Positions 1-64,000 of a DNA stretch of 64,000 nucleotides are shown in pieces. Position 1 is the first letter of the stretch, and each line of letters begins with the position of its first letter. The position numbers and the translations under genes are program-made. The DNA comes from Streptococcus mitis (GTDB lineage Bacteria; Bacillota; Bacilli; Lactobacillales; Streptococcaceae): assembly GCF_016658865.1 (NCBI RefSeq), contig NZ_CP067992.1:1693001-1757000 (forward strand), written 5' to 3'. The notes beneath the pieces were generated by a model, which was given only the letters and a program-made list of their open reading frames with translations, searched no databases and was not told where the DNA came from.

Positions 1-831
1 GGTTTCAGCCAGTACCAGATAATCCAGAAATGGAAGTTTCAAAATTCCCTGAGCCATCTTAAGCGAAGTAGCTGTGATAATGGTCGGGAAGGTGAGAGCT
101 GAAAAGGCTGGTTGGAAACCTTGTTTTAAAATATTAGGCAGGCGAGTCAAAACAAAGAAAAAGAAGGATTGGGAAGATAAAATCATAACTATTAAGACCC
201 AAGTTGGTAGGCTGGCTCCTCCAACTCGGACTAGAGAAGCCAAGAGTAGAGAAAAAGGAGCACAGTAGATCCCTTCTTGTCCAAGCATGGCTTGTGGGAG
301 TGGATGTTTCTTTAAATCGCTATAAATAAGCGGGTAGAGATAGAAGGTCAAGAGAAATCCAAAACTCAAGGTCGCATAGGCAATTTCAATGATACCTACA
401 AGAGGATAGGTCAAGGCTGCTACTGCTATCCCCACATAGAGAACCGTCCAGCTTGGAGTGGCATGAACCCTCCGCCCCGGATAGGCAAATTTGATAGTGA
501 AACCAGCAATCAGGGCTACATCCAAGAGAAATGAAAACCACCAGAGCCCTTGAGCAACCAAAGGGAAATGAGGAAAGACTCTAAAGACATAAGTCGATAA
601 AATCATCCCAGCCATGGGAAAGGTGGCCATTCCTGACAAAAGAGGGGGCTTGGTCAACTCTTGCTTGGTTTCTTTCCAATTAAAAAGATGCAGAAGCAAA
701 AAGTAAATCCACAAAATCAAACCTGCTAGACTCAACAGATGGGACAGAACCGGCAACGTATCTAAAATAAGATTTCCAGCTCCTGCCAAACCTAGCAAAC
801 AACCAGAAAATACCAAGGGGAGTTTTTTCAT
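1..831 (-). CDS. TDT-family (TehA/Mae1-like) membrane transporter, 3' end outside window
   Basis: My translation from ATG at 829-831 runs open for 277 codons to the window edge, so the C-terminus is missing. The protein starts MKKLPLVFSGCLLGLAGAGN and is almost wholly hydrophobic, with about eight to nine predicted membrane helices. The opening Gly-rich helix and the helix spacing match the tellurite-resistance/dicarboxylate transporter (TDT) family, whose members carry anions or C4-dicarboxylates. The substrate here cannot be read from the sequence. The start is supported by a GGAGG-type ribosome binding site just upstream (rc of 834-840) and an extended -10 TGCTATACT near 860-868. It appears to be transcribed alone. 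An unrelated multi-pass transporter is the main alternative. Confidence 0.8.
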   Translation of the reverse strand, partial: MKKLPLVFSGCLLGLAGAGNLILDTLPVLSHLLSLAGLILWIYFLLLHLFNWKETKQELTKPPLLSGMATFPMAGMILSTYVFRVFPHFPLVAQGLWWFSFLLDVALIAGFTIKFAYPGRRVHATPSWTVLYVGIAVAALTYPLVGIIEIAYATLSFGFLLTFYLYPLIYSDLKKHPLPQAMLGQEGIYCAPFSLLLASLVRVGGASLPTWVLIVMILSSQSFFFFVLTRLPNILKQGFQPAFSALTFPTIITATSLKMAQGILKLPFLDYLVLAET

Positions 832-859
832 CCTAACCTCCAATAATCATGTTAGTTTC

Positions 860-868
860 AGTATAGCA
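860..868 (-). promoter_or_regulatory. Extended -10 promoter of the TDT transporter gene
   Basis: The reverse strand reads TGCTATACT, an extended -10 (TGN plus TATACT), about 30 bases before the start codon. No good -35 is visible, as expected for an extended -10 promoter. An AAGCGCTT palindrome at 872-879 resembles a weak half of a catabolite (cre) site. Confidence 0.5.
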
Positions 869-891
869 TAAAAGCGCTTAAATGAGGGGAT

Positions 892-926
892 AAAAAACGA
901 AGTTGAAAATTCAAGCTTCGTTTTTA
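892..926 (-). terminator. Intrinsic terminator after the acyl-CoA dehydrogenase-like gene
   Basis: An AAAAACGAAG stem with complementary CTTCGTTTTT arm encloses a short A/T-rich loop and is followed by a T run on the minus strand. A-runs on the other side make it potentially bidirectional. Confidence 0.8.
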
Positions 927-938
927 TTCCACTATTTT

Positions 939-2003
939 TTAACTCGTTGCTAAGATATGACGCAACTGAACAGCACTTGGAGAAACAATTGGAAGAAAGG
1001 CTCCTTCATTCCAACGACGAATAAATCCAGATGTTGATTTACTAAAGTAGCCTCTACCTCCACCTGCTTGTAACTCTAATAGAAGACTCTGAGCAACAAC
1101 ATCCACAATGTCTATTCTTAACTGAAATAGTTCACGCGGATTGGCAACAAAATAAGACCTGTCAGACAAACCTTGATAAAGCTCTCGACGAATAGCATCT
1201 AACTGTTCGATCTGATGCTTCCACTCATCTGTCAATACACTGCGTTTCACCAAGTCTTTTTCTACTTCTGATAGAGAACGTTCAGCTAAACCAAAAGCTA
1301 GACCAAATTGGTAGCCTAAAAAAGCTGGACGATTTTGTGCCAAAAATTGGTGAGCATCTTTTGATAAAATCCATTCCTCTTTCAAAAGGACCTTATTAAA
1401 AGTCAGAGCAGCCGTGTTTCCTCCTTGAAGAGAAACAAATTCTAAGTCTTCAGAACGACTAAAATTCTCTGCATCTGATGGTACAGCCACCACATAACTT
1501 GTACTTGGATCATCTGTAAAACCTGCCACAAAAATAGTTAAAAATCGATTTCTTCGAGCATTAGTTACCCATGGCAGTCTTCCTTTTAGATACAATTGTC
1601 CATTTTCTTCAAGAACGCGAACATTCAGTTCCTCTAGGTCAGATAGATATTTGACAGCATTGGACAAGGCAGTAGCACCTGCATATTCTCCAGACAAGAG
1701 TTTTTCCAGATAGGTTTCCTTAAAATAGGAGTTATCTGTATGGAGAATATTATCAATTAAAGTGCGTTGTCCCCATGAAATAAAAGAGGCTGTTAAAGAA
1801 TGTTGTGCGAGCTCTGCAAGGATATCAATAACATCTTGATCACTTCCTCCTGAACCTCCAAGAGATGCAGGAATCCCCACACGAAAGGCTCCCTCTGCTG
1901 CAATTTTCTCAATCAACCGTTCTCCAGCTTGACAAGACTGCTTGTCGATTTCATCAGCATGCTGGTCTAACCAGCTCAAAAATTCTTCTGAAAAAAATCC
2001 CAT
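939..2003 (-). CDS. Acyl-CoA dehydrogenase-like flavoprotein
   Basis: This 354-residue protein has the all-helix / beta / all-helix layout of the acyl-CoA dehydrogenase superfamily. The N-terminal half carries FRVGIPASLGGSGG, as in family members that present substrate over flavin. The middle has a beta-rich stretch with SLQGGNTAALTFNKV. The C-terminal helical domain contains QLRIDIVDVVAQ and a Gly-rich loop GGGRGYF. The protein is slightly shorter than typical members (about 380 residues). Mitis-group streptococci lack beta-oxidation, so a flavin monooxygenase or oxidase role (DszC-like branch) is as likely as true acyl-CoA oxidation. It is the second gene of an operon, 14 bases after an AhpD-like gene, which hints at a shared redox role. 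The substrate is unknown. Confidence 0.8.
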   Translation of the reverse strand: MGFFSEEFLSWLDQHADEIDKQSCQAGERLIEKIAAEGAFRVGIPASLGGSGGSDQDVIDILAELAQHSLTASFISWGQRTLIDNILHTDNSYFKETYLEKLLSGEYAGATALSNAVKYLSDLEELNVRVLEENGQLYLKGRLPWVTNARRNRFLTIFVAGFTDDPSTSYVVAVPSDAENFSRSEDLEFVSLQGGNTAALTFNKVLLKEEWILSKDAHQFLAQNRPAFLGYQFGLAFGLAERSLSEVEKDLVKRSVLTDEWKHQIEQLDAIRRELYQGLSDRSYFVANPRELFQLRIDIVDVVAQSLLLELQAGGGRGYFSKSTSGFIRRWNEGAFLPIVSPSAVQLRHILATS

Positions 2004-2017
2004 AGCCTTTCCTCCTT

Positions 2018-2569
2018 CTAGGCATAAGGTTGCAATTCTGGGTTAATTGGGGTATTAGCTAGATTATTGGCATAGTTACAGAGGCTTGCTAGGCTGACAC
2101 CAAGAACCACATCCAAGGCATTTTGTTGGCTGTAGCCAGCTTCTAAAAACTCAGCCAAGGCTTCATCTCCCACACGTCCCTTGGTATTGATAACCGCCAA
2201 GGTAAACTTAGCTAGGGTGTCCAATTTAGGATCTGTTTCAATTGGAGTACGATTGCGAAGGGCTTGAAGAAGGTCATCATTCATCTGGATTTGTTTGATT
2301 GAAAAGGCTGTGTGACCTGCGACGCAGAAGGCACAACCATTGGTCACAGCTGCCGTGATTTGCACCACTTCACGCTCAACGGGTGTCAGGCTGTTGCGAC
2401 GATTGATAGCTCCGACAGTACGGTAAGCCTCTAAAGCAGTCGGTGCATTAGCCAAGAGACCGATTAGGTTAGGAATATAGCCATTGTTATCTTTTTCTAC
2501 TGTTTCAAGAACTTCTTTCACTTCTGCTGGTGCTGATTCTACTGTATGGATTGTAAATGTTGTCATCAT
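2018..2569 (-). CDS. Carboxymuconolactone decarboxylase / AhpD-like protein
   Basis: The protein belongs to the alkylhydroperoxidase-like CMD superfamily. The active-site motif is GCAFCVAGH, a CxxC pair followed by histidine three residues on, as in AhpD-type peroxidases and their relatives. Before it lies LTPVEREVVQITAAV, the typical preceding helix. I place the start at ATG 2567-2569 (MMTTFTIHT), about 184 residues, because GAGG lies just upstream on the minus strand. An in-frame ATG at 2584 lacks such a site. It is the first gene of a two-gene unit with the acyl-CoA dehydrogenase-like gene. A role in peroxide or organic hydroperoxide handling is inferred from the motif; the electron donor is unknown. 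Confidence 0.85.
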   Translation of the reverse strand: MMTTFTIHTVESAPAEVKEVLETVEKDNNGYIPNLIGLLANAPTALEAYRTVGAINRRNSLTPVEREVVQITAAVTNGCAFCVAGHTAFSIKQIQMNDDLLQALRNRTPIETDPKLDTLAKFTLAVINTKGRVGDEALAEFLEAGYSQQNALDVVLGVSLASLCNYANNLANTPINPELQPYA

Positions 2570-2670
2570 AAAACCTCTTTTCATTTTGTTGAAACCTAGT
2601 CTATCACAGATTCTATACCCTGTATAATATATATTTTAAATTGCACTGATAGAAATTTTTTATGAAAGCA

Positions 2671-2697
2671 AAAAATCACACGCGGTGTGTGATTTCA
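2671..2697 (-). terminator. Intrinsic terminator of the AGCS symporter gene
   Basis: Reverse strand AAATCACAC / GTGTGATTT stem followed by TTTTTTG, placed immediately after the symporter stop codon at 2698. Confidence 0.8.
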
Positions 2698-4020
2698 TTA
2701 TTTATCAAAATACTTTTTAGTCTCAGCAATGACGACTGGCGACAAGACCAAGAGGGCAATCAAGTTTGGCAGAGCCATCAAGGCGTTGACAATATCTGCG
2801 ATAATCCAAACCATATCCAACTCGATAAATCCTCCCAACAAGACCATGAGTACAAAAATCACACGGTAGAGCCAGATAAAGCGAACCCCAAAGAGGAACT
2901 CGAAACAACGTTCCCCGTAATAGTTCCAACCTAGAATCGTTGTAAAGGCAAAGAGCACAAGGAAGATGGTCAAGAGAGCAGGTCCAAAGTGTGAAAAGAC
3001 TGTTGAGAAGGCTGACTGAGTCAAGGCAACTCCATTCAAATCACCACTCCAAACACCAGTTACCAAGATGGTTAAACCAGTCAAGGTACAGATAATGAGG
3101 GTATCAATAAAGGTTCCAGTCATGGAAATCAAACCTTGCTCTACCGGTTCATTTGTCTTAGCCGCAGCAGCTGCAATGGGAGCAGAACCCAAACCAGATT
3201 CGTTCGAGAAAACACCACGCGCTACACCATTTTGAATAGCCATCCGAATACTAGCACCGGCAAATCCACCCACCGCAGCAACCGGACTAAAAGCCGATGT
3301 CAAGATTAAAGCGATTGTAGAAGGAATTTTCCCGATATTAAAGAAAATAACTGTAAGAGTTCCCAAAATATAAATAATAGCCATAAAAGGAACAACAGTA
3401 GTTGAAACCTTTGAAATGGACTTGAGTCCGCCAAAAACGGCAATCGCTACTAATACAGACAAAACGAGAGCCGTGATAGCTGGCGAAATAGTCGTCGTAT
3501 TTTGGATAGACTCTGTAATCGAGTTGACTTGGGTAAAGGTCCCGATTCCTAATAAAGCTACTAGCACACCTGCCAGGGCAAAGAAGATAGCAAGTGGTCG
3601 CCACTTTTCTCCCATCCCTAGAAGGATATAGTGCATGGGACCTCCCGCTACTGCACCATGGTCGTCCTTTGTGCGGTATTTAATCGCCAAGAGTCCTTCC
3701 GCATACTTGGTAGCCATCCCAAAGAAAGCAGCCATCCACATCCAAAAGAGGGCTCCTGGTCCACCGACCTTGATAGCCGTCGCCACCCCGATAATATTTC
3801 CCGTACCAACTGTCGCTGCTAGGGCTGTACACAAGGCCGCAAAGCTGGATACATCGCCATGCCCCTTGTCCTTAGTAAAAATAAGCTGGAAAGCCTTGGG
3901 CAGACGCAAAACCTGCAAAAGTCCTAGACGAGCAGTTAGGTAAATTCCTGTTCCGACCAATAAAATCAAAAGAGGTGGGCCCCAAGCAAAAGCATCGATT
4001 GATTTAAGCAATTCTAACAT
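2698..4020 (-). CDS. Sodium:alanine/glycine symporter (AGCS family)
   Basis: This 440-residue integral membrane protein moves small neutral amino acids into the cell with sodium. The N-terminus has the family signature WGPPLLILLVGTGIYLT, and further marks are FAALCTALAATVGTGNI (residues about 60-80) and GVARGVFSNESGLGSAPIAA (about 265-285). Around 10-11 hydrophobic segments cover the whole length, which matches the normal family size. It stands alone between a terminator and a long leader holding a glycine riboswitch, so glycine is the likely physiological substrate or at least the signal. In the pneumococcal backbone this gene lies near mutS2. Here about 9 kb of accessory genes separates them. 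Confidence 0.92.
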   Translation of the reverse strand: MLELLKSIDAFAWGPPLLILLVGTGIYLTARLGLLQVLRLPKAFQLIFTKDKGHGDVSSFAALCTALAATVGTGNIIGVATAIKVGGPGALFWMWMAAFFGMATKYAEGLLAIKYRTKDDHGAVAGGPMHYILLGMGEKWRPLAIFFALAGVLVALLGIGTFTQVNSITESIQNTTTISPAITALVLSVLVAIAVFGGLKSISKVSTTVVPFMAIIYILGTLTVIFFNIGKIPSTIALILTSAFSPVAAVGGFAGASIRMAIQNGVARGVFSNESGLGSAPIAAAAAKTNEPVEQGLISMTGTFIDTLIICTLTGLTILVTGVWSGDLNGVALTQSAFSTVFSHFGPALLTIFLVLFAFTTILGWNYYGERCFEFLFGVRFIWLYRVIFVLMVLLGGFIELDMVWIIADIVNALMALPNLIALLVLSPVVIAETKKYFDK

Positions 4021-4045
4021 TTCCTTCTCCTATCTTTTCAACCCC

Positions 4046-4079
4046 AAAAGAAAGAGCACATGCAAGATACATGTACTCT
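4046..4079 (-). terminator. Conditional terminator hairpin of the glycine riboswitch
   Basis: Reverse strand AGAGTACATG ... CATGTGCTCT stem (one G-U pair) followed by TTTCTTTT. It lies between the aptamer and the symporter start, where an expression platform would sit. Confidence 0.65.
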
Positions 4080-4120
4080 GGAATGCTTAGATAAATGCTA
4101 AAAAGCGGTCTATCCTAGCT

Positions 4121-4200
4121 CTGTCCTTTTACCTGAGAGTTTGAGCAGTTACCTGCCTTGCCCCTTCGGTGCCTTTACGGTCTCTCCAGAGTTCCGTCCA
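4121..4200 (-). promoter_or_regulatory. Glycine riboswitch (gcvT-type aptamer)
   Basis: The reverse strand contains the conserved glycine aptamer blocks in order: GGAGAGACC, GGCACCGAAGGGGCAA, and CTCTCAGG followed by AAAGGACAGAG. Only one complete aptamer is visible, so this looks like a singlet with possible helper sequence rather than a full tandem. A terminator hairpin lies 40 bases downstream and the AGCS symporter gene follows. Singlet glycine riboswitches before sodium:amino-acid symporter genes are often OFF-type, but the direction of control cannot be settled by eye. Confidence 0.92.
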
Positions 4201-4321
4201 TTTACAGTCATGAAAAATCAAACGATTTACCACTTCTATTAAACTTCATTCGGTGTTGGTATTTAATTGATTCTTATTTTACAAAAAATGTTGGCTTTTG
4301 TCAATGTGTTTTAGAAAATTC

Positions 4322-5377
4322 TTATTTGACTTTGTAGAAGAAGGATTGATCATTCCCATGTGCGTGAGGTGCTTGGTGAATAATCATTCGGTCTCTACTA
4401 GTATCAGATGCATCTTCTACAAAATTTGGCTCAGTAACTGTCGGAATAACCACTCCAGCAGGAATCATATCGAGTTGCGCCCTAATAGTTGGAGCTTTAT
4501 AACTTGTAATTATATATCCATCTTTAAAAACAGCATCATTGATATCCACATAAAATTCTGCTGGTTCTATTAAGCCATTTTTACTAAAAACTAGATCCTG
4601 TCCCCCATTTCCTGTACTCCATCTTCCCTCAATACTAGAAAAATCTCCGTTTTTGATGGCGTTTATATCCATTTTCCCTGAAGCTGTTTTGGTAGTTGAA
4701 GATGCTGTTGCAGCTGTCCCCTTGTCTGAATTACTTCCTCCAGGAAGTTTATCTGAAACTGACTTCCAACTTAGGGTTTCTAGAGAAATGGGCGAACCGA
4801 CACCAAGATCTGCTAACTCTTGAGCTTCCTTAACTTTTACCAAAGACTGTCCATCCTCACTAAATTGGTAGTAAGCATAAATATGACTCGTTGCCGAACT
4901 AGATCCACGATAGAGCAGAGAATTGTCTGGCAGGATACCGACTGTCATTCTCTCACCAATCTGGTCTAAACGATTTTCTTGATTGGTCAGACGGATCACC
5001 TTTCCATCTTTCAAAGTACGAATATCAAGTAAACTCTTTTCGCCGCTCTTCATTTCAAGAGCAAGCAAGAGTTCATCCACTCCGTCGTTATTCAAATCTG
5101 TCTTGTGGTAAACCACATCTGTGTAAAAACCTTGAGAAGACTTTACTTGACTAGCTAGGGGATTGACATCCATACCAGTCGGCAAGGTGCCTTTAGCTAC
5201 TTTTTCATAGTCATCCAAAACCTTATTGTAGTAACTGCAATCTATCTCTGGACTTGCCGCAGATGTATCTGATGTTGAATAAGATGGTGTTTCCGCGCTT
5301 TTGTTCCATGGTAGATACTGACAGCCTCCCAAAACCAGTGTCAGTAAAAGCGTTGTGACTAATAAAAACTTTTTCAT
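4322..5377 (-). CDS. DUF6287-type lipoprotein
   Basis: This 351-residue secreted lipoprotein has a signal peptide MKKFLLVTTLLLTLVLGGC with lipobox LGGC (lipidated Cys at about 19). A Ser/Thr-rich spacer follows. Residues about 45-200 form a globular domain containing KTDLNNDGVDELLLALEM, which resembles an EF-hand/VCBS-like Asp-rich loop. After a Thr/Ser-rich linker (about 215-235), the C-terminal part begins MDINAIKNGDFSSIEGRW, the hallmark of DUF6287 domains found in streptococcal lipoproteins. The function is unknown. It is transcribed alone, with a hairpin upstream (5390-5427) separating it from the next gene. Confidence 0.8.
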   Translation of the reverse strand: MKKFLLVTTLLLTLVLGGCQYLPWNKSAETPSYSTSDTSAASPEIDCSYYNKVLDDYEKVAKGTLPTGMDVNPLASQVKSSQGFYTDVVYHKTDLNNDGVDELLLALEMKSGEKSLLDIRTLKDGKVIRLTNQENRLDQIGERMTVGILPDNSLLYRGSSSATSHIYAYYQFSEDGQSLVKVKEAQELADLGVGSPISLETLSWKSVSDKLPGGSNSDKGTAATASSTTKTASGKMDINAIKNGDFSSIEGRWSTGNGGQDLVFSKNGLIEPAEFYVDINDAVFKDGYIITSYKAPTIRAQLDMIPAGVVIPTVTEPNFVEDASDTSRDRMIIHQAPHAHGNDQSFFYKVK

Positions 5378-5389
5378 ATTACTCCTTTA

Positions 5390-5427
5390 TCTAAGAGAAA
5401 GGAATCAGCATGTGCCAATTCCTTTCG
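5390..5427 (-). terminator. Hairpin after the frameshifted secreted-protein gene
   Basis: Reverse strand GAAAGGAAT ... ATTCCTTTC stem followed by TCTCTT. The U-tract is weak, so termination may be partial and the lipoprotein gene just downstream may share read-through. Confidence 0.55.
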
Positions 5428-5517
5428 GTATTTTTATTTTATCAAAATGTTACCTATCCGAAAATTATTTTCCGTTTCTATTTATTTGTTATAGGTCATC
5501 TCTCACAAGCTATAATT

Positions 5518-6287
5518 CTAGCGAATCCATTTACCTGATGCATCTACACGATAACCATCTGGCGTGCGTTCATTCACAGCCATCTTACCATTTGATTTAA
5601 GATAGTAATTACCTGACCAAGCATTTTGAACATAATTTCCATTCACATTGATAAAGTAGTAGCTATTGTAATGAACATCAAAAACCCAATTGTTAATGAC
5701 TTTTTTACCATTTTGGTAGTATGAGTTACCTGACCAACCAGTTTGAATTTTAGGTATTGGTGTTGGTGTCGATTTCTCTTGTTTTGGTGTTTCAGGTTTA
5801 TTGGACGTTTCTAGAGGATTGACATATTTTTCATTCTTAACAGTGAATGTCGCTGATATACCGCTGAAAATATGTAAAGTTTTAGAAGTTAGTTCATCTT
5901 CACTATAAAATTTTAGATAATATTCTCCATCAGGTACACTTGAAAAAGTTGTAGAATCTTGTACAGTACGGGGTACAGGCGCAGCATCAAATCTTCTTCC
6001 TAAAGCTTCTTTTTTAGCTTTTTTCCAGTATTTTTATTTATAAGATCTGCTCGTATATACGCATATGAGCTACCAGGTACACTTTGAACAGTCATATCAA
6101 CATAGATTTTTTCATTTTCTGAACCTGGAGTAATCTTAGATTTTACCTCATGATTCTCGGTACGAGTAATTTCAGCACGCACTGTTTGTGCTGAAAAAGG
6201 TAGAACTCCTGCTGTGTCTACAAGAGAGACAAGACCAAGTGTTGCAGCCGCTAGACTAGTCACTAAAACTGTTTTTGACTTCATCAT
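5518..6287 (-). pseudogene. Secreted wall-binding-repeat protein, reading frame split by a -1 shift
   Basis: The N-terminal part (6000-6287) has a Sec signal peptide with cleavage after VRA, then a domain ending NTGKKLKKKL and a stop at 6000-6002. The -1 frame continues without a stop from the same A-rich site down to TAG at 5518-5520. It encodes KEALGRRFDAAPVP, a beta-rich domain, a Pro/Thr/Glu linker, and repeats such as TGWSGNSYYQNGKK and NAWSGNYYLKSNGKM. These aromatic repeats resemble LytB/choline-binding wall repeats but are divergent. The full product would be about 256 residues. The junction holds two zero-frame A_AAA_AAG heptamers at 6018-6024 and 6009-6015. It is therefore either a gene broken by loss of one A, a phase-variable gene, or one with programmed -1 frameshifting. 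The start is ATG 6285-6287 after GGAG. The ligand is unknown. Confidence 0.75.
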
Positions 6288-6380
6288 CAACAATCTCCTT
6301 TAAATTTTTATTGTTTACGGTTACAGTAAGGGGTGGACTCTACTATATTTATGAAAAGAGTATCTGTGTTTATCTTTTAT
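6283..6380 (-). repeat. Promoter/leader repeat, copy 1 (before the secreted-protein gene)
   Basis: Positions 6283-6328 match 12267-12312 at about 43 of 46 bases, covering the start codon, ribosome binding site and a TGTAACCGTAAACAATAAA block. A weaker match continues to an operator-like element at 6354-6378, placed exactly 43 bases from the TTGTTTACGG block as in the other copy. The two genes that follow are unrelated in sequence, so the shared part is regulatory. Confidence 0.8.
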
Positions 6381-6460
6381 TTGATTAGCAAATGAAATTT
6401 TTATGAAAAAAGTATACTTAATCTTTTTCCTAGTTATTAGACTAAAGACTTTCTATTTTA

Positions 6461-7240
6461 TCATTTCCACCTACTCGTCAAATATGCCTTTTCTCCTATT
6501 GTCCAGTTCTGATCATAAGGATCTACTGACCATTTTGTTGCCAGTAAAAAAAATGGAAACTTACTGTAACCAATTTGAGCTTCTACTAGATCGGTGGTCG
6601 TATTATACCTTCTATCTCGTTTCCACTTACCAATTTTTTGACTTCTATTCCTATTCCAGATAAAAAGTTCCTCTGGAAGTGCATAAATTCTACCATCATG
6701 AGAACTACCTTTCATTACAGGATAAAGGTACTGATGCAACTGATATTCACATCGCTTATTTAAGAGCCAATATCCTAGAATCATATAGAAGGGATTTATC
6801 TTTTCAAGAGGTAAGATAATTGGTAAAGGTAAAGCATTACTCACATCCACTGGTTTTGTAAGATACATTAACCATAACAATAATGATGAAAAATAAACTA
6901 TAAATGTATGTAGTGGTATTCTATTCAAAACAATCATATATAATTTGTAATTCTTTATCTGTATCAAACAACGTCTTACATTAATACTGCCCACAATTAT
7001 TTTATATAGAAAAATCACACAGAAGATAGGTAAAAAAATATATACAAAAATTAAGAAAGATGTTAAAACGATAAACTCAGCTATTCCAATAACAGCTGGA
7101 TATTGAACTTTATATGTTTCAAAATCCTTTAATACAATGAACCATGGAGCGATAAAATACAAGCACGAGAATATTAGTAAAGCAATTTTTAAATAGAAAA
7201 TATTCAAGAATTGACTTAATTTTAAAATGTTTGTTCTCAT
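6461..7240 (-). CDS. Unknown multi-pass membrane protein
   Basis: I do not recognise this protein. It has four or five hydrophobic segments: about residues 15-40, 50-80, 110-130 and a weaker one near 145-160 (numbered from ATG 7240). These are followed by a charged C-terminal tail with RIYALPEELFIWNRNRSQ. The longer frame opens at 7276 but has no ribosome binding site there. The ATG at 7240 has AGGAG at long spacing, so the start is uncertain (260 or 271 residues). The region is A/T-rich compared with the flanking housekeeping genes. It lies between the chaperone operon and the frameshifted secreted-protein gene, 235 bases after the NERD gene. It may be part of the same cassette or an independent acquisition. 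Confidence 0.6.
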   Translation of the reverse strand: MRTNILKLSQFLNIFYLKIALLIFSCLYFIAPWFIVLKDFETYKVQYPAVIGIAEFIVLTSFLIFVYIFLPIFCVIFLYKIIVGSINVRRCLIQIKNYKLYMIVLNRIPLHTFIVYFSSLLLWLMYLTKPVDVSNALPLPIILPLEKINPFYMILGYWLLNKRCEYQLHQYLYPVMKGSSHDGRIYALPEELFIWNRNRSQKIGKWKRDRRYNTTTDLVEAQIGYSKFPFFLLATKWSVDPYDQNWTIGEKAYLTSRWK

Positions 7241-7276
7241 ATAAATTCCAGCTCTCCTATCCATCCAATTTATCAT

Positions 7277-7511
7277 TTCTTAAAACCATGACAATCTTAA
7301 AGCAGAATCCCCCCTATATTTGTTTAATAATTTGTAGGTATATATTAATCTGAACTTATTAAAATAATTTCTAATACTTCCTTCTACTTCCTTAGAAATA
7401 TTTTACTTGATTGTATAAGTTCTAGTAAATTCAATTCGGCTCATATTATTCTTGAAATATAACTCATATAAAAAATCTATAACATCAAATCCTTTATTGT
7501 TTTTACATGAT
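7277..7511. other. A/T-rich spacer with no supported gene
   Basis: No convincing coding frame, tRNA or strong terminator is visible. A short frame on the minus strand continues out of the NERD gene's 3' end in another phase (about 30 codons, up to about 7395) and could be decayed coding sequence. Promoter sequences for the downstream membrane-protein gene probably lie here. Confidence 0.4.
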
Positions 7512-8324
7512 TTAGCGTTTCAAAAGCAAATTAAATGTCTGCCGAATCATCTGTCCACCAATTGTATCCCTAAACTTATCTTCCCTAGATAACTCATCTA
7601 ACATCTCTTCTAGACTAACAGCCTTAATATGGCCTGGCCAAAAGACATTATCCAATCTACCTGCACCCTTATAGGTAGGCATCAAGACAACACGTGTTTC
7701 CAAGCGATAATATTTTAATAAATTTGCAAATTTATGGGAAAAGCTTTCTTCTGCATAAGACATGTTAGGGGACATTTTTTTAGGTCTGCCTATTTGAGCT
7801 CCTGTAGCACTGTCTATAGTGTACAATAAACCATCCGCTTCTCTATAAATCACATTTCCTGAAGCATAAAATTTTAAATCTACTAACCAAATCGTAGATC
7901 CAGAAACAATAACACAATCAATATCTGCATCTACCCTTTCATCTTCTAAATTGAGATTATGAACAGACCAAAAGGTAACTAATTTTTCTAAAAGTCCTTG
8001 TTTTTGTAATGCTTTCGCAAAATTGATTTCACCCTCTTGACCAAGATTAACTGCAGATTCATCGAATCCTGATTTATTCAATCCTTTTCCAGGTTCTCCA
8101 AACATCAATTCATGCTGATAAAGTTGATAATTCTTAAGCTTTTGTGGCTCAAATCCTGTCATTTTACCATTATGAGTTGCCTTGGAAATACTGGGAAGTT
8201 CACTATGTTTAGGTGTAGAAGGAGTAGGTGGTTCTGGAGAAACCTTAGCATTCTGTCTTCTGCCCCAAAGAAATCCTAATATAAAATATAGTATATTTCT
8301 GCGATGCTTAAAAAAGCGCAACAA
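7512..8324 (-). CDS. Membrane-anchored NERD (nuclease-related domain) protein
   Basis: About 270 residues. The N-terminus has one hydrophobic segment, ILYFILGFLWG, flanked by arginines, then a Pro-rich spacer. From about residue 95 comes a NERD domain: NLGQEGEINFAKAL, then DADIDCVIVSGSTIWLVDLK. The pattern E, D and DxK is the restriction-endonuclease-like (PD-(D/E)xK) active-site arrangement. A GTG at 8333 opens the frame, but the AGGAGG site sits directly on it and favours TTG at 8324. It is the last gene of the Hsp70 operon, 16-25 bases after the GrpE-like gene. Nuclease activity is inferred from the fold, not shown. NERD proteins can also be non-catalytic DNA or RNA binders. Confidence 0.8.
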   Translation of the reverse strand: MLRFFKHRRNILYFILGFLWGRRQNAKVSPEPPTPSTPKHSELPSISKATHNGKMTGFEPQKLKNYQLYQHELMFGEPGKGLNKSGFDESAVNLGQEGEINFAKALQKQGLLEKLVTFWSVHNLNLEDERVDADIDCVIVSGSTIWLVDLKFYASGNVIYREADGLLYTIDSATGAQIGRPKKMSPNMSYAEESFSHKFANLLKYYRLETRVVLMPTYKGAGRLDNVFWPGHIKAVSLEEMLDELSREDKFRDTIGGQMIRQTFNLLLKR

Positions 8325-8349
8325 TTTCTCCACCTCCTAAAAAAATACC

Positions 8350-8808
8350 TTATTTAGCAATAGTCACTTTACTTGGTCTAAGAACCCTATTATTTAACAA
8401 ATATCCTTTTTGCAATACTTCAACAATATTATTTTCACTTTGTTCATCAGTAGCTGCTACTGTATTAACAACCTCGTGCATACTGGGGTCAATCATACCA
8501 CTATTATCAATAACTTGTAATCCATTCAATGAAAGAATTTGCAGCAGTTCTTCAGCAATTGAAGTAAGCAAATCTGATTTTTCTTCAGATGATTCAATAC
8601 GATCAATAACTTGAAGAATCTGTTTCATAAATGGAGCAAATTTCTCACCCTTATCTAAATCCTGTCTATAGATTAAATACTGCTTCAGTTCTTCAATCAG
8701 ACTATTTTTTGCTTTATCTTCTAATAAACGGCGTGTAATTAAAGATTCAATATCTTCAACTTTATCTACGATATACGAAACTTTTTCATGCAATACTTCT
8801 TCACTCAT
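8350..8808 (-). CDS. GrpE-like nucleotide exchange factor, short variant
   Basis: This 152-residue protein has a helical N-terminal two-thirds. Its C-terminal part is clearly GrpE-like: MIDPSMHEVVNTVAATDE, then VEVLQKGYLLNNRVLRPSKV, matching the beta-wing that contacts the Hsp70 nucleotide-binding domain. It is shorter than housekeeping GrpE (about 175-200 residues), with a reduced N-terminal coiled coil. The gene sits between the J-like and NERD genes with gaps of 7 and 16 bases. The inferred partner is the Hsp70 encoded two genes upstream. It is not housekeeping grpE, which lies in the hrcA-grpE-dnaK-dnaJ operon of streptococci. Confidence 0.85.
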   Translation of the reverse strand: MSEEVLHEKVSYIVDKVEDIESLITRRLLEDKAKNSLIEELKQYLIYRQDLDKGEKFAPFMKQILQVIDRIESSEEKSDLLTSIAEELLQILSLNGLQVIDNSGMIDPSMHEVVNTVAATDEQSENNIVEVLQKGYLLNNRVLRPSKVTIAK

Positions 8809-8815
8809 AAAAACT

Positions 8816-10183
8816 TTATCCTTTCTTTCTTCTATTTATTTGCCATCCTTTAGGGTAATTGTAATACAAGACAATATTTGATAACAATGCCAAACTTAAT
8901 GCGTTACTAATCCAAAAGCTATTTACAAACTTATCAAAGAAACCACTCAAAAACCAATTGGCTGCAAAAACTAAGATGAACATGAGACATCCCATACCTT
9001 GTGAATGGCGTGTTGTGGCATAATTGATATAATTTTTATTTTCAATAAATTCATTGTAAAAACCATTATCTATAATTTTATTTTCAATCCCTAAACTTTG
9101 TGCCTTGGCCAAGTAAGCTTCTGCAATTCGAACACGCGCCTTATTATCTAAAACTGCTTCATTCTCATATTTTGTTCGATCAATATATTTTCTAAAGAAA
9201 GCCTCAACGTCTGTATCAGGTGCTTTTTTCATACGCTCTATCGTGATATCTAATAGTAACTTAAAATATACTTGCTGGAAATCTTTATTGTTACCATAGC
9301 GTTCGTTTAAGGTATCTAAATAATTCTCACACTCATCTTCAGATTTCAAAAATAGAATACCTGCATAATGTAGTTTATGCTCTAGTGAATCTGAAACATC
9401 TACTAATTTTCTTGCAAAATTATAGGCTTCCTCATTATCTCCAATTTCTCTATAAGAGCATGATAAAAGGTAATAAATATATTCTTCATTATTTTTATTT
9501 TCTTCTAAATAATGATCGTACAGATATCGAACATCTTTTACTGCCTGTTTATACTGATCAAATAAAAATAGTGATCTCCCCTTTTTCAAAAGATAAAAGG
9601 AATTATTAGATAGTTCAAAAGCTTCCTGATAATACTGAATTGCAAACTTTTGCTGATTCTTTTCACAATAAACATCACCTAACAAAGATAAGATATCTGC
9701 GTTTTTAGGTCTCAATCTATTAGCTTCACTAATAGCTAATTCTGCATCTGATAACTTTCTATCTTCAAGGCTAATCATAGCCTTGAAATACCAAACATCT
9801 GCATCATTTCGATTTATTTTTAAGGCTTCTTCAATGTAGGAATAAGCTAATGATTTCTTTCCTGAATAGAAGGCCTGTCTAGCTGAATCAAGATAGCTTG
9901 AATTTGAATGATTAGTTGGAGTCGAATCAGGGACTCCTTCAGAACTTTGTTTAGAATTTTCTAATTCCCTATCATATTTTTGTCTGGTTTCTTCACTTTC
10001 AAATACTTTTTCTGCCTGTGCAATGACTTCCATCTTTCTCTCAGCCATTGATCTTTGATCAATATTTGGAGAACCTGTCAACTGGCGATAGCGTCTTCTA
10101 TTTGACTTGATACTTTTCTTGACATCATCTAATGAACTTGTTTCTGAAATCCCTAACTCTTCATAATAGTTTATGACCGACAT
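8816..10183 (-). CDS. Degenerate J-domain / TPR protein with C-terminal membrane segments
   Basis: 455 residues. Residues 1-75 follow the J-domain pattern (NYYEELGISETSSLDDVKKS, ending YDRELENSK). The loop that should carry His-Pro-Asp instead reads RRRYRQLTGSPN, so the HPD that stimulates Hsp70 ATPase is absent. Residues about 95-330 are helical repeats of TPR type, for example AWYFKAMISLEDRKLSDAE-like units and ADILSLLGDVYCEKNQQKFA. Near the C-terminus are two hydrophobic segments (GCLMFILVFAANWFLSGFF and SLALLSNIVLYYN), suggesting a membrane anchor. It lies 12 bases after the Hsp70 gene. The inferred role is a membrane-bound scaffold or client receptor for this Hsp70. True co-chaperone activity is uncertain without HPD. 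Confidence 0.8.
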   Translation of the reverse strand: MSVINYYEELGISETSSLDDVKKSIKSNRRRYRQLTGSPNIDQRSMAERKMEVIAQAEKVFESEETRQKYDRELENSKQSSEGVPDSTPTNHSNSSYLDSARQAFYSGKKSLAYSYIEEALKINRNDADVWYFKAMISLEDRKLSDAELAISEANRLRPKNADILSLLGDVYCEKNQQKFAIQYYQEAFELSNNSFYLLKKGRSLFLFDQYKQAVKDVRYLYDHYLEENKNNEEYIYYLLSCSYREIGDNEEAYNFARKLVDVSDSLEHKLHYAGILFLKSEDECENYLDTLNERYGNNKDFQQVYFKLLLDITIERMKKAPDTDVEAFFRKYIDRTKYENEAVLDNKARVRIAEAYLAKAQSLGIENKIIDNGFYNEFIENKNYINYATTRHSQGMGCLMFILVFAANWFLSGFFDKFVNSFWISNALSLALLSNIVLYYNYPKGWQINRRKKG

Positions 10184-10195
10184 TGTGTTCCTCCC

Positions 10196-11734
10196 CTAAT
10201 CAATAGTTAAATCTTTTATTTTACGACTAGCTACTTCTACAGCACTTTTATCGAGATTTGCTTGTCTCTCTACTTCAAAAGTCCCTAATAAGTGATTATC
10301 CGAATCATGTACCTCTACAAAAACTGTTTGATCGACATCATAATGATAAGTTACCTTCAAAACCGTTCCTGCTGGCCAGTCACCTGGTAATTTAATGGTA
10401 CTCTCTCCTATAACCGTAACAAATTGCGGATCCTCGTCATCCCCTTGAGTAACCTCTACTAACACATTTTGTTGATTATCAACAACTGTTGAAAAATACT
10501 CAGAGTACTTGTTTGGTACCTTGGAATTTTTAGGAATAATAATTGTATTTCTTTTCACACCATTCGAAAGAGCCAGAGTTCCCAAGGCTTGAGAAGTAAC
10601 ATCCGAAACAACTAACTTTTCTGCTAATCCACGAACTGTTTCACTAACATCTGCACTTTCTGATTTATTAGCGATTTCCAATGCTGCCTGAATAGCTGCT
10701 CCTTGTGCTACAGCTTCATCTGGATTAATAGAATATACAATCTTCTTCCCAATTTTCTCTTCCAATTTTCTTTGTACCATTGGCATTCGAGTTGAACCAC
10801 CTATTAATAGTACTTGGTCAATTTCATCCCATGACATTCCAGATTCTTCAACAACATCATCTAACAGCTCCTCTGTACGATTCATTAGACTTTTTGTTGC
10901 TTCTTCAAATTCTACACGTGTTATAGGAATTTTATAACTTTTTCCTTTATAGTCGAGAAAGACATTTGTTTTTTCTACAGTTGTTAGTCCTCTCTTTGTA
11001 TTCTCTGATTTTTCACGAAGTAAGGCAGTAAAATGTTCATCCGTATAAATATCCTCTGCTCCCTGTTCTTCCATCTTTTCAGCAATAATCATTGATAAGG
11101 CGTTATCAAAATCAAACCCTCCTAGATTACGATCTCCATCGGTGGCAATAACATCAAACTCGCCATCTTTTATTTTCATTAATGTAACGTCAAAAGTTCC
11201 ACCACCTAAATCGTATACCAATACTGTCTCATTTTTTTCTGCTGATATACCATATGCAAGTGCAGCGGCTGTCGGTTCATTTAAAACTCGTAAAACATTG
11301 AGTCCAGCAATTTCTCCAGCATGTTTTGTTGCTGTTCTACGAGCATCATCAAAATAAGCTGGAACAGTTATTACAACATCCTCTACTTTGTCACCAAGGG
11401 CATTTTCTGCTCCTTCTTTTAATCTTTTTAAAATGATTGCTGAAATTTCTTCTGCTGTATAAACAGTATCACTAGGAGAATCAAACTTCCAATTTGGATT
11501 TCCCATTTGCCTTTTGACATACTGTACAACTGCTTCAGGACGACTTGCTGCCAAATTTTTAGCTTGAATACCAACAAGTGGTTCATCTTTCCCATCAAAA
11601 TCCTGAAAGAATACAACAGATGGAGTTAAATTTTCACCATCTTGATTCAATAAAATTTGTGGTTGTCCAGTCTCTGATAATACAGATACTGCTGAATAAG
11701 TCGTTCCTAAATCAATTCCAATTGCTTTACTCAT
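10196..11734 (-). CDS. Hsp70/DnaK-like chaperone lacking the C-terminal lid
   Basis: 512 residues. The ATPase domain is intact: GIDLGTTYSAVSV at the N-terminus, VPAYFDDARRTATKHAGEIA, NEPTAAALAYG, DLGGGTFDVTL, and LLIGGSTRMPMVQ, then a linker near SDVTSQALG. A beta-sandwich substrate-binding region follows (about 370-500). The chain stops shortly after, so the helical lid of DnaK (about 100 residues) is missing; housekeeping streptococcal DnaK is about 607. The start ATG 11734 has AGGAG upstream. It is the second gene of the five-gene operon. It probably works with the co-encoded J-like and GrpE-like proteins on dedicated clients. Lidless Hsp70s usually release substrates quickly; that property is inferred here. 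Confidence 0.92.
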   Translation of the reverse strand: MSKAIGIDLGTTYSAVSVLSETGQPQILLNQDGENLTPSVVFFQDFDGKDEPLVGIQAKNLAASRPEAVVQYVKRQMGNPNWKFDSPSDTVYTAEEISAIILKRLKEGAENALGDKVEDVVITVPAYFDDARRTATKHAGEIAGLNVLRVLNEPTAAALAYGISAEKNETVLVYDLGGGTFDVTLMKIKDGEFDVIATDGDRNLGGFDFDNALSMIIAEKMEEQGAEDIYTDEHFTALLREKSENTKRGLTTVEKTNVFLDYKGKSYKIPITRVEFEEATKSLMNRTEELLDDVVEESGMSWDEIDQVLLIGGSTRMPMVQRKLEEKIGKKIVYSINPDEAVAQGAAIQAALEIANKSESADVSETVRGLAEKLVVSDVTSQALGTLALSNGVKRNTIIIPKNSKVPNKYSEYFSTVVDNQQNVLVEVTQGDDEDPQFVTVIGESTIKLPGDWPAGTVLKVTYHYDVDQTVFVEVHDSDNHLLGTFEVERQANLDKSAVEVASRKIKDLTID

Positions 11735-11743
11735 ATTTCACTC

Positions 11744-12271
11744 CTAATCATTATTTGATTTAAACTGTGTTAGTATTTCTGTTAAAAACTCACAGTATTT
11801 TAATTCTGCATCAATCTTGCTCTGATTTTTCCCCAAAGTTCTAAGACTGCTAACTGTTAAATTACTAAGTTGAGCTCCTAATTTCTGACCCAATGACAAA
11901 TCCGATTCTCTAATTGCTTCCCTGAATCTTTTATTATCTTCTGATATGTAGTATTTTTTTAATTGTTTACTCTCACCTAAAGTATCTATAGTCAGAAGCT
12001 GTACTGATCCTTGGTTTTTTAAACGAAAACAAAACTTTACATAGTCTTTCTGGTGATTTGGGTGTGAAATAACTAGACATTCTTCAATCTCTTTATTAAA
12101 CAAACCACCGAGTTTTATTTGTTCTTCATCAATTTTACAAGGAAGATCAAACTCTTTTGCTTTTTCAACAATTTTCGTCTTACAATATTCTAAATCTAAT
12201 CTAGGATTATTCTCATCGGAATAATATCTCCATTCATCTATATAACTTTCCAATTCTTTGTATTTAATCAT
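11744..12271 (-). CDS. Unknown cytosolic protein, first gene of the Hsp70 operon
   Basis: I do not recognise this 175-residue protein. It is charged, with no signal peptide or membrane segment. The N-terminal half looks mixed alpha/beta (KIDEEQIKLGGLFNKEIEEC, then VKFCFRLKNQGSVQLLTID). The C-terminal half is mostly helical and ends KYCEFLTEILTQFKSNND. The start is ATG 12269-12271 (MIKYKELESY), supported by GGAG six to seven bases upstream; a TTG further out (12277) is unlikely. It ends 9 bases before the Hsp70 gene. As the promoter-proximal gene it could be a client, sensor or adaptor. No function can be assigned. Confidence 0.75.
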   Translation of the reverse strand: MIKYKELESYIDEWRYYSDENNPRLDLEYCKTKIVEKAKEFDLPCKIDEEQIKLGGLFNKEIEECLVISHPNHQKDYVKFCFRLKNQGSVQLLTIDTLGESKQLKKYYISEDNKRFREAIRESDLSLGQKLGAQLSNLTVSSLRTLGKNQSKIDAELKYCEFLTEILTQFKSNND

Positions 12272-12364
12272 CAACAATCTCCTTTTATATTTTATTGTTT
12301 ACGGTTACAGTATAGCATGCTATTTACCTTATTTACAAAAAGCGTATTTATATTTACCTTTATT
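12267..12364 (-). repeat. Promoter/leader repeat, copy 2 (before the Hsp70 operon)
   Basis: This matches copy 1 at 6283-6380. It includes the start codon, ribosome binding site, the TGTAACCGTAAACAATAAA block and, 43 bases from the start of that block, the operator-like element. Within this copy the minus strand has TATACT (12311-12316) with TTGTAA 18 bases upstream, a plausible sigma-A promoter. Copy 1 has CTTACT at the equivalent place, so it should be weaker. Confidence 0.8.
12337..12363. promoter_or_regulatory. Operator-like direct repeat, unit 1
   Basis: Plus strand AAAAAGCGTATTTATATTTA followed by CCTTTAT. It matches unit 2 at 23 of 27 positions and contains a GTA...TAC dyad. It overlaps or abuts the presumed -35 region of the Hsp70 operon promoter. 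A binding site for the divergently encoded Rgg/MutR-like regulator is an inference. Confidence 0.55.
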
Positions 12365-12373
12365 GAACAATTA

Positions 12374-12388
12374 CCCCCCCCCCCCCCC
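12374..12388. repeat. Homopolymer tract of 15 C (15 G on the minus strand)
   Basis: Fifteen consecutive C residues lie in the divergent intergenic region between the Hsp70 operon and the Rgg-like gene, midway between two direct repeats. Tracts of this length are prone to slipped-strand length change during replication. The exact count may also carry sequencing error. Confidence 0.9.
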
Positions 12389-12389
12389 G

Positions 12390-12416
12390 AAAAAGCGTAA
12401 CTATAATTACCTTTTT
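12390..12416. promoter_or_regulatory. Operator-like direct repeat, unit 2
   Basis: Plus strand AAAAAGCGTAACTATAATTA followed by CCTTTTT, with an imperfect GTAACTATAATTAC palindrome. It begins exactly 53 bases from unit 1, close to five helical turns, and is separated from it by the C tract. It lies closer to the Rgg-like gene, so it could serve autoregulation. Confidence 0.55.
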
Positions 12417-12482
12417 CTAAAAAAACCTTAAAAATTGGTAGAATTATGATAGAATGGAAAAAAGGACTTGAGGAGATTTAGG

Positions 12483-13412
12483 ATGCAAGATGAAAGTGTG
12501 TATGGATTAGTCTATAAGGCTATTCGTGAGGAGAGAGGATTTACACAAAAGGAAGCTGCTGGGACTACAGTGACTCCTCATTTTTTACGTCAGTTTGAGC
12601 AAGGGAAATCTCGAATAACCATTCAAAAATTTGAAGAGATTCTTTCTAATATTGGAATTGATAAAGAGACCTTTGATAGTCTCAAAACACAGATGTTTCC
12701 AACGGAATTTCATAAATTACAGGCTCAGGTTGCTGATTTGGCCTACAAGCGTGAATTTAAAAAAATCATTAGTTTGATTAATCAACCCATGGAAAATCCT
12801 GGGATTGCTGAACACTATGTGATTGCCAACCGTGTAGTCAATAAATTTGCTATCGCAAACATCATTGGCGATTCTTTTCTGACTCCAAAAGATTATCAAG
12901 AACTAGAATATATCAAGAACTATCTGAGTGAATTGGACGACTGGAATAAAATTGAGGTTAATATCTTTTCATCTATCCTGCCTCACTTTTCAATCGAATT
13001 TTTAGATTACAGACTCTACCACCTATTAGATACTCTAAAAAAACAAACTGAATACCATTCAATCCGTACTGCTGACTACTATATTGCCTGCTTAAGAACT
13101 GCTATCAAGCATTACTCTGTCAATGGCTACTATGATAAGGCTGAGAATTTAGCAGTGAAGACTCTGGAAGTGATTAATACTTTCCCTCTACTGAGTACCA
13201 AGATGACAGAGATGATTAGCATTTCTATGGAACGTGCTAATAATTTTCTCAGAAAAGACGATGTCAGAGGTCTAGAACTTGCTAAGCATATCTTTGCCAG
13301 TCTTGATAACTTTGAAAAAATCTATCCAAATCAACTTCTGACTCGAATGAGAGAGGATTTCTTTGTTACTGTCACACAACTCAATCACACTGGCCAGCCT
13401 TTAGATATCTAA
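12483..13412 (+). CDS. Rgg/GadR/MutR-family transcriptional regulator
   Basis: About 309 residues, typical for the family (about 285-310). The N-terminal helix-turn-helix reads VYKAIREERGFTQKEAAGTT followed by VTPHFLRQFEQGKSRI. The rest is helical repeats that in Rgg proteins bind signalling peptides. The start is ATG 12483 because GAGGAG lies eight bases upstream; a TTG at 12468 would overlap that site. It is transcribed away from the Hsp70 operon from the same 200-base intergenic region. No SHP-type pheromone gene was seen next to it, so it may act as a stand-alone or differently tuned regulator. Its targets are inferred to be the two copies of the shared promoter element. Confidence 0.88.
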   Translation: MQDESVYGLVYKAIREERGFTQKEAAGTTVTPHFLRQFEQGKSRITIQKFEEILSNIGIDKETFDSLKTQMFPTEFHKLQAQVADLAYKREFKKIISLINQPMENPGIAEHYVIANRVVNKFAIANIIGDSFLTPKDYQELEYIKNYLSELDDWNKIEVNIFSSILPHFSIEFLDYRLYHLLDTLKKQTEYHSIRTADYYIACLRTAIKHYSVNGYYDKAENLAVKTLEVINTFPLLSTKMTEMISISMERANNFLRKDDVRGLELAKHIFASLDNFEKIYPNQLLTRMREDFFVTVTQLNHTGQPLDI

Positions 13413-13423
13413 TCTAGAAATCA

Positions 13424-13462
13424 AAAAAGCTTGAGGAATCATCTATATTCCTCAGGCTTTTC
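13424..13462. terminator. Bidirectional terminator between the Rgg-like gene and mutS2
   Basis: AAAAAAGCTTGAGGAAT pairs with ATTCCTCAGGCTTTT around a short loop, with A and T runs on both sides. It lies between convergent genes. Confidence 0.85.
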
Positions 13463-15799
13463 TTATCCTTTAAAAGTGACAATAGTTGCACCACTGCCCC
13501 CAGCATTTTGCGGGGCATAGCCGAAACTCTTGACATGTTTGTTTCTTTGTAGGTATTTGGTGACTCCTTCACGGATGACACCTGTACCGATACCATGGAT
13601 GATATCGACTTGGGCCATATTGTTGAGCAGAGCTTGGTCGATAAAGGCATCTAGCTCATTCATGGCCTCTTCATAACGTTTGCCTCGAAGGTCCAGTCTT
13701 GCTTGTGGGCCACGACCAGAAGTTCGTTTCACAACATTGACTTGTTTCTTCTTGACTTGCTTTTCTTGCTGGGCTTGAACAAGATCAAATTCTTTTTCTT
13801 CCAAGGTCATCTTGATTAAACCGACTTGGGCTTCCCAACGGCCATCCTTAAGTTGGCTGGTCAAGGTACCACGCTGTCCATAACTGAGAACCACGATATC
13901 ATCTCCCACCTTTGGAGCTCGTTTTTTCTTGGCCTTTTGAAGGACCTTGTTTTTAGACAAGTCCACTTTTTCAGGAGCTAATTTTTTCAGCTTGGCTTTG
14001 GCTTCAATGATTTCATGGGGCTTGAGTTGGGATTTGCTATGGAGATTTTTGAGAATCTGATCACTTTCACTTAGGGCCATGTCCACAATCTCAGCTGCCT
14101 GTTCACGCGCCTTGTTAAGCTCTGTTTCCTTTTCACGATTGAGCTCGTTGTAAAGTTTTTTGAGAGCACGATTCATCTTGAGATTCTCTTGCTCCACCTC
14201 ACGGATATTATCCAAGCGTTTACGACTTTCAAGCGTCTGCTCTTCCAGTTGCTCAATAATCCGGTTGACATCATTGTCCTGATCGACCTGCTGGCTGGCA
14301 TCCCCTACGATGACTTCAGATAGGCCTAGACGTTTGGCAATTTCAAAGGCATTGCTTCGACCAGGCACGCCCTGCATAAAGCGATAGGTCGGGCGAAGAG
14401 TGGCAGTATCAAACTCCATGCTGGCATTTTGCACAAAGGCTGTCTCAATACCATAGGCCTTGAGTTCGGGATAGTGGGTGGTCGCCATGGTCTTGACTTG
14501 ACGCAGGCGAAGGTCCTCCAGAATAGCCATGGCAAGAGCAGCTCCTTCTTGAGGGTCTGTACCAGCACCCAACTCGTCTAAGAGTAAGAGGGAATGTTGG
14601 TTGACCTTGCCAAGAATATCCACGATATTGGTCATGTGGCTAGAGAAGGTAGACAAACTCTGCTCAATAGACTGCTCATCGCCAATATCGGCAAAGATTT
14701 CTTCAAAAATACCCACACGACTTCCCTTTTCTGCTAAAATCGGCAAACCAGACTGAGCCATAACCTGCGTCAAGCCCAGAGTTTTGAGCATGATGGTCTT
14801 CCCACCTGTATTTGGACCTGTGATGACAATGGCTGTTAAATCTTGACCAAAATGGACATCATTCGCAACCGCATTTTTGACCAAAGGATGGCAGACATGG
14901 AGCAGTTGAATCTCCTGATTTTCTGACAGCTGAGGAACAACTGCTTGCCTCTCTTGGATAAAGCGGACCTTGGCACGAATCAAGTCTAGATGACCGATAA
15001 TCCAAGCATCATTGGCAATCTCAGCAGCATGTGGGCGGACACGCTCAGAAATTTCTTGGAGAATGCGAAGCATTTCATAACGCTCATCTGCTCGCAGACT
15101 AGCGATTTCTTCGCTCAGTTTGACCACCTCACGGGGTTCGATATAGACGGTGTTTCCGCTGGCAGAAATGTCATGAACAACACCTGCAATCTTGTTGCGG
15201 TAGGTGTTTTTGACTGGTAAAACCTGACGGCCATTTCTGCTTGCAACAATCCCTTCCGTCAACATCTGCGCTTTTTGTTTGAGCAAATCTTGCAAGACAT
15301 CACGTACCTGACTCTCGCTATCATGAATTTTTCGACGGATTCGTGCCAATTCTTCACTGGCAAAATTTTCAATGAAACCTGCATCATTAAAGGCTTGTAG
15401 ATTTCCTTGTAATTGCGGAAAATCGTGAAATTTCTCAAACCATAGGGCTAATTCTTCCAAGCTGACATTTTCCAGATTAGAATAAAAACTTTGCAGTTCT
15501 CGGCTAGCAAGAAGTACGCGCTTCAAGAGTAGGAACTCCTCGATATTGAGGTCCGCTCCCATCTCCAACCGCTTGCAGACTCCTGCGATTTCCTTAGTTG
15601 CGAGAATGGTAAAATGCGGTTGCTCGACAAAGAGAGCCTGCATTTCCTTCATCTCAGCAAAAGCCTGTTTGATTTTATCTGCTTTGGCAGTCGGAGCAAG
15701 CTGTCTCAATTGCTCCAAGCCCTGCTCGGTCAACAAATGAGGTTCAAACAAAGCCTTGACCTTATTGAACTCTAATGTTTCTAATATTTTCTTATTCAT
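13463..15799 (-). CDS. mutS2: MutS2 (RqcU) ATPase / Smr-domain protein
   Basis: 778 residues, normal length. The core has Walker A GPNTGGKT (about residue 330) and Walker [16 protein letters not shown], then a long coiled coil (about 515-610) rich in Glu/Lys. After a KOW-like segment ([14 protein letters not shown]), the C-terminal Smr domain (about 705-778) contains [18 protein letters not shown] and [12 protein letters not shown]. It lacks the mismatch-recognition domain of MutS. Family members bind branched DNA and suppress recombination, and in Bacillus MutS2 also splits collided ribosomes. It is separated from cvpA by about 100 bases. Confidence 0.97.
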
Positions 15800-15875
15800 C
15801 TTTATTTCCTTATCTTTGAATATCTAGGTGTGGTAGCTTTTTACATTCTGATAGATTCGAGTCAAATCTGTAAAC

Positions 15876-15904
15876 AAAGGGCTAGGAAAATTCCTGCCCT
15901 TTTT
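15876..15904 (-). terminator. Hairpin at the 3' end of cvpA
   Basis: AAAGGGC pairs with GCCCTTT, closed further by GGAAAA/TTCC, at the cvpA stop. The downstream T-tract is interrupted (TTTGTTT), so read-through into mutS2 is likely. Confidence 0.5.
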
Positions 15905-16451
15905 ATCCGATTAAATTTGTCACCCAGATTTGTTTGAGCCAACTGGTTGTTACCGGTATGCTCTGGATGATGTGTTTTGCGACGATACTCTTTTCAAGAG
16001 GATTTTGTACAGCCGCCATGGGGATGGTCGCCAAGATTGTCAAGGTCATTTGCAAGACAAATAAGGTCACCAACATGGACAAGATCCCTGCTGAAACTTG
16101 GAACAACTTACCACCCAGTTTTTTACTAGGAAGTAAGTGCAAAAGGAGACCAAGTAAACGACCGATACTATAGACTATCCCAAATACCAGCAAGTAGCCG
16201 ATCCCTGCGTAAAAGACCTTATCCAACTGAAAGAGTTGATCCGATGGGAAAAAGAAAGTTCCCTGACCTGCCTGCGGATTTGCATAAGGTAGCAATAAAT
16301 GAAACTGTTCTCCAAGCCCCTTGTAAAACTGGCCAGCCACAAAAGCAGATGCCATGGCTGAAATCAGGTAATAAACCTGTAAGAGCAGGCCTCTCCGATA
16401 GCCGATATAAAATCCCCAAGCCAAGACCAATAGAAGAAGGAGTGAAATCAT
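15903..16451 (-). CDS. CvpA-family membrane protein
   Basis: 182 residues with four predicted membrane helices. The opening ISLLLLLVLAWGFYIGYRRG, a hydrophobic N-terminus followed by a GxxxGxRRG turn, is the mark of CvpA proteins (named from colicin V production). The cellular role in streptococci is not settled; envelope or division links are proposed in other bacteria. The start overlaps the end of the ZapA-like gene by four bases, indicating translational coupling. The run zapA-like, cvpA, mutS2 reads as one transcription unit. Confidence 0.88.
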   Translation of the reverse strand: MISLLLLLVLAWGFYIGYRRGLLLQVYYLISAMASAFVAGQFYKGLGEQFHLLLPYANPQAGQGTFFFPSDQLFQLDKVFYAGIGYLLVFGIVYSIGRLLGLLLHLLPSKKLGGKLFQVSAGILSMLVTLFVLQMTLTILATIPMAAVQNPLEKSIVAKHIIQSIPVTTSWLKQIWVTNLIG

Positions 16452-16750
16452 AAGGAATCCTCAATCTTGCTCTGTTCTTGCTTGCAAGTCACAAGCTTGT
16501 GACGGAGTTCTTCTAATTCTTGCTCCTTATCATCAAATTCAATCTCACGGCTGAGCTGAGTTGACAAACAGTTGACTGCCAACAAAAGAGCGATGGTTTC
16601 ATCGTCTGCACTAGGCATTTGTTCTTTAATTGCTTGGTATTTTTCTGTCGCAACCTTGGCGATCTCCTCCATAAAAAGGTTATCATGCTCGCTGGTCAAG
16701 GTTAATGATTTTTTCCCGAATGTAAATTTGAATCGATTTAGATTTGCCAT
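16448..16750 (-). CDS. zapA: ZapA-like cell division protein
   Basis: About 100 residues. The N-terminus NRFKFTFGKKSLTLTSEHD followed by FMEEIAKVATEKYQAI matches the small ZapA dimer domain, and the C-terminal 40 residues form a Glu/Lys-rich coiled coil, as in ZapA. ZapA bundles FtsZ filaments. I choose ATG 16750 because GAGG lies at proper distance; the GTG at 16759 overlaps that site. It is divergent from rnhC across an 86-base gap. Confidence 0.8.
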   Translation of the reverse strand: MANLNRFKFTFGKKSLTLTSEHDNLFMEEIAKVATEKYQAIKEQMPSADDETIALLLAVNCLSTQLSREIEFDDKEQELEELRHKLVTCKQEQSKIEDSL

Positions 16751-16823
16751 AAAATTCACCTCACGATATTATACCAAAATTCGCTAATTTTGTCAGTTTT
16801 TACAAATTTGCCTGCTTTTATGG

Positions 16824-16829
16824 TACAAT
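16824..16829 (+). promoter_or_regulatory. Extended -10 of rnhC, predicting a leaderless transcript
   Basis: TGGTACAAT is an extended -10, and its hexamer ends only seven bases before the ATG at 16837. Transcription would start at or next to the start codon. No ribosome binding site is present in that interval. Confidence 0.6.
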
Positions 16830-16836
16830 AGAAACT

Positions 16837-17718
16837 ATGGCAAGTATTACACTCACACCAAGCGAAAAGGAGATTCAGGCTTTTCTTGAACACTATCAAA
16901 CTAGTCTAGCTCCCAGCAAGAATCCCTATATGCGCTACTTTTTGAAACTACCTCAAGCAACGGTTTCTATCTATACTTCTGGAAAGGTCTTGCTTCAAGG
17001 GGAAGGAGCTGAGAAATATGCTAGTTTCTTTGGCTATCAAGTTGTAGAGGAAACCAGGGGACAAAATTTCCCTTTAATTGGGACAGATGAGGTTGGAAAT
17101 GGTTCCTACTTTGGTGGGCTTGCAGTTGTGGCTTCCTTTGTCACGCCTGACCAGCATGCCTTCTTGCGAAAACTCGGTGTGGGGGATTCTAAAACTCTGA
17201 CTGATCAAAAGATCCGTCAGATTGCCCCTATCCTCAAAGAAAAAATCCAGCACCAGGCACTCCTTCTCTCACCAAGCAAGTACAACGAGGTCATCGGAGA
17301 CCGCTACAACGCTGTTTCTGTTAAGGTAGCCCTCCATAACCAGGCTATCTATCTCCTCCTTCAGAAAGGTGTTCAGCCTGAGAAAATTGTGATTGATGCC
17401 TTTACCAGTGCTAAAAATTATGACAAGTACTTGGCACAAGAGGCCAATCGTTTCAGCAATCCTATCAGCTTAGAAGAAAAGGCTGAAGGCAAATACTTGG
17501 CTGTCGCAGTTTCTTCTATCATTGCACGTGATCTCTTTCTAGAAAATCTTGAAAATCTGGGACGAGAGCTGGGCTATCAACTTCCAAGTGGAGCTGGAAC
17601 GGCTTCTGATAAGGTGGCTAGCCAGATTTTGCAAGCCTATGGTATGCAAGGACTCAATTTCTGCGCCAAACTGCACTTTAAAAATACTGAAAAAGCGAAA
17701 AAACGCCTAGAAAGGTAA
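16837..17718 (+). CDS. rnhC: Ribonuclease HIII
   Basis: 293 residues. The N-terminal TBP-like substrate-binding domain (about 1-80) is followed by the RNase H fold with [14 protein letters not shown] (about 82-95), the type-2 RNase H metal-binding signature with Asp-Glu-x-Gly-Asn-Gly. Further acidic residues are in [11 protein letters not shown] and [11 protein letters not shown]. It removes RNA from RNA-DNA hybrids in the cytoplasm. RNase HIII rather than HII is shown by the extra N-terminal domain and the Gly-Asn-Gly motif. lepB follows after three bases, so the two are co-transcribed. Confidence 0.95.
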
Positions 17719-17721
17719 GTT

Positions 17722-18336
17722 ATGAATTCATTTAAAAATTTCTTAAAAGAGTGGGGATTGTTCCTTCTAATTCTGTCATTACTAGCTTTAAGTCGTATCT
17801 TTTTTTGGAGCAATGTCCGCGTAGAAGGGCATTCCATGGATCCTACCCTAGCGGATGGCGAAATCCTCTTTGTTGTCAAACACCTACCTATTGACCGTTT
17901 TGATATCGTGGTTGCCCATGAGGAAGATGGTAATAAGGACATCGTCAAGCGTGTCATCGGAATGCCTGGCGACACCGTCCGTTACGAAAACGATAAACTT
18001 TACATCAATGACAAAGAGACGGACGAACCTTATCTAGCTGACTACATCAAACGTTTCAAGAATGACAAACTCCAAAGCACCTATTCAGGCAAGGGTTTTG
18101 AAGGAAATAAAGGAACTTTCTTTAGAAGTATTGCTGAAAAAGCCCAAGCCTTCACAGTTGATGTCAATTACAACACCAACTTTAGCTTTACTGTCCCAGA
18201 AGGAGAATACCTTCTCCTTGGAGATGACCGCTTGGTTTCGAGCGACAGCCGTCACGTAGGTACCTTCAAAGCAAAAGATATCACAGGGGAAGCTAAATTC
18301 CGCTTCTGGCCAATCACCCGTATCGGAACATTTTAA
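17722..18336 (+). CDS. lepB: Signal peptidase I
   Basis: 204 residues, a type I signal peptidase that cuts signal peptides of secreted proteins at the outer membrane face. There is one N-terminal membrane helix (about 10-30), catalytic Ser in VEGHSMDPTL (about 40), catalytic Lys in DIVKRVIGMPGD (about 75), and the conserved GDDRLVSSDSRHVG near the C-terminus. The length matches pneumococcal LepB. It is the second gene of the rnhC-lepB unit and is followed by a clear terminator. Confidence 0.96.
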   Translation: MNSFKNFLKEWGLFLLILSLLALSRIFFWSNVRVEGHSMDPTLADGEILFVVKHLPIDRFDIVVAHEEDGNKDIVKRVIGMPGDTVRYENDKLYINDKETDEPYLADYIKRFKNDKLQSTYSGKGFEGNKGTFFRSIAEKAQAFTVDVNYNTNFSFTVPEGEYLLLGDDRLVSSDSRHVGTFKAKDITGEAKFRFWPITRIGTF

Positions 18337-18343
18337 AAGACCT

Positions 18344-18376
18344 AAGAGGCCGAGAATCAAGAATCTCAGCCTCTTC
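18344..18376 (+). terminator. Terminator of rnhC-lepB
   Basis: AAGAGGC-CGAGA pairs with TCTC-A-GCCTCTT, followed by CTTCT. The hairpin is strong but the T-tract is modest. Confidence 0.7.
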
Positions 18377-18454
18377 TTCTATCGTGAGAAGTGATAGTTT
18401 ATTGACTATAATAAAAATATCCCGAACTCTCACCTATTCATGCAAAGGAATTTT

Positions 18455-20821
18455 ATGGAATTTTATTTTTCAGGAACCATTGAACGGATTATTTTTGAAA
18501 ATCCCAGCAATTTTTACCGCATCCTCCTCCTAGAAATTGACGATACGGACGCAGAGGATTTTGATGATTTTGAAATCATTGTCACGGGTACCATGGCTGA
18601 CGTGATTGAGGGAGAAGACTATACTTTTTGGGGGCAAATTGTACAGCACTCCAAGTATGGGAAGCAACTGCAAATCAGCCGGTATGAACGCGCAAAACCA
18701 ACTAGTAAAGGGCTGGTTAAGTACTTTTCAAGTAGCCATTTCAAGGGAATTGGTCTCAAGACAGCTCAGAAAATTGTGGATACCTATGGCGACAATACCA
18801 TTGACGAAATTCTGCAACACCCAGAAAAGCTAGGAAGCATCGCAGGACTATCTGCCAAAAATCGCGAGGCTTTCGTCTCCACTCTCCGTCTCAACTACGG
18901 AACCGAGATGGTTTTGTCCAAACTAGCCAACTACGGCATTCCCAATAAACTAGCCTTTCAGATTCAAGACTTTTACAAGGAAGAAACTCTTGATGTGGTT
19001 GAAAATTATCCCTACCAATTGGTTGAGGATATCAAGGGTTTAGGCTTTACTATTGCTGACCAATTAGCGGAAGAACTCGGCATCGAAAGTCAGGCTCCTG
19101 AGCGCTTTCGTGCCGGTCTAGTTCACAGTCTTTTTCAGGCCTGTATGGGAACAGGGGACACCTATGTTGAAGCACGGGATTTGCTGGAACAAACCCTTAC
19201 TCTCCTTGAATCTTCCCGTCCCGTGGAACTGGATCCTAGCCAAGTAGCCCAAGAACTCTCCTACCTGATCGAAGAAGACAAGGTTCAGCAGATTGATACA
19301 AAAATCTTTGATAACAGCCTCTTTTTCGCTGAGGAAGGCATCCGCAGTCACTTGGTTCGTATCCTTGAAAAAGGAAAACAGAAGAGCCATGATTTAGAAA
19401 CTATTCAAAAGCATATCACTACTGTCGAGGAAGAACTGGGAATTGAGTATGATAACATTCAAAAACAAGCTATTTGTGATGCTATCCAGAACAAGGTCTT
19501 TATCCTAACAGGTGGACCTGGTACTGGTAAGACAACGGTTATCAATGGGATCATCGCTGTTTATGCCCTTTTAGAAGGACTTGACCTCAGGAAAAAAAGC
19601 AATCTGCCGATTCTTCTTGCTGCTCCAACTGGCCGAGCAGCTCGGCGCATGAATGAATTGACAGGTTTGCCTAGTGCTACCATACACCGCCATTTGGGAA
19701 TGACAGGGGACGATGATACCAGTCATCTGGAAGATTATCTGGATGCTGACTTTATCATCGTAGATGAATTTTCCATGGTGGATACTTGGCTGGCCAACCA
19801 ACTCTTCTCCAACATCTCTTCTAGCAGTAAAATCCTCATCGTGGGTGACAGCGACCAACTACCGTCTGTCAGCCCTGGACAGGTTCTAGCGGATCTGCTT
19901 CATATTCCCTTGATTCCTCAGACTCGTTTGGAAAAAATTTACCGACAAAGCGAAGAATCAACCATCGTCACTCTAGCTAGTCAGATTCGACAGGGCATCT
20001 TGCCAGCTGACTTTACCCAGAAAAAAGCAGACCGTTCCTACTTTGAAATTGCTAGCGGCCATATTCCAGCTACGATTGAAAAAATCTTAGGCGCTGCCCT
20101 AAGAAGTGGTATCCCTGCCCGTGATATCCAAGTTCTGGCTCCCATGTACCGAGGAACAGCAGGGATTGATGCCATCAACCAACTCATGCAAGACCTGCTT
20201 AATCCACCACAAAAAGACCAAGTCAGTTTTGAAGCTCCCCAGTGCCACTATCGTAAGGGCGACAAGGTCATTCACTTGGTCAATGATGCTGAAATCAATG
20301 TCTTTAATGGAGATTTAGGAACTATCACAGACCTGATTCCTGGTAAATACACCGAGTCGAAACAAGACGAAATTGTCATTGATTTTGATGGCAACGAGGT
20401 CTCTTACCCACGTAACGAATGGTACAAGATTCGCCTGGCCTATGCCATGAGTATCCATAAGTCCCAGGGAAGTGAGTTCCCTGTTGTCATCCTACCTATC
20501 ACTAGTGCTAGTAGGCGTATGCTGGAGCGCAATCTCATCTATACAGCCATTACACGCGCCAAAAGCAAGCTTATCTTACTAGGCGAATTACAGGCCTTCG
20601 ACTATGCCACCCAGCATATCGGAACTGCCCGAAAAACCTATCTGATTGAACGCTTCAGTGATTTATTGGAGAATGTTGAAGAAAAGCAACAAGCGGTCTC
20701 TGAAACAGTCACATCAAGTACCTCTGAACAATCCTACATCTTAACCGAAGAAAACTGGGACAGCATCCCCGCCATGATTGGGATTACAGACGTAGACCTC
20801 AAAGAGATTTTTGGAAAATAG
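18455..20821 (+). CDS. recD2: RecD2-type SF1B DNA helicase
   Basis: About 788 residues. The N-terminal region has OB-like and helix-hairpin-helix elements (HFKGIGLKTAQKIVDTYG, about 95-110). The helicase core has Walker A GGPGTGKTT (about 352), Walker B FIIVDEFSMVDTWLA, SDQLPSVSPGQVLAD, and late motifs AYAMSIHKSQGSEFP and YTAITRAK. It is a 5'-3' helicase of the RecD2 class found in bacteria without RecBC. ATG 18455 (MEFYFSGT) is chosen over 18440 because AAAGGA sits just before it. It is convergent with tig over a shared terminator. Confidence 0.95.
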   Translation: MEFYFSGTIERIIFENPSNFYRILLLEIDDTDAEDFDDFEIIVTGTMADVIEGEDYTFWGQIVQHSKYGKQLQISRYERAKPTSKGLVKYFSSSHFKGIGLKTAQKIVDTYGDNTIDEILQHPEKLGSIAGLSAKNREAFVSTLRLNYGTEMVLSKLANYGIPNKLAFQIQDFYKEETLDVVENYPYQLVEDIKGLGFTIADQLAEELGIESQAPERFRAGLVHSLFQACMGTGDTYVEARDLLEQTLTLLESSRPVELDPSQVAQELSYLIEEDKVQQIDTKIFDNSLFFAEEGIRSHLVRILEKGKQKSHDLETIQKHITTVEEELGIEYDNIQKQAICDAIQNKVFILTGGPGTGKTTVINGIIAVYALLEGLDLRKKSNLPILLAAPTGRAARRMNELTGLPSATIHRHLGMTGDDDTSHLEDYLDADFIIVDEFSMVDTWLANQLFSNISSSSKILIVGDSDQLPSVSPGQVLADLLHIPLIPQTRLEKIYRQSEESTIVTLASQIRQGILPADFTQKKADRSYFEIASGHIPATIEKILGAALRSGIPARDIQVLAPMYRGTAGIDAINQLMQDLLNPPQKDQVSFEAPQCHYRKGDKVIHLVNDAEINVFNGDLGTITDLIPGKYTESKQDEIVIDFDGNEVSYPRNEWYKIRLAYAMSIHKSQGSEFPVVILPITSASRRMLERNLIYTAITRAKSKLILLGELQAFDYATQHIGTARKTYLIERFSDLLENVEEKQQAVSETVTSSTSEQSYILTEENWDSIPAMIGITDVDLKEIFGK

Positions 20822-20833
20822 TGCATAAGAAAA

Positions 20834-20860
20834 CCCACCAATTCAGGTGGGATTTTTGTT
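20834..20860. terminator. Bidirectional terminator between recD2 and tig
   Basis: CCCACC / GGTGGG stem with a five- to six-base loop followed by ATTTTTG on the plus strand; AAAA on the other side gives T residues for tig. Confidence 0.8.
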
Positions 20861-20868
20861 TATTAAGA

Positions 20869-22152
20869 TTATTTAACTGTTGCTGTGCTTGTGATCAATT
20901 CAACAGCTTTTTTAATTGTGATGTCGTGTTTCAACATATCAGCTGAAAGCAAGCTTTGTACTTGTGCAACTTCCATGTTGTAATCTGCAGCCAATTGCTC
21001 GATTTCTTTTTGGATTTCTTCTTCTGAAGCATCAAATCCTTCAGCTTTGGCAACTGCTTCGATAACAAGGTTAGTCTTAGTACGTGACTCAGCTTCTCCC
21101 TCGTATTGTTTGTGAAGATCTTCTTGAGTAGTTCCAGTGATTTGGAAGTACATGTCAGGGTTGATACCTTGACGTTGCAAGTTTCCAAGGAATTCGTTTA
21201 CTGAACGGTGAACTTCTTCGTGGATCATTTCTTCTGGAAGTTCTACGATTTCAGCGTTTTCTACAGCTTTATCAATTGCTGCACCTTCAACTGCATCTTT
21301 GTAAGCTTCTTCTTTAGCAGCAGCCAATTCCTTGCGGTATTTTTCTTTCAATTCAGCAAGTGTTTCAACTTCTTCGTCGATGTCTTTTGCAAGCTCATCG
21401 TCAAGAGCTGGAACTTCTTTAGCTTTTACTTCGTGGATAGTTGTTACGAATTTAGCTTCTTTACCTGCAAGGTCTTCTGCCTGGTAGTCTTCTGGGAATG
21501 TTACGATAACATCAACAGTTTCACCAGCTGAGTGACCTACCAATTGGTCTTCGAAACCAGGAATGAATTGACCTGAACCAAGCCCAAGTGAGAAGTTTTC
21601 ACCTTTTCCGCCATCAAATTCAACACCGTCGATAGAACCAACGAAGTCGATGACAACAGTGTCGCCGTTTTCAGCAGCAGCTTCTTTGATAACCAATTCA
21701 GCCAAGTTGTTGCGTTCGCGTTCGATACGCTCTTCAACGTCAGCATCAGTTACTTCTTTTTCTACATCTACTGATACTTCAAGGTTTTTGTAGTCACCCA
21801 ATTTTACTTCAGGTTTTGTAACAACTTCAGCAGTGATAACCCAGTCTTGACCTTTTTCCATTGAAGTTACATCAATTTTTGGTTGTGCAACGACTTCAAG
21901 ACCAGCTTCTTTTACAGCTGCTTCATAAGCGTTTGGTAAAAGAGCGTTCATAACGTCTTGGTAAAGTGACTCTTCACCAAATTTTTTGTCGAAGATAGGG
22001 CGTGGAAGGTGACCTTTACGGAAACCTGGAACATTAAGAGATTTCTTCACTGAGTTGAAGACACGGTCCAATTCTGGTTTGATTTGGTCTTGAGAGATAG
22101 TAAAAGTCAAGACACCACGGTTTGTTTCTTTGTTTTCAAATGATACAGACAT
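20869..22152 (-). CDS. tig: Trigger factor
   Basis: 427 residues, full length. The N-terminal ribosome-binding domain has [19 protein letters not shown] (about 40-60), the loop that docks to ribosomal protein uL23. The middle FKBP-type prolyl isomerase domain (about 150-240) has [17 protein letters not shown] and [16 protein letters not shown]. The long helical C-terminal domain is Glu/Lys-rich. It is a ribosome-bound chaperone for nascent chains. A strong promoter is at 22190-22219. Confidence 0.98.
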
Positions 22153-22189
22153 TCTGTCATTTCTCCTTAAAATTTTTTAAATACAGTCT

Positions 22190-22219
22190 ATTATAACATA
22201 AATGGGCGACTTTTTTCAA
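22190..22219 (-). promoter_or_regulatory. Sigma-A promoter of tig
   Basis: Reverse strand TTGAAA, 18-base spacer, TATAAT with an upstream TG (extended -10). It lies about 40 bases before the tig start. Confidence 0.8.
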
Positions 22220-22312
22220 CTAATGAATGCGCTTTTCAATGACGCTAGAGGTACTTGCTTGCTTCTTTGATACTAAATTAAGTCATTGCTCTGATATTAT
22301 TTTATATAATTA

Positions 22313-22945
22313 CTAAAACTCCTCATGCCCCACCAAGTGGTGCTGAAAGGCATAGACCGCTGCCTGGGTGCGATCGCTGACTTCAAGTTTGGCAAGAATG
22401 TTGGACACGTGAGTCTTGACCGTCTTGAGAGAGATGAAAAGTTCGTCTGCGATACGCTGATTTTCATAGCCCTTAGCGATGAGTTGGAGCACATCTCGCT
22501 CACGCGCAGTCAGGTCCTCATGTAGTTCTATGTGATTGCGGTGGTATTCGACTTTTTTGCTGACCTCTTGCTCAATGGCCAACTCCCCAGCAGCCGCCTT
22601 ACGGACAGCATGGAGCAGTTCGTCGGCACTAGAAGTCTTAAGCATATAGCCACGAGCACCTGCATCTAAGACGGGCATGATTTTTTCATTGTCCAAATAA
22701 GAGCTCACAATCAAAATCTTGGCTTCAGGCCATTCTTTGAGGATAGCCAAGGTCGCATCAATTCCATTTATCTCAGGCATAACGATATCCATGACAATGA
22801 CATCTGGACGCAGTTTCAAGGCCAAGTCAATACCTTGAGACCCGTTTGCCGCCTCGCCCACAACTTCTACATCGTCTTGGAGGTCAAAGTAACTTTTCAA
22901 GCCCAATCGGACCATTTCATGGTCATCTACTAGTAAAATTTTCAT
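22313..22945 (-). CDS. liaR: LiaR/VraR-type response regulator
   Basis: 210 residues. Receiver domain: KILLVDDHEMVRLGLKSY, phospho-acceptor Asp in DVIVMDIVMPEING (about 54), Lys in GYMLKTSS. The C-terminal LuxR-type helix-turn-helix (about 145-205) has LTARERDVLQLIAKGYENQ and ISLKTVKTHVSNIL. It answers cell-wall stress sensed by LiaS. It is the last gene of liaF-liaS-liaR, 10 bases after liaS. The NarL/LuxR layout and liaF linkage support the name. Confidence 0.93.
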   Translation of the reverse strand: MKILLVDDHEMVRLGLKSYFDLQDDVEVVGEAANGSQGIDLALKLRPDVIVMDIVMPEINGIDATLAILKEWPEAKILIVSSYLDNEKIMPVLDAGARGYMLKTSSADELLHAVRKAAAGELAIEQEVSKKVEYHRNHIELHEDLTARERDVLQLIAKGYENQRIADELFISLKTVKTHVSNILAKLEVSDRTQAAVYAFQHHLVGHEEF

Positions 22946-22955
22946 CTCTACTCCT

Positions 22956-23954
22956 TTATGATTCCTTACCTAACAAGGGAATACGGATATCAACTGCCAG
23001 TCCTTGCTTGGGAGCTGTTAATAACTGAACCGTCCCTGCCATATCTTCGACCCGCTCCTTGATATTACGAAGTCCATAACTCAAGTCGTCTAAGCTCCCC
23101 AACTGGAAACCAATCCCATTATCCACCACCTTCAGCTGCAATTCAACATCCGTCTGATAGAGATAGACATCCAAACAAGAGGCCTGGGCATGGCGGAGGG
23201 TATTGCTGATCAACTCCTGCAAGATGCGGAAGATATGCTCCTCGATTTTCTTGGGCAATTTCGTCACATTTTGCTTGAAACTAACCTTGAGATCGCTCTT
23301 GTCCTCAAGCTCTTTTAGGAGAATTTGAATCCCTTCAATCAAGCTCTTCTGTTCCAATTCAACTGGTCGCAAATGCAAGAGCAAGACCCGCAAATCCTTC
23401 TGGGCTGTTTCAAGGATGGCTGTAACACTCTGCAACTGGATCTGCATCTTTTCTCTATCCAATTTCAAAGCCTGCTGACTGACGCCTGACAAAATCATGT
23501 GGGCCGCAAACAACTCCTGACTGACTGTATCGTGCAAATCCCGAGCAATCCGCTTTCTTTCCTGCTCAATGATTTCCTCTTCCCGAGCAAGACTGTGATT
23601 TTCAGCCTTTTGAAGTGCTTCCGTCAAGAGGTTAAGTTTCCCTGACAAGGACTTGAAACTGGCATCCAAATCTGAATCGGAAACCTGAACCACTTCTTTC
23701 CCTGCTAATAAACGCTTGAGATTAGTCTGCATTTTTCTTAGAGAAAGCTCTTCAACACCTCGCCAAAACAGGACTAAGAGACAGGTCATGGACATGCTGA
23801 ATACTAACAACAAAAAGACAAATTTTTCTGTTTTTTCGACATCATGTAAGAAAATAGTCCAGTCAAAGTCAAGGATTTCCAGCAAGCTGTGGGAGAAAAA
23901 CAAGACAAATAATAAGGAGGTGAGAGCAATGATTACATAGGCTTGTTTTTTCAT
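22956..23954 (-). CDS. liaS: LiaS/VraS-type sensor histidine kinase
   Basis: 332 residues with two N-terminal membrane helices (about 6-26 and 43-63) and almost no extracellular loop, typical of intramembrane-sensing kinases. After a coiled coil comes the HisKA_3 phosphorylation site ERKRIARDLHDTVSQ (His about 140), then the ATPase region with LQELISNTLRHAQAS, VDNGIGFQ and YGLRNIKERV. The start overlaps the end of liaF by four bases. It senses cell-envelope damage and is held back by LiaF in relatives. Confidence 0.93.
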   Translation of the reverse strand: MKKQAYVIIALTSLLFVLFFSHSLLEILDFDWTIFLHDVEKTEKFVFLLLVFSMSMTCLLVLFWRGVEELSLRKMQTNLKRLLAGKEVVQVSDSDLDASFKSLSGKLNLLTEALQKAENHSLAREEEIIEQERKRIARDLHDTVSQELFAAHMILSGVSQQALKLDREKMQIQLQSVTAILETAQKDLRVLLLHLRPVELEQKSLIEGIQILLKELEDKSDLKVSFKQNVTKLPKKIEEHIFRILQELISNTLRHAQASCLDVYLYQTDVELQLKVVDNGIGFQLGSLDDLSYGLRNIKERVEDMAGTVQLLTAPKQGLAVDIRIPLLGKES

Positions 23955-24649
23955 CCTCTGACCACCCCCACATCGCCAATCATAGTGGTCAAGAAAATCT
24001 TGACACTCTTGTTACTCTTGAGATAGTCTCTTGTTTCCTGATGATAGTGTTCATTGCGGAGGGCTCGCTTGGGCTGGTTGAAAAAAGTCAAATCCCCATA
24101 GAGACAGTTAACGCTGAGACTGACTTCCACATCTACAGGTACGATGATTTTGGTCGTGCCTACCATCTTTCTAAGGATAATGACATTGTCATGATTGGTT
24201 AGAATGACCCTCTCCAGATGAATGGTGTCCTTGCCCATGAGACGAAAGAGATTGATATCATCAAACTGGCAAGTCTGGTAGCTTGAAAAATGATGGAGAT
24301 TGCCAAACCAACGATTTTTCTCCTTCTTAACCGTTACCACCTCTTCAAACACCAAATTGGTCTGCTCTTTTTCCTGGTTCATCATCGGATAAAGAAGAAA
24401 GAGGCTGTATATAACCGCAACAAAAATAGCTAAAATCACAAAAGGATTGAGCATGACGATGAAAAAGAAGAGAATGGTTGCCACCACCAAAAGAAGGTTA
24501 TTGCCCTCTTTACCAGTGTAATAGCGAATCAAAAGCAAAAAGAGGAATAAAATCAGCAGAAAACGCGAAAAATGCTCTGATACCATCAAAATCAGAGCTC
24601 CTGTCAACAGACAGGCTTCGATAAATAAAAAGATTTTAAATTTTCTCAT
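23951..24649 (-). CDS. liaF: LiaF-type cell-envelope stress inhibitor
   Basis: 232 residues. Three or four membrane segments fill residues about 5-95 (LFLFLLLIRYYTG, LLLVVATILFFFIVMLN, VILAIFVAVIYSLFLL). The cytosolic C-terminal half is beta-rich with DINLFRLMGKDTIHLE and VPVDVEVSLSVNCLYGD, the LiaF (YvqF) domain. It is the first gene of the liaFSR operon and represses LiaS signalling in Bacillus and pneumococcus. It sits 76 bases after the fni stop, with a terminator between. Confidence 0.9.
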   Translation of the reverse strand: MRKFKIFLFIEACLLTGALILMVSEHFSRFLLILFLFLLLIRYYTGKEGNNLLLVVATILFFFIVMLNPFVILAIFVAVIYSLFLLYPMMNQEKEQTNLVFEEVVTVKKEKNRWFGNLHHFSSYQTCQFDDINLFRLMGKDTIHLERVILTNHDNVIILRKMVGTTKIIVPVDVEVSLSVNCLYGDLTFFNQPKRALRNEHYHQETRDYLKSNKSVKIFLTTMIGDVGVVRG

Positions 24650-24711
24650 AGGTTCATCCTCTCTCTTCTATTTTATCACAATTCAAAAAAGTCACCTCAG
24701 TCTGAAGATGG

Positions 24712-26713
<2,002 letters not shown>

Positions 26714-26727
<14 letters not shown>

Positions 26728-27667
26728 CTTGGCTCAAATCCTTTGTTTTTGACACAATCAAGCGGTAACGTTGACCGAAAATTTCTGATAAATGCTCCAA
26801 GTCTTTCTCTTGACAGAGGACCTTAACATTGGGACCAGCATCCATAGTAAAGTAGCAGGCTTCTCCTTGCTTGCGAAGTTGACGGACAAAGTCCATGGCT
26901 TCATAAGATGCATCCGTCAGATAAGAAAAGGCTGGCGATGCTGTTTTGGTCGTAGCGTGCATAGCAAGAGCATTTTTCTCCGTTAAATCCCCAACCTTGG
27001 CAAAATCATTCTCTTTGAGATAAACCAGCATATCCTGATAATCCTTCTCAGACTGACGCACCCAGTCGTCAAAAGTCGTCGAAGTTTCCACACAGAGTTT
27101 CATCCCGTCACGGCTAGAAATTGGTTTTTTCTTGTCCTCTAGCACCAACATGATCATAGCTAGTTTCAAGTCTGTCTCTACAGGGTAAATCTCTCCACTA
27201 TCCTTGTCCCAGGCACCTAATGGTCCATAAAAACTCCGAGAGGAAGATCCTGAGGCAAACTTCGCTTCCTGCGCTAACTGACTTCTATCCAATCCAAGCT
27301 TGAAATAAGCATTGCAAGCCTTGACCAAGGCAGACAAACCACTAGAACTTGATGACAAGCCTGCTGCGGTAGGCATATTATTTTGAGTGTCAATACGAAC
27401 AAAGCCCTCACCATCTGGACGGTAGCGGTCAATAATCTTACTCATCTTAGCATGCTCTGCCTCATTTTGTAGCTGACCATTGATATAAAAGGCATCAGCT
27501 GTCGCATCCGTCGGTAGAGATGACAAAGTCGTCTCCGTATACATATTCTCCAAAGTCAGAGAGATACTACTAGTAGCAGGCACCATCTCTTTCTCTTTTT
27601 TCTTTCCCCAATATTTGATAATAGCAATATTTGCGTAGGAACGTACTGTTACAGGCTCTCTATCCAT
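26714..27667 (-). CDS. mvaD: Mevalonate diphosphate decarboxylase
   Basis: 317 residues. It makes isopentenyl diphosphate by ATP-dependent decarboxylation. Markers: VRSYANIAIIKYWGKK at the N-terminus, PTAAGLSSSSSGLSALV (about 95-110), FASGSSSRSFYGPLGAWD (about 135-152), and MDAGPNVKVLC near the C-terminus. The length is normal for streptococci. It overlaps mvaK1 by 19 bases. Confidence 0.97.
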
Positions 27668-28527
27668 GTCTGAACAGCTCCTTTCTCTTCTAATCTTTCT
27701 GCTAGTTCTTGAGCTTGTGTCAAATCGGCTGCCAAGGCTATGATACAGCCTCCTAGCCCACCACCGCTCATCTTGGAACCCAGAGCACCATGGCTAAGAG
27801 CCGTTTCAACCAAAGAATCTGACTCAGGACTACTAACCCCAATTTCTTTTAAATGTAAATGCGCTTGACTGAGGATTTGTCCCAGTCCTTCAGCATCTTT
27901 TCGTGAAATCGCATCTTCTGCCTGCTGGGTTAATTCTCCCAAGGCATGCAAAAACGGCAGGGCATCCTTGCCCTTACTTTGAACCACTTGGATAGCTTCA
28001 CGAGTGTGACCATAAACGCCCGTATCAGCAATTATCAAATAGGTAGATAGATTCATCTCAAGCTCTGTAAATCCTACGTTCTTGATAAAGCGAATAGGTT
28101 GGTCACTTAAACAGGTCTTAGCATCCAAACCACTAGGATTCATATGGGCAATCATCTCAGCCCGATTGACCAAGATTTCCAATACATCATGAGGCAGGTC
28201 GGCCTGATAGTAGTCAAAAACCGCACGAATAGCCGCTATGCTGATAGCAGCTGACGAACCCATTCCCCGTTTTTCAGGGATAGCCGAATCAATCTCACAG
28301 CGAATGCAGGCTTCTTTGATATCCAAATACTCCAGCGAGGCATAAACCGCCATGGACAAGGTATCCTCCTCATAGAGACGCCAAGGACTCGCTGCAGGAA
28401 CTACCTTACAAGTCACCTCCACCTCCAAAAGGGGCAAGGAAATAGCAGGATAACCGTAAACGACCGCATGCTCCCCTATTAAAATAATCTTACTATGTGC
28501 CTGACCGACACCAACTTTTTTTGTCAT
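27649..28527 (-). CDS. mvaK1: Mevalonate kinase
   Basis: 292 residues, GHMP kinase. N-terminal GQAHSKIILIGEHAVVYGYP binds substrate; EKRGMGSSAAISIAAIRAV (about 88-106) is the phosphate loop; KMSGGGLGGCIIALA is the C-terminal motif. It is the first gene of the mevalonate operon and the target of feedback by diphosphomevalonate in pneumococcus (known of the family). A RUP lies about 30 bases upstream of its start and could influence transcription. Confidence 0.96.
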   Translation of the reverse strand: MTKKVGVGQAHSKIILIGEHAVVYGYPAISLPLLEVEVTCKVVPAASPWRLYEEDTLSMAVYASLEYLDIKEACIRCEIDSAIPEKRGMGSSAAISIAAIRAVFDYYQADLPHDVLEILVNRAEMIAHMNPSGLDAKTCLSDQPIRFIKNVGFTELEMNLSTYLIIADTGVYGHTREAIQVVQSKGKDALPFLHALGELTQQAEDAISRKDAEGLGQILSQAHLHLKEIGVSSPESDSLVETALSHGALGSKMSGGGLGGCIIALAADLTQAQELAERLEEKGAVQTWIESL

Positions 28528-28559
28528 TTTTTCCTTTTGCTAGACGAAAAAGCCGTCTC

Positions 28560-28664
28560 ATACTCAATGAAAATCAAAAAGCAAACTAGGAAGCTAGCCG
28601 CAGGCTGTACTTGAGTACGGTAAGGCGACGCTGACGTGGTTTGAATTTGATTTTCGAAGAGTAT
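28560..28664. repeat. RUP element
   Basis: About 105 bases, starting ATACTCAATGAAAATCAAA and ending GATTTTCGAAGAGTAT, so the ends are imperfect inverted repeats. The inside reads AAACTAGGAAGCTAGCCGCA and AGGCGACGCTGACGTGG. This matches my memory of the Repeat Unit of Pneumococcus, a non-autonomous element thought to be moved by IS630-Spn1-type transposase. It sits between mvaK1 and a cbpF-like gene. Confidence 0.85.
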
Positions 28665-28717
28665 TATTTTTTCCTACAAGTATTTATTCTCTCCTATCTA
28701 TTTTATTATATTTTCAC

Positions 28718-28747
28718 AAAAAAAGCGATTGTTTCCTTCACAATCGC
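28718..28747 (-). terminator. Terminator of the downstream cbpF-like gene
   Basis: Reverse strand GCGATTGT / ACAATCGC stem followed by seven T residues, nine bases after the stop codon at 28756. Confidence 0.88.
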
Positions 28748-28755
28748 CTCTTTCA

Positions 28756-29775
28756 TTATTGAACCCATTCGCCATTATAGTTGACGTAGTAGCCATCTAC
28801 GGTCGTATTCACTGCCAAAGCACCTGAGCTATAAGCATAGTACCATTTGCCATTGACCTGGAACCAGCCTATCTTCATATCTCCATTACTTGCATTTAGG
28901 TAGTACCAAGTTGAACCATCTTGATACCAACCAGTTGCCATAGCTCCTGATGAACGGAGATAGTACCACTTGTTACCAAGGTATTGCCAGCCCGTTTTCA
29001 TATCACCATTTGACTGGTCTAAATAATACCAAGTTGAGCCTTCCTGATACCAGCCAGTTGCCATTGCACCTGATGAACGAAGGTAGTACCACTTGTTACC
29101 AAGGTTTTGCCATCCAGTTTGCATAATGCCAGTTTCTGGGTCTAGGTAATACCACGGAGCAGGTTTGCTTCTATCAATGCCAAAAGTAACATGGAAATCT
29201 TGAGTCCAACCCTTAGCAACTTCACCAATTGGTAGTGGATTGTAAGAATCATCGCCAGAAATTCCTAGCTTATTTAAATAATACCAATTGCCGTCTTCAT
29301 AAGTCCAACCTGTCTTTACAGCATAATTATTATCAAAATAATAAGTTCTCTTTTCAGCAGATGGAGCATATTGTTCACCGTATACTTTTCCTGTATTTTC
29401 AGACGTTTTTGCCTCTAGTACTTGTTTATCTGTTTGTTCTAGCAAAGCACCATCTTGTCCAAAATAGTACCACTTCTCCTGAAGGCCAATTTCTAAGACT
29501 GGACGATTATTAAATAAATTATCACGATAACCTGTTCCATGAATTTCTACGTATTGCCAACCGACAACCATTTCTCCTTTATCACCAAAATAGTAAGTTT
29601 TACCGCCTATTTTATGCCAATAGATTGCTTTATGATCATCTTTTACATAATATTTTCTATTATCCTTATCAACAAATTGGCCACCTGTGGTATCCGCAAA
29701 TACAGTATTTGTAGCTAGCAAACCAAAGAAAAATGCTGTTAATCCAACTTGCATCATTTTTTTCAAAATTTTCAT
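28756..29775 (-). CDS. CbpF-like choline-binding protein (copy 1)
   Basis: 339 residues. Signal peptide MKILKKMMQVGLTAFFFGLL with cleavage after VFA. Almost the whole mature chain is aromatic repeats. The N-terminal half has divergent repeats (YYFGDKGEMVVGW, WYYFGQDGALLEQ). From about residue 200 come canonical choline-binding repeats such as GTWYYLNASNGDMKIGW-like and NKWYYLRSSGAMATGWYQ, ending NGEWVQ. There is no separate catalytic domain, the layout of CbpF/PcpC, which in pneumococcus dampens LytC. It binds choline on teichoic acids at the cell surface. A second, closely related gene lies 17 bases upstream of its leader. GGAGG precedes the ATG. Confidence 0.88.
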   Translation of the reverse strand: MKILKKMMQVGLTAFFFGLLATNTVFADTTGGQFVDKDNRKYYVKDDHKAIYWHKIGGKTYYFGDKGEMVVGWQYVEIHGTGYRDNLFNNRPVLEIGLQEKWYYFGQDGALLEQTDKQVLEAKTSENTGKVYGEQYAPSAEKRTYYFDNNYAVKTGWTYEDGNWYYLNKLGISGDDSYNPLPIGEVAKGWTQDFHVTFGIDRSKPAPWYYLDPETGIMQTGWQNLGNKWYYLRSSGAMATGWYQEGSTWYYLDQSNGDMKTGWQYLGNKWYYLRSSGAMATGWYQDGSTWYYLNASNGDMKIGWFQVNGKWYYAYSSGALAVNTTVDGYYVNYNGEWVQ

Positions 29776-29792
29776 CTATATACCCTCCAACA

Positions 29793-30803
29793 TTAAATCC
29801 ACTCACCAGATGAAGCAAAGTTATAAACTTTACCATCGATAGTTTGGCTACCTGTAACCATTGCGCCAGAGGAATTGAGATAATACCAGTTTCCATTTAC
29901 TTTTGTCCAACCTGTCTTCATATCTCCATTACTTGCATTTAGGTAGTACCAAGTTGAACCATCTTTCACCCAACCAGTTGCCATGGCTCCTGATGAACGA
30001 AGGTAGTACCACTTGTTACCAAGATATTGCCAGCCTGTTTTCATATCGCCATTTTCAGCATCTAAATAGTACCAAGTTGAGCCTTCCTGATACCAGCCAG
30101 TTGCCATGGCTCCTGATGAACGAAGGTAGTACCACTTGTTGCCAAGTTGTTTCCAACCAGTTTGCATTGTAGCAGTTGTTGGATCTAGATAGTACCAAGT
30201 TGAGTTATCATTGGTCCAGCCACGCACTAGTTCCCCAACCGTCAAACTGTCGATACGAGCATCGAAGCCACCATCCTTCTGTAAATAATACCAGTTTTTC
30301 TCATCATGAACCCAACCAGTTTTTAAAGTATGATAACTACGTTGATCTTCAAAATAATAGACTCGTTTCTCTGCTGGACTATCATATTGTTCTCCATGAT
30401 GTTTATTGGTATTTGTAGCAGTTTTTACCTCTAAAACTTGCTTGCCAACAAATTCTTGAAGAACCCCATCTTTACCAAAGTAGTACCATTCTGGCATTGG
30501 GGATCCTTCTAATCTTATACCATTAGGGTAAGGACCAATTGTACTACCTTTAGATGGAAACGGAATATATTGCCAGCCGACCACCATCTCTCCAGATAAA
30601 GGATCAAAATAATAGGTCTTCCCATCAATCACTCGCCAGTAGGTTTCTTTGAGTTCCCCCTTCTTGTAGTAGGTTCTACCATTTTCTTGGACAAATTGCC
30701 AACCTTCTGAATCAGCATCATCCGCCAATACTGCACTTGTTGCTAGCAAACCGAAGAAAAAGACTGCTAATGCAATTTGCATCAATTTTTTTATTGTTTT
30801 CAT
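29793..30803 (-). CDS. CbpF-like choline-binding protein (copy 2)
   Basis: 336 residues from ATG 30803 (MKTIKKLMQ), chosen because GGAGG lies upstream; the longer frame to 30842 lacks such a site. The layout is the same as the neighbour: signal peptide, divergent repeats with WQFVQENGRTYYKKGELKET and YYFDPLSGEMVVGW, then about five canonical repeats (LGNKWYYLRSSGAMATGW), ending ASSGEWI. The N-terminal half looks closer to pneumococcal CbpF than copy 1 does, judged from memory. The two genes are in tandem and very similar in DNA over the repeats, consistent with duplication and gene conversion. Confidence 0.88.
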   Translation of the reverse strand: MKTIKKLMQIALAVFFFGLLATSAVLADDADSEGWQFVQENGRTYYKKGELKETYWRVIDGKTYYFDPLSGEMVVGWQYIPFPSKGSTIGPYPNGIRLEGSPMPEWYYFGKDGVLQEFVGKQVLEVKTATNTNKHHGEQYDSPAEKRVYYFEDQRSYHTLKTGWVHDEKNWYYLQKDGGFDARIDSLTVGELVRGWTNDNSTWYYLDPTTATMQTGWKQLGNKWYYLRSSGAMATGWYQEGSTWYYLDAENGDMKTGWQYLGNKWYYLRSSGAMATGWVKDGSTWYYLNASNGDMKTGWTKVNGNWYYLNSSGAMVTGSQTIDGKVYNFASSGEWI

Positions 30804-30871
30804 TAGACGTATCCTCCATAACTGATTATAGCAAAGCCCCAACTGTATGTCAATATATAGAGAACCCCCTC

Positions 30872-30903
30872 AAAAAAAGCAGTTACATAACTGCAACTGC
30901 TTT
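30872..30903 (-). terminator. Terminator of gnd-ritR
   Basis: Reverse strand GCAGTT ... AACTGC stem followed by seven T residues, immediately after the ritR stop. Confidence 0.88.
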
Positions 30904-31593
30904 CTATTCTTGCATGGTGTAACCGACACCACGCACGGTTTTAATGTAGCTTTTTTGACCTTTTACATCAAGCTTGCTACGTAGATAACGGATATAGACA
31001 TCCACGATATTGGTTTCGGTCGCACTTTCATACTTCCAGACACTTTCCAACAACTGTTCACGAGTCAGAACTTTCTTGCTTCCCATAAGAGTAGCCAAGA
31101 GGTCATACTCACGACGAGTCAGAGCAATCATCTCCTCGCCACGATAAACGGTATGATGTTCTACATCCATACGCAGATTGCGATAAGACGTTGGAACCTT
31201 CATCTGACTACAATGTTGGTCGATAAAGTCCCGACCTCGGAAAATCGCTGAAATACGAGCCACCAAATTATCAATAATAACTGGCTTATAGATGTACGAA
31301 ACGGCAAAGCGTTGGATTGTCTCAATCTGATCTTGCAATTCTTCACGATGGTCCAAGACCATGATGACTGAGGCTGGCTTAGTCCGACTCAGTTTGTCTG
31401 CAAAATCCTGGGCTGTCATATCCCCCAGATGAGCATTCAATAAAATCAAGTCATAGTCTGTCTGAAGAGCCATGGAGAGGGCTTTTTGCCCCTCCTCAAC
31501 CTGATCAACTCGGTATTGCTCTTTTTGGAGTTCCAAACTTAAAAAATGAGCTAGATTTCGTTCTTTCTCAAGTAATAAAATCCGTTTCCCCAT
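30904..31593 (-). CDS. ritR: RitR orphan response regulator
   Basis: 229 residues, OmpR-type. The receiver reads DLILLNAHLGDM: the normal phospho-acceptor Asp is Asn at residue 53. Cys128 is present in DQHCSQM, the linker helix. Both are marks of RitR, which represses iron uptake and senses oxidation through Cys128 (family knowledge from pneumococcus). The winged-helix DNA-binding domain (about 135-229) has LTRREYDLLATLMGSKKVLT and VDVYIRYLRSKLD. It follows gnd by 11 bases, so they share a transcript, linking iron control with NADPH supply. No kinase gene is adjacent. Confidence 0.95.
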   Translation of the reverse strand: MGKRILLLEKERNLAHFLSLELQKEQYRVDQVEEGQKALSMALQTDYDLILLNAHLGDMTAQDFADKLSRTKPASVIMVLDHREELQDQIETIQRFAVSYIYKPVIIDNLVARISAIFRGRDFIDQHCSQMKVPTSYRNLRMDVEHHTVYRGEEMIALTRREYDLLATLMGSKKVLTREQLLESVWKYESATETNIVDVYIRYLRSKLDVKGQKSYIKTVRGVGYTMQE

Positions 31594-31604
31594 GGCAGAC
31601 CTAC

Positions 31605-33029
31605 TTATTTTTCGTCATACCAAGAGTAGTGGAATGTTCCTTCTTTGTCTTTACGTTGGTAAGTGTGGGCACCAAAGTAGTCACGTTGCGCTTGGATCAA
31701 GTTAGCTGGAAGGTCAGCTGAACGGTAGCTATCAAAGTAAGTAATAGCTGCTGAGAAAGTTGGCACTGGTACACCAGCTTGAACAGCAAGAGCTACGATA
31801 TCACGCACTGCTTGTTGATACTTAGCAGTAACATCCAAGAAGTACTCATCCAAAAGAAGGTTAGCAAGGTCTGCATCACGGTTGTAAGCATCTGTAATCT
31901 TTTGCAAGAAACGAGAACGGATGATACAGCCATCGCGCCAGATAGATGCGATATCTGCAAATGGCAAGTTCCAGTTGTTTTCTTTAGAAGCTACACGCAA
32001 TTGCGCAAAACCTTGTGCGTATGAAATGATTTTTGAGAAGTAAAGGGCTTGACGGATTTTTTCAATCAACTCAGCCTTGTCTCCTTCAAATTTGAAGGCA
32101 GCTGGTTTTGGAAGAACCTTGCTAGCATGTACACGTTCTTCTTTGTAAGTTGAAATGTAACGTGCAAATACTGACTCAGTGATGAGTGACAATGGTACAC
32201 CAAGGTCAAGAGATGATTGGCTAGTCCATTTACCAGTTCCCTTGTTACCTGCGGCATCAAGAATGTAGTCTACGATTGGTCCATCTTGACCTTCATCGTC
32301 TTTACGGCTCAAGATATCAGCTGTGATTTCGATCAAGTAGCTGTCCAATTCACCCTTGTTCCACTCAGTAAAGATTTCAGCCATGTCTTCTGCAGAAAGA
32401 CCTAGCAAGTGTTGCATCAAGTCATAGCTTTCTGCGATCAATTGCATGTCACCATACTCGATACCGTTGTGAACCATTTTTACATAGTGACCAGCTCCAT
32501 CAGGACCGATGTAAGTCACACATGGTTTGCCATCTTCTGGTGCTTTAGCTGAGATTTCTTCAAGAACATCTGCAACCAATTCGTAGGCCTCTTTTTGTCC
32601 ACCAGGCATGATAGAAGGACCTTCAAGGGCACCTTTTTCACCACCAGAAACCCCAGTACCGATAAAGTTGATACCTGAGTTTGCCAATTCTTCATTACGA
32701 CGGATTGTATCTTTGTAGAAAGTATTTCCGCCGTCAATCAAGATATCACCCTTGTCAAGGTGAGGAAGAAGGGCTTGAATTGTCGCATCTGTACCAGGTC
32801 CAGCTTGAACCATGAGCATAATACGACGAGGTTTTTCGATTGAGTTTACAAAACTTTCAACGTCATAGCTTGGTACAAAGTTCTTTTCAGGATGGCAAGC
32901 AATTACATCTTCAGTTTTTTCTTTACTACGGTTGTAAATAGCAACTGTGTAACCACGTGATTCAATATTAAGGGCAAGGTTACGACCCATTACGGCCATA
33001 CCTACGACACCAAAGTTAGCTTTTGTCAT
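31605..33029 (-). CDS. gnd: 6-phosphogluconate dehydrogenase (decarboxylating)
   Basis: 474 residues. N-terminal NADP-binding [20 protein letters not shown], substrate region [19 protein letters not shown], catalytic Lys in [19 protein letters not shown] (about 180-190), and the C-terminal [15 protein letters not shown]. It makes ribulose-5-phosphate and NADPH in the pentose phosphate pathway. It is the first gene of the gnd-ritR unit. Confidence 0.98.
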
Positions 33030-33104
33030 TTGACACTCCTCTTGTTTAATTTGTTTTATTTTATCATTTTTACTTTTGAAAAGAAAGAATTTTGTAACGA
33101 CTAC

Positions 33105-34487
33105 TTAGTAGTCCAAAGCATCCGCATGTCCAGAACCATTTCCAACAAAGTATCCTGTCTTACAGTTAAGGGTAAAGAGATAGGTTCCATCTGGCTTGTA
33201 GAGGTTGTAATAACCATTGCCATTAACGATATTGACACGTTCAAGGATGTATTGGTTACCAGTGATATAACCACGTGAACGTGAAGTCGCTAGGATTTTT
33301 TCCAAGACACCATCCGCGAAATCCCATGCAGAATTATTGCTATCATCAACAGCTGATTGATTGAACGGCACACGACTCGAAGCTCTCTGGAGGTCAACTC
33401 CAGAACTTGATAAACCGCCATGGCTATCATCACGTGCAGAAACTGAATTGTTTGATGAGACGCTTGAAGATGGACTTGTGTTGTCTGTAGCCCTCTCTGT
33501 TGATGAACTTGAACTTTCTTGACTTGAGCTTGAACTTGAAGGAGCTGTTTGTTGACTCTTACCTAGACTGATAGCCTTATCTAGCACTTTATCAATCTCC
33601 GTATTTCCAGTTTTAATATCTGTAAATTTAGCATCTGATTTAGCTTTAGCGTTAGTGTCCAAAACTCCATCTACAATAGCTGGCTTATCAAATTGAGCAT
33701 TGACATCTTGAATGGCCTTGATTTGAGTTACTAGACTATCATACTTAGATTTTGCAAGCGTATATTCACGACTACCTTCTAGCTTATCAAGCAAGGTTTT
33801 AAGTTGACCCAGTTTATCAAACTGGCTATTCTTCAAAGCCGTTTTGTTGCTATCTGTATAGAAGGCATCATATAAATTATTGAATTCTTCCACATCTGAC
33901 TGCGTGTTTGTAGTTGATTGAGAAGTCTGGATTTCCTTGGTAGAACGATCCACTTGACGATAAACATAATAACCAGTTCCAAGGATAAGAACCACTAAGG
34001 CTGCTAGAATACCATAAAGTACCCATTTCTTCTTACTATTTCCATCTTCACTATCTGTCACTCGATAAAGTGTTGGAATATCTTCAGTCTCAAATTCTTC
34101 TACAAGAGGTGCTTCTGAAACTCGTGTTAATTCTAAATCATCAAACTGACTCAACTCATCTTCTGGAGCTGGAGAATCTACTCCTGTTCCCTCACGAAGC
34201 TCTTGAAGTAAATTATCTAGAGTCTGAGTCTCCTCTATCTCTTCTACCTCTTCTTTTTCAACTAAATCATCCTTGCTAAACTGACGCGTTTCAAACTTAT
34301 CTGCCTCAATTTCATCTTTATGTTGTTTCACATACTTGTCCAAGATAGAATCTCCAGGCAATACACCTGCTTCCACCTCTTCATTTTTTAGCATGACTTC
34401 TCCAACCGTTAGCTCTTTGGCATCATCAAAATCAAATTGCGCTTCTTGATGTTCTGTTATATGACGATCATGTCTTTTCTTACTCAT
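33105..34487 (-). CDS. mapZ: MapZ (LocZ) division-site marker
   Basis: 460 residues. The cytoplasmic N-terminal part is acidic and begins [20 protein letters not shown], the conserved FtsZ-binding region. A single membrane helix lies near residues 152-172 ([20 protein letters not shown]). The extracellular part has a helical domain (about 185-310), a Ser-rich linker (about 315-345), and a C-terminal domain ending [20 protein letters not shown]. This is the MapZ layout, which binds peptidoglycan and places FtsZ rings at mid-cell in streptococci. It is 13 bases after the rlmL-like gene. Confidence 0.93.
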
Positions 34488-34499
34488 GAGTTTTCCTTC

Positions 34500-35657
34500 C
34501 TACTTTACTTCCTGACGCTTAACACGCTGACCGAAATATTGATACAAATCAACTTTTAAAGTTCCATTGTACAACTTGCGCTTCTTGTCCGCCTGACTGC
34601 CGTACTTGGTCTCAAAGGCTTCATCACTAGTTAGGATAAATTTGCTCCACGTTTTCAGCGGTGCAAATACTTGCCCCATCTCAGCATAGAGTTTGGTAAC
34701 TCCTGCATCATCTGACAAGCGTTCCCCATAAGGTGGGTTAGAGATGATCACTCCATTGATTTTATCGGAACGCAAATCCTGCACGCGCATCTGCTTAAAG
34801 GTAATATCTCCTGCAACCCCTGCTACTTGAGCATTGGCCTTAGCAATTTCCACCATACGTGCATCGATATCGCAGCCCATGATATCTAGCTCAAGCTCAC
34901 GATCTACTTTTTTAGTCGCCTCTGTGCGCACTTCTTGGATCAAGCGATCGCTAATCCAGTTCCATTCCTCAAAGGCAAAGGAGCGACGAAGACCAGGCGC
35001 CATCTTTCTAGCAATCATAACTGCCTCGATACAGAAAGTCCCCGAACCACAGGTCGGATCAATCAAGGGCTTGTCTGGATACCAGTTAGAGAGTTGCAAA
35101 ATAGCTGCTGCCATGTTTTCCTTAATAGGAGCACCACCTTTTTCAGTACGATAGCCACGTTTAAAGAGGCTAGACCCGGTCGTATCAATCATGACAGTTG
35201 CGACATCTTTCAGAATAGAAACCTCAATCTTAAACTCTGGGCCATTCTCCATCAGAGGAACACCTTCTGGGCGGGCGTAGTGTTTTTGCAACTTCTTAAC
35301 AACGGCCTTCTTTGAAATAGCCTGTACACTGGGTTCATTGTGTAGCTTAGATTTAACGCATTTGGCTTTTGAAATCGGGAATCGAGCTCCAAGTGGTAAA
35401 TAATTTTCCCAATCTAGAGCGAAAACTCCTTGAAAGAGCTCCTCAAAAGTCTTAGCTGGGAACGTTCCTACGATAATCTTGATACGATCTGCTGCCCGAA
35501 GCCAGAGGTTGGTTTCGATAATGGCTCTCACGTCTCCTTGAAAACGAACACGTCCATTTTCAACCTGACAATCGTAGCCCAACTCTCGTACTTCACGACC
35601 AACGACAGCCTCAAGACCCGCTGCAGCAGTAGCGATTAAATTAAATTCTTTTTTCAT
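34500..35657 (-). CDS. RlmL/YpsC-like 23S rRNA guanine-N2 methyltransferase
   Basis: 385 residues. The THUMP domain is at about 45-160, then a SAM-dependent methyltransferase fold: PLIDPTCGSGTFCIEA (motif I, about 195-210), DIMGCDIDARMVEIAKANA, and catalytic SNPPYGERL (about 307). It resembles the YpsC and RlmL N-terminal half family, which makes N2-methylguanosine in 23S rRNA. The exact target base is inferred. It lies between rnpB and mapZ. Confidence 0.92.
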   Translation of the reverse strand: MKKEFNLIATAAAGLEAVVGREVRELGYDCQVENGRVRFQGDVRAIIETNLWLRAADRIKIIVGTFPAKTFEELFQGVFALDWENYLPLGARFPISKAKCVKSKLHNEPSVQAISKKAVVKKLQKHYARPEGVPLMENGPEFKIEVSILKDVATVMIDTTGSSLFKRGYRTEKGGAPIKENMAAAILQLSNWYPDKPLIDPTCGSGTFCIEAVMIARKMAPGLRRSFAFEEWNWISDRLIQEVRTEATKKVDRELELDIMGCDIDARMVEIAKANAQVAGVAGDITFKQMRVQDLRSDKINGVIISNPPYGERLSDDAGVTKLYAEMGQVFAPLKTWSKFILTSDEAFETKYGSQADKKRKLYNGTLKVDLYQYFGQRVKRQEVK

Positions 35658-35691
35658 TTTCAGTCTTATAAGACCTTTCTATATGTCCACT

Positions 35692-35731
35692 TTAAAAAAT
35701 GAGGTTGAGAAAGTTTTCTCAGCCCCAACCT
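35692..35731 (-). terminator. Terminator of rnpB
   Basis: Reverse strand AGGTT...TGAGAAAACTTTCTCA...AACCT hairpin followed by CATTTTTT, just past the 3' end of RNase P RNA. Confidence 0.8.
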
Positions 35732-35733
35732 AT

Positions 35734-36130
35734 ATGCAATTTTCTATAAGCCATGTTTTGTTCCAGAAGTGACTAGGACCACTTCCTTCGATAATCATCT
35801 GTCTACCGCTAACAGCCTACAGCTGAAAGTAGTCAGAGTACTACGTTCGTTTCCGTGTACTCCATGCCCCGACCAAAATTTGGGTTGCTAGCTTGAGGGG
35901 TTTACCGCGTTCCACTCTCTCTGTTTCCAGAGAGACTCCGTCACTGTGGCACTTTCAAGCCTACTCTGGCCTATCCGAGGACTTAGCCATTTCAACTGCC
36001 GTAACGATTTCTCGTCCCTAGGCTTATGGTTTCGCCTAGCACAAACACTACAGGCATCACAGCCTGTGCTAGCATGGACTTTCCTCATGAAAAGAAATTC
36101 TCCTCACGCGATTATCCAAAAATTGCACTT
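35734..36130 (-). ncRNA. rnpB: RNase P RNA (type B)
   Basis: The reverse strand carries the conserved RNase P RNA blocks: GTGAGGAGAATTTCTTTTC then ATGAGGAAAGTCCATGCTAG near the 5' end, TGTAGTGTTTGTGCTAGGC with AAACCATAAGCCTAGGGACG, AGAGTGGAACGCGGTAAACC, and the 3' ATGATTATCGAAGGAAGTGG. The 5' GTGCAATTTT pairs with AAAATTGCAT at the 3' end (P1). The length of about 390-400 fits the Bacillus-type RNA. It cuts the 5' leader from pre-tRNA. Exact ends are estimates. It lies between gpsB and the rlmL-like gene, as in pneumococcus. Confidence 0.95.
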
Positions 36131-36143
36131 TTCAAATAAGCTC

Positions 36144-36473
36144 TTATAAATCAGAGTTATCCAAAATTTGTTTCCCAAATACTTCTTTCTCAAGACGATT
36201 TAGTCGTTTCAAAATATCAAAATTCGTCATAGAAGTTGTAGCCGTCATTTCAAGTGGTTCTGCTTGAACCGGTGCAGATTCAGGTTTGCGAGACAATTCT
36301 TCCTTCAACTCTGCAATTTCTTGACGGAGAGACTTGACTAAGGCAGCATAAGTTTCGTAGTCCTTGATGACATCGTCCAAAAATTCATCAACTTCAACCT
36401 TACTATATCCACGGACTTCACGTCCAAACTCTTGCTCAAAAATATCTTTTGCTGAAAAAATAATACTTGCCAT
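36144..36473 (-). CDS. gpsB: GpsB cell-division/cell-wall coordinator
   Basis: 109 residues from ATG 36473 ([14 protein letters not shown]), preferred over 36485 because GGAGAG lies just upstream. The N-terminal DivIVA-like domain has [20 protein letters not shown], the groove that binds penicillin-binding proteins, then a coiled coil (about 30-65). The short C-terminal domain ends [13 protein letters not shown]. GpsB links septal and peripheral wall synthesis and binds class A PBPs; pbp1A lies nearby. Confidence 0.95.
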
Positions 36474-36545
36474 CTCTCTCTCCATTCTCGGTTTCTAATA
36501 GTATTATTATATAAAAAAAGGCAAACAAAAATCAAGGTCAAAGGC

Positions 36546-37073
36546 TTACTTTTCAGAAAAATTTTCTGCTAGCTCATTTAGGTCTTCAAACGTTAGCCTT
36601 TTTATGCGATACCCTTCCTGATTTTTCATCAAGGTATCCATAAATTTTAATTTGGTCTCATTTTCTGGATCATAGAAAAAATAAGCTAAATCAGTATTTT
36701 CCAGTAAAAATCGTTGGTAGTCTCGTAGTTGCCCCATATGTTCATATTTAGGATAGGCATATTTGACAAAATCTACCTGCTTAAATTGGCTAAGTTTAAG
36801 CTGATTCGCTTCATTCCAATTTTCCCCGTGTGTTTCAAAATCAAAAATGGTCGCTAGGTTGAAATCATATTCTTCTTTCATTTCATTTGCGACATCAAGT
36901 ACCCAAGATTCAAATCCCAAGTTCCCTGTAAAGACCAGCCAGTTAATCCCTTCTTCTGCCAAACTTTCTAAATCACGGCGAATGGCTTTCTTTATAATTT
37001 TTAACCTGATATCTTTTTCGTTAAAGACACCCAAGTCAAAATTAGAATATCCCATAATTAAAGCTATAGTCAT
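36546..37073 (-). CDS. YpsA-like DUF1273 (SLOG-fold) protein
   Basis: About 175 residues from ATG 37073 ([19 protein letters not shown]); AAAGGTG precedes it, while the longer frame start at 37157 lies inside the divergent recU gene. The chain has [20 protein letters not shown], typical of DUF1273/YpsA, a Rossmann-like SLOG fold. In Bacillus and Staphylococcus YpsA affects cell division together with gpsB linkage; the ligand is unproven. It lies between gpsB and the divergent recU. Confidence 0.88.
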
Positions 37074-37101
37074 TTTTACACCTTTCTTTCTATTTTTATG
37101 G

Positions 37102-37107
37102 TATAAT
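37102..37107 (+). promoter_or_regulatory. -10 element of recU-pbp1A
   Basis: TATGGTATAAT gives an extended -10 (TGG-TATAAT), about 32 bases before the recU start, within the 66-base divergent gap. Confidence 0.65.
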
Positions 37108-37139
37108 AGAGTGATGTCATTGTACCAATAAGGAGAAAT

Positions 37140-37736
37140 ATGGTCAACTATCCTCATAAAATTTCATCAAAAAAAAACAAAACATCCATTTCTCAACCAA
37201 ATAATTTCGCAAATCGAGGAATGACTTTTGAAAAGATGATTAACGCTACAAACGACTACTATCTGACGCATGGTATGGCAGTTATCCATAAAAAACCCAC
37301 GCCTGTTCAAATTGTCCGAGTAGACTATCCTCAACGTAGTAGAGCCAAAATTGTAGAAGCCTATTTTAGACAAGCTTCCACAACAGATTACTCTGGCGTG
37401 TATAGAGGACATTACATTGACTTTGAAGCCAAGGAAACACGACAAAAGAATGCTATTCCAATGAAGAACTTCCATCTTCACCAGATTCAACATATGGAAC
37501 AAGTTCTAGAACAGCAGGGTATTTGCTTCGTACTGCTTCATTTTTCTTCTAAACAGGAAACTTATTTGTTGCCGGCATTTGATTTGATTCGCTTTTATCA
37601 TCAAGATAAGGGGCAAAAATCTATGCCACTTGGATATATTCAAGAATATGGATATTTAGTAAAGCAAGGGGCTTTCCCTCAAATTCCCTATCTCGACATT
37701 ATCAAAGAACATTTACTAGGTGGTAAAACAAGATGA
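37140..37736 (+). CDS. recU: RecU Holliday junction resolvase
   Basis: 198 residues. The N-terminal [20 protein letters not shown] is the conserved RecU opening. The catalytic nuclease motif is [20 protein letters not shown] (Asp, Glu and Lys of the PD-(D/E)xK type, about 80-100), and the middle has [18 protein letters not shown]. It cuts recombination crossovers. AAGGAG precedes the ATG. Its stop overlaps the pbp1A start (ATGA), the usual coupling in streptococci. Confidence 0.97.
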
Positions 37737-39928
37737 ACAAACAAACTATTCTGCGATTCTTAAAGTATATCGGAATTACGTTCCTTACATTATTTATCGC
37801 ATTATTTCTATTAGGTGGAGGTGTCTTCCTCTACTTTGTTAGCAAGGCTCCAACCTTATCTGAAAGTAAATTAGTTGCGACGACCTCTAGCAAGATTTAT
37901 GACAATAAGAACGAACTGATCGCTGACCTTGGATCTGAACGTCGAGTAAATACTCAAGCAAATGAAATCCCTACTGATTTGGTCAAGGCCATCGTGTCTA
38001 TCGAAGACCACCGTTTCTTTGATCATAGAGGTGTTGACACCATTCGTATCATGGGTGCGGCATTGAGAAACCTCCAAGGCGGAGGAGGCCTCCAGGGAGC
38101 CTCAACCTTGACTCAACAATTGATCAAATTAACTTATTTTTCTACTTCAACTGCCGATCAAACTTTGTCACGTAAAGCTCAAGAAGCTTGGCTAGCCGTT
38201 CAACTAGAGCAAAAAGCAACCAAGCAAGAAATCCTGACCTACTACATCAACAAAGTCTACATGTCTAACGGTAACTATGGAATGCAAACTGCAGCCCAAA
38301 ATTACTATGGAAAAGACTTGAAGGATTTAAGCTTACCACAGTTAGCACTCCTAGCCGGAATGCCTCAAGCACCAAACCAATATGATCCTTATTCTCATCC
38401 AGAAGCTGCTCTAGAGCGTCGGAACTTGGTACTTTCAGAAATGAAGGGACAGAAATACATCAGTGCAGAAGAGTATGAAAAAGCTATTAATACCCCTGTT
38501 ACCGATGGTCTACAAAGCCTGAAATCCGGTAACAGCTATCCTGCATACATGGACAATTACCTTAAAGAAGTAATCGACCAAGTTGAACAAGAAACTGGTT
38601 ACAACCTTCTTACTACAGGTATGGATGTCTATACAAATGTGGACAAAGATGTCCAACAACGACTCTGGGATGTTTATAACACCGACCAATATGTCACTTA
38701 TCCTGATGATGACATGCAAGTAGCTTCGACTATTGTAGATGTATCTAATGGTAACGTTATTGCACAACTTGGTGCTCGTCATCAAGCAAGTAATGTTTCA
38801 TTCGGCACCAATCAGGCTGTGGAGACCAATCGTGACTGGGGATCAACAATGAAACCCATCACTGATTATGCTCCTGCTTTGGAATTCGATATCTATGACT
38901 CAACTGCTACCATTGTACGCGATATCCCGTATAATTATCCTGGAACAAATACCCCTGTCTACAACTGGGATAGAGGATACTTCGGTAATATCACCCTGCA
39001 ATATGCACTACAGCAATCTCGCAATGTTCCTGCTGTAGAAACACTCAACAAAGTTGGATTAAATCGTGCAAAAACCTTCTTAAATGGTTTAGGAATTGAC
39101 TATCCAGATATGCATTATTCTAACGCCATATCAAGTAACACAACTGAATCTAATAAGCAATACGGCGCAAGTAGCGAAAAAATGGCTGTTGCTTATGCTG
39201 CATTTGCCAATGGTGGTATCTATCACAAACCGATGTACATTAATAAAGTTGTCTTTAGTGATGGTAGCGAAAAAGAATTTTCTGACCCTGGTACCCGAGC
39301 TATGAAAGAGACCACTGCTTACATGATGACAGAAATGATGAAAACAGTCTTGACCTCTGGAACTGGTTTTAACGCCTATATTTCATGGCTTCCTCAAGCC
39401 GGTAAGACAGGTACCTCTAACTATTCAGATGAAGAAATCGAAAATCATATTAAATCAAGTCAACTTGTTGCACCGGATGAAATGTTTGTCGGCTATACTC
39501 GTAAATATTCGATGGCCGTATGGACAGGTTACTCAAATCGTCTTACTCCAGTCATCGGCAGTGGGTTCACAGTTGCTTCTGCGGTCTATCGTTCAATGAT
39601 GACTTACCTATCAGAAGATGACCCCCCAGGAGATTGGACTATGCCTGAGGGCTTATATAGGAGTGGAGAATATGTCTTTAAGAATGGAGCTCGTCCTACA
39701 TGGACTGCTCCTGCTACTCAACAAAGTTCTACACCTGCTCCTGCAAACCAGACTCCAGAGACTTCAACCTCTCAGTCAAGTGTAACGACACCAAACACAA
39801 ATCCAAATCCAAATTCAAATTCAAATACAGCTACTCCCAATGCTGGAACCAATGAGAATACGGCGACACAACAACCAAGTACCAATCAAGGGCAGCCTAA
39901 CCAAAATCCTCAACCAGCGCAACAATAA
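37733..39928 (+). CDS. pbp1A: Class A penicillin-binding protein 1A
   Basis: 731 residues. One N-terminal membrane helix (about 12-34). The GT51 glycosyltransferase has [16 protein letters not shown] (about 90) and [12 protein letters not shown]. The transpeptidase has catalytic Ser in DWGSTMKPI (near 370), SRN in QQSRNVPAV, and KTG in [10 protein letters not shown]. The Thr after the active Ser and the Pro after SRN are unaltered, and the late loop reads [11 protein letters not shown] rather than the NTGY form known from resistant pneumococci. The C-terminal tail (about 655-731) is a low-complexity Pro/Asn/Thr/Gln stretch, slightly longer than in R6 (719 residues). Confidence 0.97.
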
Positions 39929-39935
39929 ATTACTA

Positions 39936-39960
39936 ACCACCCAAAAATTGGGTGGTTTTT
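39936..39960 (+). terminator. Terminator of recU-pbp1A
   Basis: AACCACCC / GGGTGGTT stem with a five-base loop followed by TTTTC, eight bases after the pbp1A stop. Confidence 0.88.
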
Positions 39961-39995
39961 CAATCTGTTCTTTGTCCAATCAATAATTAGATAAT

Positions 39996-40036
39996 AAAAA
40001 CCTGAGAAGGTCAATTGTACTTCTCAGGTTTTTTGT
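39996..40036. terminator. Second, bidirectional hairpin between pbp1A and the GH20-GH84 gene
   Basis: AAAAACCTGAGAAG pairs with CTTCTCAGGTTTTTT. A and T runs on both sides let it stop transcription from either direction. Confidence 0.75.
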
Positions 40037-40093
40037 TCTATACACCTACTGGTTTAGAATACTGTTAAGAGAGAGTTTAATTGTCATACACAA

Positions 40094-43000
40094 CTAATCT
40101 TTTTTACTTTTTGCTACAAAGATAGCAGATAAGGCTAGTCCAACGCTTGCCAAGAAAATAGCTGTTTCTGACTGTTTTTCACCAGTCTCTGGCAATCTCT
40201 TGTCTTCCTTAGCAACTTGAACTGGTGCTTCTGGAGTCTGAGATTTTTCTAACGAACTTAGCTTAAATTCTGGTTTTTCTACTGTCGGAGCTGGTTGGTC
40301 ACCTACGGTTGATAATGGGCCTGTGTAGGCTGGTAGCTCATGTTTCAAGGCCATAACTGAGTTAACTCCACCCTTGAACTCTGGTTTCTCTACTGTCGGA
40401 GCTGGTTGGTCACCTACGGTTGACAATGGACCTGTGTACTCTGGTAGTTCGTGTTTCAAGGCCATAACTGAGTTGACTCCACCCTTGAACTCTGGTTTCT
40501 CTACTGTTGGAGCGGCTTGGTCGCCTACTGTTGCTACTGGGCCTGTGTACTCTGGTAGTTCATGTTTCAAAGCCATAACTGAGTTGACTCCACCCTGAAA
40601 CTCTGGTTTCTCTACTGTCGGTGCAGCTTGGTCACCTACGGTTGATAATGGACCTGTGTAGGCTGGTAGCTCATGTACCAAAGCTTCAACTGCATTTACA
40701 CCACCTGTAAATTCAGGTACCTCAAGCACTGGTGCTGGTTCTTCACCCTTGCTTGATTGAACAGGTTCTTCTGTCAATTCTTGATAGAAGCTCGCCAATT
40801 CATAAAACTCAGCCTTGCCACCTTCCCAGACCAGTTTAACATCTAGAAGAGAACCACCATTTCGGATAGCAAAGGTTTGGAGACTAGATGTAATGGCACC
40901 AAGATCTGTCCAACTTTCTTGTCCATCCTTAAGTGTTCTCGCTTGAACTCGTGCTTTCGCTCCTTCAGGAAGGCTTGAAACGAGACGAAGATGGTTAGCA
41001 TTGGTTGGTTCAGACAAGTGATAAATCATTTCTCCCTTATCTTGTTCTGCTTTGTAGCTAGTCAAAACTTTTCCATCTACGAGATTAGTATAGAAGTTAC
41101 CTCGGCTTTCGCCACCGTTTCCTTCTACAGTTGGATCATTGATTGGTTTGACAAATTCGCCATCATTGATCACCAATTCTGTAAATCCTACAAAACGAGC
41201 ATCATAGTCAGCTGTATAGAGGACACGAAGATAGTTTGCTTTGACTGGTGTCGTCAATTCACCCTCGATGTAACGATTTCCTGGCATCTTAGAATCATGT
41301 GTCCAACCATCTGTCAATGAATCATCGTGTGTACTATTGGCTACACCATCTCCCACTGTCACAACATCCGTCCAAGTTTTACCGTCTTGGCTGACTTGAA
41401 TTTTACCATCACGAAGATAGTTTTGAGTTCCGTCTTGGATGTAGGCTCTGATCTTCTTAACAGTGCGTTCGCTACCAAGTTTCAAGGTTACATGGCCATC
41501 TTTATGGGCATAGTCTGAAAACTCAACGAAGTTGTTGTACACACCATCAAACAATTGATCGAGGTTATTAATCTTACGAACATCATTACTTCCGTATGTT
41601 GGATGAATGCCCATAGTTGTTGATTCTAGTGTTGTTGGTTGGACTTCTTTGGTAGTTACTAGAAGAGAAGTAGATGGAACAGCCTGCTCTTGATCTGTCT
41701 TATTAACAAGACGAACATAACGTACCAAGTGGGTTGCGACAGTTCTGTCTGTCAACTGGCTAGCTGGTGTCCATTCTTGAGCATTTGCAGAATACTCTAG
41801 ACTGAGTGCTGGATTTGTTTGACCTTGGAGCTGGATGCTTTTGACTTGATGGATACGGTCAAGTTTCATTCCTAGATAGCTATTTGCAGGAAGTTTAGTT
41901 CCAGCTGGAATTTGAAGTTCATAACGACCAAGGCTATCAAATACTGGCGTTTCTTTCAAAGCATCCACGTTGGTGTCTGTTAAGTCGCTATTTCCAGAGC
42001 GTGTCTCAACAGAGAAGTCCTGAATACGCCACCAAAGGTCACTTGCCTTAGTATTGCGTACTCGGATGTATCGAGCATTGATAGCTCTAGTCACTTCCTT
42101 AGTTTGTTCTCCTGATAGGCGATCTAACTCTTGCCATGCAGATCCATCTGTAGAGTACTCAAGTACACCTGCGGCAAGTTTATCACCAGTTCCTTGACGA
42201 AGACGAACTTTAGTGACTGACTTGACTTCACCTAGGTCAAGTTGTGCCCAGGCATCTACTGGAGTCGTATTGCTGCCGTCAGCATTTGCCATCATAGCTT
42301 CTGTATTATCTTTACCATCAGTAATTTGACTTGCTGATGTTCTCAATTTATAAACTAGATTTGAGCTGAGGCTAATTGTAGCAGTTTGTTGTTTACGAGC
42401 GTTCTCTACTGGACGATTTACTGCAATCTCGCGAACTGCAAACCAGGTGTCATCACGATCTTCTGTAGCAATCATACGTACTGCTTTAGCTTTGATGTTA
42501 AGATTTTCAAACTGAACAAGTGACTCATTACCAACATAAGTTGGTTCTTTCAAACTTACCCAATTATCTTTTTCATCTTGATACTGCACTTCAGCCTTAC
42601 TAAAGGTATCACGTGGATTTGCCTGAGTTCCCATAGCAAAGGTCAAGGTTTGGATATCTACCGGTTTGTTGAATTTCATGCCGATATAATCACCTGTCTT
42701 GATACTATTTGGTGATTTAATCAAGGCATGAGTTGCCAAGTCACCATCCGTTACTTCTGCCAAACCACCTTCTACACCTGTTCGATTGGTAATAAAGGTG
42801 CTGATGATTTGATCTGGATGCAAGACTTTTTGAACTTCAGACGCTAGAACTTCTTTCAAGGATAGGATAAATGGACGGATATGTTGAACCCCCAATTCAG
42901 CCTTTTCAAGATGGTCTACATAATGGAAGGTATGAGTTTGAGACTGTTCGTACAATTTCAAACCTTTATAGTAGCTGTCCCAAAGTTTGGCTGCATCATT

Positions 43001-46000
43001 TGTAGCCATAGCCTCTGTGCCTGTTAGGAAGGCATCAAGGGCATTCATTTGGTCAATTGCATTATCCAACCAATAGTGGATCTGTGCAACCATTTTTTTA
43101 TCACCTGATGCTTTATAAAGTTCAGCTGCTTCTTTAATCTTGGCAAATTCTGCACGCAAGGCTACACGCTCTGCAGTTACATCTTGACCCGCTTTGAGCT
43201 TAGTCATGAAGTCTGTCAATTTTGGAGCTAATTCAACTGATTCTTCTAGTTTAACGACACGACCATCCATGTTTTGGTTGATCATATGCTTACCAAGTTC
43301 GCGGAAGGCTGCTGATACCTTGCTATCTCCAAAATGACCATTTTCAACAAAGTTGAAGGCAATGTCATTGAGTTTCTTAGCTTCTTCTTCTGATTTCCAC
43401 TGTTTCCATGTATATTGAGCTCCAGCAAAGAGGGCTATCTTAGATGGTTCAGACTGTTGCATTGGGTTCAACATGATACCGGATAGCAAGCTTGGATCCA
43501 CATTTGGATGAAGGAATTTCTCACCACCACCTAGAATCAAGTGTTGTTTAGAGTTATCTGTAACTGGCCAGTTCACCCAAAGTGATACTGGACGATAAGT
43601 TTTACCACCTGCAGTTAGATTGTTCTTGAGAGTTGATAAGAAGCCTTCAGAAACTTCACCCCAAATCTTACCACCCGTCAAAGTCATAGAGGTTGAACTT
43701 GGGAGATTTTCATTTAGAGATTTCAACTCTGCTTCACGCCCATTACCCCAATACTGACCTGGAACAAAGATCATTTCTTTGCGAAGACCGCTATAAGTTC
43801 CTTGCATTTCTGTCAACCAGTTGGTCATATCCTGCATCAAGCGGTTGTAGCTATTGTAGCCTCCAACTGGGCTTGATGCATCATCGGCTAGAATACCAAA
43901 TTCACGGACACCCACTTTCATCAACTGGGTAAATTTAGCCTTGATGGTTGCCAAGTCTTCTTGGTAATGCGCTTCATTACCAAATCGGATACGGTTGTTC
44001 ATGAATGGATGGATGGTCCAAACATAGCGAGTTTTACTTTGATTTCCGACGCGAGCAAGTTCACGAATTTCAGCTAGTTTTTCTTCTGGGTAAAGTTCAC
44101 GCCATTTCTTGTTGTGGTATGGATCATCTTTCGGTGCGAAGAAGTATTGGGTCAATTTCAAATCGCCACCAAAACGCATGAGTTCAGCACGATCTGCATT
44201 AGACCATGGATTTCCATAGTAACCTTCGATGAAACCACGATTCTTGATTTCAGCGTAATCTTCCACTGTCACATTGCGAAGAACTGGAACTTTACTTTCT
44301 TTGAGCATGTGTTTCAAGGTTGTCAAACCATAGAAGACCGCATCTGTGTCTTTTCCGACGATGGAAATCGAATTATCCTTGATGGTCAGAGCATAAGCAT
44401 CAATTTTGTCAAAGAGACCTGCTGAAACGTTAGATAAGTTTTGTTCTGCTTGTGTTCCTCGTCCATGTACTCCAAGATAGATATTAGTTGCGCCAGCAAC
44501 TGCTGATTGACTAGTAGTGTAGGATACTTGATTGTCCTGCAAGACACTCTTCAAGCGATTACGAGTATAAATATCGAGTTGATCTCCCATTACCAGATTG
44601 ACTTGCTTACGAAGAGCTGTGACTCCTTCTCCATAAGTCACTTTTTGTGGAGTTGGGAAAACCTTGTACTCTTTCTTGAGATAATCTGTGCTCTTGCTGG
44701 CAGCCGCAATGCTATCTTCGCTAGCTGGTTTGCTTGCAGTGAATTGATCCGCTAGTTCAACTGTTCCATCACCTGTTTGCTCGACTTTTGGAGTTTCAGG
44801 TGTAGATGGTTGTTCTGGTTCTGGTGTTTCTTGTCCCTCTTTGATAGGTTTCAATAGATGAACTTCAGCTGCACTTGCAAAGCCCCCAACACCTGATAGA
44901 ACTTTCAACTCAATCTTGTTGGTATGAACCGCCGCAAAGTTAACTGTTTTTTCTTGAGCGTTGTTGTCCCAGTTTCCTTCTGAAACCTTGACCATTTGGC
45001 CATCTTTTTGTGCGTAGATTTCGTAGCGAGTAACGACTCCATTTCCACCACCTGGACGTGGAAGATAAGTCAAACCATTGACTTTTTCTACTTCTTTCAA
45101 GGTCATGGAAAGAGTGTACGGAGCAGTATCACCAGTCCATTTAGTATGCCAGAATGTGTTTGGATCATTGTCAAAGGCTTTTTCAACAGCGCCTTCAGTC
45201 GCTGTTCCTGGTGTTTCTTGACTAGTTGCAGAAATTGTGAAATGATCTGTTGGAATCAAACGAGGATTTACAAATGGTTTATCTGACAACTCTGCACTAT
45301 GTAAAATTCCTTTGAACCCACCGATGCTTTCAAGCGGTAGAACCAAGCTATTGTGAGCAAAACGAGGGTGAGCTGGATTCGCGATACGTTCAATCTTCTC
45401 ACCATCCACATAGAATTCCGTTGATTGTGGTTTGGTCACGATAGAGATTTGATAACGTTTATTCTTTTCGAGTTTTTTCTTGAACTGGATATGGAACTGT
45501 TCAAATTGATAAGCAAGATAGCCGTCTTTATCAGCTAGATAGATACGGTTGTCTCCACTTGTTGAGAAGGTTTGTTCACCGTCTCCAGTGACAGTTACAT
45601 CAAACTTCAAGACATGACCTGGACCAACATCACCAGCTAATCCTTCGATACTGCTATCTTTCTCAAAAGCCAATCCTTGCTCGCTTGTCTTCACCTTCTT
45701 ACTTGCATAACTTTTCACTGTTTCAGGATTGATGGTAAACAAATCACTTTGATCAATCTCTTTTTCAGGATTTGACTGTGGCGCATAAGGGCTCGTTGGT
45801 AGGGTACGTTCTGCAAAGGTCGCAGCCGAACGGTCAGATCCCCAAGTGCGTTCTGCAGTTGTTTGCATGCTCTTAAAGAAGCGTTTAAAGATATCATAAG
45901 ATGTCAAACCTGTCTCATGAAGATCAATATTGTCATTCCAAACTGCGTGGCCCCCACCAATTACATTTGGATTTGATGCTTCTAGAAGTGGACCATGACC

Positions 46001-48430
46001 TGTTCGGAAATCATTTGGTGTCCACCTATTGTATTGTGTTTCATAGTTAGCATAGTCACCGTAAGCTGTTTGACGATTATCTCCATTCGGAACACTATAT
46101 GTTGGGATATCTGTTATGTTGATAATCTTAGCTCCCTGAGCAATAGCTTCTTTTGGTTGCTGCCAGCCAATACTCCAGATATCAACTTCTACATCTTTCC
46201 AATCAACCGCTGTTTTACCTCGTTTCGCACTGAGCGACCCCCAAATACGAGGTGTATAGCCTTTCCCTTTAATGTATTTAATAAGGTCATTGACATAACG
46301 ACGATAGCTTTCTCTGCTTCCGTAGTATTCATCCGTTCCGATATGAACAGTAGACACCCCATGAAGTGGTGCATCTGGACCATCAAGAAGTTTGTCATAA
46401 ACTGATTTGACAAAAGCCAGCGTTTCATCGTATTTATTATCTAGATCGAGCATGGCTACTCGCTCTACATTATGTTTACCTCTGTAATCGCTCAGGCTAC
46501 CTTGATACATGAGGTCTGGACGAACTTTGACAAATGACAGAGCATGACCTGGTGTGTCAATTTCAGGTACTAGATTGATATGCAAGGCCTTAGCAAGTTT
46601 AATCAGATTTTGCATCTCTTCTTTAGTATAGTGCTCATCTGATGTTAATTTTTGACCATTCTTACCGACAATATCTGTCTCTACACGGAAACCTGTCTTA
46701 GCATGTTCTAGAACGTACTTAAGCTCTTCTTCTTGTGTTAGGTTCTTACCTGCTAAGTGCTCTTTTAGGAAGATATAGTTATCGTTGAGGTGCAACTGCA
46801 AGTCGTTCATCTTGTAGTAAGCCATGTTGAGCATGATGTCTACAAGGGTGTCATAAGGAATAAATTTACGACCTGTATCTAGCATAAAGCCACGGTGACT
46901 GAAGCTTGGGAAATCACGGATTTCTCCATTTTGGAGATTGCTTTCCCCCATTTGAAGAAGAGTACGAGTAGCATAGAAGGCACCTGTGTTTGTGGCAGCT
47001 TCAATGGTAATGACACCATCTTGAATAGTGATGCCATAACCTTCCTTACCATACCCCTTATTTTCAACTTTTTTAAATTCAATTCGTTTTTGAGCCTGCT
47101 TGTCACCTGTCGCAAGTTCCAATCCACGGCTTGCAAGGTCTGACTGGTAGAAAGTTGCTGCTTGTTCAAAGCCTGAATCACCTGTCGCAAGAACTGTATC
47201 TGAAGTGATAGAAGATTGACCTTCTTTTCCATACCATTGTTGAACAGCTGGTGCTACTTTTGGTTTGATACCCACACCTTCGTCCTGATGTAGCCCCTTG
47301 ATGACTACTTCAAATTCTTTAGTAAAGGTATGTGAATCTTTAATTTGCTCTACCATAACCTTAACGCGTTGATCAGTCAAAGGTTTATAAATATGATTTT
47401 GAAGATCAATCACACCTTGTTTATTGCTACCGATAAGACTAACTTTGCCTGGTAGAGTTGGCAAGACAAGTGACTGGCCATCTTTAGCAACAGTCAATTC
47501 TGTAACCTGACGGATATCCGTTACCTTACTTGTATCAGGAATATTCGAATAAGCTCGAATTTCTTGAATACCAACGTTTCTCCAGCCCATTGTGCCCGCT
47601 TGATAGTCATTGATTTCTAACTTGAGATATTTAGCTTGAATACTATTGGCTAAGTCAACTTTCTCATCTAAAACAGGTTCTCCAGTCTTGGTATGAGCTA
47701 GCTTCCATTGTTTTTCTCCACTAGCATTTACATCATCTTGACCTGCATAGTAGAGACTCCAAGATTTGATATTTGGATCATTTTGACCATTGCGAACACG
47801 GCGATCCCAATCAATTTCCACATGTCTAATAAGTGTAGTCTTGGGAAGAGTTAATTCGAAAGTTGGTTTGTCAATATTTTGATTTGTTGACCAACGAGTA
47901 TCAGGATTACCGTCCACTGCCTTGTCAGCAGTATAAGGAGTACCAGTTTCTGAGTCGTTTACTTGAACAGTTACACCTTCTAAGTGGTTACGATCTTCTC
48001 TATCTTCAATTTGCTTTTCAACTGGTTTGATTGTAGGTGTAGCTGGTTCTACAGGTTTAGAATCTGCTTTTGGTGTTTCAACCGGCTTCAGAGTCTCAGC
48101 TGGTTTGGGAGCTGTTGGAGTTGTTGCCGGGCTTGTTTCTTCAGTTGCTGCAGGACTTGTTCCTGCAGTATTTTCATGATTTTCTTCATGACCTGCATCT
48201 GCCGTTGCCTCTGATTCAGCTTTCTTTAAAACAGCTGCTAAATCATCTGGCAACTTGTCTAAAGGCTGAGCTTGTGTGATTGTTCCTTCTTTCTCAGGTG
48301 TTCCAACTGTCTCTGCAGCTTGCACTACATTTGCACCAAAGATACTAGCACCTATCAATACAGAGGCTGCACCAATTGCAAATTTTCGAATACTATAGTG
48401 ACAGCGTCTTTCAAAAAAATGTCTATCCAT
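40094..48430 (-). CDS. Giant LPxTG surface glycosidase with GH20 and GH84 modules
   Basis: About 2,778 residues from ATG 48430 (AGGAG just upstream). Order: YSIRK signal (CHYSIRKFAIGAASVLIG), Pro/Thr/Glu-rich spacer, F5/8-type carbohydrate-binding domain (about 155-300), GH20 beta-N-acetylhexosaminidase (about 420-870; FSHRGFMLDTGRKF, catalytic Asp-Glu in HIGTDEYYGS near 698), a lectin-like domain, a second CBM32-like domain (about 1055-1190), then GH84 (about 1270-1700; KNRGFIEGYYGNPWS near 1402, catalytic Asp pair in GILADDASSPVGG near 1515). Three or more F5/8-type domains follow (about 1880-2430), then 37-residue repeats and LPETG with a membrane tail. It is exported and sortase-anchored. 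It should remove terminal beta-GlcNAc or GalNAc from host glycans; two GlcNAcase folds in one chain is unusual. A candidate cre site is upstream. Confidence 0.93.
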   Translation of the reverse strand: MDRHFFERRCHYSIRKFAIGAASVLIGASIFGANVVQAAETVGTPEKEGTITQAQPLDKLPDDLAAVLKKAESEATADAGHEENHENTAGTSPAATEETSPATTPTAPKPAETLKPVETPKADSKPVEPATPTIKPVEKQIEDREDRNHLEGVTVQVNDSETGTPYTADKAVDGNPDTRWSTNQNIDKPTFELTLPKTTLIRHVEIDWDRRVRNGQNDPNIKSWSLYYAGQDDVNASGEKQWKLAHTKTGEPVLDEKVDLANSIQAKYLKLEINDYQAGTMGWRNVGIQEIRAYSNIPDTSKVTDIRQVTELTVAKDGQSLVLPTLPGKVSLIGSNKQGVIDLQNHIYKPLTDQRVKVMVEQIKDSHTFTKEFEVVIKGLHQDEGVGIKPKVAPAVQQWYGKEGQSSITSDTVLATGDSGFEQAATFYQSDLASRGLELATGDKQAQKRIEFKKVENKGYGKEGYGITIQDGVITIEAATNTGAFYATRTLLQMGESNLQNGEIRDFPSFSHRGFMLDTGRKFIPYDTLVDIMLNMAYYKMNDLQLHLNDNYIFLKEHLAGKNLTQEEELKYVLEHAKTGFRVETDIVGKNGQKLTSDEHYTKEEMQNLIKLAKALHINLVPEIDTPGHALSFVKVRPDLMYQGSLSDYRGKHNVERVAMLDLDNKYDETLAFVKSVYDKLLDGPDAPLHGVSTVHIGTDEYYGSRESYRRYVNDLIKYIKGKGYTPRIWGSLSAKRGKTAVDWKDVEVDIWSIGWQQPKEAIAQGAKIINITDIPTYSVPNGDNRQTAYGDYANYETQYNRWTPNDFRTGHGPLLEASNPNVIGGGHAVWNDNIDLHETGLTSYDIFKRFFKSMQTTAERTWGSDRSAATFAERTLPTSPYAPQSNPEKEIDQSDLFTINPETVKSYASKKVKTSEQGLAFEKDSSIEGLAGDVGPGHVLKFDVTVTGDGEQTFSTSGDNRIYLADKDGYLAYQFEQFHIQFKKKLEKNKRYQISIVTKPQSTEFYVDGEKIERIANPAHPRFAHNSLVLPLESIGGFKGILHSAELSDKPFVNPRLIPTDHFTISATSQETPGTATEGAVEKAFDNDPNTFWHTKWTGDTAPYTLSMTLKEVEKVNGLTYLPRPGGGNGVVTRYEIYAQKDGQMVKVSEGNWDNNAQEKTVNFAAVHTNKIELKVLSGVGGFASAAEVHLLKPIKEGQETPEPEQPSTPETPKVEQTGDGTVELADQFTASKPASEDSIAAASKSTDYLKKEYKVFPTPQKVTYGEGVTALRKQVNLVMGDQLDIYTRNRLKSVLQDNQVSYTTSQSAVAGATNIYLGVHGRGTQAEQNLSNVSAGLFDKIDAYALTIKDNSISIVGKDTDAVFYGLTTLKHMLKESKVPVLRNVTVEDYAEIKNRGFIEGYYGNPWSNADRAELMRFGGDLKLTQYFFAPKDDPYHNKKWRELYPEEKLAEIRELARVGNQSKTRYVWTIHPFMNNRIRFGNEAHYQEDLATIKAKFTQLMKVGVREFGILADDASSPVGGYNSYNRLMQDMTNWLTEMQGTYSGLRKEMIFVPGQYWGNGREAELKSLNENLPSSTSMTLTGGKIWGEVSEGFLSTLKNNLTAGGKTYRPVSLWVNWPVTDNSKQHLILGGGEKFLHPNVDPSLLSGIMLNPMQQSEPSKIALFAGAQYTWKQWKSEEEAKKLNDIAFNFVENGHFGDSKVSAAFRELGKHMINQNMDGRVVKLEESVELAPKLTDFMTKLKAGQDVTAERVALRAEFAKIKEAAELYKASGDKKMVAQIHYWLDNAIDQMNALDAFLTGTEAMATNDAAKLWDSYYKGLKLYEQSQTHTFHYVDHLEKAELGVQHIRPFILSLKEVLASEVQKVLHPDQIISTFITNRTGVEGGLAEVTDGDLATHALIKSPNSIKTGDYIGMKFNKPVDIQTLTFAMGTQANPRDTFSKAEVQYQDEKDNWVSLKEPTYVGNESLVQFENLNIKAKAVRMIATEDRDDTWFAVREIAVNRPVENARKQQTATISLSSNLVYKLRTSASQITDGKDNTEAMMANADGSNTTPVDAWAQLDLGEVKSVTKVRLRQGTGDKLAAGVLEYSTDGSAWQELDRLSGEQTKEVTRAINARYIRVRNTKASDLWWRIQDFSVETRSGNSDLTDTNVDALKETPVFDSLGRYELQIPAGTKLPANSYLGMKLDRIHQVKSIQLQGQTNPALSLEYSANAQEWTPASQLTDRTVATHLVRYVRLVNKTDQEQAVPSTSLLVTTKEVQPTTLESTTMGIHPTYGSNDVRKINNLDQLFDGVYNNFVEFSDYAHKDGHVTLKLGSERTVKKIRAYIQDGTQNYLRDGKIQVSQDGKTWTDVVTVGDGVANSTHDDSLTDGWTHDSKMPGNRYIEGELTTPVKANYLRVLYTADYDARFVGFTELVINDGEFVKPINDPTVEGNGGESRGNFYTNLVDGKVLTSYKAEQDKGEMIYHLSEPTNANHLRLVSSLPEGAKARVQARTLKDGQESWTDLGAITSSLQTFAIRNGGSLLDVKLVWEGGKAEFYELASFYQELTEEPVQSSKGEEPAPVLEVPEFTGGVNAVEALVHELPAYTGPLSTVGDQAAPTVEKPEFQGGVNSVMALKHELPEYTGPVATVGDQAAPTVEKPEFKGGVNSVMALKHELPEYTGPLSTVGDQPAPTVEKPEFKGGVNSVMALKHELPAYTGPLSTVGDQPAPTVEKPEFKLSSLEKSQTPEAPVQVAKEDKRLPETGEKQSETAIFLASVGLALSAIFVAKSKKD
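40266..40711 (-). repeat. 111-base tandem repeats in the GH20-GH84 gene
   Basis: Four near-identical units of 111 bases encode a 37-residue motif containing GGVNSVMALKHELPEYTGP and VGDQAAPTVEKPE. The units start near 40268, 40379, 40490 and 40601. They form the wall-spanning stalk before LPETG. Similar motifs occur in the neighbouring GH101 gene. Confidence 0.85.
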
Positions 48431-48461
48431 CTTTCTCCTATTCCTTTCTCCCACTTATTAC

Positions 48462-48475
48462 AGTAAGCGGTCTCA
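48462..48475 (-). promoter_or_regulatory. Candidate cre (CcpA) site before the GH20-GH84 gene
   Basis: Reverse strand TGAGACCGCTTACT matches the consensus TGNAANCGNTTNCA at all but two fixed positions. It lies about 35 bases before the start codon. Weaker than the site before the GH101 gene. Confidence 0.45.
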
Positions 48476-48491
48476 TTTCCCATTTGAAAAT

Positions 48492-48515
48492 GGAGAGAAC
48501 CTAGAGGTTCTCTCC
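48492..48515 (-). terminator. Hairpin between the two glycosidase genes
   Basis: A perfect GGAGAGAACCT / AGGTTCTCTCC palindrome with a two-base loop, followed on the minus strand by ATTTTC. It probably ends most GH101 transcripts, with possible read-through into the GH20-GH84 gene. Confidence 0.6.
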
Positions 48516-48572
48516 AACTAAGTTATTTCTGTCTGAATTCTAGTTCCTGTAAGTTATAAAATTCAGTCTTCT

Positions 48573-55332
<6,760 letters not shown>

Positions 55333-55374
55333 AAAAGGATTTAGCATTCCTATCGAATGCCAAACCCTTTATCA
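55333..55374 (-). terminator. Terminator of aliA
   Basis: Reverse strand AAAGGGTTTGGCATTC ... GAATGCTAAATCCTTTTT, a long stem with T run, after the aliA stop. Confidence 0.85.
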
Positions 55375-55399
55375 ATCAGTTTCTATAGATGATTAAAAT

Positions 55400-57379
55400 C
55401 TATTTCACATGTTTTGCGAGTTCTTCTTGCGCTTTTTTATTGGATTCTTCTTTTTCTCTCATCCATTTATCTTGAGCTTTTTGGTATTCATCAGCAGTAA
55501 CTGCCTTGTCTTGAAGTTCCAAGTATTTGTAAAGGAGCGGATCGCTTGTCCCCTTGTTACCAGAGAAGGCAAACGGCATCGTAAATGGTACCATCTTAGA
55601 CAAGATTGGGCGACCAGTGAGTGATGTTGTTGGAATAATCAAGGCACTATCTGTCAACCAAGCTTGGGCTACAGCATACTTATCATAACGTTTTGCTACA
55701 TCTATTGTCTCGTTTCCAGCTTCAATTACCAATTTCTCATAGTCGTTTAGACCAACCTTCTTAGCTGCAGCATTATCTGTACCAGAATCAAAGCCAAGGT
55801 AGGTTTTAGTGTTTTCACCAACTGATGGTTTGATAATATCGAGGTAAGTAGATGGATCCGCAAAGTCTGGAGTCCAACCAACATTATCTGAAATATCCCA
55901 ATCTTCCCCAGCTGCTGTTTCAGCAAAGTAGGTAATATTCAAGACTTCATCTTTTTGTAGTTGTTGAATATCAATTACGACATTATCTGCACCCAAGGTT
56001 TCTTCAACCGATTGTTTGAAAGACTGTACACGTTGAACTTTTGTAGTTGCTGTCTGGTCAACTGGCATATCTAGGTGAATTGGGAATTGTACTCCCTCAG
56101 CTTGTAGAGCTGACTTAGCTTTAGCAAATTCTGCCTTGGCTTTTTCAGGATTATATAGTCCATCTTGGGCATCAGCAAGGTTCACATCCTTCCATTCATC
56201 CCCATAAGTCACCAATTTTTCTTTGACCATATCGCCAAAGTTTTTCCCATCTGCTTGGACAAATGTTGGTGGTACAAAAAGATTACGCAAAATTTTGCTT
56301 GCACCACTGGCACCGTTCACTTGTGAAGCATAGGCCGTACGATCAAAACCAAAAGCAATAGCTTGGCGGAAATCCTTGTTTAAGAGAGCCTTTTTAGTAG
56401 AGGTCTTTTGTTCGTCACTAGTCTTAGAAGTATATTTGTAAGACTGGCGGTCAATATTTGTACCAACTAGATAAGTCGTAGAGTCTTGTTGGGTATAGAC
56501 AATATTGTCCTTCATCGTTTTTTCAAGTTCTGCGAAACTTGCACTTGTTGGATAGAGGCGGGCTGCTGTAAGGCTACCATCTTTAAAGTTTTCTGCAGGT
56601 TTGCTGGTATCTTGACCATCCCAGAATGACAATTTTATCTTATCAACATGAACATTATCCTTATCCCAGTAGTTAGGGTTTTTTGCAAATTCAACGGAAG
56701 ATTTAGCCACAAGAGATTTTAACAAATAAGGACCATTATACAAGATACTGCTTGGATCTGTCGCTTTAGCAAAATCATCCCCTTTTGAGTTCAAAAACTC
56801 TTCATTAACTGGTGCCAAGACACCCATTGTTGTTTTAGAATTCCAAAAACTTTCAGGTTTGTTCAAAGTGTATTGGACTGTTTGATCGTCAAGGGCTTTA
56901 ATTCCAACTTGAGAAAAATCTTTATTTTCCCCTTTAGCATAAGCATCCAGACCCTTGATTGAATCTTGTACCAAGTAAAGAGCTTGTGATTTCTTATCTG
57001 TTGCATATTTAAGACCTGTTACAAAGTCTTGAGCCTTGACAGGAGCATATTCTTCACCTTCAGATGTGTACCACTTGGCATCCTGACGAATCTTATAAGT
57101 GTAGGTCAAACCATCTTTAGAAACTGACCAGTCCTCTGCCATAGAGGGAACAAGATTCCCATAACGGTCATTTTCAAGCAATCCATCAATGACGTTACTA
57201 GTAATGTTTGAAGTAGCTGCCTTGCTGGTTGTCAAATAGTTGAGATTATCTGGGTCTGTCTCGTAGGTAAAGGCGAAGGTCTGCTCACCTTTAGTAGCAG
57301 AACCACCAGAACAAGCCACTAAGACACCAGCTGCTAATAAAGTGACTCCCGCAAGAGCCAATACTTTCCTTGTTTTCAT
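55400..57379 (-). CDS. aliA: AliA-like oligopeptide-binding lipoprotein
   Basis: 659 residues from ATG 57379 (MKTRKVLALAGVTLLAAG), which has AAAGGAG upstream; a longer frame to 57454 would run through the promoter. The signal peptide ends in lipobox LVAC followed by SGGSATKG. The rest is a family 5 solute-binding protein (TYETDPDNLNYLTT, GLLENDRYGNLVPSMAEDW). It delivers oligopeptides to the Ami permease. In pneumococcus aliA marks the downstream end of the capsule locus, and here too it follows polysaccharide genes in the same direction. It has its own consensus promoter. Confidence 0.93.
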   Translation of the reverse strand: MKTRKVLALAGVTLLAAGVLVACSGGSATKGEQTFAFTYETDPDNLNYLTTSKAATSNITSNVIDGLLENDRYGNLVPSMAEDWSVSKDGLTYTYKIRQDAKWYTSEGEEYAPVKAQDFVTGLKYATDKKSQALYLVQDSIKGLDAYAKGENKDFSQVGIKALDDQTVQYTLNKPESFWNSKTTMGVLAPVNEEFLNSKGDDFAKATDPSSILYNGPYLLKSLVAKSSVEFAKNPNYWDKDNVHVDKIKLSFWDGQDTSKPAENFKDGSLTAARLYPTSASFAELEKTMKDNIVYTQQDSTTYLVGTNIDRQSYKYTSKTSDEQKTSTKKALLNKDFRQAIAFGFDRTAYASQVNGASGASKILRNLFVPPTFVQADGKNFGDMVKEKLVTYGDEWKDVNLADAQDGLYNPEKAKAEFAKAKSALQAEGVQFPIHLDMPVDQTATTKVQRVQSFKQSVEETLGADNVVIDIQQLQKDEVLNITYFAETAAGEDWDISDNVGWTPDFADPSTYLDIIKPSVGENTKTYLGFDSGTDNAAAKKVGLNDYEKLVIEAGNETIDVAKRYDKYAVAQAWLTDSALIIPTTSLTGRPILSKMVPFTMPFAFSGNKGTSDPLLYKYLELQDKAVTADEYQKAQDKWMREKEESNKKAQEELAKHVK

Positions 57380-57404
57380 AGTATTCTCCTTTGTTTTTCT
57401 ATCC

Positions 57405-57433
57405 ATTATAGACCCTTTTTCTAACCTTGTCAA
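57405..57433 (-). promoter_or_regulatory. Consensus sigma-A promoter of aliA
   Basis: Reverse strand TTGACA, 17-base spacer, TATAAT: both hexamers perfect with ideal spacing. It lies 26 bases before the aliA ATG, so it separates aliA expression from the polysaccharide operon. Confidence 0.93.
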
Positions 57434-57515
57434 CAGAATTTTCAGAATTTTCATTTTTAGTTGTTATTTTCTGACAACTATCGAATCTTATTTCATTTTT
57501 TAATCTCTCTTTAAC

Positions 57516-57547
57516 TATAAGAAAAGAGGGAATCCAGTAACTCCCTC
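57516..57547 (-). terminator. Terminator of the polysaccharide operon
   Basis: Reverse strand GAGGGA ... TCCCTC stem with about a ten-base loop followed by TTTTCTTAT, 31 bases after the last operon gene. Confidence 0.75.
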
Positions 57548-57577
57548 ATCCATCTATTTAAATCATTTTTAGATTTA

Positions 57578-58630
57578 TTAATTTAAAGCTTGTAATGCAG
57601 AAAGAAGATAAGAACCTTCACGAATTTTTTGACCTACGGACTTAGCATTTTTGATCAAATCCTGATACTCTTCTTGAGACAAATTGTCCAATACTTCTTC
57701 TAAATCAAGTAAACTCTCAACACTAATTCCACACTCTTTTTCTAAGACGAAATTAGCCAAAGCAGATTGCCCCCAGACAATAATAGGAAAACCAGAAGCC
57801 AAATAAAGGGATGCCTTGTGGGAATTATTGTATCTCAAATACTCACCAAACACTCCGCTACAAGTTTTAGAACTATCACCGTCCCAAACCAAACCAAAAC
57901 TTCCTTCTAATGCTGATGGTAGTTCATCTGGAAGAAAGGAACCAAAATAGGTTGCATTTGATAGCTTTCTAGACTCATCAAAACCAACACCATAGAGGTT
58001 ATATGCCGGTCTTGCAGGCAACTCATATAAGTAACCTGCTTTTTCTTGGGCTAAATTTCCAGCTACAATAATAGCCCCTTCCTTCGATAAATCTTCTTTG
58101 TCCTGATAATTCGGGATCAGATAGTCAAAAATGCCTAAACTAACTATTTTCTTCTCAGAAATCCCCTTATCAACAAGCACTGATTTCATAACTGGATTAT
58201 GAGCAATAAGACCATCAGCTTGTTTCAAAAGACTTGACTCTTGAAGATGAACACGAATCTTATGCTTCAAGGGTACTGTATCCAAATTAGCATAGCGCAA
58301 AACTTCTAAATCATGGATAATAAAGTGAACCTTCACTCCTTTACGTTGGATTCTTTTGACTAAATGAGTCGTAAAGAAACTATGATGAAGCATAGGAAAT
58401 TGAATCAGTAGCTGATCCCCTTCCTTCAACTTAGAGATAGCTTTGGATAGGGCTTTGGCCTTATGTCGTTGGGCTCTAATAGTCCCCATTTGATACCAAT
58501 CATCTACCATCAATAACAAAGGACTATAGCCCTCACGAACTACTATTTCTTCAACATCATTTCGAGCCTTATTTCCCGCATTTCGTGCACCAGAATCCTT
58601 CAGAAATTCTTCTTTTAGATAATATTTCAT
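57578..58630 (-). CDS. Galactofuranosyltransferase-like (Gtf3/WefE-type) glycosyltransferase
   Basis: 350 residues, GT-B-like fold without signal peptide. Visible features are KEGDQLLIQFPMLHHSFF near residue 90, VKVHFIIHDLEVLRY, HNPVMKSVLVDKGI, and the C-terminal RYNNSHKASLYLASGFPIIV. These match the streptococcal family annotated as beta-1,6-galactofuranosyltransferase or Gtf3-like sugar transferase. It lies directly after glf, whose product UDP-galactofuranose is the expected donor. That pairing is the main support for the assignment. It is the last gene of the polysaccharide operon. The acceptor is unknown. Confidence 0.82.
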   Translation of the reverse strand: MKYYLKEEFLKDSGARNAGNKARNDVEEIVVREGYSPLLLMVDDWYQMGTIRAQRHKAKALSKAISKLKEGDQLLIQFPMLHHSFFTTHLVKRIQRKGVKVHFIIHDLEVLRYANLDTVPLKHKIRVHLQESSLLKQADGLIAHNPVMKSVLVDKGISEKKIVSLGIFDYLIPNYQDKEDLSKEGAIIVAGNLAQEKAGYLYELPARPAYNLYGVGFDESRKLSNATYFGSFLPDELPSALEGSFGLVWDGDSSKTCSGVFGEYLRYNNSHKASLYLASGFPIIVWGQSALANFVLEKECGISVESLLDLEEVLDNLSQEEYQDLIKNAKSVGQKIREGSYLLSALQALN

Positions 58631-58654
58631 CTATCAATTTTATCCTTCGTTATC

Positions 58655-59752
58655 TTATTTAAACTCTTCCTCTACAACATTTAGGGCACGTTCAATGACC
58701 ACATGCATGTCGTAGTATTTATAATCGGCCAGACGTCCGCAGAAAATGACCTTATCATTCTGCGCTGCTTCTTCTTGATACTTAGCAAACATAGCATTGT
58801 TTCTCTCATCATTGATTGGATAATAAGGTTCATCTCCTCGTTTCCAATCTGCTGGGTATTCACGAGTAATGACCGTTTTATCTTGCGTACCATACTCAAA
58901 ATGTTTATGCTCAATAATACGAGTATAAGGAATTTCTCGTTCTGTATAATTAACAACGGCATTCCCTTGATAATTTTCCTCATCTAGAACTTCATGCTCA
59001 AAACGAAGACTACGGTATTCTAACTCACCATGTTTATAATCGAAATATTGGTCAATCATCCCTGTAAAGACAACTTTTTCAGCAGAAGCTTCTAATTCCT
59101 GACGATTGGCAAAAAAGTCAACTCCAAGTTCTACTTCAACATCTTTCAGCATATTTTCGATAATGACATTATAGCCACCGATTGGAATGCCTTGGTAACG
59201 GTCATTGAAGTAGTTATTATCAAAAGTCAAACGAACTGGTAGACGTTTGATGATAAACGGTGGGAGGTCTGTCGCAGAGCGTCCCCACTGTTTTTCAGTA
59301 TATCCCTTAATCAATTTTTCATAAATATCTGGGCCGATCAACTTGATAGCCTGTTCTTCCAAGTTTTTCGGTTCAACGTCCTTCATATGAGCCGTTTGCT
59401 CAGCAATCTTATTTTTCACTTCTTGAGGAGTTTTTGTCCCCCACATAGCATAGAAAGTATTCATATTGAAAGGTAGATTATAAAGGCTACCCTTGTAATT
59501 TGCTACAGGCGAGTTGATGTAGTTGTTAAACTCAGCAAATTGATTAACATAATCCCAGACTTTCTTATTAGAAGTATGGAAGATATGAGCGCCATATTTA
59601 TGAACATTAACACCTTCTACATTCTCACAATAGATATTCCCACCAATGTGATCACGTTTATCAATAACTTTTACTTTTTTTCCACGCTTGGTTGCTTCAT
59701 AAGCAAAAATTGCTCCAGACAGACCAGCGCCAACGATTAGATAATCGTACAT
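58655..59752 (-). CDS. glf: UDP-galactopyranose mutase
   Basis: 365 residues. FAD-binding N-terminus DYLIVGAGLSGAIFAYEATK and DKRDHIGGNIYCE; later WGRSATDLPPFIIKRLPVR with the conserved Arg, and AVVNYTEREIPYTRIIEHKH. It converts UDP-galactopyranose to UDP-galactofuranose in the cytosol for the cell-surface polysaccharide. It begins one base before the wzx stop region and is followed by a Galf-transferase-like gene, so the polysaccharide should contain galactofuranose. Confidence 0.97.
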   Translation of the reverse strand: MYDYLIVGAGLSGAIFAYEATKRGKKVKVIDKRDHIGGNIYCENVEGVNVHKYGAHIFHTSNKKVWDYVNQFAEFNNYINSPVANYKGSLYNLPFNMNTFYAMWGTKTPQEVKNKIAEQTAHMKDVEPKNLEEQAIKLIGPDIYEKLIKGYTEKQWGRSATDLPPFIIKRLPVRLTFDNNYFNDRYQGIPIGGYNVIIENMLKDVEVELGVDFFANRQELEASAEKVVFTGMIDQYFDYKHGELEYRSLRFEHEVLDEENYQGNAVVNYTEREIPYTRIIEHKHFEYGTQDKTVITREYPADWKRGDEPYYPINDERNNAMFAKYQEEAAQNDKVIFCGRLADYKYYDMHVVIERALNVVEEEFK

Positions 59753-59753
59753 A

Positions 59754-61196
59754 TTACACCCCTTTATTTCTGAATAACTGTTGTTTTATATCTCGTAGAT
59801 TTATAACTTTAAAAATCAAAATTAAACTGATATAAATTATTGTCCCCAAGATAGTAGAAAGTCCTACATTTAATACAGACGGTAAATTCAATAAGTCTTT
59901 TACAAAAAACAGAATTCCATACATCAATCCTGATGAAATCATAATTTTTATCATAGATCCTATAATCGGAACATCTCTTAGATAAGAGCGAGTAAAGAAT
60001 AACTGTATAGCCCAAACCAGAGACTCTGTTAAAACAGATACAATTGCTGCCCCTATATAGCCCAATTTGGGAAGAAAGAGAAGATTTAATCCGACACTAA
60101 CAATAGCAGGAATTGTGGTTGAAAGCATGAACTCTCTATTTTTATTATGGGGAATCAAAATTTGAATCCCCATAATATTTGTCCAACCAATAAAGAACAT
60201 TCTTAGAATCATAATAGCTATTGCATAGCGTGCATCTTGAAAATCTTTTCCCAGAAAAAAGTTAACAAAATCATCGTTTATAATTAACATACCTGCCATA
60301 ATGGGGAAAATAACCAAATTATAAATCAGAAATGACATCTCATGCATTTTATTAACTGCTTTATGATTTCCTGATGATAAAAGATTTGAAACTCGTGGTA
60401 ACATGACACTTCCCAATGAAGTTACTAGGGTCAATAAAATATTGACAAGCTTCAATGCTTGATCATAGATTCCTACATCTTTTGTTGAAGCTAAAGCTCC
60501 CAGCATTGTACGATCCAAAGTAACATAGAGCGATATGGCAATCTGAGGTAAAAACAATAAGATAACTGGCTTCAAATGCTGCTTAGCATATTCCCAATCA
60601 AAGTGCGGTTTCCCAATAAACTCTCTTGCCGGCAACCACATACTTAGTTGTCCCAACAATTCAAAAATGGTAAGCAAGAACACATATAAATATAGGTCGC
60701 TAGCTGATTTTATAAATAGAAAAATAGCAATGACGCCAACTAGTTTCACTGTAATATTTCTGACTGTAATTTTTCGAAAATCCTCTAAACCTTGGAATAG
60801 CCAAGAAATATCTAAACCTTTAGAAAGTAAACTTAATCCTAAAATATAAGCTACTGGGTTTTGCATTAACGAAAAAGTGAGACAAAGCAAAATATAGAGA
60901 GTCAGTGATAAGATGGTTGCTCCAAGTTGTAAAGTATAAATTCCCCAGAAATTTTTACGAATTGTTTTTCGATTACCAGAAATTTCCTTTGTACCATAAT
61001 TGGCTACCCCCAAGGTAGCCAACAGGATAAAGTAGGTAACAATAGAATTATAATAACCATAAGTTCCTAAATCATCAGAACTAAATACTCTGGTAACATA
61101 TGGAGTCGTAATAATCGGTAAAATAATGACTAATAATTGATATGAAAGATTGTATGCATAATTTTTAAGAACCTTCATAGGGAGCATATTCCTCAC
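59754..61196 (-). CDS. wzx: Wzx-type polysaccharide repeat-unit flippase
   Basis: 480 residues with about 14 membrane helices. It opens KNYAYNLSYQLLVIILPIIT followed by TPYVTRVFSSDDLGTYGYYN, the standard start of polysaccharide transporters of the MOP superfamily. Inner marks: SKGLDISWLFQGLEDFRKIT and GAAIVSVLTESLVWAIQL. It moves lipid-linked repeat units across the membrane. It lies between wzy and glf. The gap to wzy (133 bases) holds no gene I can support. Confidence 0.93.
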   Translation of the reverse strand: MRNMLPMKVLKNYAYNLSYQLLVIILPIITTPYVTRVFSSDDLGTYGYYNSIVTYFILLATLGVANYGTKEISGNRKTIRKNFWGIYTLQLGATILSLTLYILLCLTFSLMQNPVAYILGLSLLSKGLDISWLFQGLEDFRKITVRNITVKLVGVIAIFLFIKSASDLYLYVFLLTIFELLGQLSMWLPAREFIGKPHFDWEYAKQHLKPVILLFLPQIAISLYVTLDRTMLGALASTKDVGIYDQALKLVNILLTLVTSLGSVMLPRVSNLLSSGNHKAVNKMHEMSFLIYNLVIFPIMAGMLIINDDFVNFFLGKDFQDARYAIAIMILRMFFIGWTNIMGIQILIPHNKNREFMLSTTIPAIVSVGLNLLFLPKLGYIGAAIVSVLTESLVWAIQLFFTRSYLRDVPIIGSMIKIMISSGLMYGILFFVKDLLNLPSVLNVGLSTILGTIIYISLILIFKVINLRDIKQQLFRNKGV

Positions 61197-61329
61197 TTAA
61201 CTACTATTATAAACGGCGAAAATTAATCTGTCCAAAAATGATGATGTTAAATAGATTAAACTTTTTTTGGTACAAAAATCACTTAACTAGCCTCAATTTA
61301 GAACCAAGGATACATATAACACAAAAACT

Positions 61330-62475
61330 TTAAACATCTTGATAATTATACCTATACTTACTCCAAGAAATACCCATCAATAACAATAATGGATTGTACA
61401 TTAATTCAAAAAATTGTGGATCAAACATTGAGTGAAGTATCAGTACAATAAAAACAAGCATCTCAACTGTATTAAAGTGTCCTCTTTTATTTAGTTGATA
61501 GAAACTATACCAAATAACAACTAGTAGAATCACTCCATAATGCAACAAAATATTTACAAAAGATGAATCAACGTATAAATAATTATCAAAAACAGACGTA
61601 GCCCTTTGTTGCAATTCCCAATCAATTCTTTGACCAAACAGATGTACACCATATAAAGATAGTGTCTTATGTCCTAAACTTAGTCTTCCTGTCAAAGCTA
61701 CGTTTAAAATTTGAAAGAGTTTACTGTTTGCGTTATAAAAATAAGTCAAAATGATAGGAATAAGAATCCCTGCAGTCAACGTAATTTTACCAATGGCATT
61801 CAGGATTTTTTGACTAACTACTTTATTTTTAAATATGTACACCAATACTAATGCTAGAATTGAAAGAAAGAAAGCTGATTTCGTATCAGTATTAACGTAA
61901 AAATAATAATTCAGTATTCCAAACAATAAAATTTCTGACAATCTGATTTTACTTTTTCTTAAATATAGATATACCAAAGTCAGATGAAATAAATAATTAG
62001 CACCGAGAGTAACATATTGGTATCCTTGGCTAAAACGGAATCGCCCTCCTAATTGAACCCTCAGCGTATTTTCAATAATGCCAAACTTTAATAGACCATA
62101 TATAGAAATCATTAATAGTACTATCGAAACTGTCCAGAGAATCAAAACTTTTCTAAAATTCACATTGTTTATAGAAATAATAAATAAGATTGTTGAAATT
62201 ATTGTGAGGGCATCAAAAAGCTTATGTGTTGTAATCCCGATAATTATAGCCAAGCAGAAAGCTGAAAAGAAGAATATCAGAAACTTACTCGAGTGTCTCT
62301 CTAATAGTAGTTTAAACAGAAGTATGACAATAGACACTATCATAGCAACTATTCGAAAACGATAAATTTCAGGGTATTTATAGACTAAGTTTGTTTGAGC
62401 TATGAAATTAAAAAGCAACCAAATAAAGAAAGCTGAAAAATATAATAACTCTGATAATTTTATTTTTATTTTCAT
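61330..62475 (-). CDS. wzy: Wzy-like polysaccharide polymerase
   Basis: 381 residues with about 10-11 membrane helices and one larger loop near residues 245-300 (ALTGRLSLGHKTLSLYGVHL), where O-antigen polymerase-type proteins have their main extracellular loop. Wzy proteins vary greatly in sequence, so the call rests on topology, size, the RLSLG motif and its place between a GT2 gene and wzx. It joins repeat units into polymer. The region is notably A/T-rich, common for serotype-specific genes. Confidence 0.82.
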   Translation of the reverse strand: MKIKIKLSELLYFSAFFIWLLFNFIAQTNLVYKYPEIYRFRIVAMIVSIVILLFKLLLERHSSKFLIFFFSAFCLAIIIGITTHKLFDALTIISTILFIISINNVNFRKVLILWTVSIVLLMISIYGLLKFGIIENTLRVQLGGRFRFSQGYQYVTLGANYLFHLTLVYLYLRKSKIRLSEILLFGILNYYFYVNTDTKSAFFLSILALVLVYIFKNKVVSQKILNAIGKITLTAGILIPIILTYFYNANSKLFQILNVALTGRLSLGHKTLSLYGVHLFGQRIDWELQQRATSVFDNYLYVDSSFVNILLHYGVILLVVIWYSFYQLNKRGHFNTVEMLVFIVLILHSMFDPQFFELMYNPLLLLMGISWSKYRYNYQDV

Positions 62476-62498
62476 ATTTTTACCTAAGTTTGTTTAAA

Positions 62499-63464
62499 TT
62501 ATCCAATCTTATTTCGAATAGTGTTATACAATTTTGCAGATACGAGAAACAATATATATTTCAATTTATTTTTCCTTGTAACATTTGAATTCGGAATAAC
62601 ATCTTTGAAATATTGAATGTATTCTTTTCTAATTTTATCAACTTCAGCATACATATCTGAACTAAGCATAGCATGTACAATATGCAGACCATTAAAAACA
62701 TAGCGAACATTCAAGGCTCTTCTCATATCCCTATCACCTGAATAGTCTCGTTCAATATAACTTCTATTCCATTCCATTGCCTTGTAAAAATCTAAGAGAC
62801 GATCACTATACTTAGAATTTACAATACTTCCTGGTCTTCGATAGTATTTATAAAGATTTAGATCACTAACAGCAATATTTTCACAGGAAGCAATATGCTC
62901 ATAAGCAAGAGCTAAATCTTCATATAACATCCCTTTAGGATATGGAAACCTTAATAAGATTTCTTTCTTATATAGTTTACCACCTGAATGTGTCCCAACA
63001 TAATTTCCATAAAACATTTGTTCTAAAGCTGTTCTACGATCTAATTTTCCAGAATATTTCTCTCTGAAATCTCCTAAAAAATCACTATTTTCATAGTTTC
63101 TAACTTCAATCACTGGAGTTGCTACAAGATCAACTCTATACTTATCTCTAAGTTCTACTAAATATTCAATGGCTCTATGGTCATAATAATCGTCTGAATC
63201 AATGAAAACAATCCAATCTGTTGAAGATTCTTTTACCCCAGTATTGCGGGCATTGGACAATCCCCCATTTTCAATATGCAGAACTTTTATTCTATTATCT
63301 TCTCGAGCATATTGGTCACAAATTTCTCCAGAACTATCCGTCGAACCATCATCTACTAGGATTATTTCAATATTTTTATATGTTTGTTGTCTTAGACTTT
63401 CTACACAATAACTCAAACAGTTCTCAACATTGTACACTGGTACAACAATAGAAATCTGATCCAT
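62499..63464 (-). CDS. GT2 family glycosyltransferase
   Basis: 321 residues. GT-A fold with ISIVVPVYNVENCLSYCVES, IILVDDGSTDSSGEICDQY, ENGGLSNARNTGVKES and the metal-binding Asp-x-Asp in VFIDSDDYYDH (about 90-100). The C-terminal third is helical and family-specific. It adds one sugar of the repeat unit; which one cannot be told. The start overlaps the epimerase stop by one base (TAATG), indicating coupling. Confidence 0.92.
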   Translation of the reverse strand: MDQISIVVPVYNVENCLSYCVESLRQQTYKNIEIILVDDGSTDSSGEICDQYAREDNRIKVLHIENGGLSNARNTGVKESSTDWIVFIDSDDYYDHRAIEYLVELRDKYRVDLVATPVIEVRNYENSDFLGDFREKYSGKLDRRTALEQMFYGNYVGTHSGGKLYKKEILLRFPYPKGMLYEDLALAYEHIASCENIAVSDLNLYKYYRRPGSIVNSKYSDRLLDFYKAMEWNRSYIERDYSGDRDMRRALNVRYVFNGLHIVHAMLSSDMYAEVDKIRKEYIQYFKDVIPNSNVTRKNKLKYILFLVSAKLYNTIRNKIG

Positions 63465-64000
63465 TATGATAATCCTTCCAAAATGATATCAACAATACGC
63501 TCACAAGCTTTTCCATCTCCATATGGATTACTTGCTTTACTCATCTTGCTGTACTCTGTTTCATCTTCTAGAAGCAGTTTGAAATTAGTATAAATATTTT
63601 CTTCTTCTGTTCCTACCAATTTCAAGGTTCCTGCAGCAATCCCCTCTGGACGTTCTGTTGTATCACGCATTACTAATACTGGTTTACCTAAAGAAGGTGC
63701 TTCTTCTTGCACACCACCAGAATCTGTTAAAATCATGTAGCTTTGATTCATAAAATTATGGAAATCAATGACTTCTAGAGGTTCAATGATTTTCATACGT
63801 TCATTATCGCCAAACACTTTACTTGCTAGCTCACGAACCTTAGGATTCTTGTGAATAGGATATACGACTTTAACATCTTCAAACTCATTCAGGATACGAT
63901 TAACTGCATTAAACATATTTTCCATTGGTTGACCAAGATTTTCACGTCTATGGGCTGTCAACATGATTAGTTTACTGTCCTTAGCCCACTCTAAAATAGG
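63464..64000 (-). CDS. mnaA: UDP-N-acetylglucosamine 2-epimerase, 5' end outside window
   Basis: The C-terminal 178 codons are present; the frame is open to the right edge. Features: TAHRRENLGQPMENMFNAVN, the conserved His-Arg-Arg-Glu loop, VYPIHKNPKVRE, LTDSGGVQEEAPSLGKPVLV and RDTTERPEGIAAGTLKLVG, all UDP-binding motifs of non-hydrolysing WecB/MnaA epimerases. It makes UDP-ManNAc from UDP-GlcNAc, so the polysaccharide may contain ManNAc or a derivative; the enzyme may also serve wall polymers. About half of the usual 370-390 residues is visible. Confidence 0.94.
   Translation of the reverse strand, partial: PILEWAKDSKLIMLTAHRRENLGQPMENMFNAVNRILNEFEDVKVVYPIHKNPKVRELASKVFGDNERMKIIEPLEVIDFHNFMNQSYMILTDSGGVQEEAPSLGKPVLVMRDTTERPEGIAAGTLKLVGTEEENIYTNFKLLLEDETEYSKMSKASNPYGDGKACERIVDIILEGLS

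Follow-up and report, generated by a model that had tools for sequence, protein, structure and literature searches.

The operon pairs a second Hsp70 set with a NERD protein

The window analyzed here, a 64,000-nucleotide stretch of the Streptococcus mitis genome, contains an operon in which an Hsp70, a GrpE-like protein and a J-like protein are encoded together with a NERD (nuclease-related domain) protein. This raises the question of what such a chaperone set is for. Our leading answer, held at slightly below even odds (about 0.45), is that the operon is an exchangeable cargo cassette in a phase-variable locus, and that its Hsp70 machine would restrain, mature or remodel the NERD protein in a conflict or defence role.

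The operon consists of five ORFs on the minus strand, separated by 16, 7, 12 and 9 bases in the order NERD to ORF1, and the ORF coordinates bear out the tight packing (gaps of 9, 12, 7 and 16 bases) described in an earlier, sequence-only reading of this DNA. The acquired stretch runs past the five genes delimited in that reading, to about position 6378, and the regulator gene at 12468-13412 is also part of the locus. Its description as A/T-rich holds to a modest degree: GC content is 33.4% against 39.7% for the window, and of 297 genome segments of equal size, 28 have less GC.

The operon Hsp70 (10196-11734, minus strand, 512 amino acids; HSP70 Pfam match, 9.4e-123) stops, in an alignment, at the point where DnaK of the same genome (607 amino acids), the sole other Hsp70 match there, goes on into the helical lid. 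It lacks that lid and keeps both the NBD phosphate (ATPase) motifs and the beta-SBD. Profile scores set it apart from DnaK as a separate clade and, together with the genome search and the alignment, uphold the proposal of a second, specialized Hsp70 set; that comparison covered some three candidates from each genome and may therefore have passed over lidless Hsp70s. The GrpE-like protein (8350-8808, minus strand, 152 amino acids) matches PF01025 at 3.6e-19 (69.5 bits against a cut-off of 25.8) and falls under all the listed NCBIfam GrpE equivalog cut-offs.

The J-like/TPR protein (8816-10183, minus strand, 455 amino acids) joins a putative J-like fold to a TPR array and a C-terminal membrane hairpin. 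Pfam returns TPR_2 (3.6e-8) and a weak DnaJ match (23.2 bits, under its 27.8-bit cut-off), and phmmer matches DNAJB8 at 1.3e-6; a fold search returned TPR superhelices and added little. The J-like region (residues 1-79), modeled with helices at 5-9, 17-34, 40-59 and 63-78, contains no histidine and no HPD, and TGSPNIDQRSMA, invariant across six sequences, stands where HPD would be. HPD is needed for stimulation of Hsp70, and without it the protein is therefore not an ordinary DnaJ. The TPR and membrane segments originally ascribed to it stand, the latter as a helical hairpin modeled near the C terminus (396-419/422-441) and a 19-residue mean hydropathy that peaks at 1.90 at residue 398; the protein is clearly predicted to be membrane-bound.

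The NERD protein (7512-8333, minus strand, 273 amino acids, GTG start) matches PF08378 at 2.8e-7 (31.5 bits against a cut-off of 22.1), over profile positions 2-70 of 111, and its profile matches no solved structure at 0.1. Residues E102, D137, D139, D152 and K154 are invariant in all nine aligned relatives and are the likely catalytic residues. These relatives thus keep the acidic and lysine residues whose loss across the clade the sequence-only reading had named as a possibility. The membrane anchor proposed for this protein fares less well: a hydropathy scan finds a brief hydrophobic stretch close to the N terminus and no clear transmembrane helix, with a maximum 19-residue mean of 1.22. 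NERD nucleases are found in described or proposed defence systems (PMC12458937; PMC10865869). On an Arthrobacter plasmid (L140), a Bifidobacterium plasmid (L141) and a viral contig (L102), the stretch seen around a NERD relative lacks Hsp70 partner genes, and therefore NERD does not depend on the machine in general.

The first gene of the operon, ORF1 (11744-12271, minus strand), encodes 175 amino acids from an ATG, with a listed TTG start at 12277. It matched no Pfam family and nothing on plasmids at E up to 1, matched two proteins among 5.8 billion sequences searched, and gave a predicted model whose pLDDT of 52 is too low for interpretation. In one Streptococcus infantis locus (L032) ORF1 is decayed and the remaining four genes are intact, and ORF1 is for this reason unlikely to be the essential client of the Hsp70 machine; a client role had earlier been suggested for either it or the nuclease-like protein. 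The same cassette includes a multi-span membrane protein (6461-7276, minus strand, 271 amino acids, hydropathy up to 2.70), which has no match in Pfam, NCBIfam or PHROGs and is missing from both S. infantis loci, homology to which ends at 7469.

A polymorphic poly-G tract lies between two operator-like sites

Upstream of the operon, a sigma-70 scan marks a promoter-like TTGTAA-18-TATACT with TG preceding the -10 (12309-12338, minus strand), in a scan whose 23 promoter-like sites are no excess over the 22.0 expected from shuffles; TGCTATACT is conserved in six of six related promoters. Beyond it lie an operator-like site, O2 (12344-12357, one mismatch to GTAANTATANTTAC), a tract of 15 G (12374-12388, minus strand; C15 on the plus strand) and a second operator-like site, O1 (12397-12410), the nearly palindromic GTAACTATAATTAC. 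The earlier suggestion of a switch-like promoter is thus stronger than first claimed. The G15 tract is the sole run of at least 12 G in the whole genome, and the six related promoters carry tracts of 15, 15, 20, 13, 14 and 15 G, lengths taken from assemblies, in which homopolymers are error-prone. A long, length-polymorphic homopolymer at a promoter (here 13-20 G in six promoters, assembly error being possible) is a feature of contingency loci, and the tract may change expression with its length. Operators of different sequence flank a G12 (54 bp apart) and a G6 (50 bp apart) near regulators that are 38-39% identical. We rejected chance or sequencing error as the origin of the tract because it recurs at the same position in six assemblies and a G12 lies beside a 38%-identical regulator.

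The divergently transcribed regulator (12468-13412, plus strand) is an HTH protein, tentatively Rgg-like, since its Pfam HTH and Rgg_C matches are all under cut-off. It is present at 87-100% identity in 9 of 197 genomes of the genus.

The cassette appears to be an exchangeable cargo that moves between species

This divergent regulator and promoter precede several alternative cargos, the operon among them. Among the nine genomes with a regulator at least 87% identical, three carry the Hsp70-NERD cassette, two carry none and one carries another; in the other three the contig ends within the G tract, before any cargo. In two sister genomes no cassette follows the promoter, and in a third the promoter precedes a cassette for an SPFH/Band 7 protein with a zinc ribbon; choline-binding proteins are a further cargo at the site. 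A promoter leader marks both boundaries: one copy lies upstream (12264-12361, minus strand), and a second, 78.6% identical over 98 bp, lies downstream (6280-6377, minus strand), ahead of a shortened gene of the choline-binding surface-protein type (6000-6293, minus strand; 97 amino acids against 295-405 in relatives). Both empty-site genomes hold a single copy, at the downstream-boundary site. The location is a swappable-cargo site beside choline-binding-protein genes and not a recognized defence island. Integration at a tRNA was considered and dropped because the window has no tRNA.

Between the window and S. infantis, dS is 0.13-0.32 for the operon, 0.78 for the regulator and 1.87 for the neighboring mutS2; the contrast with mutS2 suggests recent transfer. 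Together with the empty and alternative loci of sister genomes, it agrees with the acquired module envisaged in the sequence-only reading. Of 197 streptococcal genomes, 3 carry the J/TPR gene and the same 3 carry the NERD gene, the kind of co-occurrence which that reading had put forward as a check. Profiles of either protein, run over 395 genomes of the order, found their own genome alone, and the J/TPR protein had no match in viral contigs or phages. These counts come from protein searches that depend on shared 5-residue words and from species representatives, which under-sample genes that vary by strain; by them, the cassette appears to be rare in mouth streptococci and to move between species. 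The J/TPR and NERD clusters hold 525 and 727 member sequences, respectively, at 90% identity. Among relatives on metagenome contigs, P0008 (J/TPR) and P0022 (NERD) each come from one contig with a recorded length of 12940, and for this reason probably lie on the same one; in this probable pair NERD is the better conserved (55% versus 33%).

Judged by dN/dS, the operon genes are under purifying selection, with values against S. infantis L032 of 0.02 for Hsp70, 0.09 for GrpE, 0.14 for J/TPR and 0.21 for NERD, and of 0.01-0.12 against L076. In S. infantis L033/L075 the Hsp70 reading frame is split which, with the ORF1 decay in L032, indicates that the five-gene set can be lost in parts.

Searches with the Hsp70 matched 37 viral-contig loci, 40 phage records (30 listed) and 204 plasmid records (60 listed). 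Among those listed, one on a Rhodococcus plasmid is 54% identical, and the others, of lower identity, are taken for DnaK-type proteins. The Rhodococcus plasmid operon has the same core but carries an FtsK/EssC-like ATPase in the place of NERD, within a TniB/TniQ region. The core of this ATPase matches the PADLOC mad8, SspH and HerA models, and a relative of it is found among vWA, CARF, PP2C and kinase genes. PADLOC 2.0.0 gave a single marginal match to the five streptococcal proteins (GrpE, 0.0049, PDC-M39B). Lidless Hsp70s of other Bacillota were rejected as the same system because their partner genes differ.

Proposed function and alternative explanations

These features can be arranged into a mechanism. 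The divergent regulator would bind the predicted operators O1 and O2, one on each side of the poly-G tract. Slippage in the tract would alter the distance and helical phase between them, leaving O2 and the -10 in place, and the changed phasing would make expression differ from cell to cell. The promoter would thereby drive a dedicated machine in which a lidless, ATP-driven Hsp70 and its GrpE exchange factor work on a scaffold, the membrane-tethered TPR protein with its HPD-less J-like domain. This machine would bind and restrain (or mature) the NERD nuclease at the membrane until a phage, another incoming element or membrane damage disturbed the complex, and the freed NERD protein would then cut nucleic acid. 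A chaperone can take part in phage sensing, as bNACHT25 senses phage via DnaJ in the account of PMC12169576. Gene content, mobility, exchange of cargo, tract polymorphism and the intact nuclease residues can be read from sequence, whereas the nuclease activity, its restraint by the Hsp70 machine, the trigger, the defence role and the effect of tract length on expression are parts of the proposal. Several observations weigh against it: the lone marginal PADLOC match, the surface or membrane nature of the other cargos, the loss of parts of the set in S. infantis, the weak sign of a membrane anchor in NERD, the NERD relatives that lack Hsp70 partners, the error-prone assembly lengths of the tract and the sigma-70 scan that gave no excess of sites.

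A possible but doubtful alternative is envelope quality control, in which the membrane J/TPR protein and lidless Hsp70 would assist or clear membrane or surface proteins, NERD would be structural or non-nucleolytic, and the switch would generate surface variation. The remaining cargos at the site, choline-binding proteins and the SPFH/Band 7 protein with a zinc ribbon, are surface or membrane proteins and so point to envelope functions; the predicted membrane attachment of the J/TPR protein and the multi-span membrane protein beside the operon fit this reading too. In Streptococcus pyogenes, as PMC7098570 reports, transcript levels are influenced by a length-variable tract that separates a surface-protein gene from its regulator. 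Against this alternative, the acidic and lysine residues kept in 9 of 9 NERD relatives are not expected of a purely structural part, and what the related Rhodococcus operon encodes is a conflict-type ATPase, not surface proteins.

We regard as unlikely a general stress role, with a spare DnaK/GrpE set serving heat or oxidative tolerance and NERD hitchhiking. The ATPase motifs of the Hsp70 are intact, and in the comparison with L032 its gene is the most constrained of the four, but lid and HPD are missing and the Pfam matches include no zinc-finger or C-terminal DnaJ families. Nor does NERD look like a passenger: it accompanies J/TPR in three of three genomes and is the more conserved member of the probable P0008/P0022 pair.

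Less probable still is membership in the GAP1-N2 GTPase-centered conflict systems, theme 2 (HSP70, GrpE, DnaJ or TPR; Kaur et al. 2020). The published description places HSP70, GrpE and a DnaJ/TPR protein together in firmicutes and actinobacteria with a proposed membrane role (PMC7159879); the operon shares this triad, including the pairing of HSP70 with GrpE, and the idea of a chaperone module is thus not without precedent. However, a Pfam scan of eight neighboring window proteins (4322 to 13412) matched no GAP1 or GTPase component and no FNIII, zinc-ribbon or vWA domain. The J/TPR protein has no FNIII match, whereas GAP1-N2 systems have an FNIII-repeat protein fused to DnaJ or TPR. The Rhodococcus stretch has no annotated GTPase, and the cassette differs further in its NERD protein, HPD-less J domain and poly-G promoter.

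That the cassette is a decaying mobile leftover with no current function is very improbable, for although ORF1 is decayed in L032, the Hsp70 frame is split in L033/L075 and the distribution is sparse, the low dN/dS against both L076 and L032 and the J/TPR and NERD clusters of 525 and 727 sequences speak against it.

Relation to described systems

Compared with housekeeping DnaK-DnaJ-GrpE, the cassette shares the Hsp70 NBD and beta-SBD, the GrpE fold and, putatively, a J-like fold; it differs in lacking lid and HPD, in having TPRs and a membrane hairpin in place of the usual domains of DnaJ, and in its separate Hsp70 clade. CoCoNuT type III, as presented in PMC11090510, is a predicted defence system that links an Hsp70-like NBD/SBD protein, CnuD, with nucleases; its extended versions have EssC/FtsK-like ATPases, a further likeness. 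CnuD has degenerate ATP motifs in that account, whereas those of the operon Hsp70 are intact, and the eight window proteins scanned include no McrB-like GTPase. The YprA-linked system (PMC12458937) and SMC-HicA (PMC10865869), as described there, likewise use NERD as a PD-(D/E)xK-type nuclease partner; the cassette has no helicase, SMC or HicA and carries a chaperone machine instead. At Spy1336/R28-Spy1337 of S. pyogenes, a length-variable homopolymer also lies between a divergent regulator and its cargo, but the cargo reported there is a surface protein (PMC7098570); here the poly-G lies between two operator-like sites and the cargo is an exchangeable Hsp70-NERD cassette.

More tentatively, the locus may belong to a new class of prokaryotic conflict system. 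Here an ATP-driven guard, made up of a lidless Hsp70 with its exchange factor and an HPD-less J/TPR scaffold, would control interchangeable effectors, NERD in oral streptococci and an EssC/FtsK-like ATPase in Rhodococcus. The streptococcal version would be a cassette bounded by promoter-leader copies and switched by poly-G slippage and operator phasing. If so, mobile modules with distinct effectors would have taken up Hsp70, usually a housekeeping protein, as their regulatory core on more than one occasion, and the locus would show how streptococci bring exchangeable cargo under a single promoter controlled by slippage. The HPD-less J-like domain, with an invariant motif of its own, also raises the question of how an Hsp70 is driven without the canonical J signal. 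The natural empty state, two cassettes and tract-length variants make the cargo and the switch testable separately.

A rare lidless Hsp70 and its partner genes

ORF calling recovered the five closely spaced minus-strand genes, with the gaps that the sequence-only reading had claimed: ORF1 (11744 to 12271), an Hsp70 (10196 to 11734), a J-like/TPR protein (8816 to 10183), a GrpE-like protein (8350 to 8808), and a NERD protein (7512 to 8333). A Pfam scan recognized HSP70, TPR, GrpE, and NERD; the DnaJ match of the J-like/TPR protein was under the cutoff, ORF1 had zero matches, and all four recognized proteins fell short of NCBIfam equivalog cutoffs. In the genome, a single contig of 2,033,396 bases, two proteins match Hsp70: DnaK and the cassette protein. 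The alignment of the latter (512 aa) with DnaK runs through the beta substrate-binding domain, where the protein stops. Proteins of the same shape are encoded on a Rhodococcus plasmid (56% in the alignment) and in a Butyrivibrio metagenome-assembled genome (MAG) (50%).

A profile of these three proteins matched all 398 phylum genomes searched, and scores of the matches listed fell into two groups. The upper group (963 to 498 bits) covers at least six genomes, including this one, with about three candidates scored per genome; the lower group scores at most 445 bits and, among the matches listed, consists mostly of proteins of about 600 aa. This split in sequence scores points to a separate lidless Hsp70 clade that is real but rare. 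The arginine equivalent to DnaK R167, the residue that contacts the J-domain aspartate, is kept in all three lidless Hsp70s of our alignment and is lysine in genome G250.

The J-like/TPR protein has ten relatives among 5.8 billion proteins searched. At the position of the J-domain HPD loop, LTGSPNIDQRSMA is invariant in six aligned sequences, and residues 1 to 79 contain no histidine; the Rhodococcus counterpart has HPN there. Among solved structures, the window's J-like/TPR protein is best matched by the DNAJB8 J domain (1.3e-6). Its predicted model (pLDDT 80, pTM 0.56) opens with four J-like helices, continues with an array of helical repeats, and closes with a C-terminal hairpin at residues 396 to 441.

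Nineteen NERD relatives were found, one named uncultured Granulicatella and one Streptococcus sp. ZJ93. The acidic and lysine residues of the domain hold across relatives, with E102, D137, D139, D152, and K154 invariant in nine aligned sequences. The proposed membrane anchor is less clear: the NERD protein of the window, like several of its close relatives, stays below 1.6 in hydropathy. In the three most distant aligned relatives (P0028, P0030, and P0031), maxima of 1.74 to 2.22 lie ahead of the conserved part. Beside the relatives on an Arthrobacter plasmid, a Bifidobacterium plasmid, and a viral contig, no Hsp70 partner genes were found in the stretch seen.

Co-occurrence and partial loss

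The J-like/TPR protein is present at 90% identity or more in 3/197 genus genomes (G000, G095, and G081), and the NERD profile finds the same three. Weak J-like/TPR matches occur in 26 further genus genomes, most via the J-like region and in G150 over residues 3 to 164. Hsp70, J-like/TPR, GrpE, and NERD genes occur together in these three genomes and in S. infantis SPAR10 (locus L032); loci L033 and L075 and G081, whose contigs are equally long, are apparently one assembly (S. infantis DD18). A J-like/TPR relative (P0008) and a NERD relative (P0022) lie on one contig each, both 12940 long, which suggests linkage in a fifth source.

The five other upper-group genomes have different neighbors (GrpE, and tandem lidless Hsp70s around a protein of about 220 to 235 aa). 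No phmmer match to the J-like/TPR or NERD protein was found among their ORFs, some contigs being only 3 to 5 kb. The tandem arrangements in Bacillota, around a protein of unknown family (L073, 5331 to 11169; L069, 8685 to 13643), are a different Hsp70 system; in L073, the one such locus covered by the Pfam scan, a polyprenyl synthetase follows. In the Butyrivibrio MAG (L034, 82 to 5170), genes for a lidless Hsp70 and a GrpE stand in a row with two genes for J-like/TPR proteins.

Several observations speak against a tight five-gene unit. ORF1 has decayed in L032 (no ORF of 70 aa called, stops in the frames); L033/L075 have a split Hsp70 frame, and the 5' part of their ORF1 is masked or unsequenced; and a sixth cassette gene, for a 271-aa membrane protein (6461 to 7276), is missing at both S. 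infantis loci.

Exchangeable cargo behind a shared promoter

The divergent regulator (12468 to 13412, plus strand) is found at 87 to 100% identity in 9/197 genomes. The cargo behind its promoter is the Hsp70 cassette in three (G000, G095, and G081), a directly downstream choline-binding-protein gene in two (G106 and G066), and an SPFH/Band 7 gene plus three further ORFs in one (G076; L097, 10053 to 12967, the SPFH/Band 7 protein having a zinc ribbon); in the other three (G080, G065, and G089) the contig breaks off within the G tract, which leaves the cargo unreadable.

Homology of the window to empty-site genomes ends at 12264, at the ORF1 start, and picks up again at 6377. Two leader copies (12264 to 12361 and 6280 to 6377; 98 bp, 78.6% identical) bound the cassette. 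There are likewise two in locus L076 and two flanking the SPFH cassette, and one at empty sites; homologous recombination between leaders would explain cassette gain and loss. Right behind the second copy lies a shortened choline-binding-type gene (6000 to 6293), longer in L076 and L095, and farther downstream a 351-aa DUF6287 protein (4322 to 5377), whose sister-genome relatives have 515 to 519 aa.

Between the window and L032, dS is 0.29 for Hsp70, 0.32 for J-like/TPR, 0.13 for GrpE, and 0.22 for NERD; the regulator is higher at 0.78, and mutS2, at 1.87, is near saturation. The four operon genes have dN/dS of 0.02 to 0.21. From these values, a recent transfer of the operon between species is probable, with purifying selection acting on its genes.

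Our best reading of the cassette's function, which we infer at a probability of roughly 45%, is a phase-variable conflict or defense module in which the Hsp70 machine controls NERD. The locus architecture within this reading is well supported; the defense function is uncertain. The main rival is envelope quality control, which we consider rather unlikely; it is suggested by the surface or membrane proteins that make up the remaining cargos. Two findings were not expected and are open to direct experiment: the cargo-exchange switch and a separate Hsp70 clade whose effectors change.

A poly-G tract between operator-like sites

The 15-G tract at 12374 to 12388 is the only run of at least 12 G in its genome. 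Such runs are present somewhere in 8/11 genomes examined, in a different place in G053 and in two additional places in G066. In six readable promoters the tract measures 15, 15, 20, 13, 14, and 15 G. Two operator-like sites, O1 (12397 to 12410) and O2 (12344 to 12357), flank it and are the sole two in 64 kb at one mismatch or fewer (0.18 expected; 1/100 shuffles had two). Their spacing in the six promoters is 53, 53, 58, 51, 52, and 54 bp, while the distance from O2 to the -10 element is 36 in all six. The DNA helix has 10.5 bp per turn, so that O1 and O2 lie 5.05 turns apart with 15 G and 5.52 with 20 G; slippage of the tract would thus rotate O1 relative to O2. A sigma-70 scan was not significant (23 promoter-like sites versus 22.0 expected).

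Beside regulators 38 to 39% identical in G041 and G053, operators of another sequence flank tracts of 12 G (54 bp) and 6 G (50 bp), indicating that the operator-G tract-operator layout is conserved at the sequence level while the operator letters have changed. These loci (L100, 10285 to 10478, and L099) hold another divergent regulator/secreted-protein pair.

Related operons and known systems

Among the matches listed from the open-licence literature, in which subscription journals are largely missing, no paper described the Hsp70-J/TPR-GrpE-NERD operon or the poly-G promoter of this locus. Closest among the listed matches are Kaur et al. 2020 (PMC7159879), CoCoNuTs (PMC11090510), the R28 homopolymer (PMC7098570), bNACHT25-DnaJ (PMC12169576), and NERD in YprA-linked (PMC12458937) and HicA (PMC10865869) systems; the excerpt of PMC8195603 held nothing specific.

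The Rhodococcus plasmid operon encodes, in order, a small protein, Hsp70, TPR/J, GrpE, and an FtsK/SpoIIIE-like ATPase; TniB/TniQ genes and a recombinase lie upstream of it. Across 812 aligned positions, the ATPase shares 34% identity with an EssC/FtsK-like ATPase of Streptococcus G150 (1/197 genomes), whose operon (L101, 3664 to 8392) comprises this ATPase, four ORFs of 80 to 99 aa, and an HPD-less J/TPR protein; no Hsp70 was found near it. A Caballeronia plasmid relative of the ATPase is accompanied by vWA, WXG100, CARF, PP2C, and kinase genes, a set close to the extended CoCoNuT arrangement described in PMC11090510. The ATPase cores match the PADLOC models mad8, SspH, and HerA, matches that indicate kinship of the ATPase core rather than membership in those systems.
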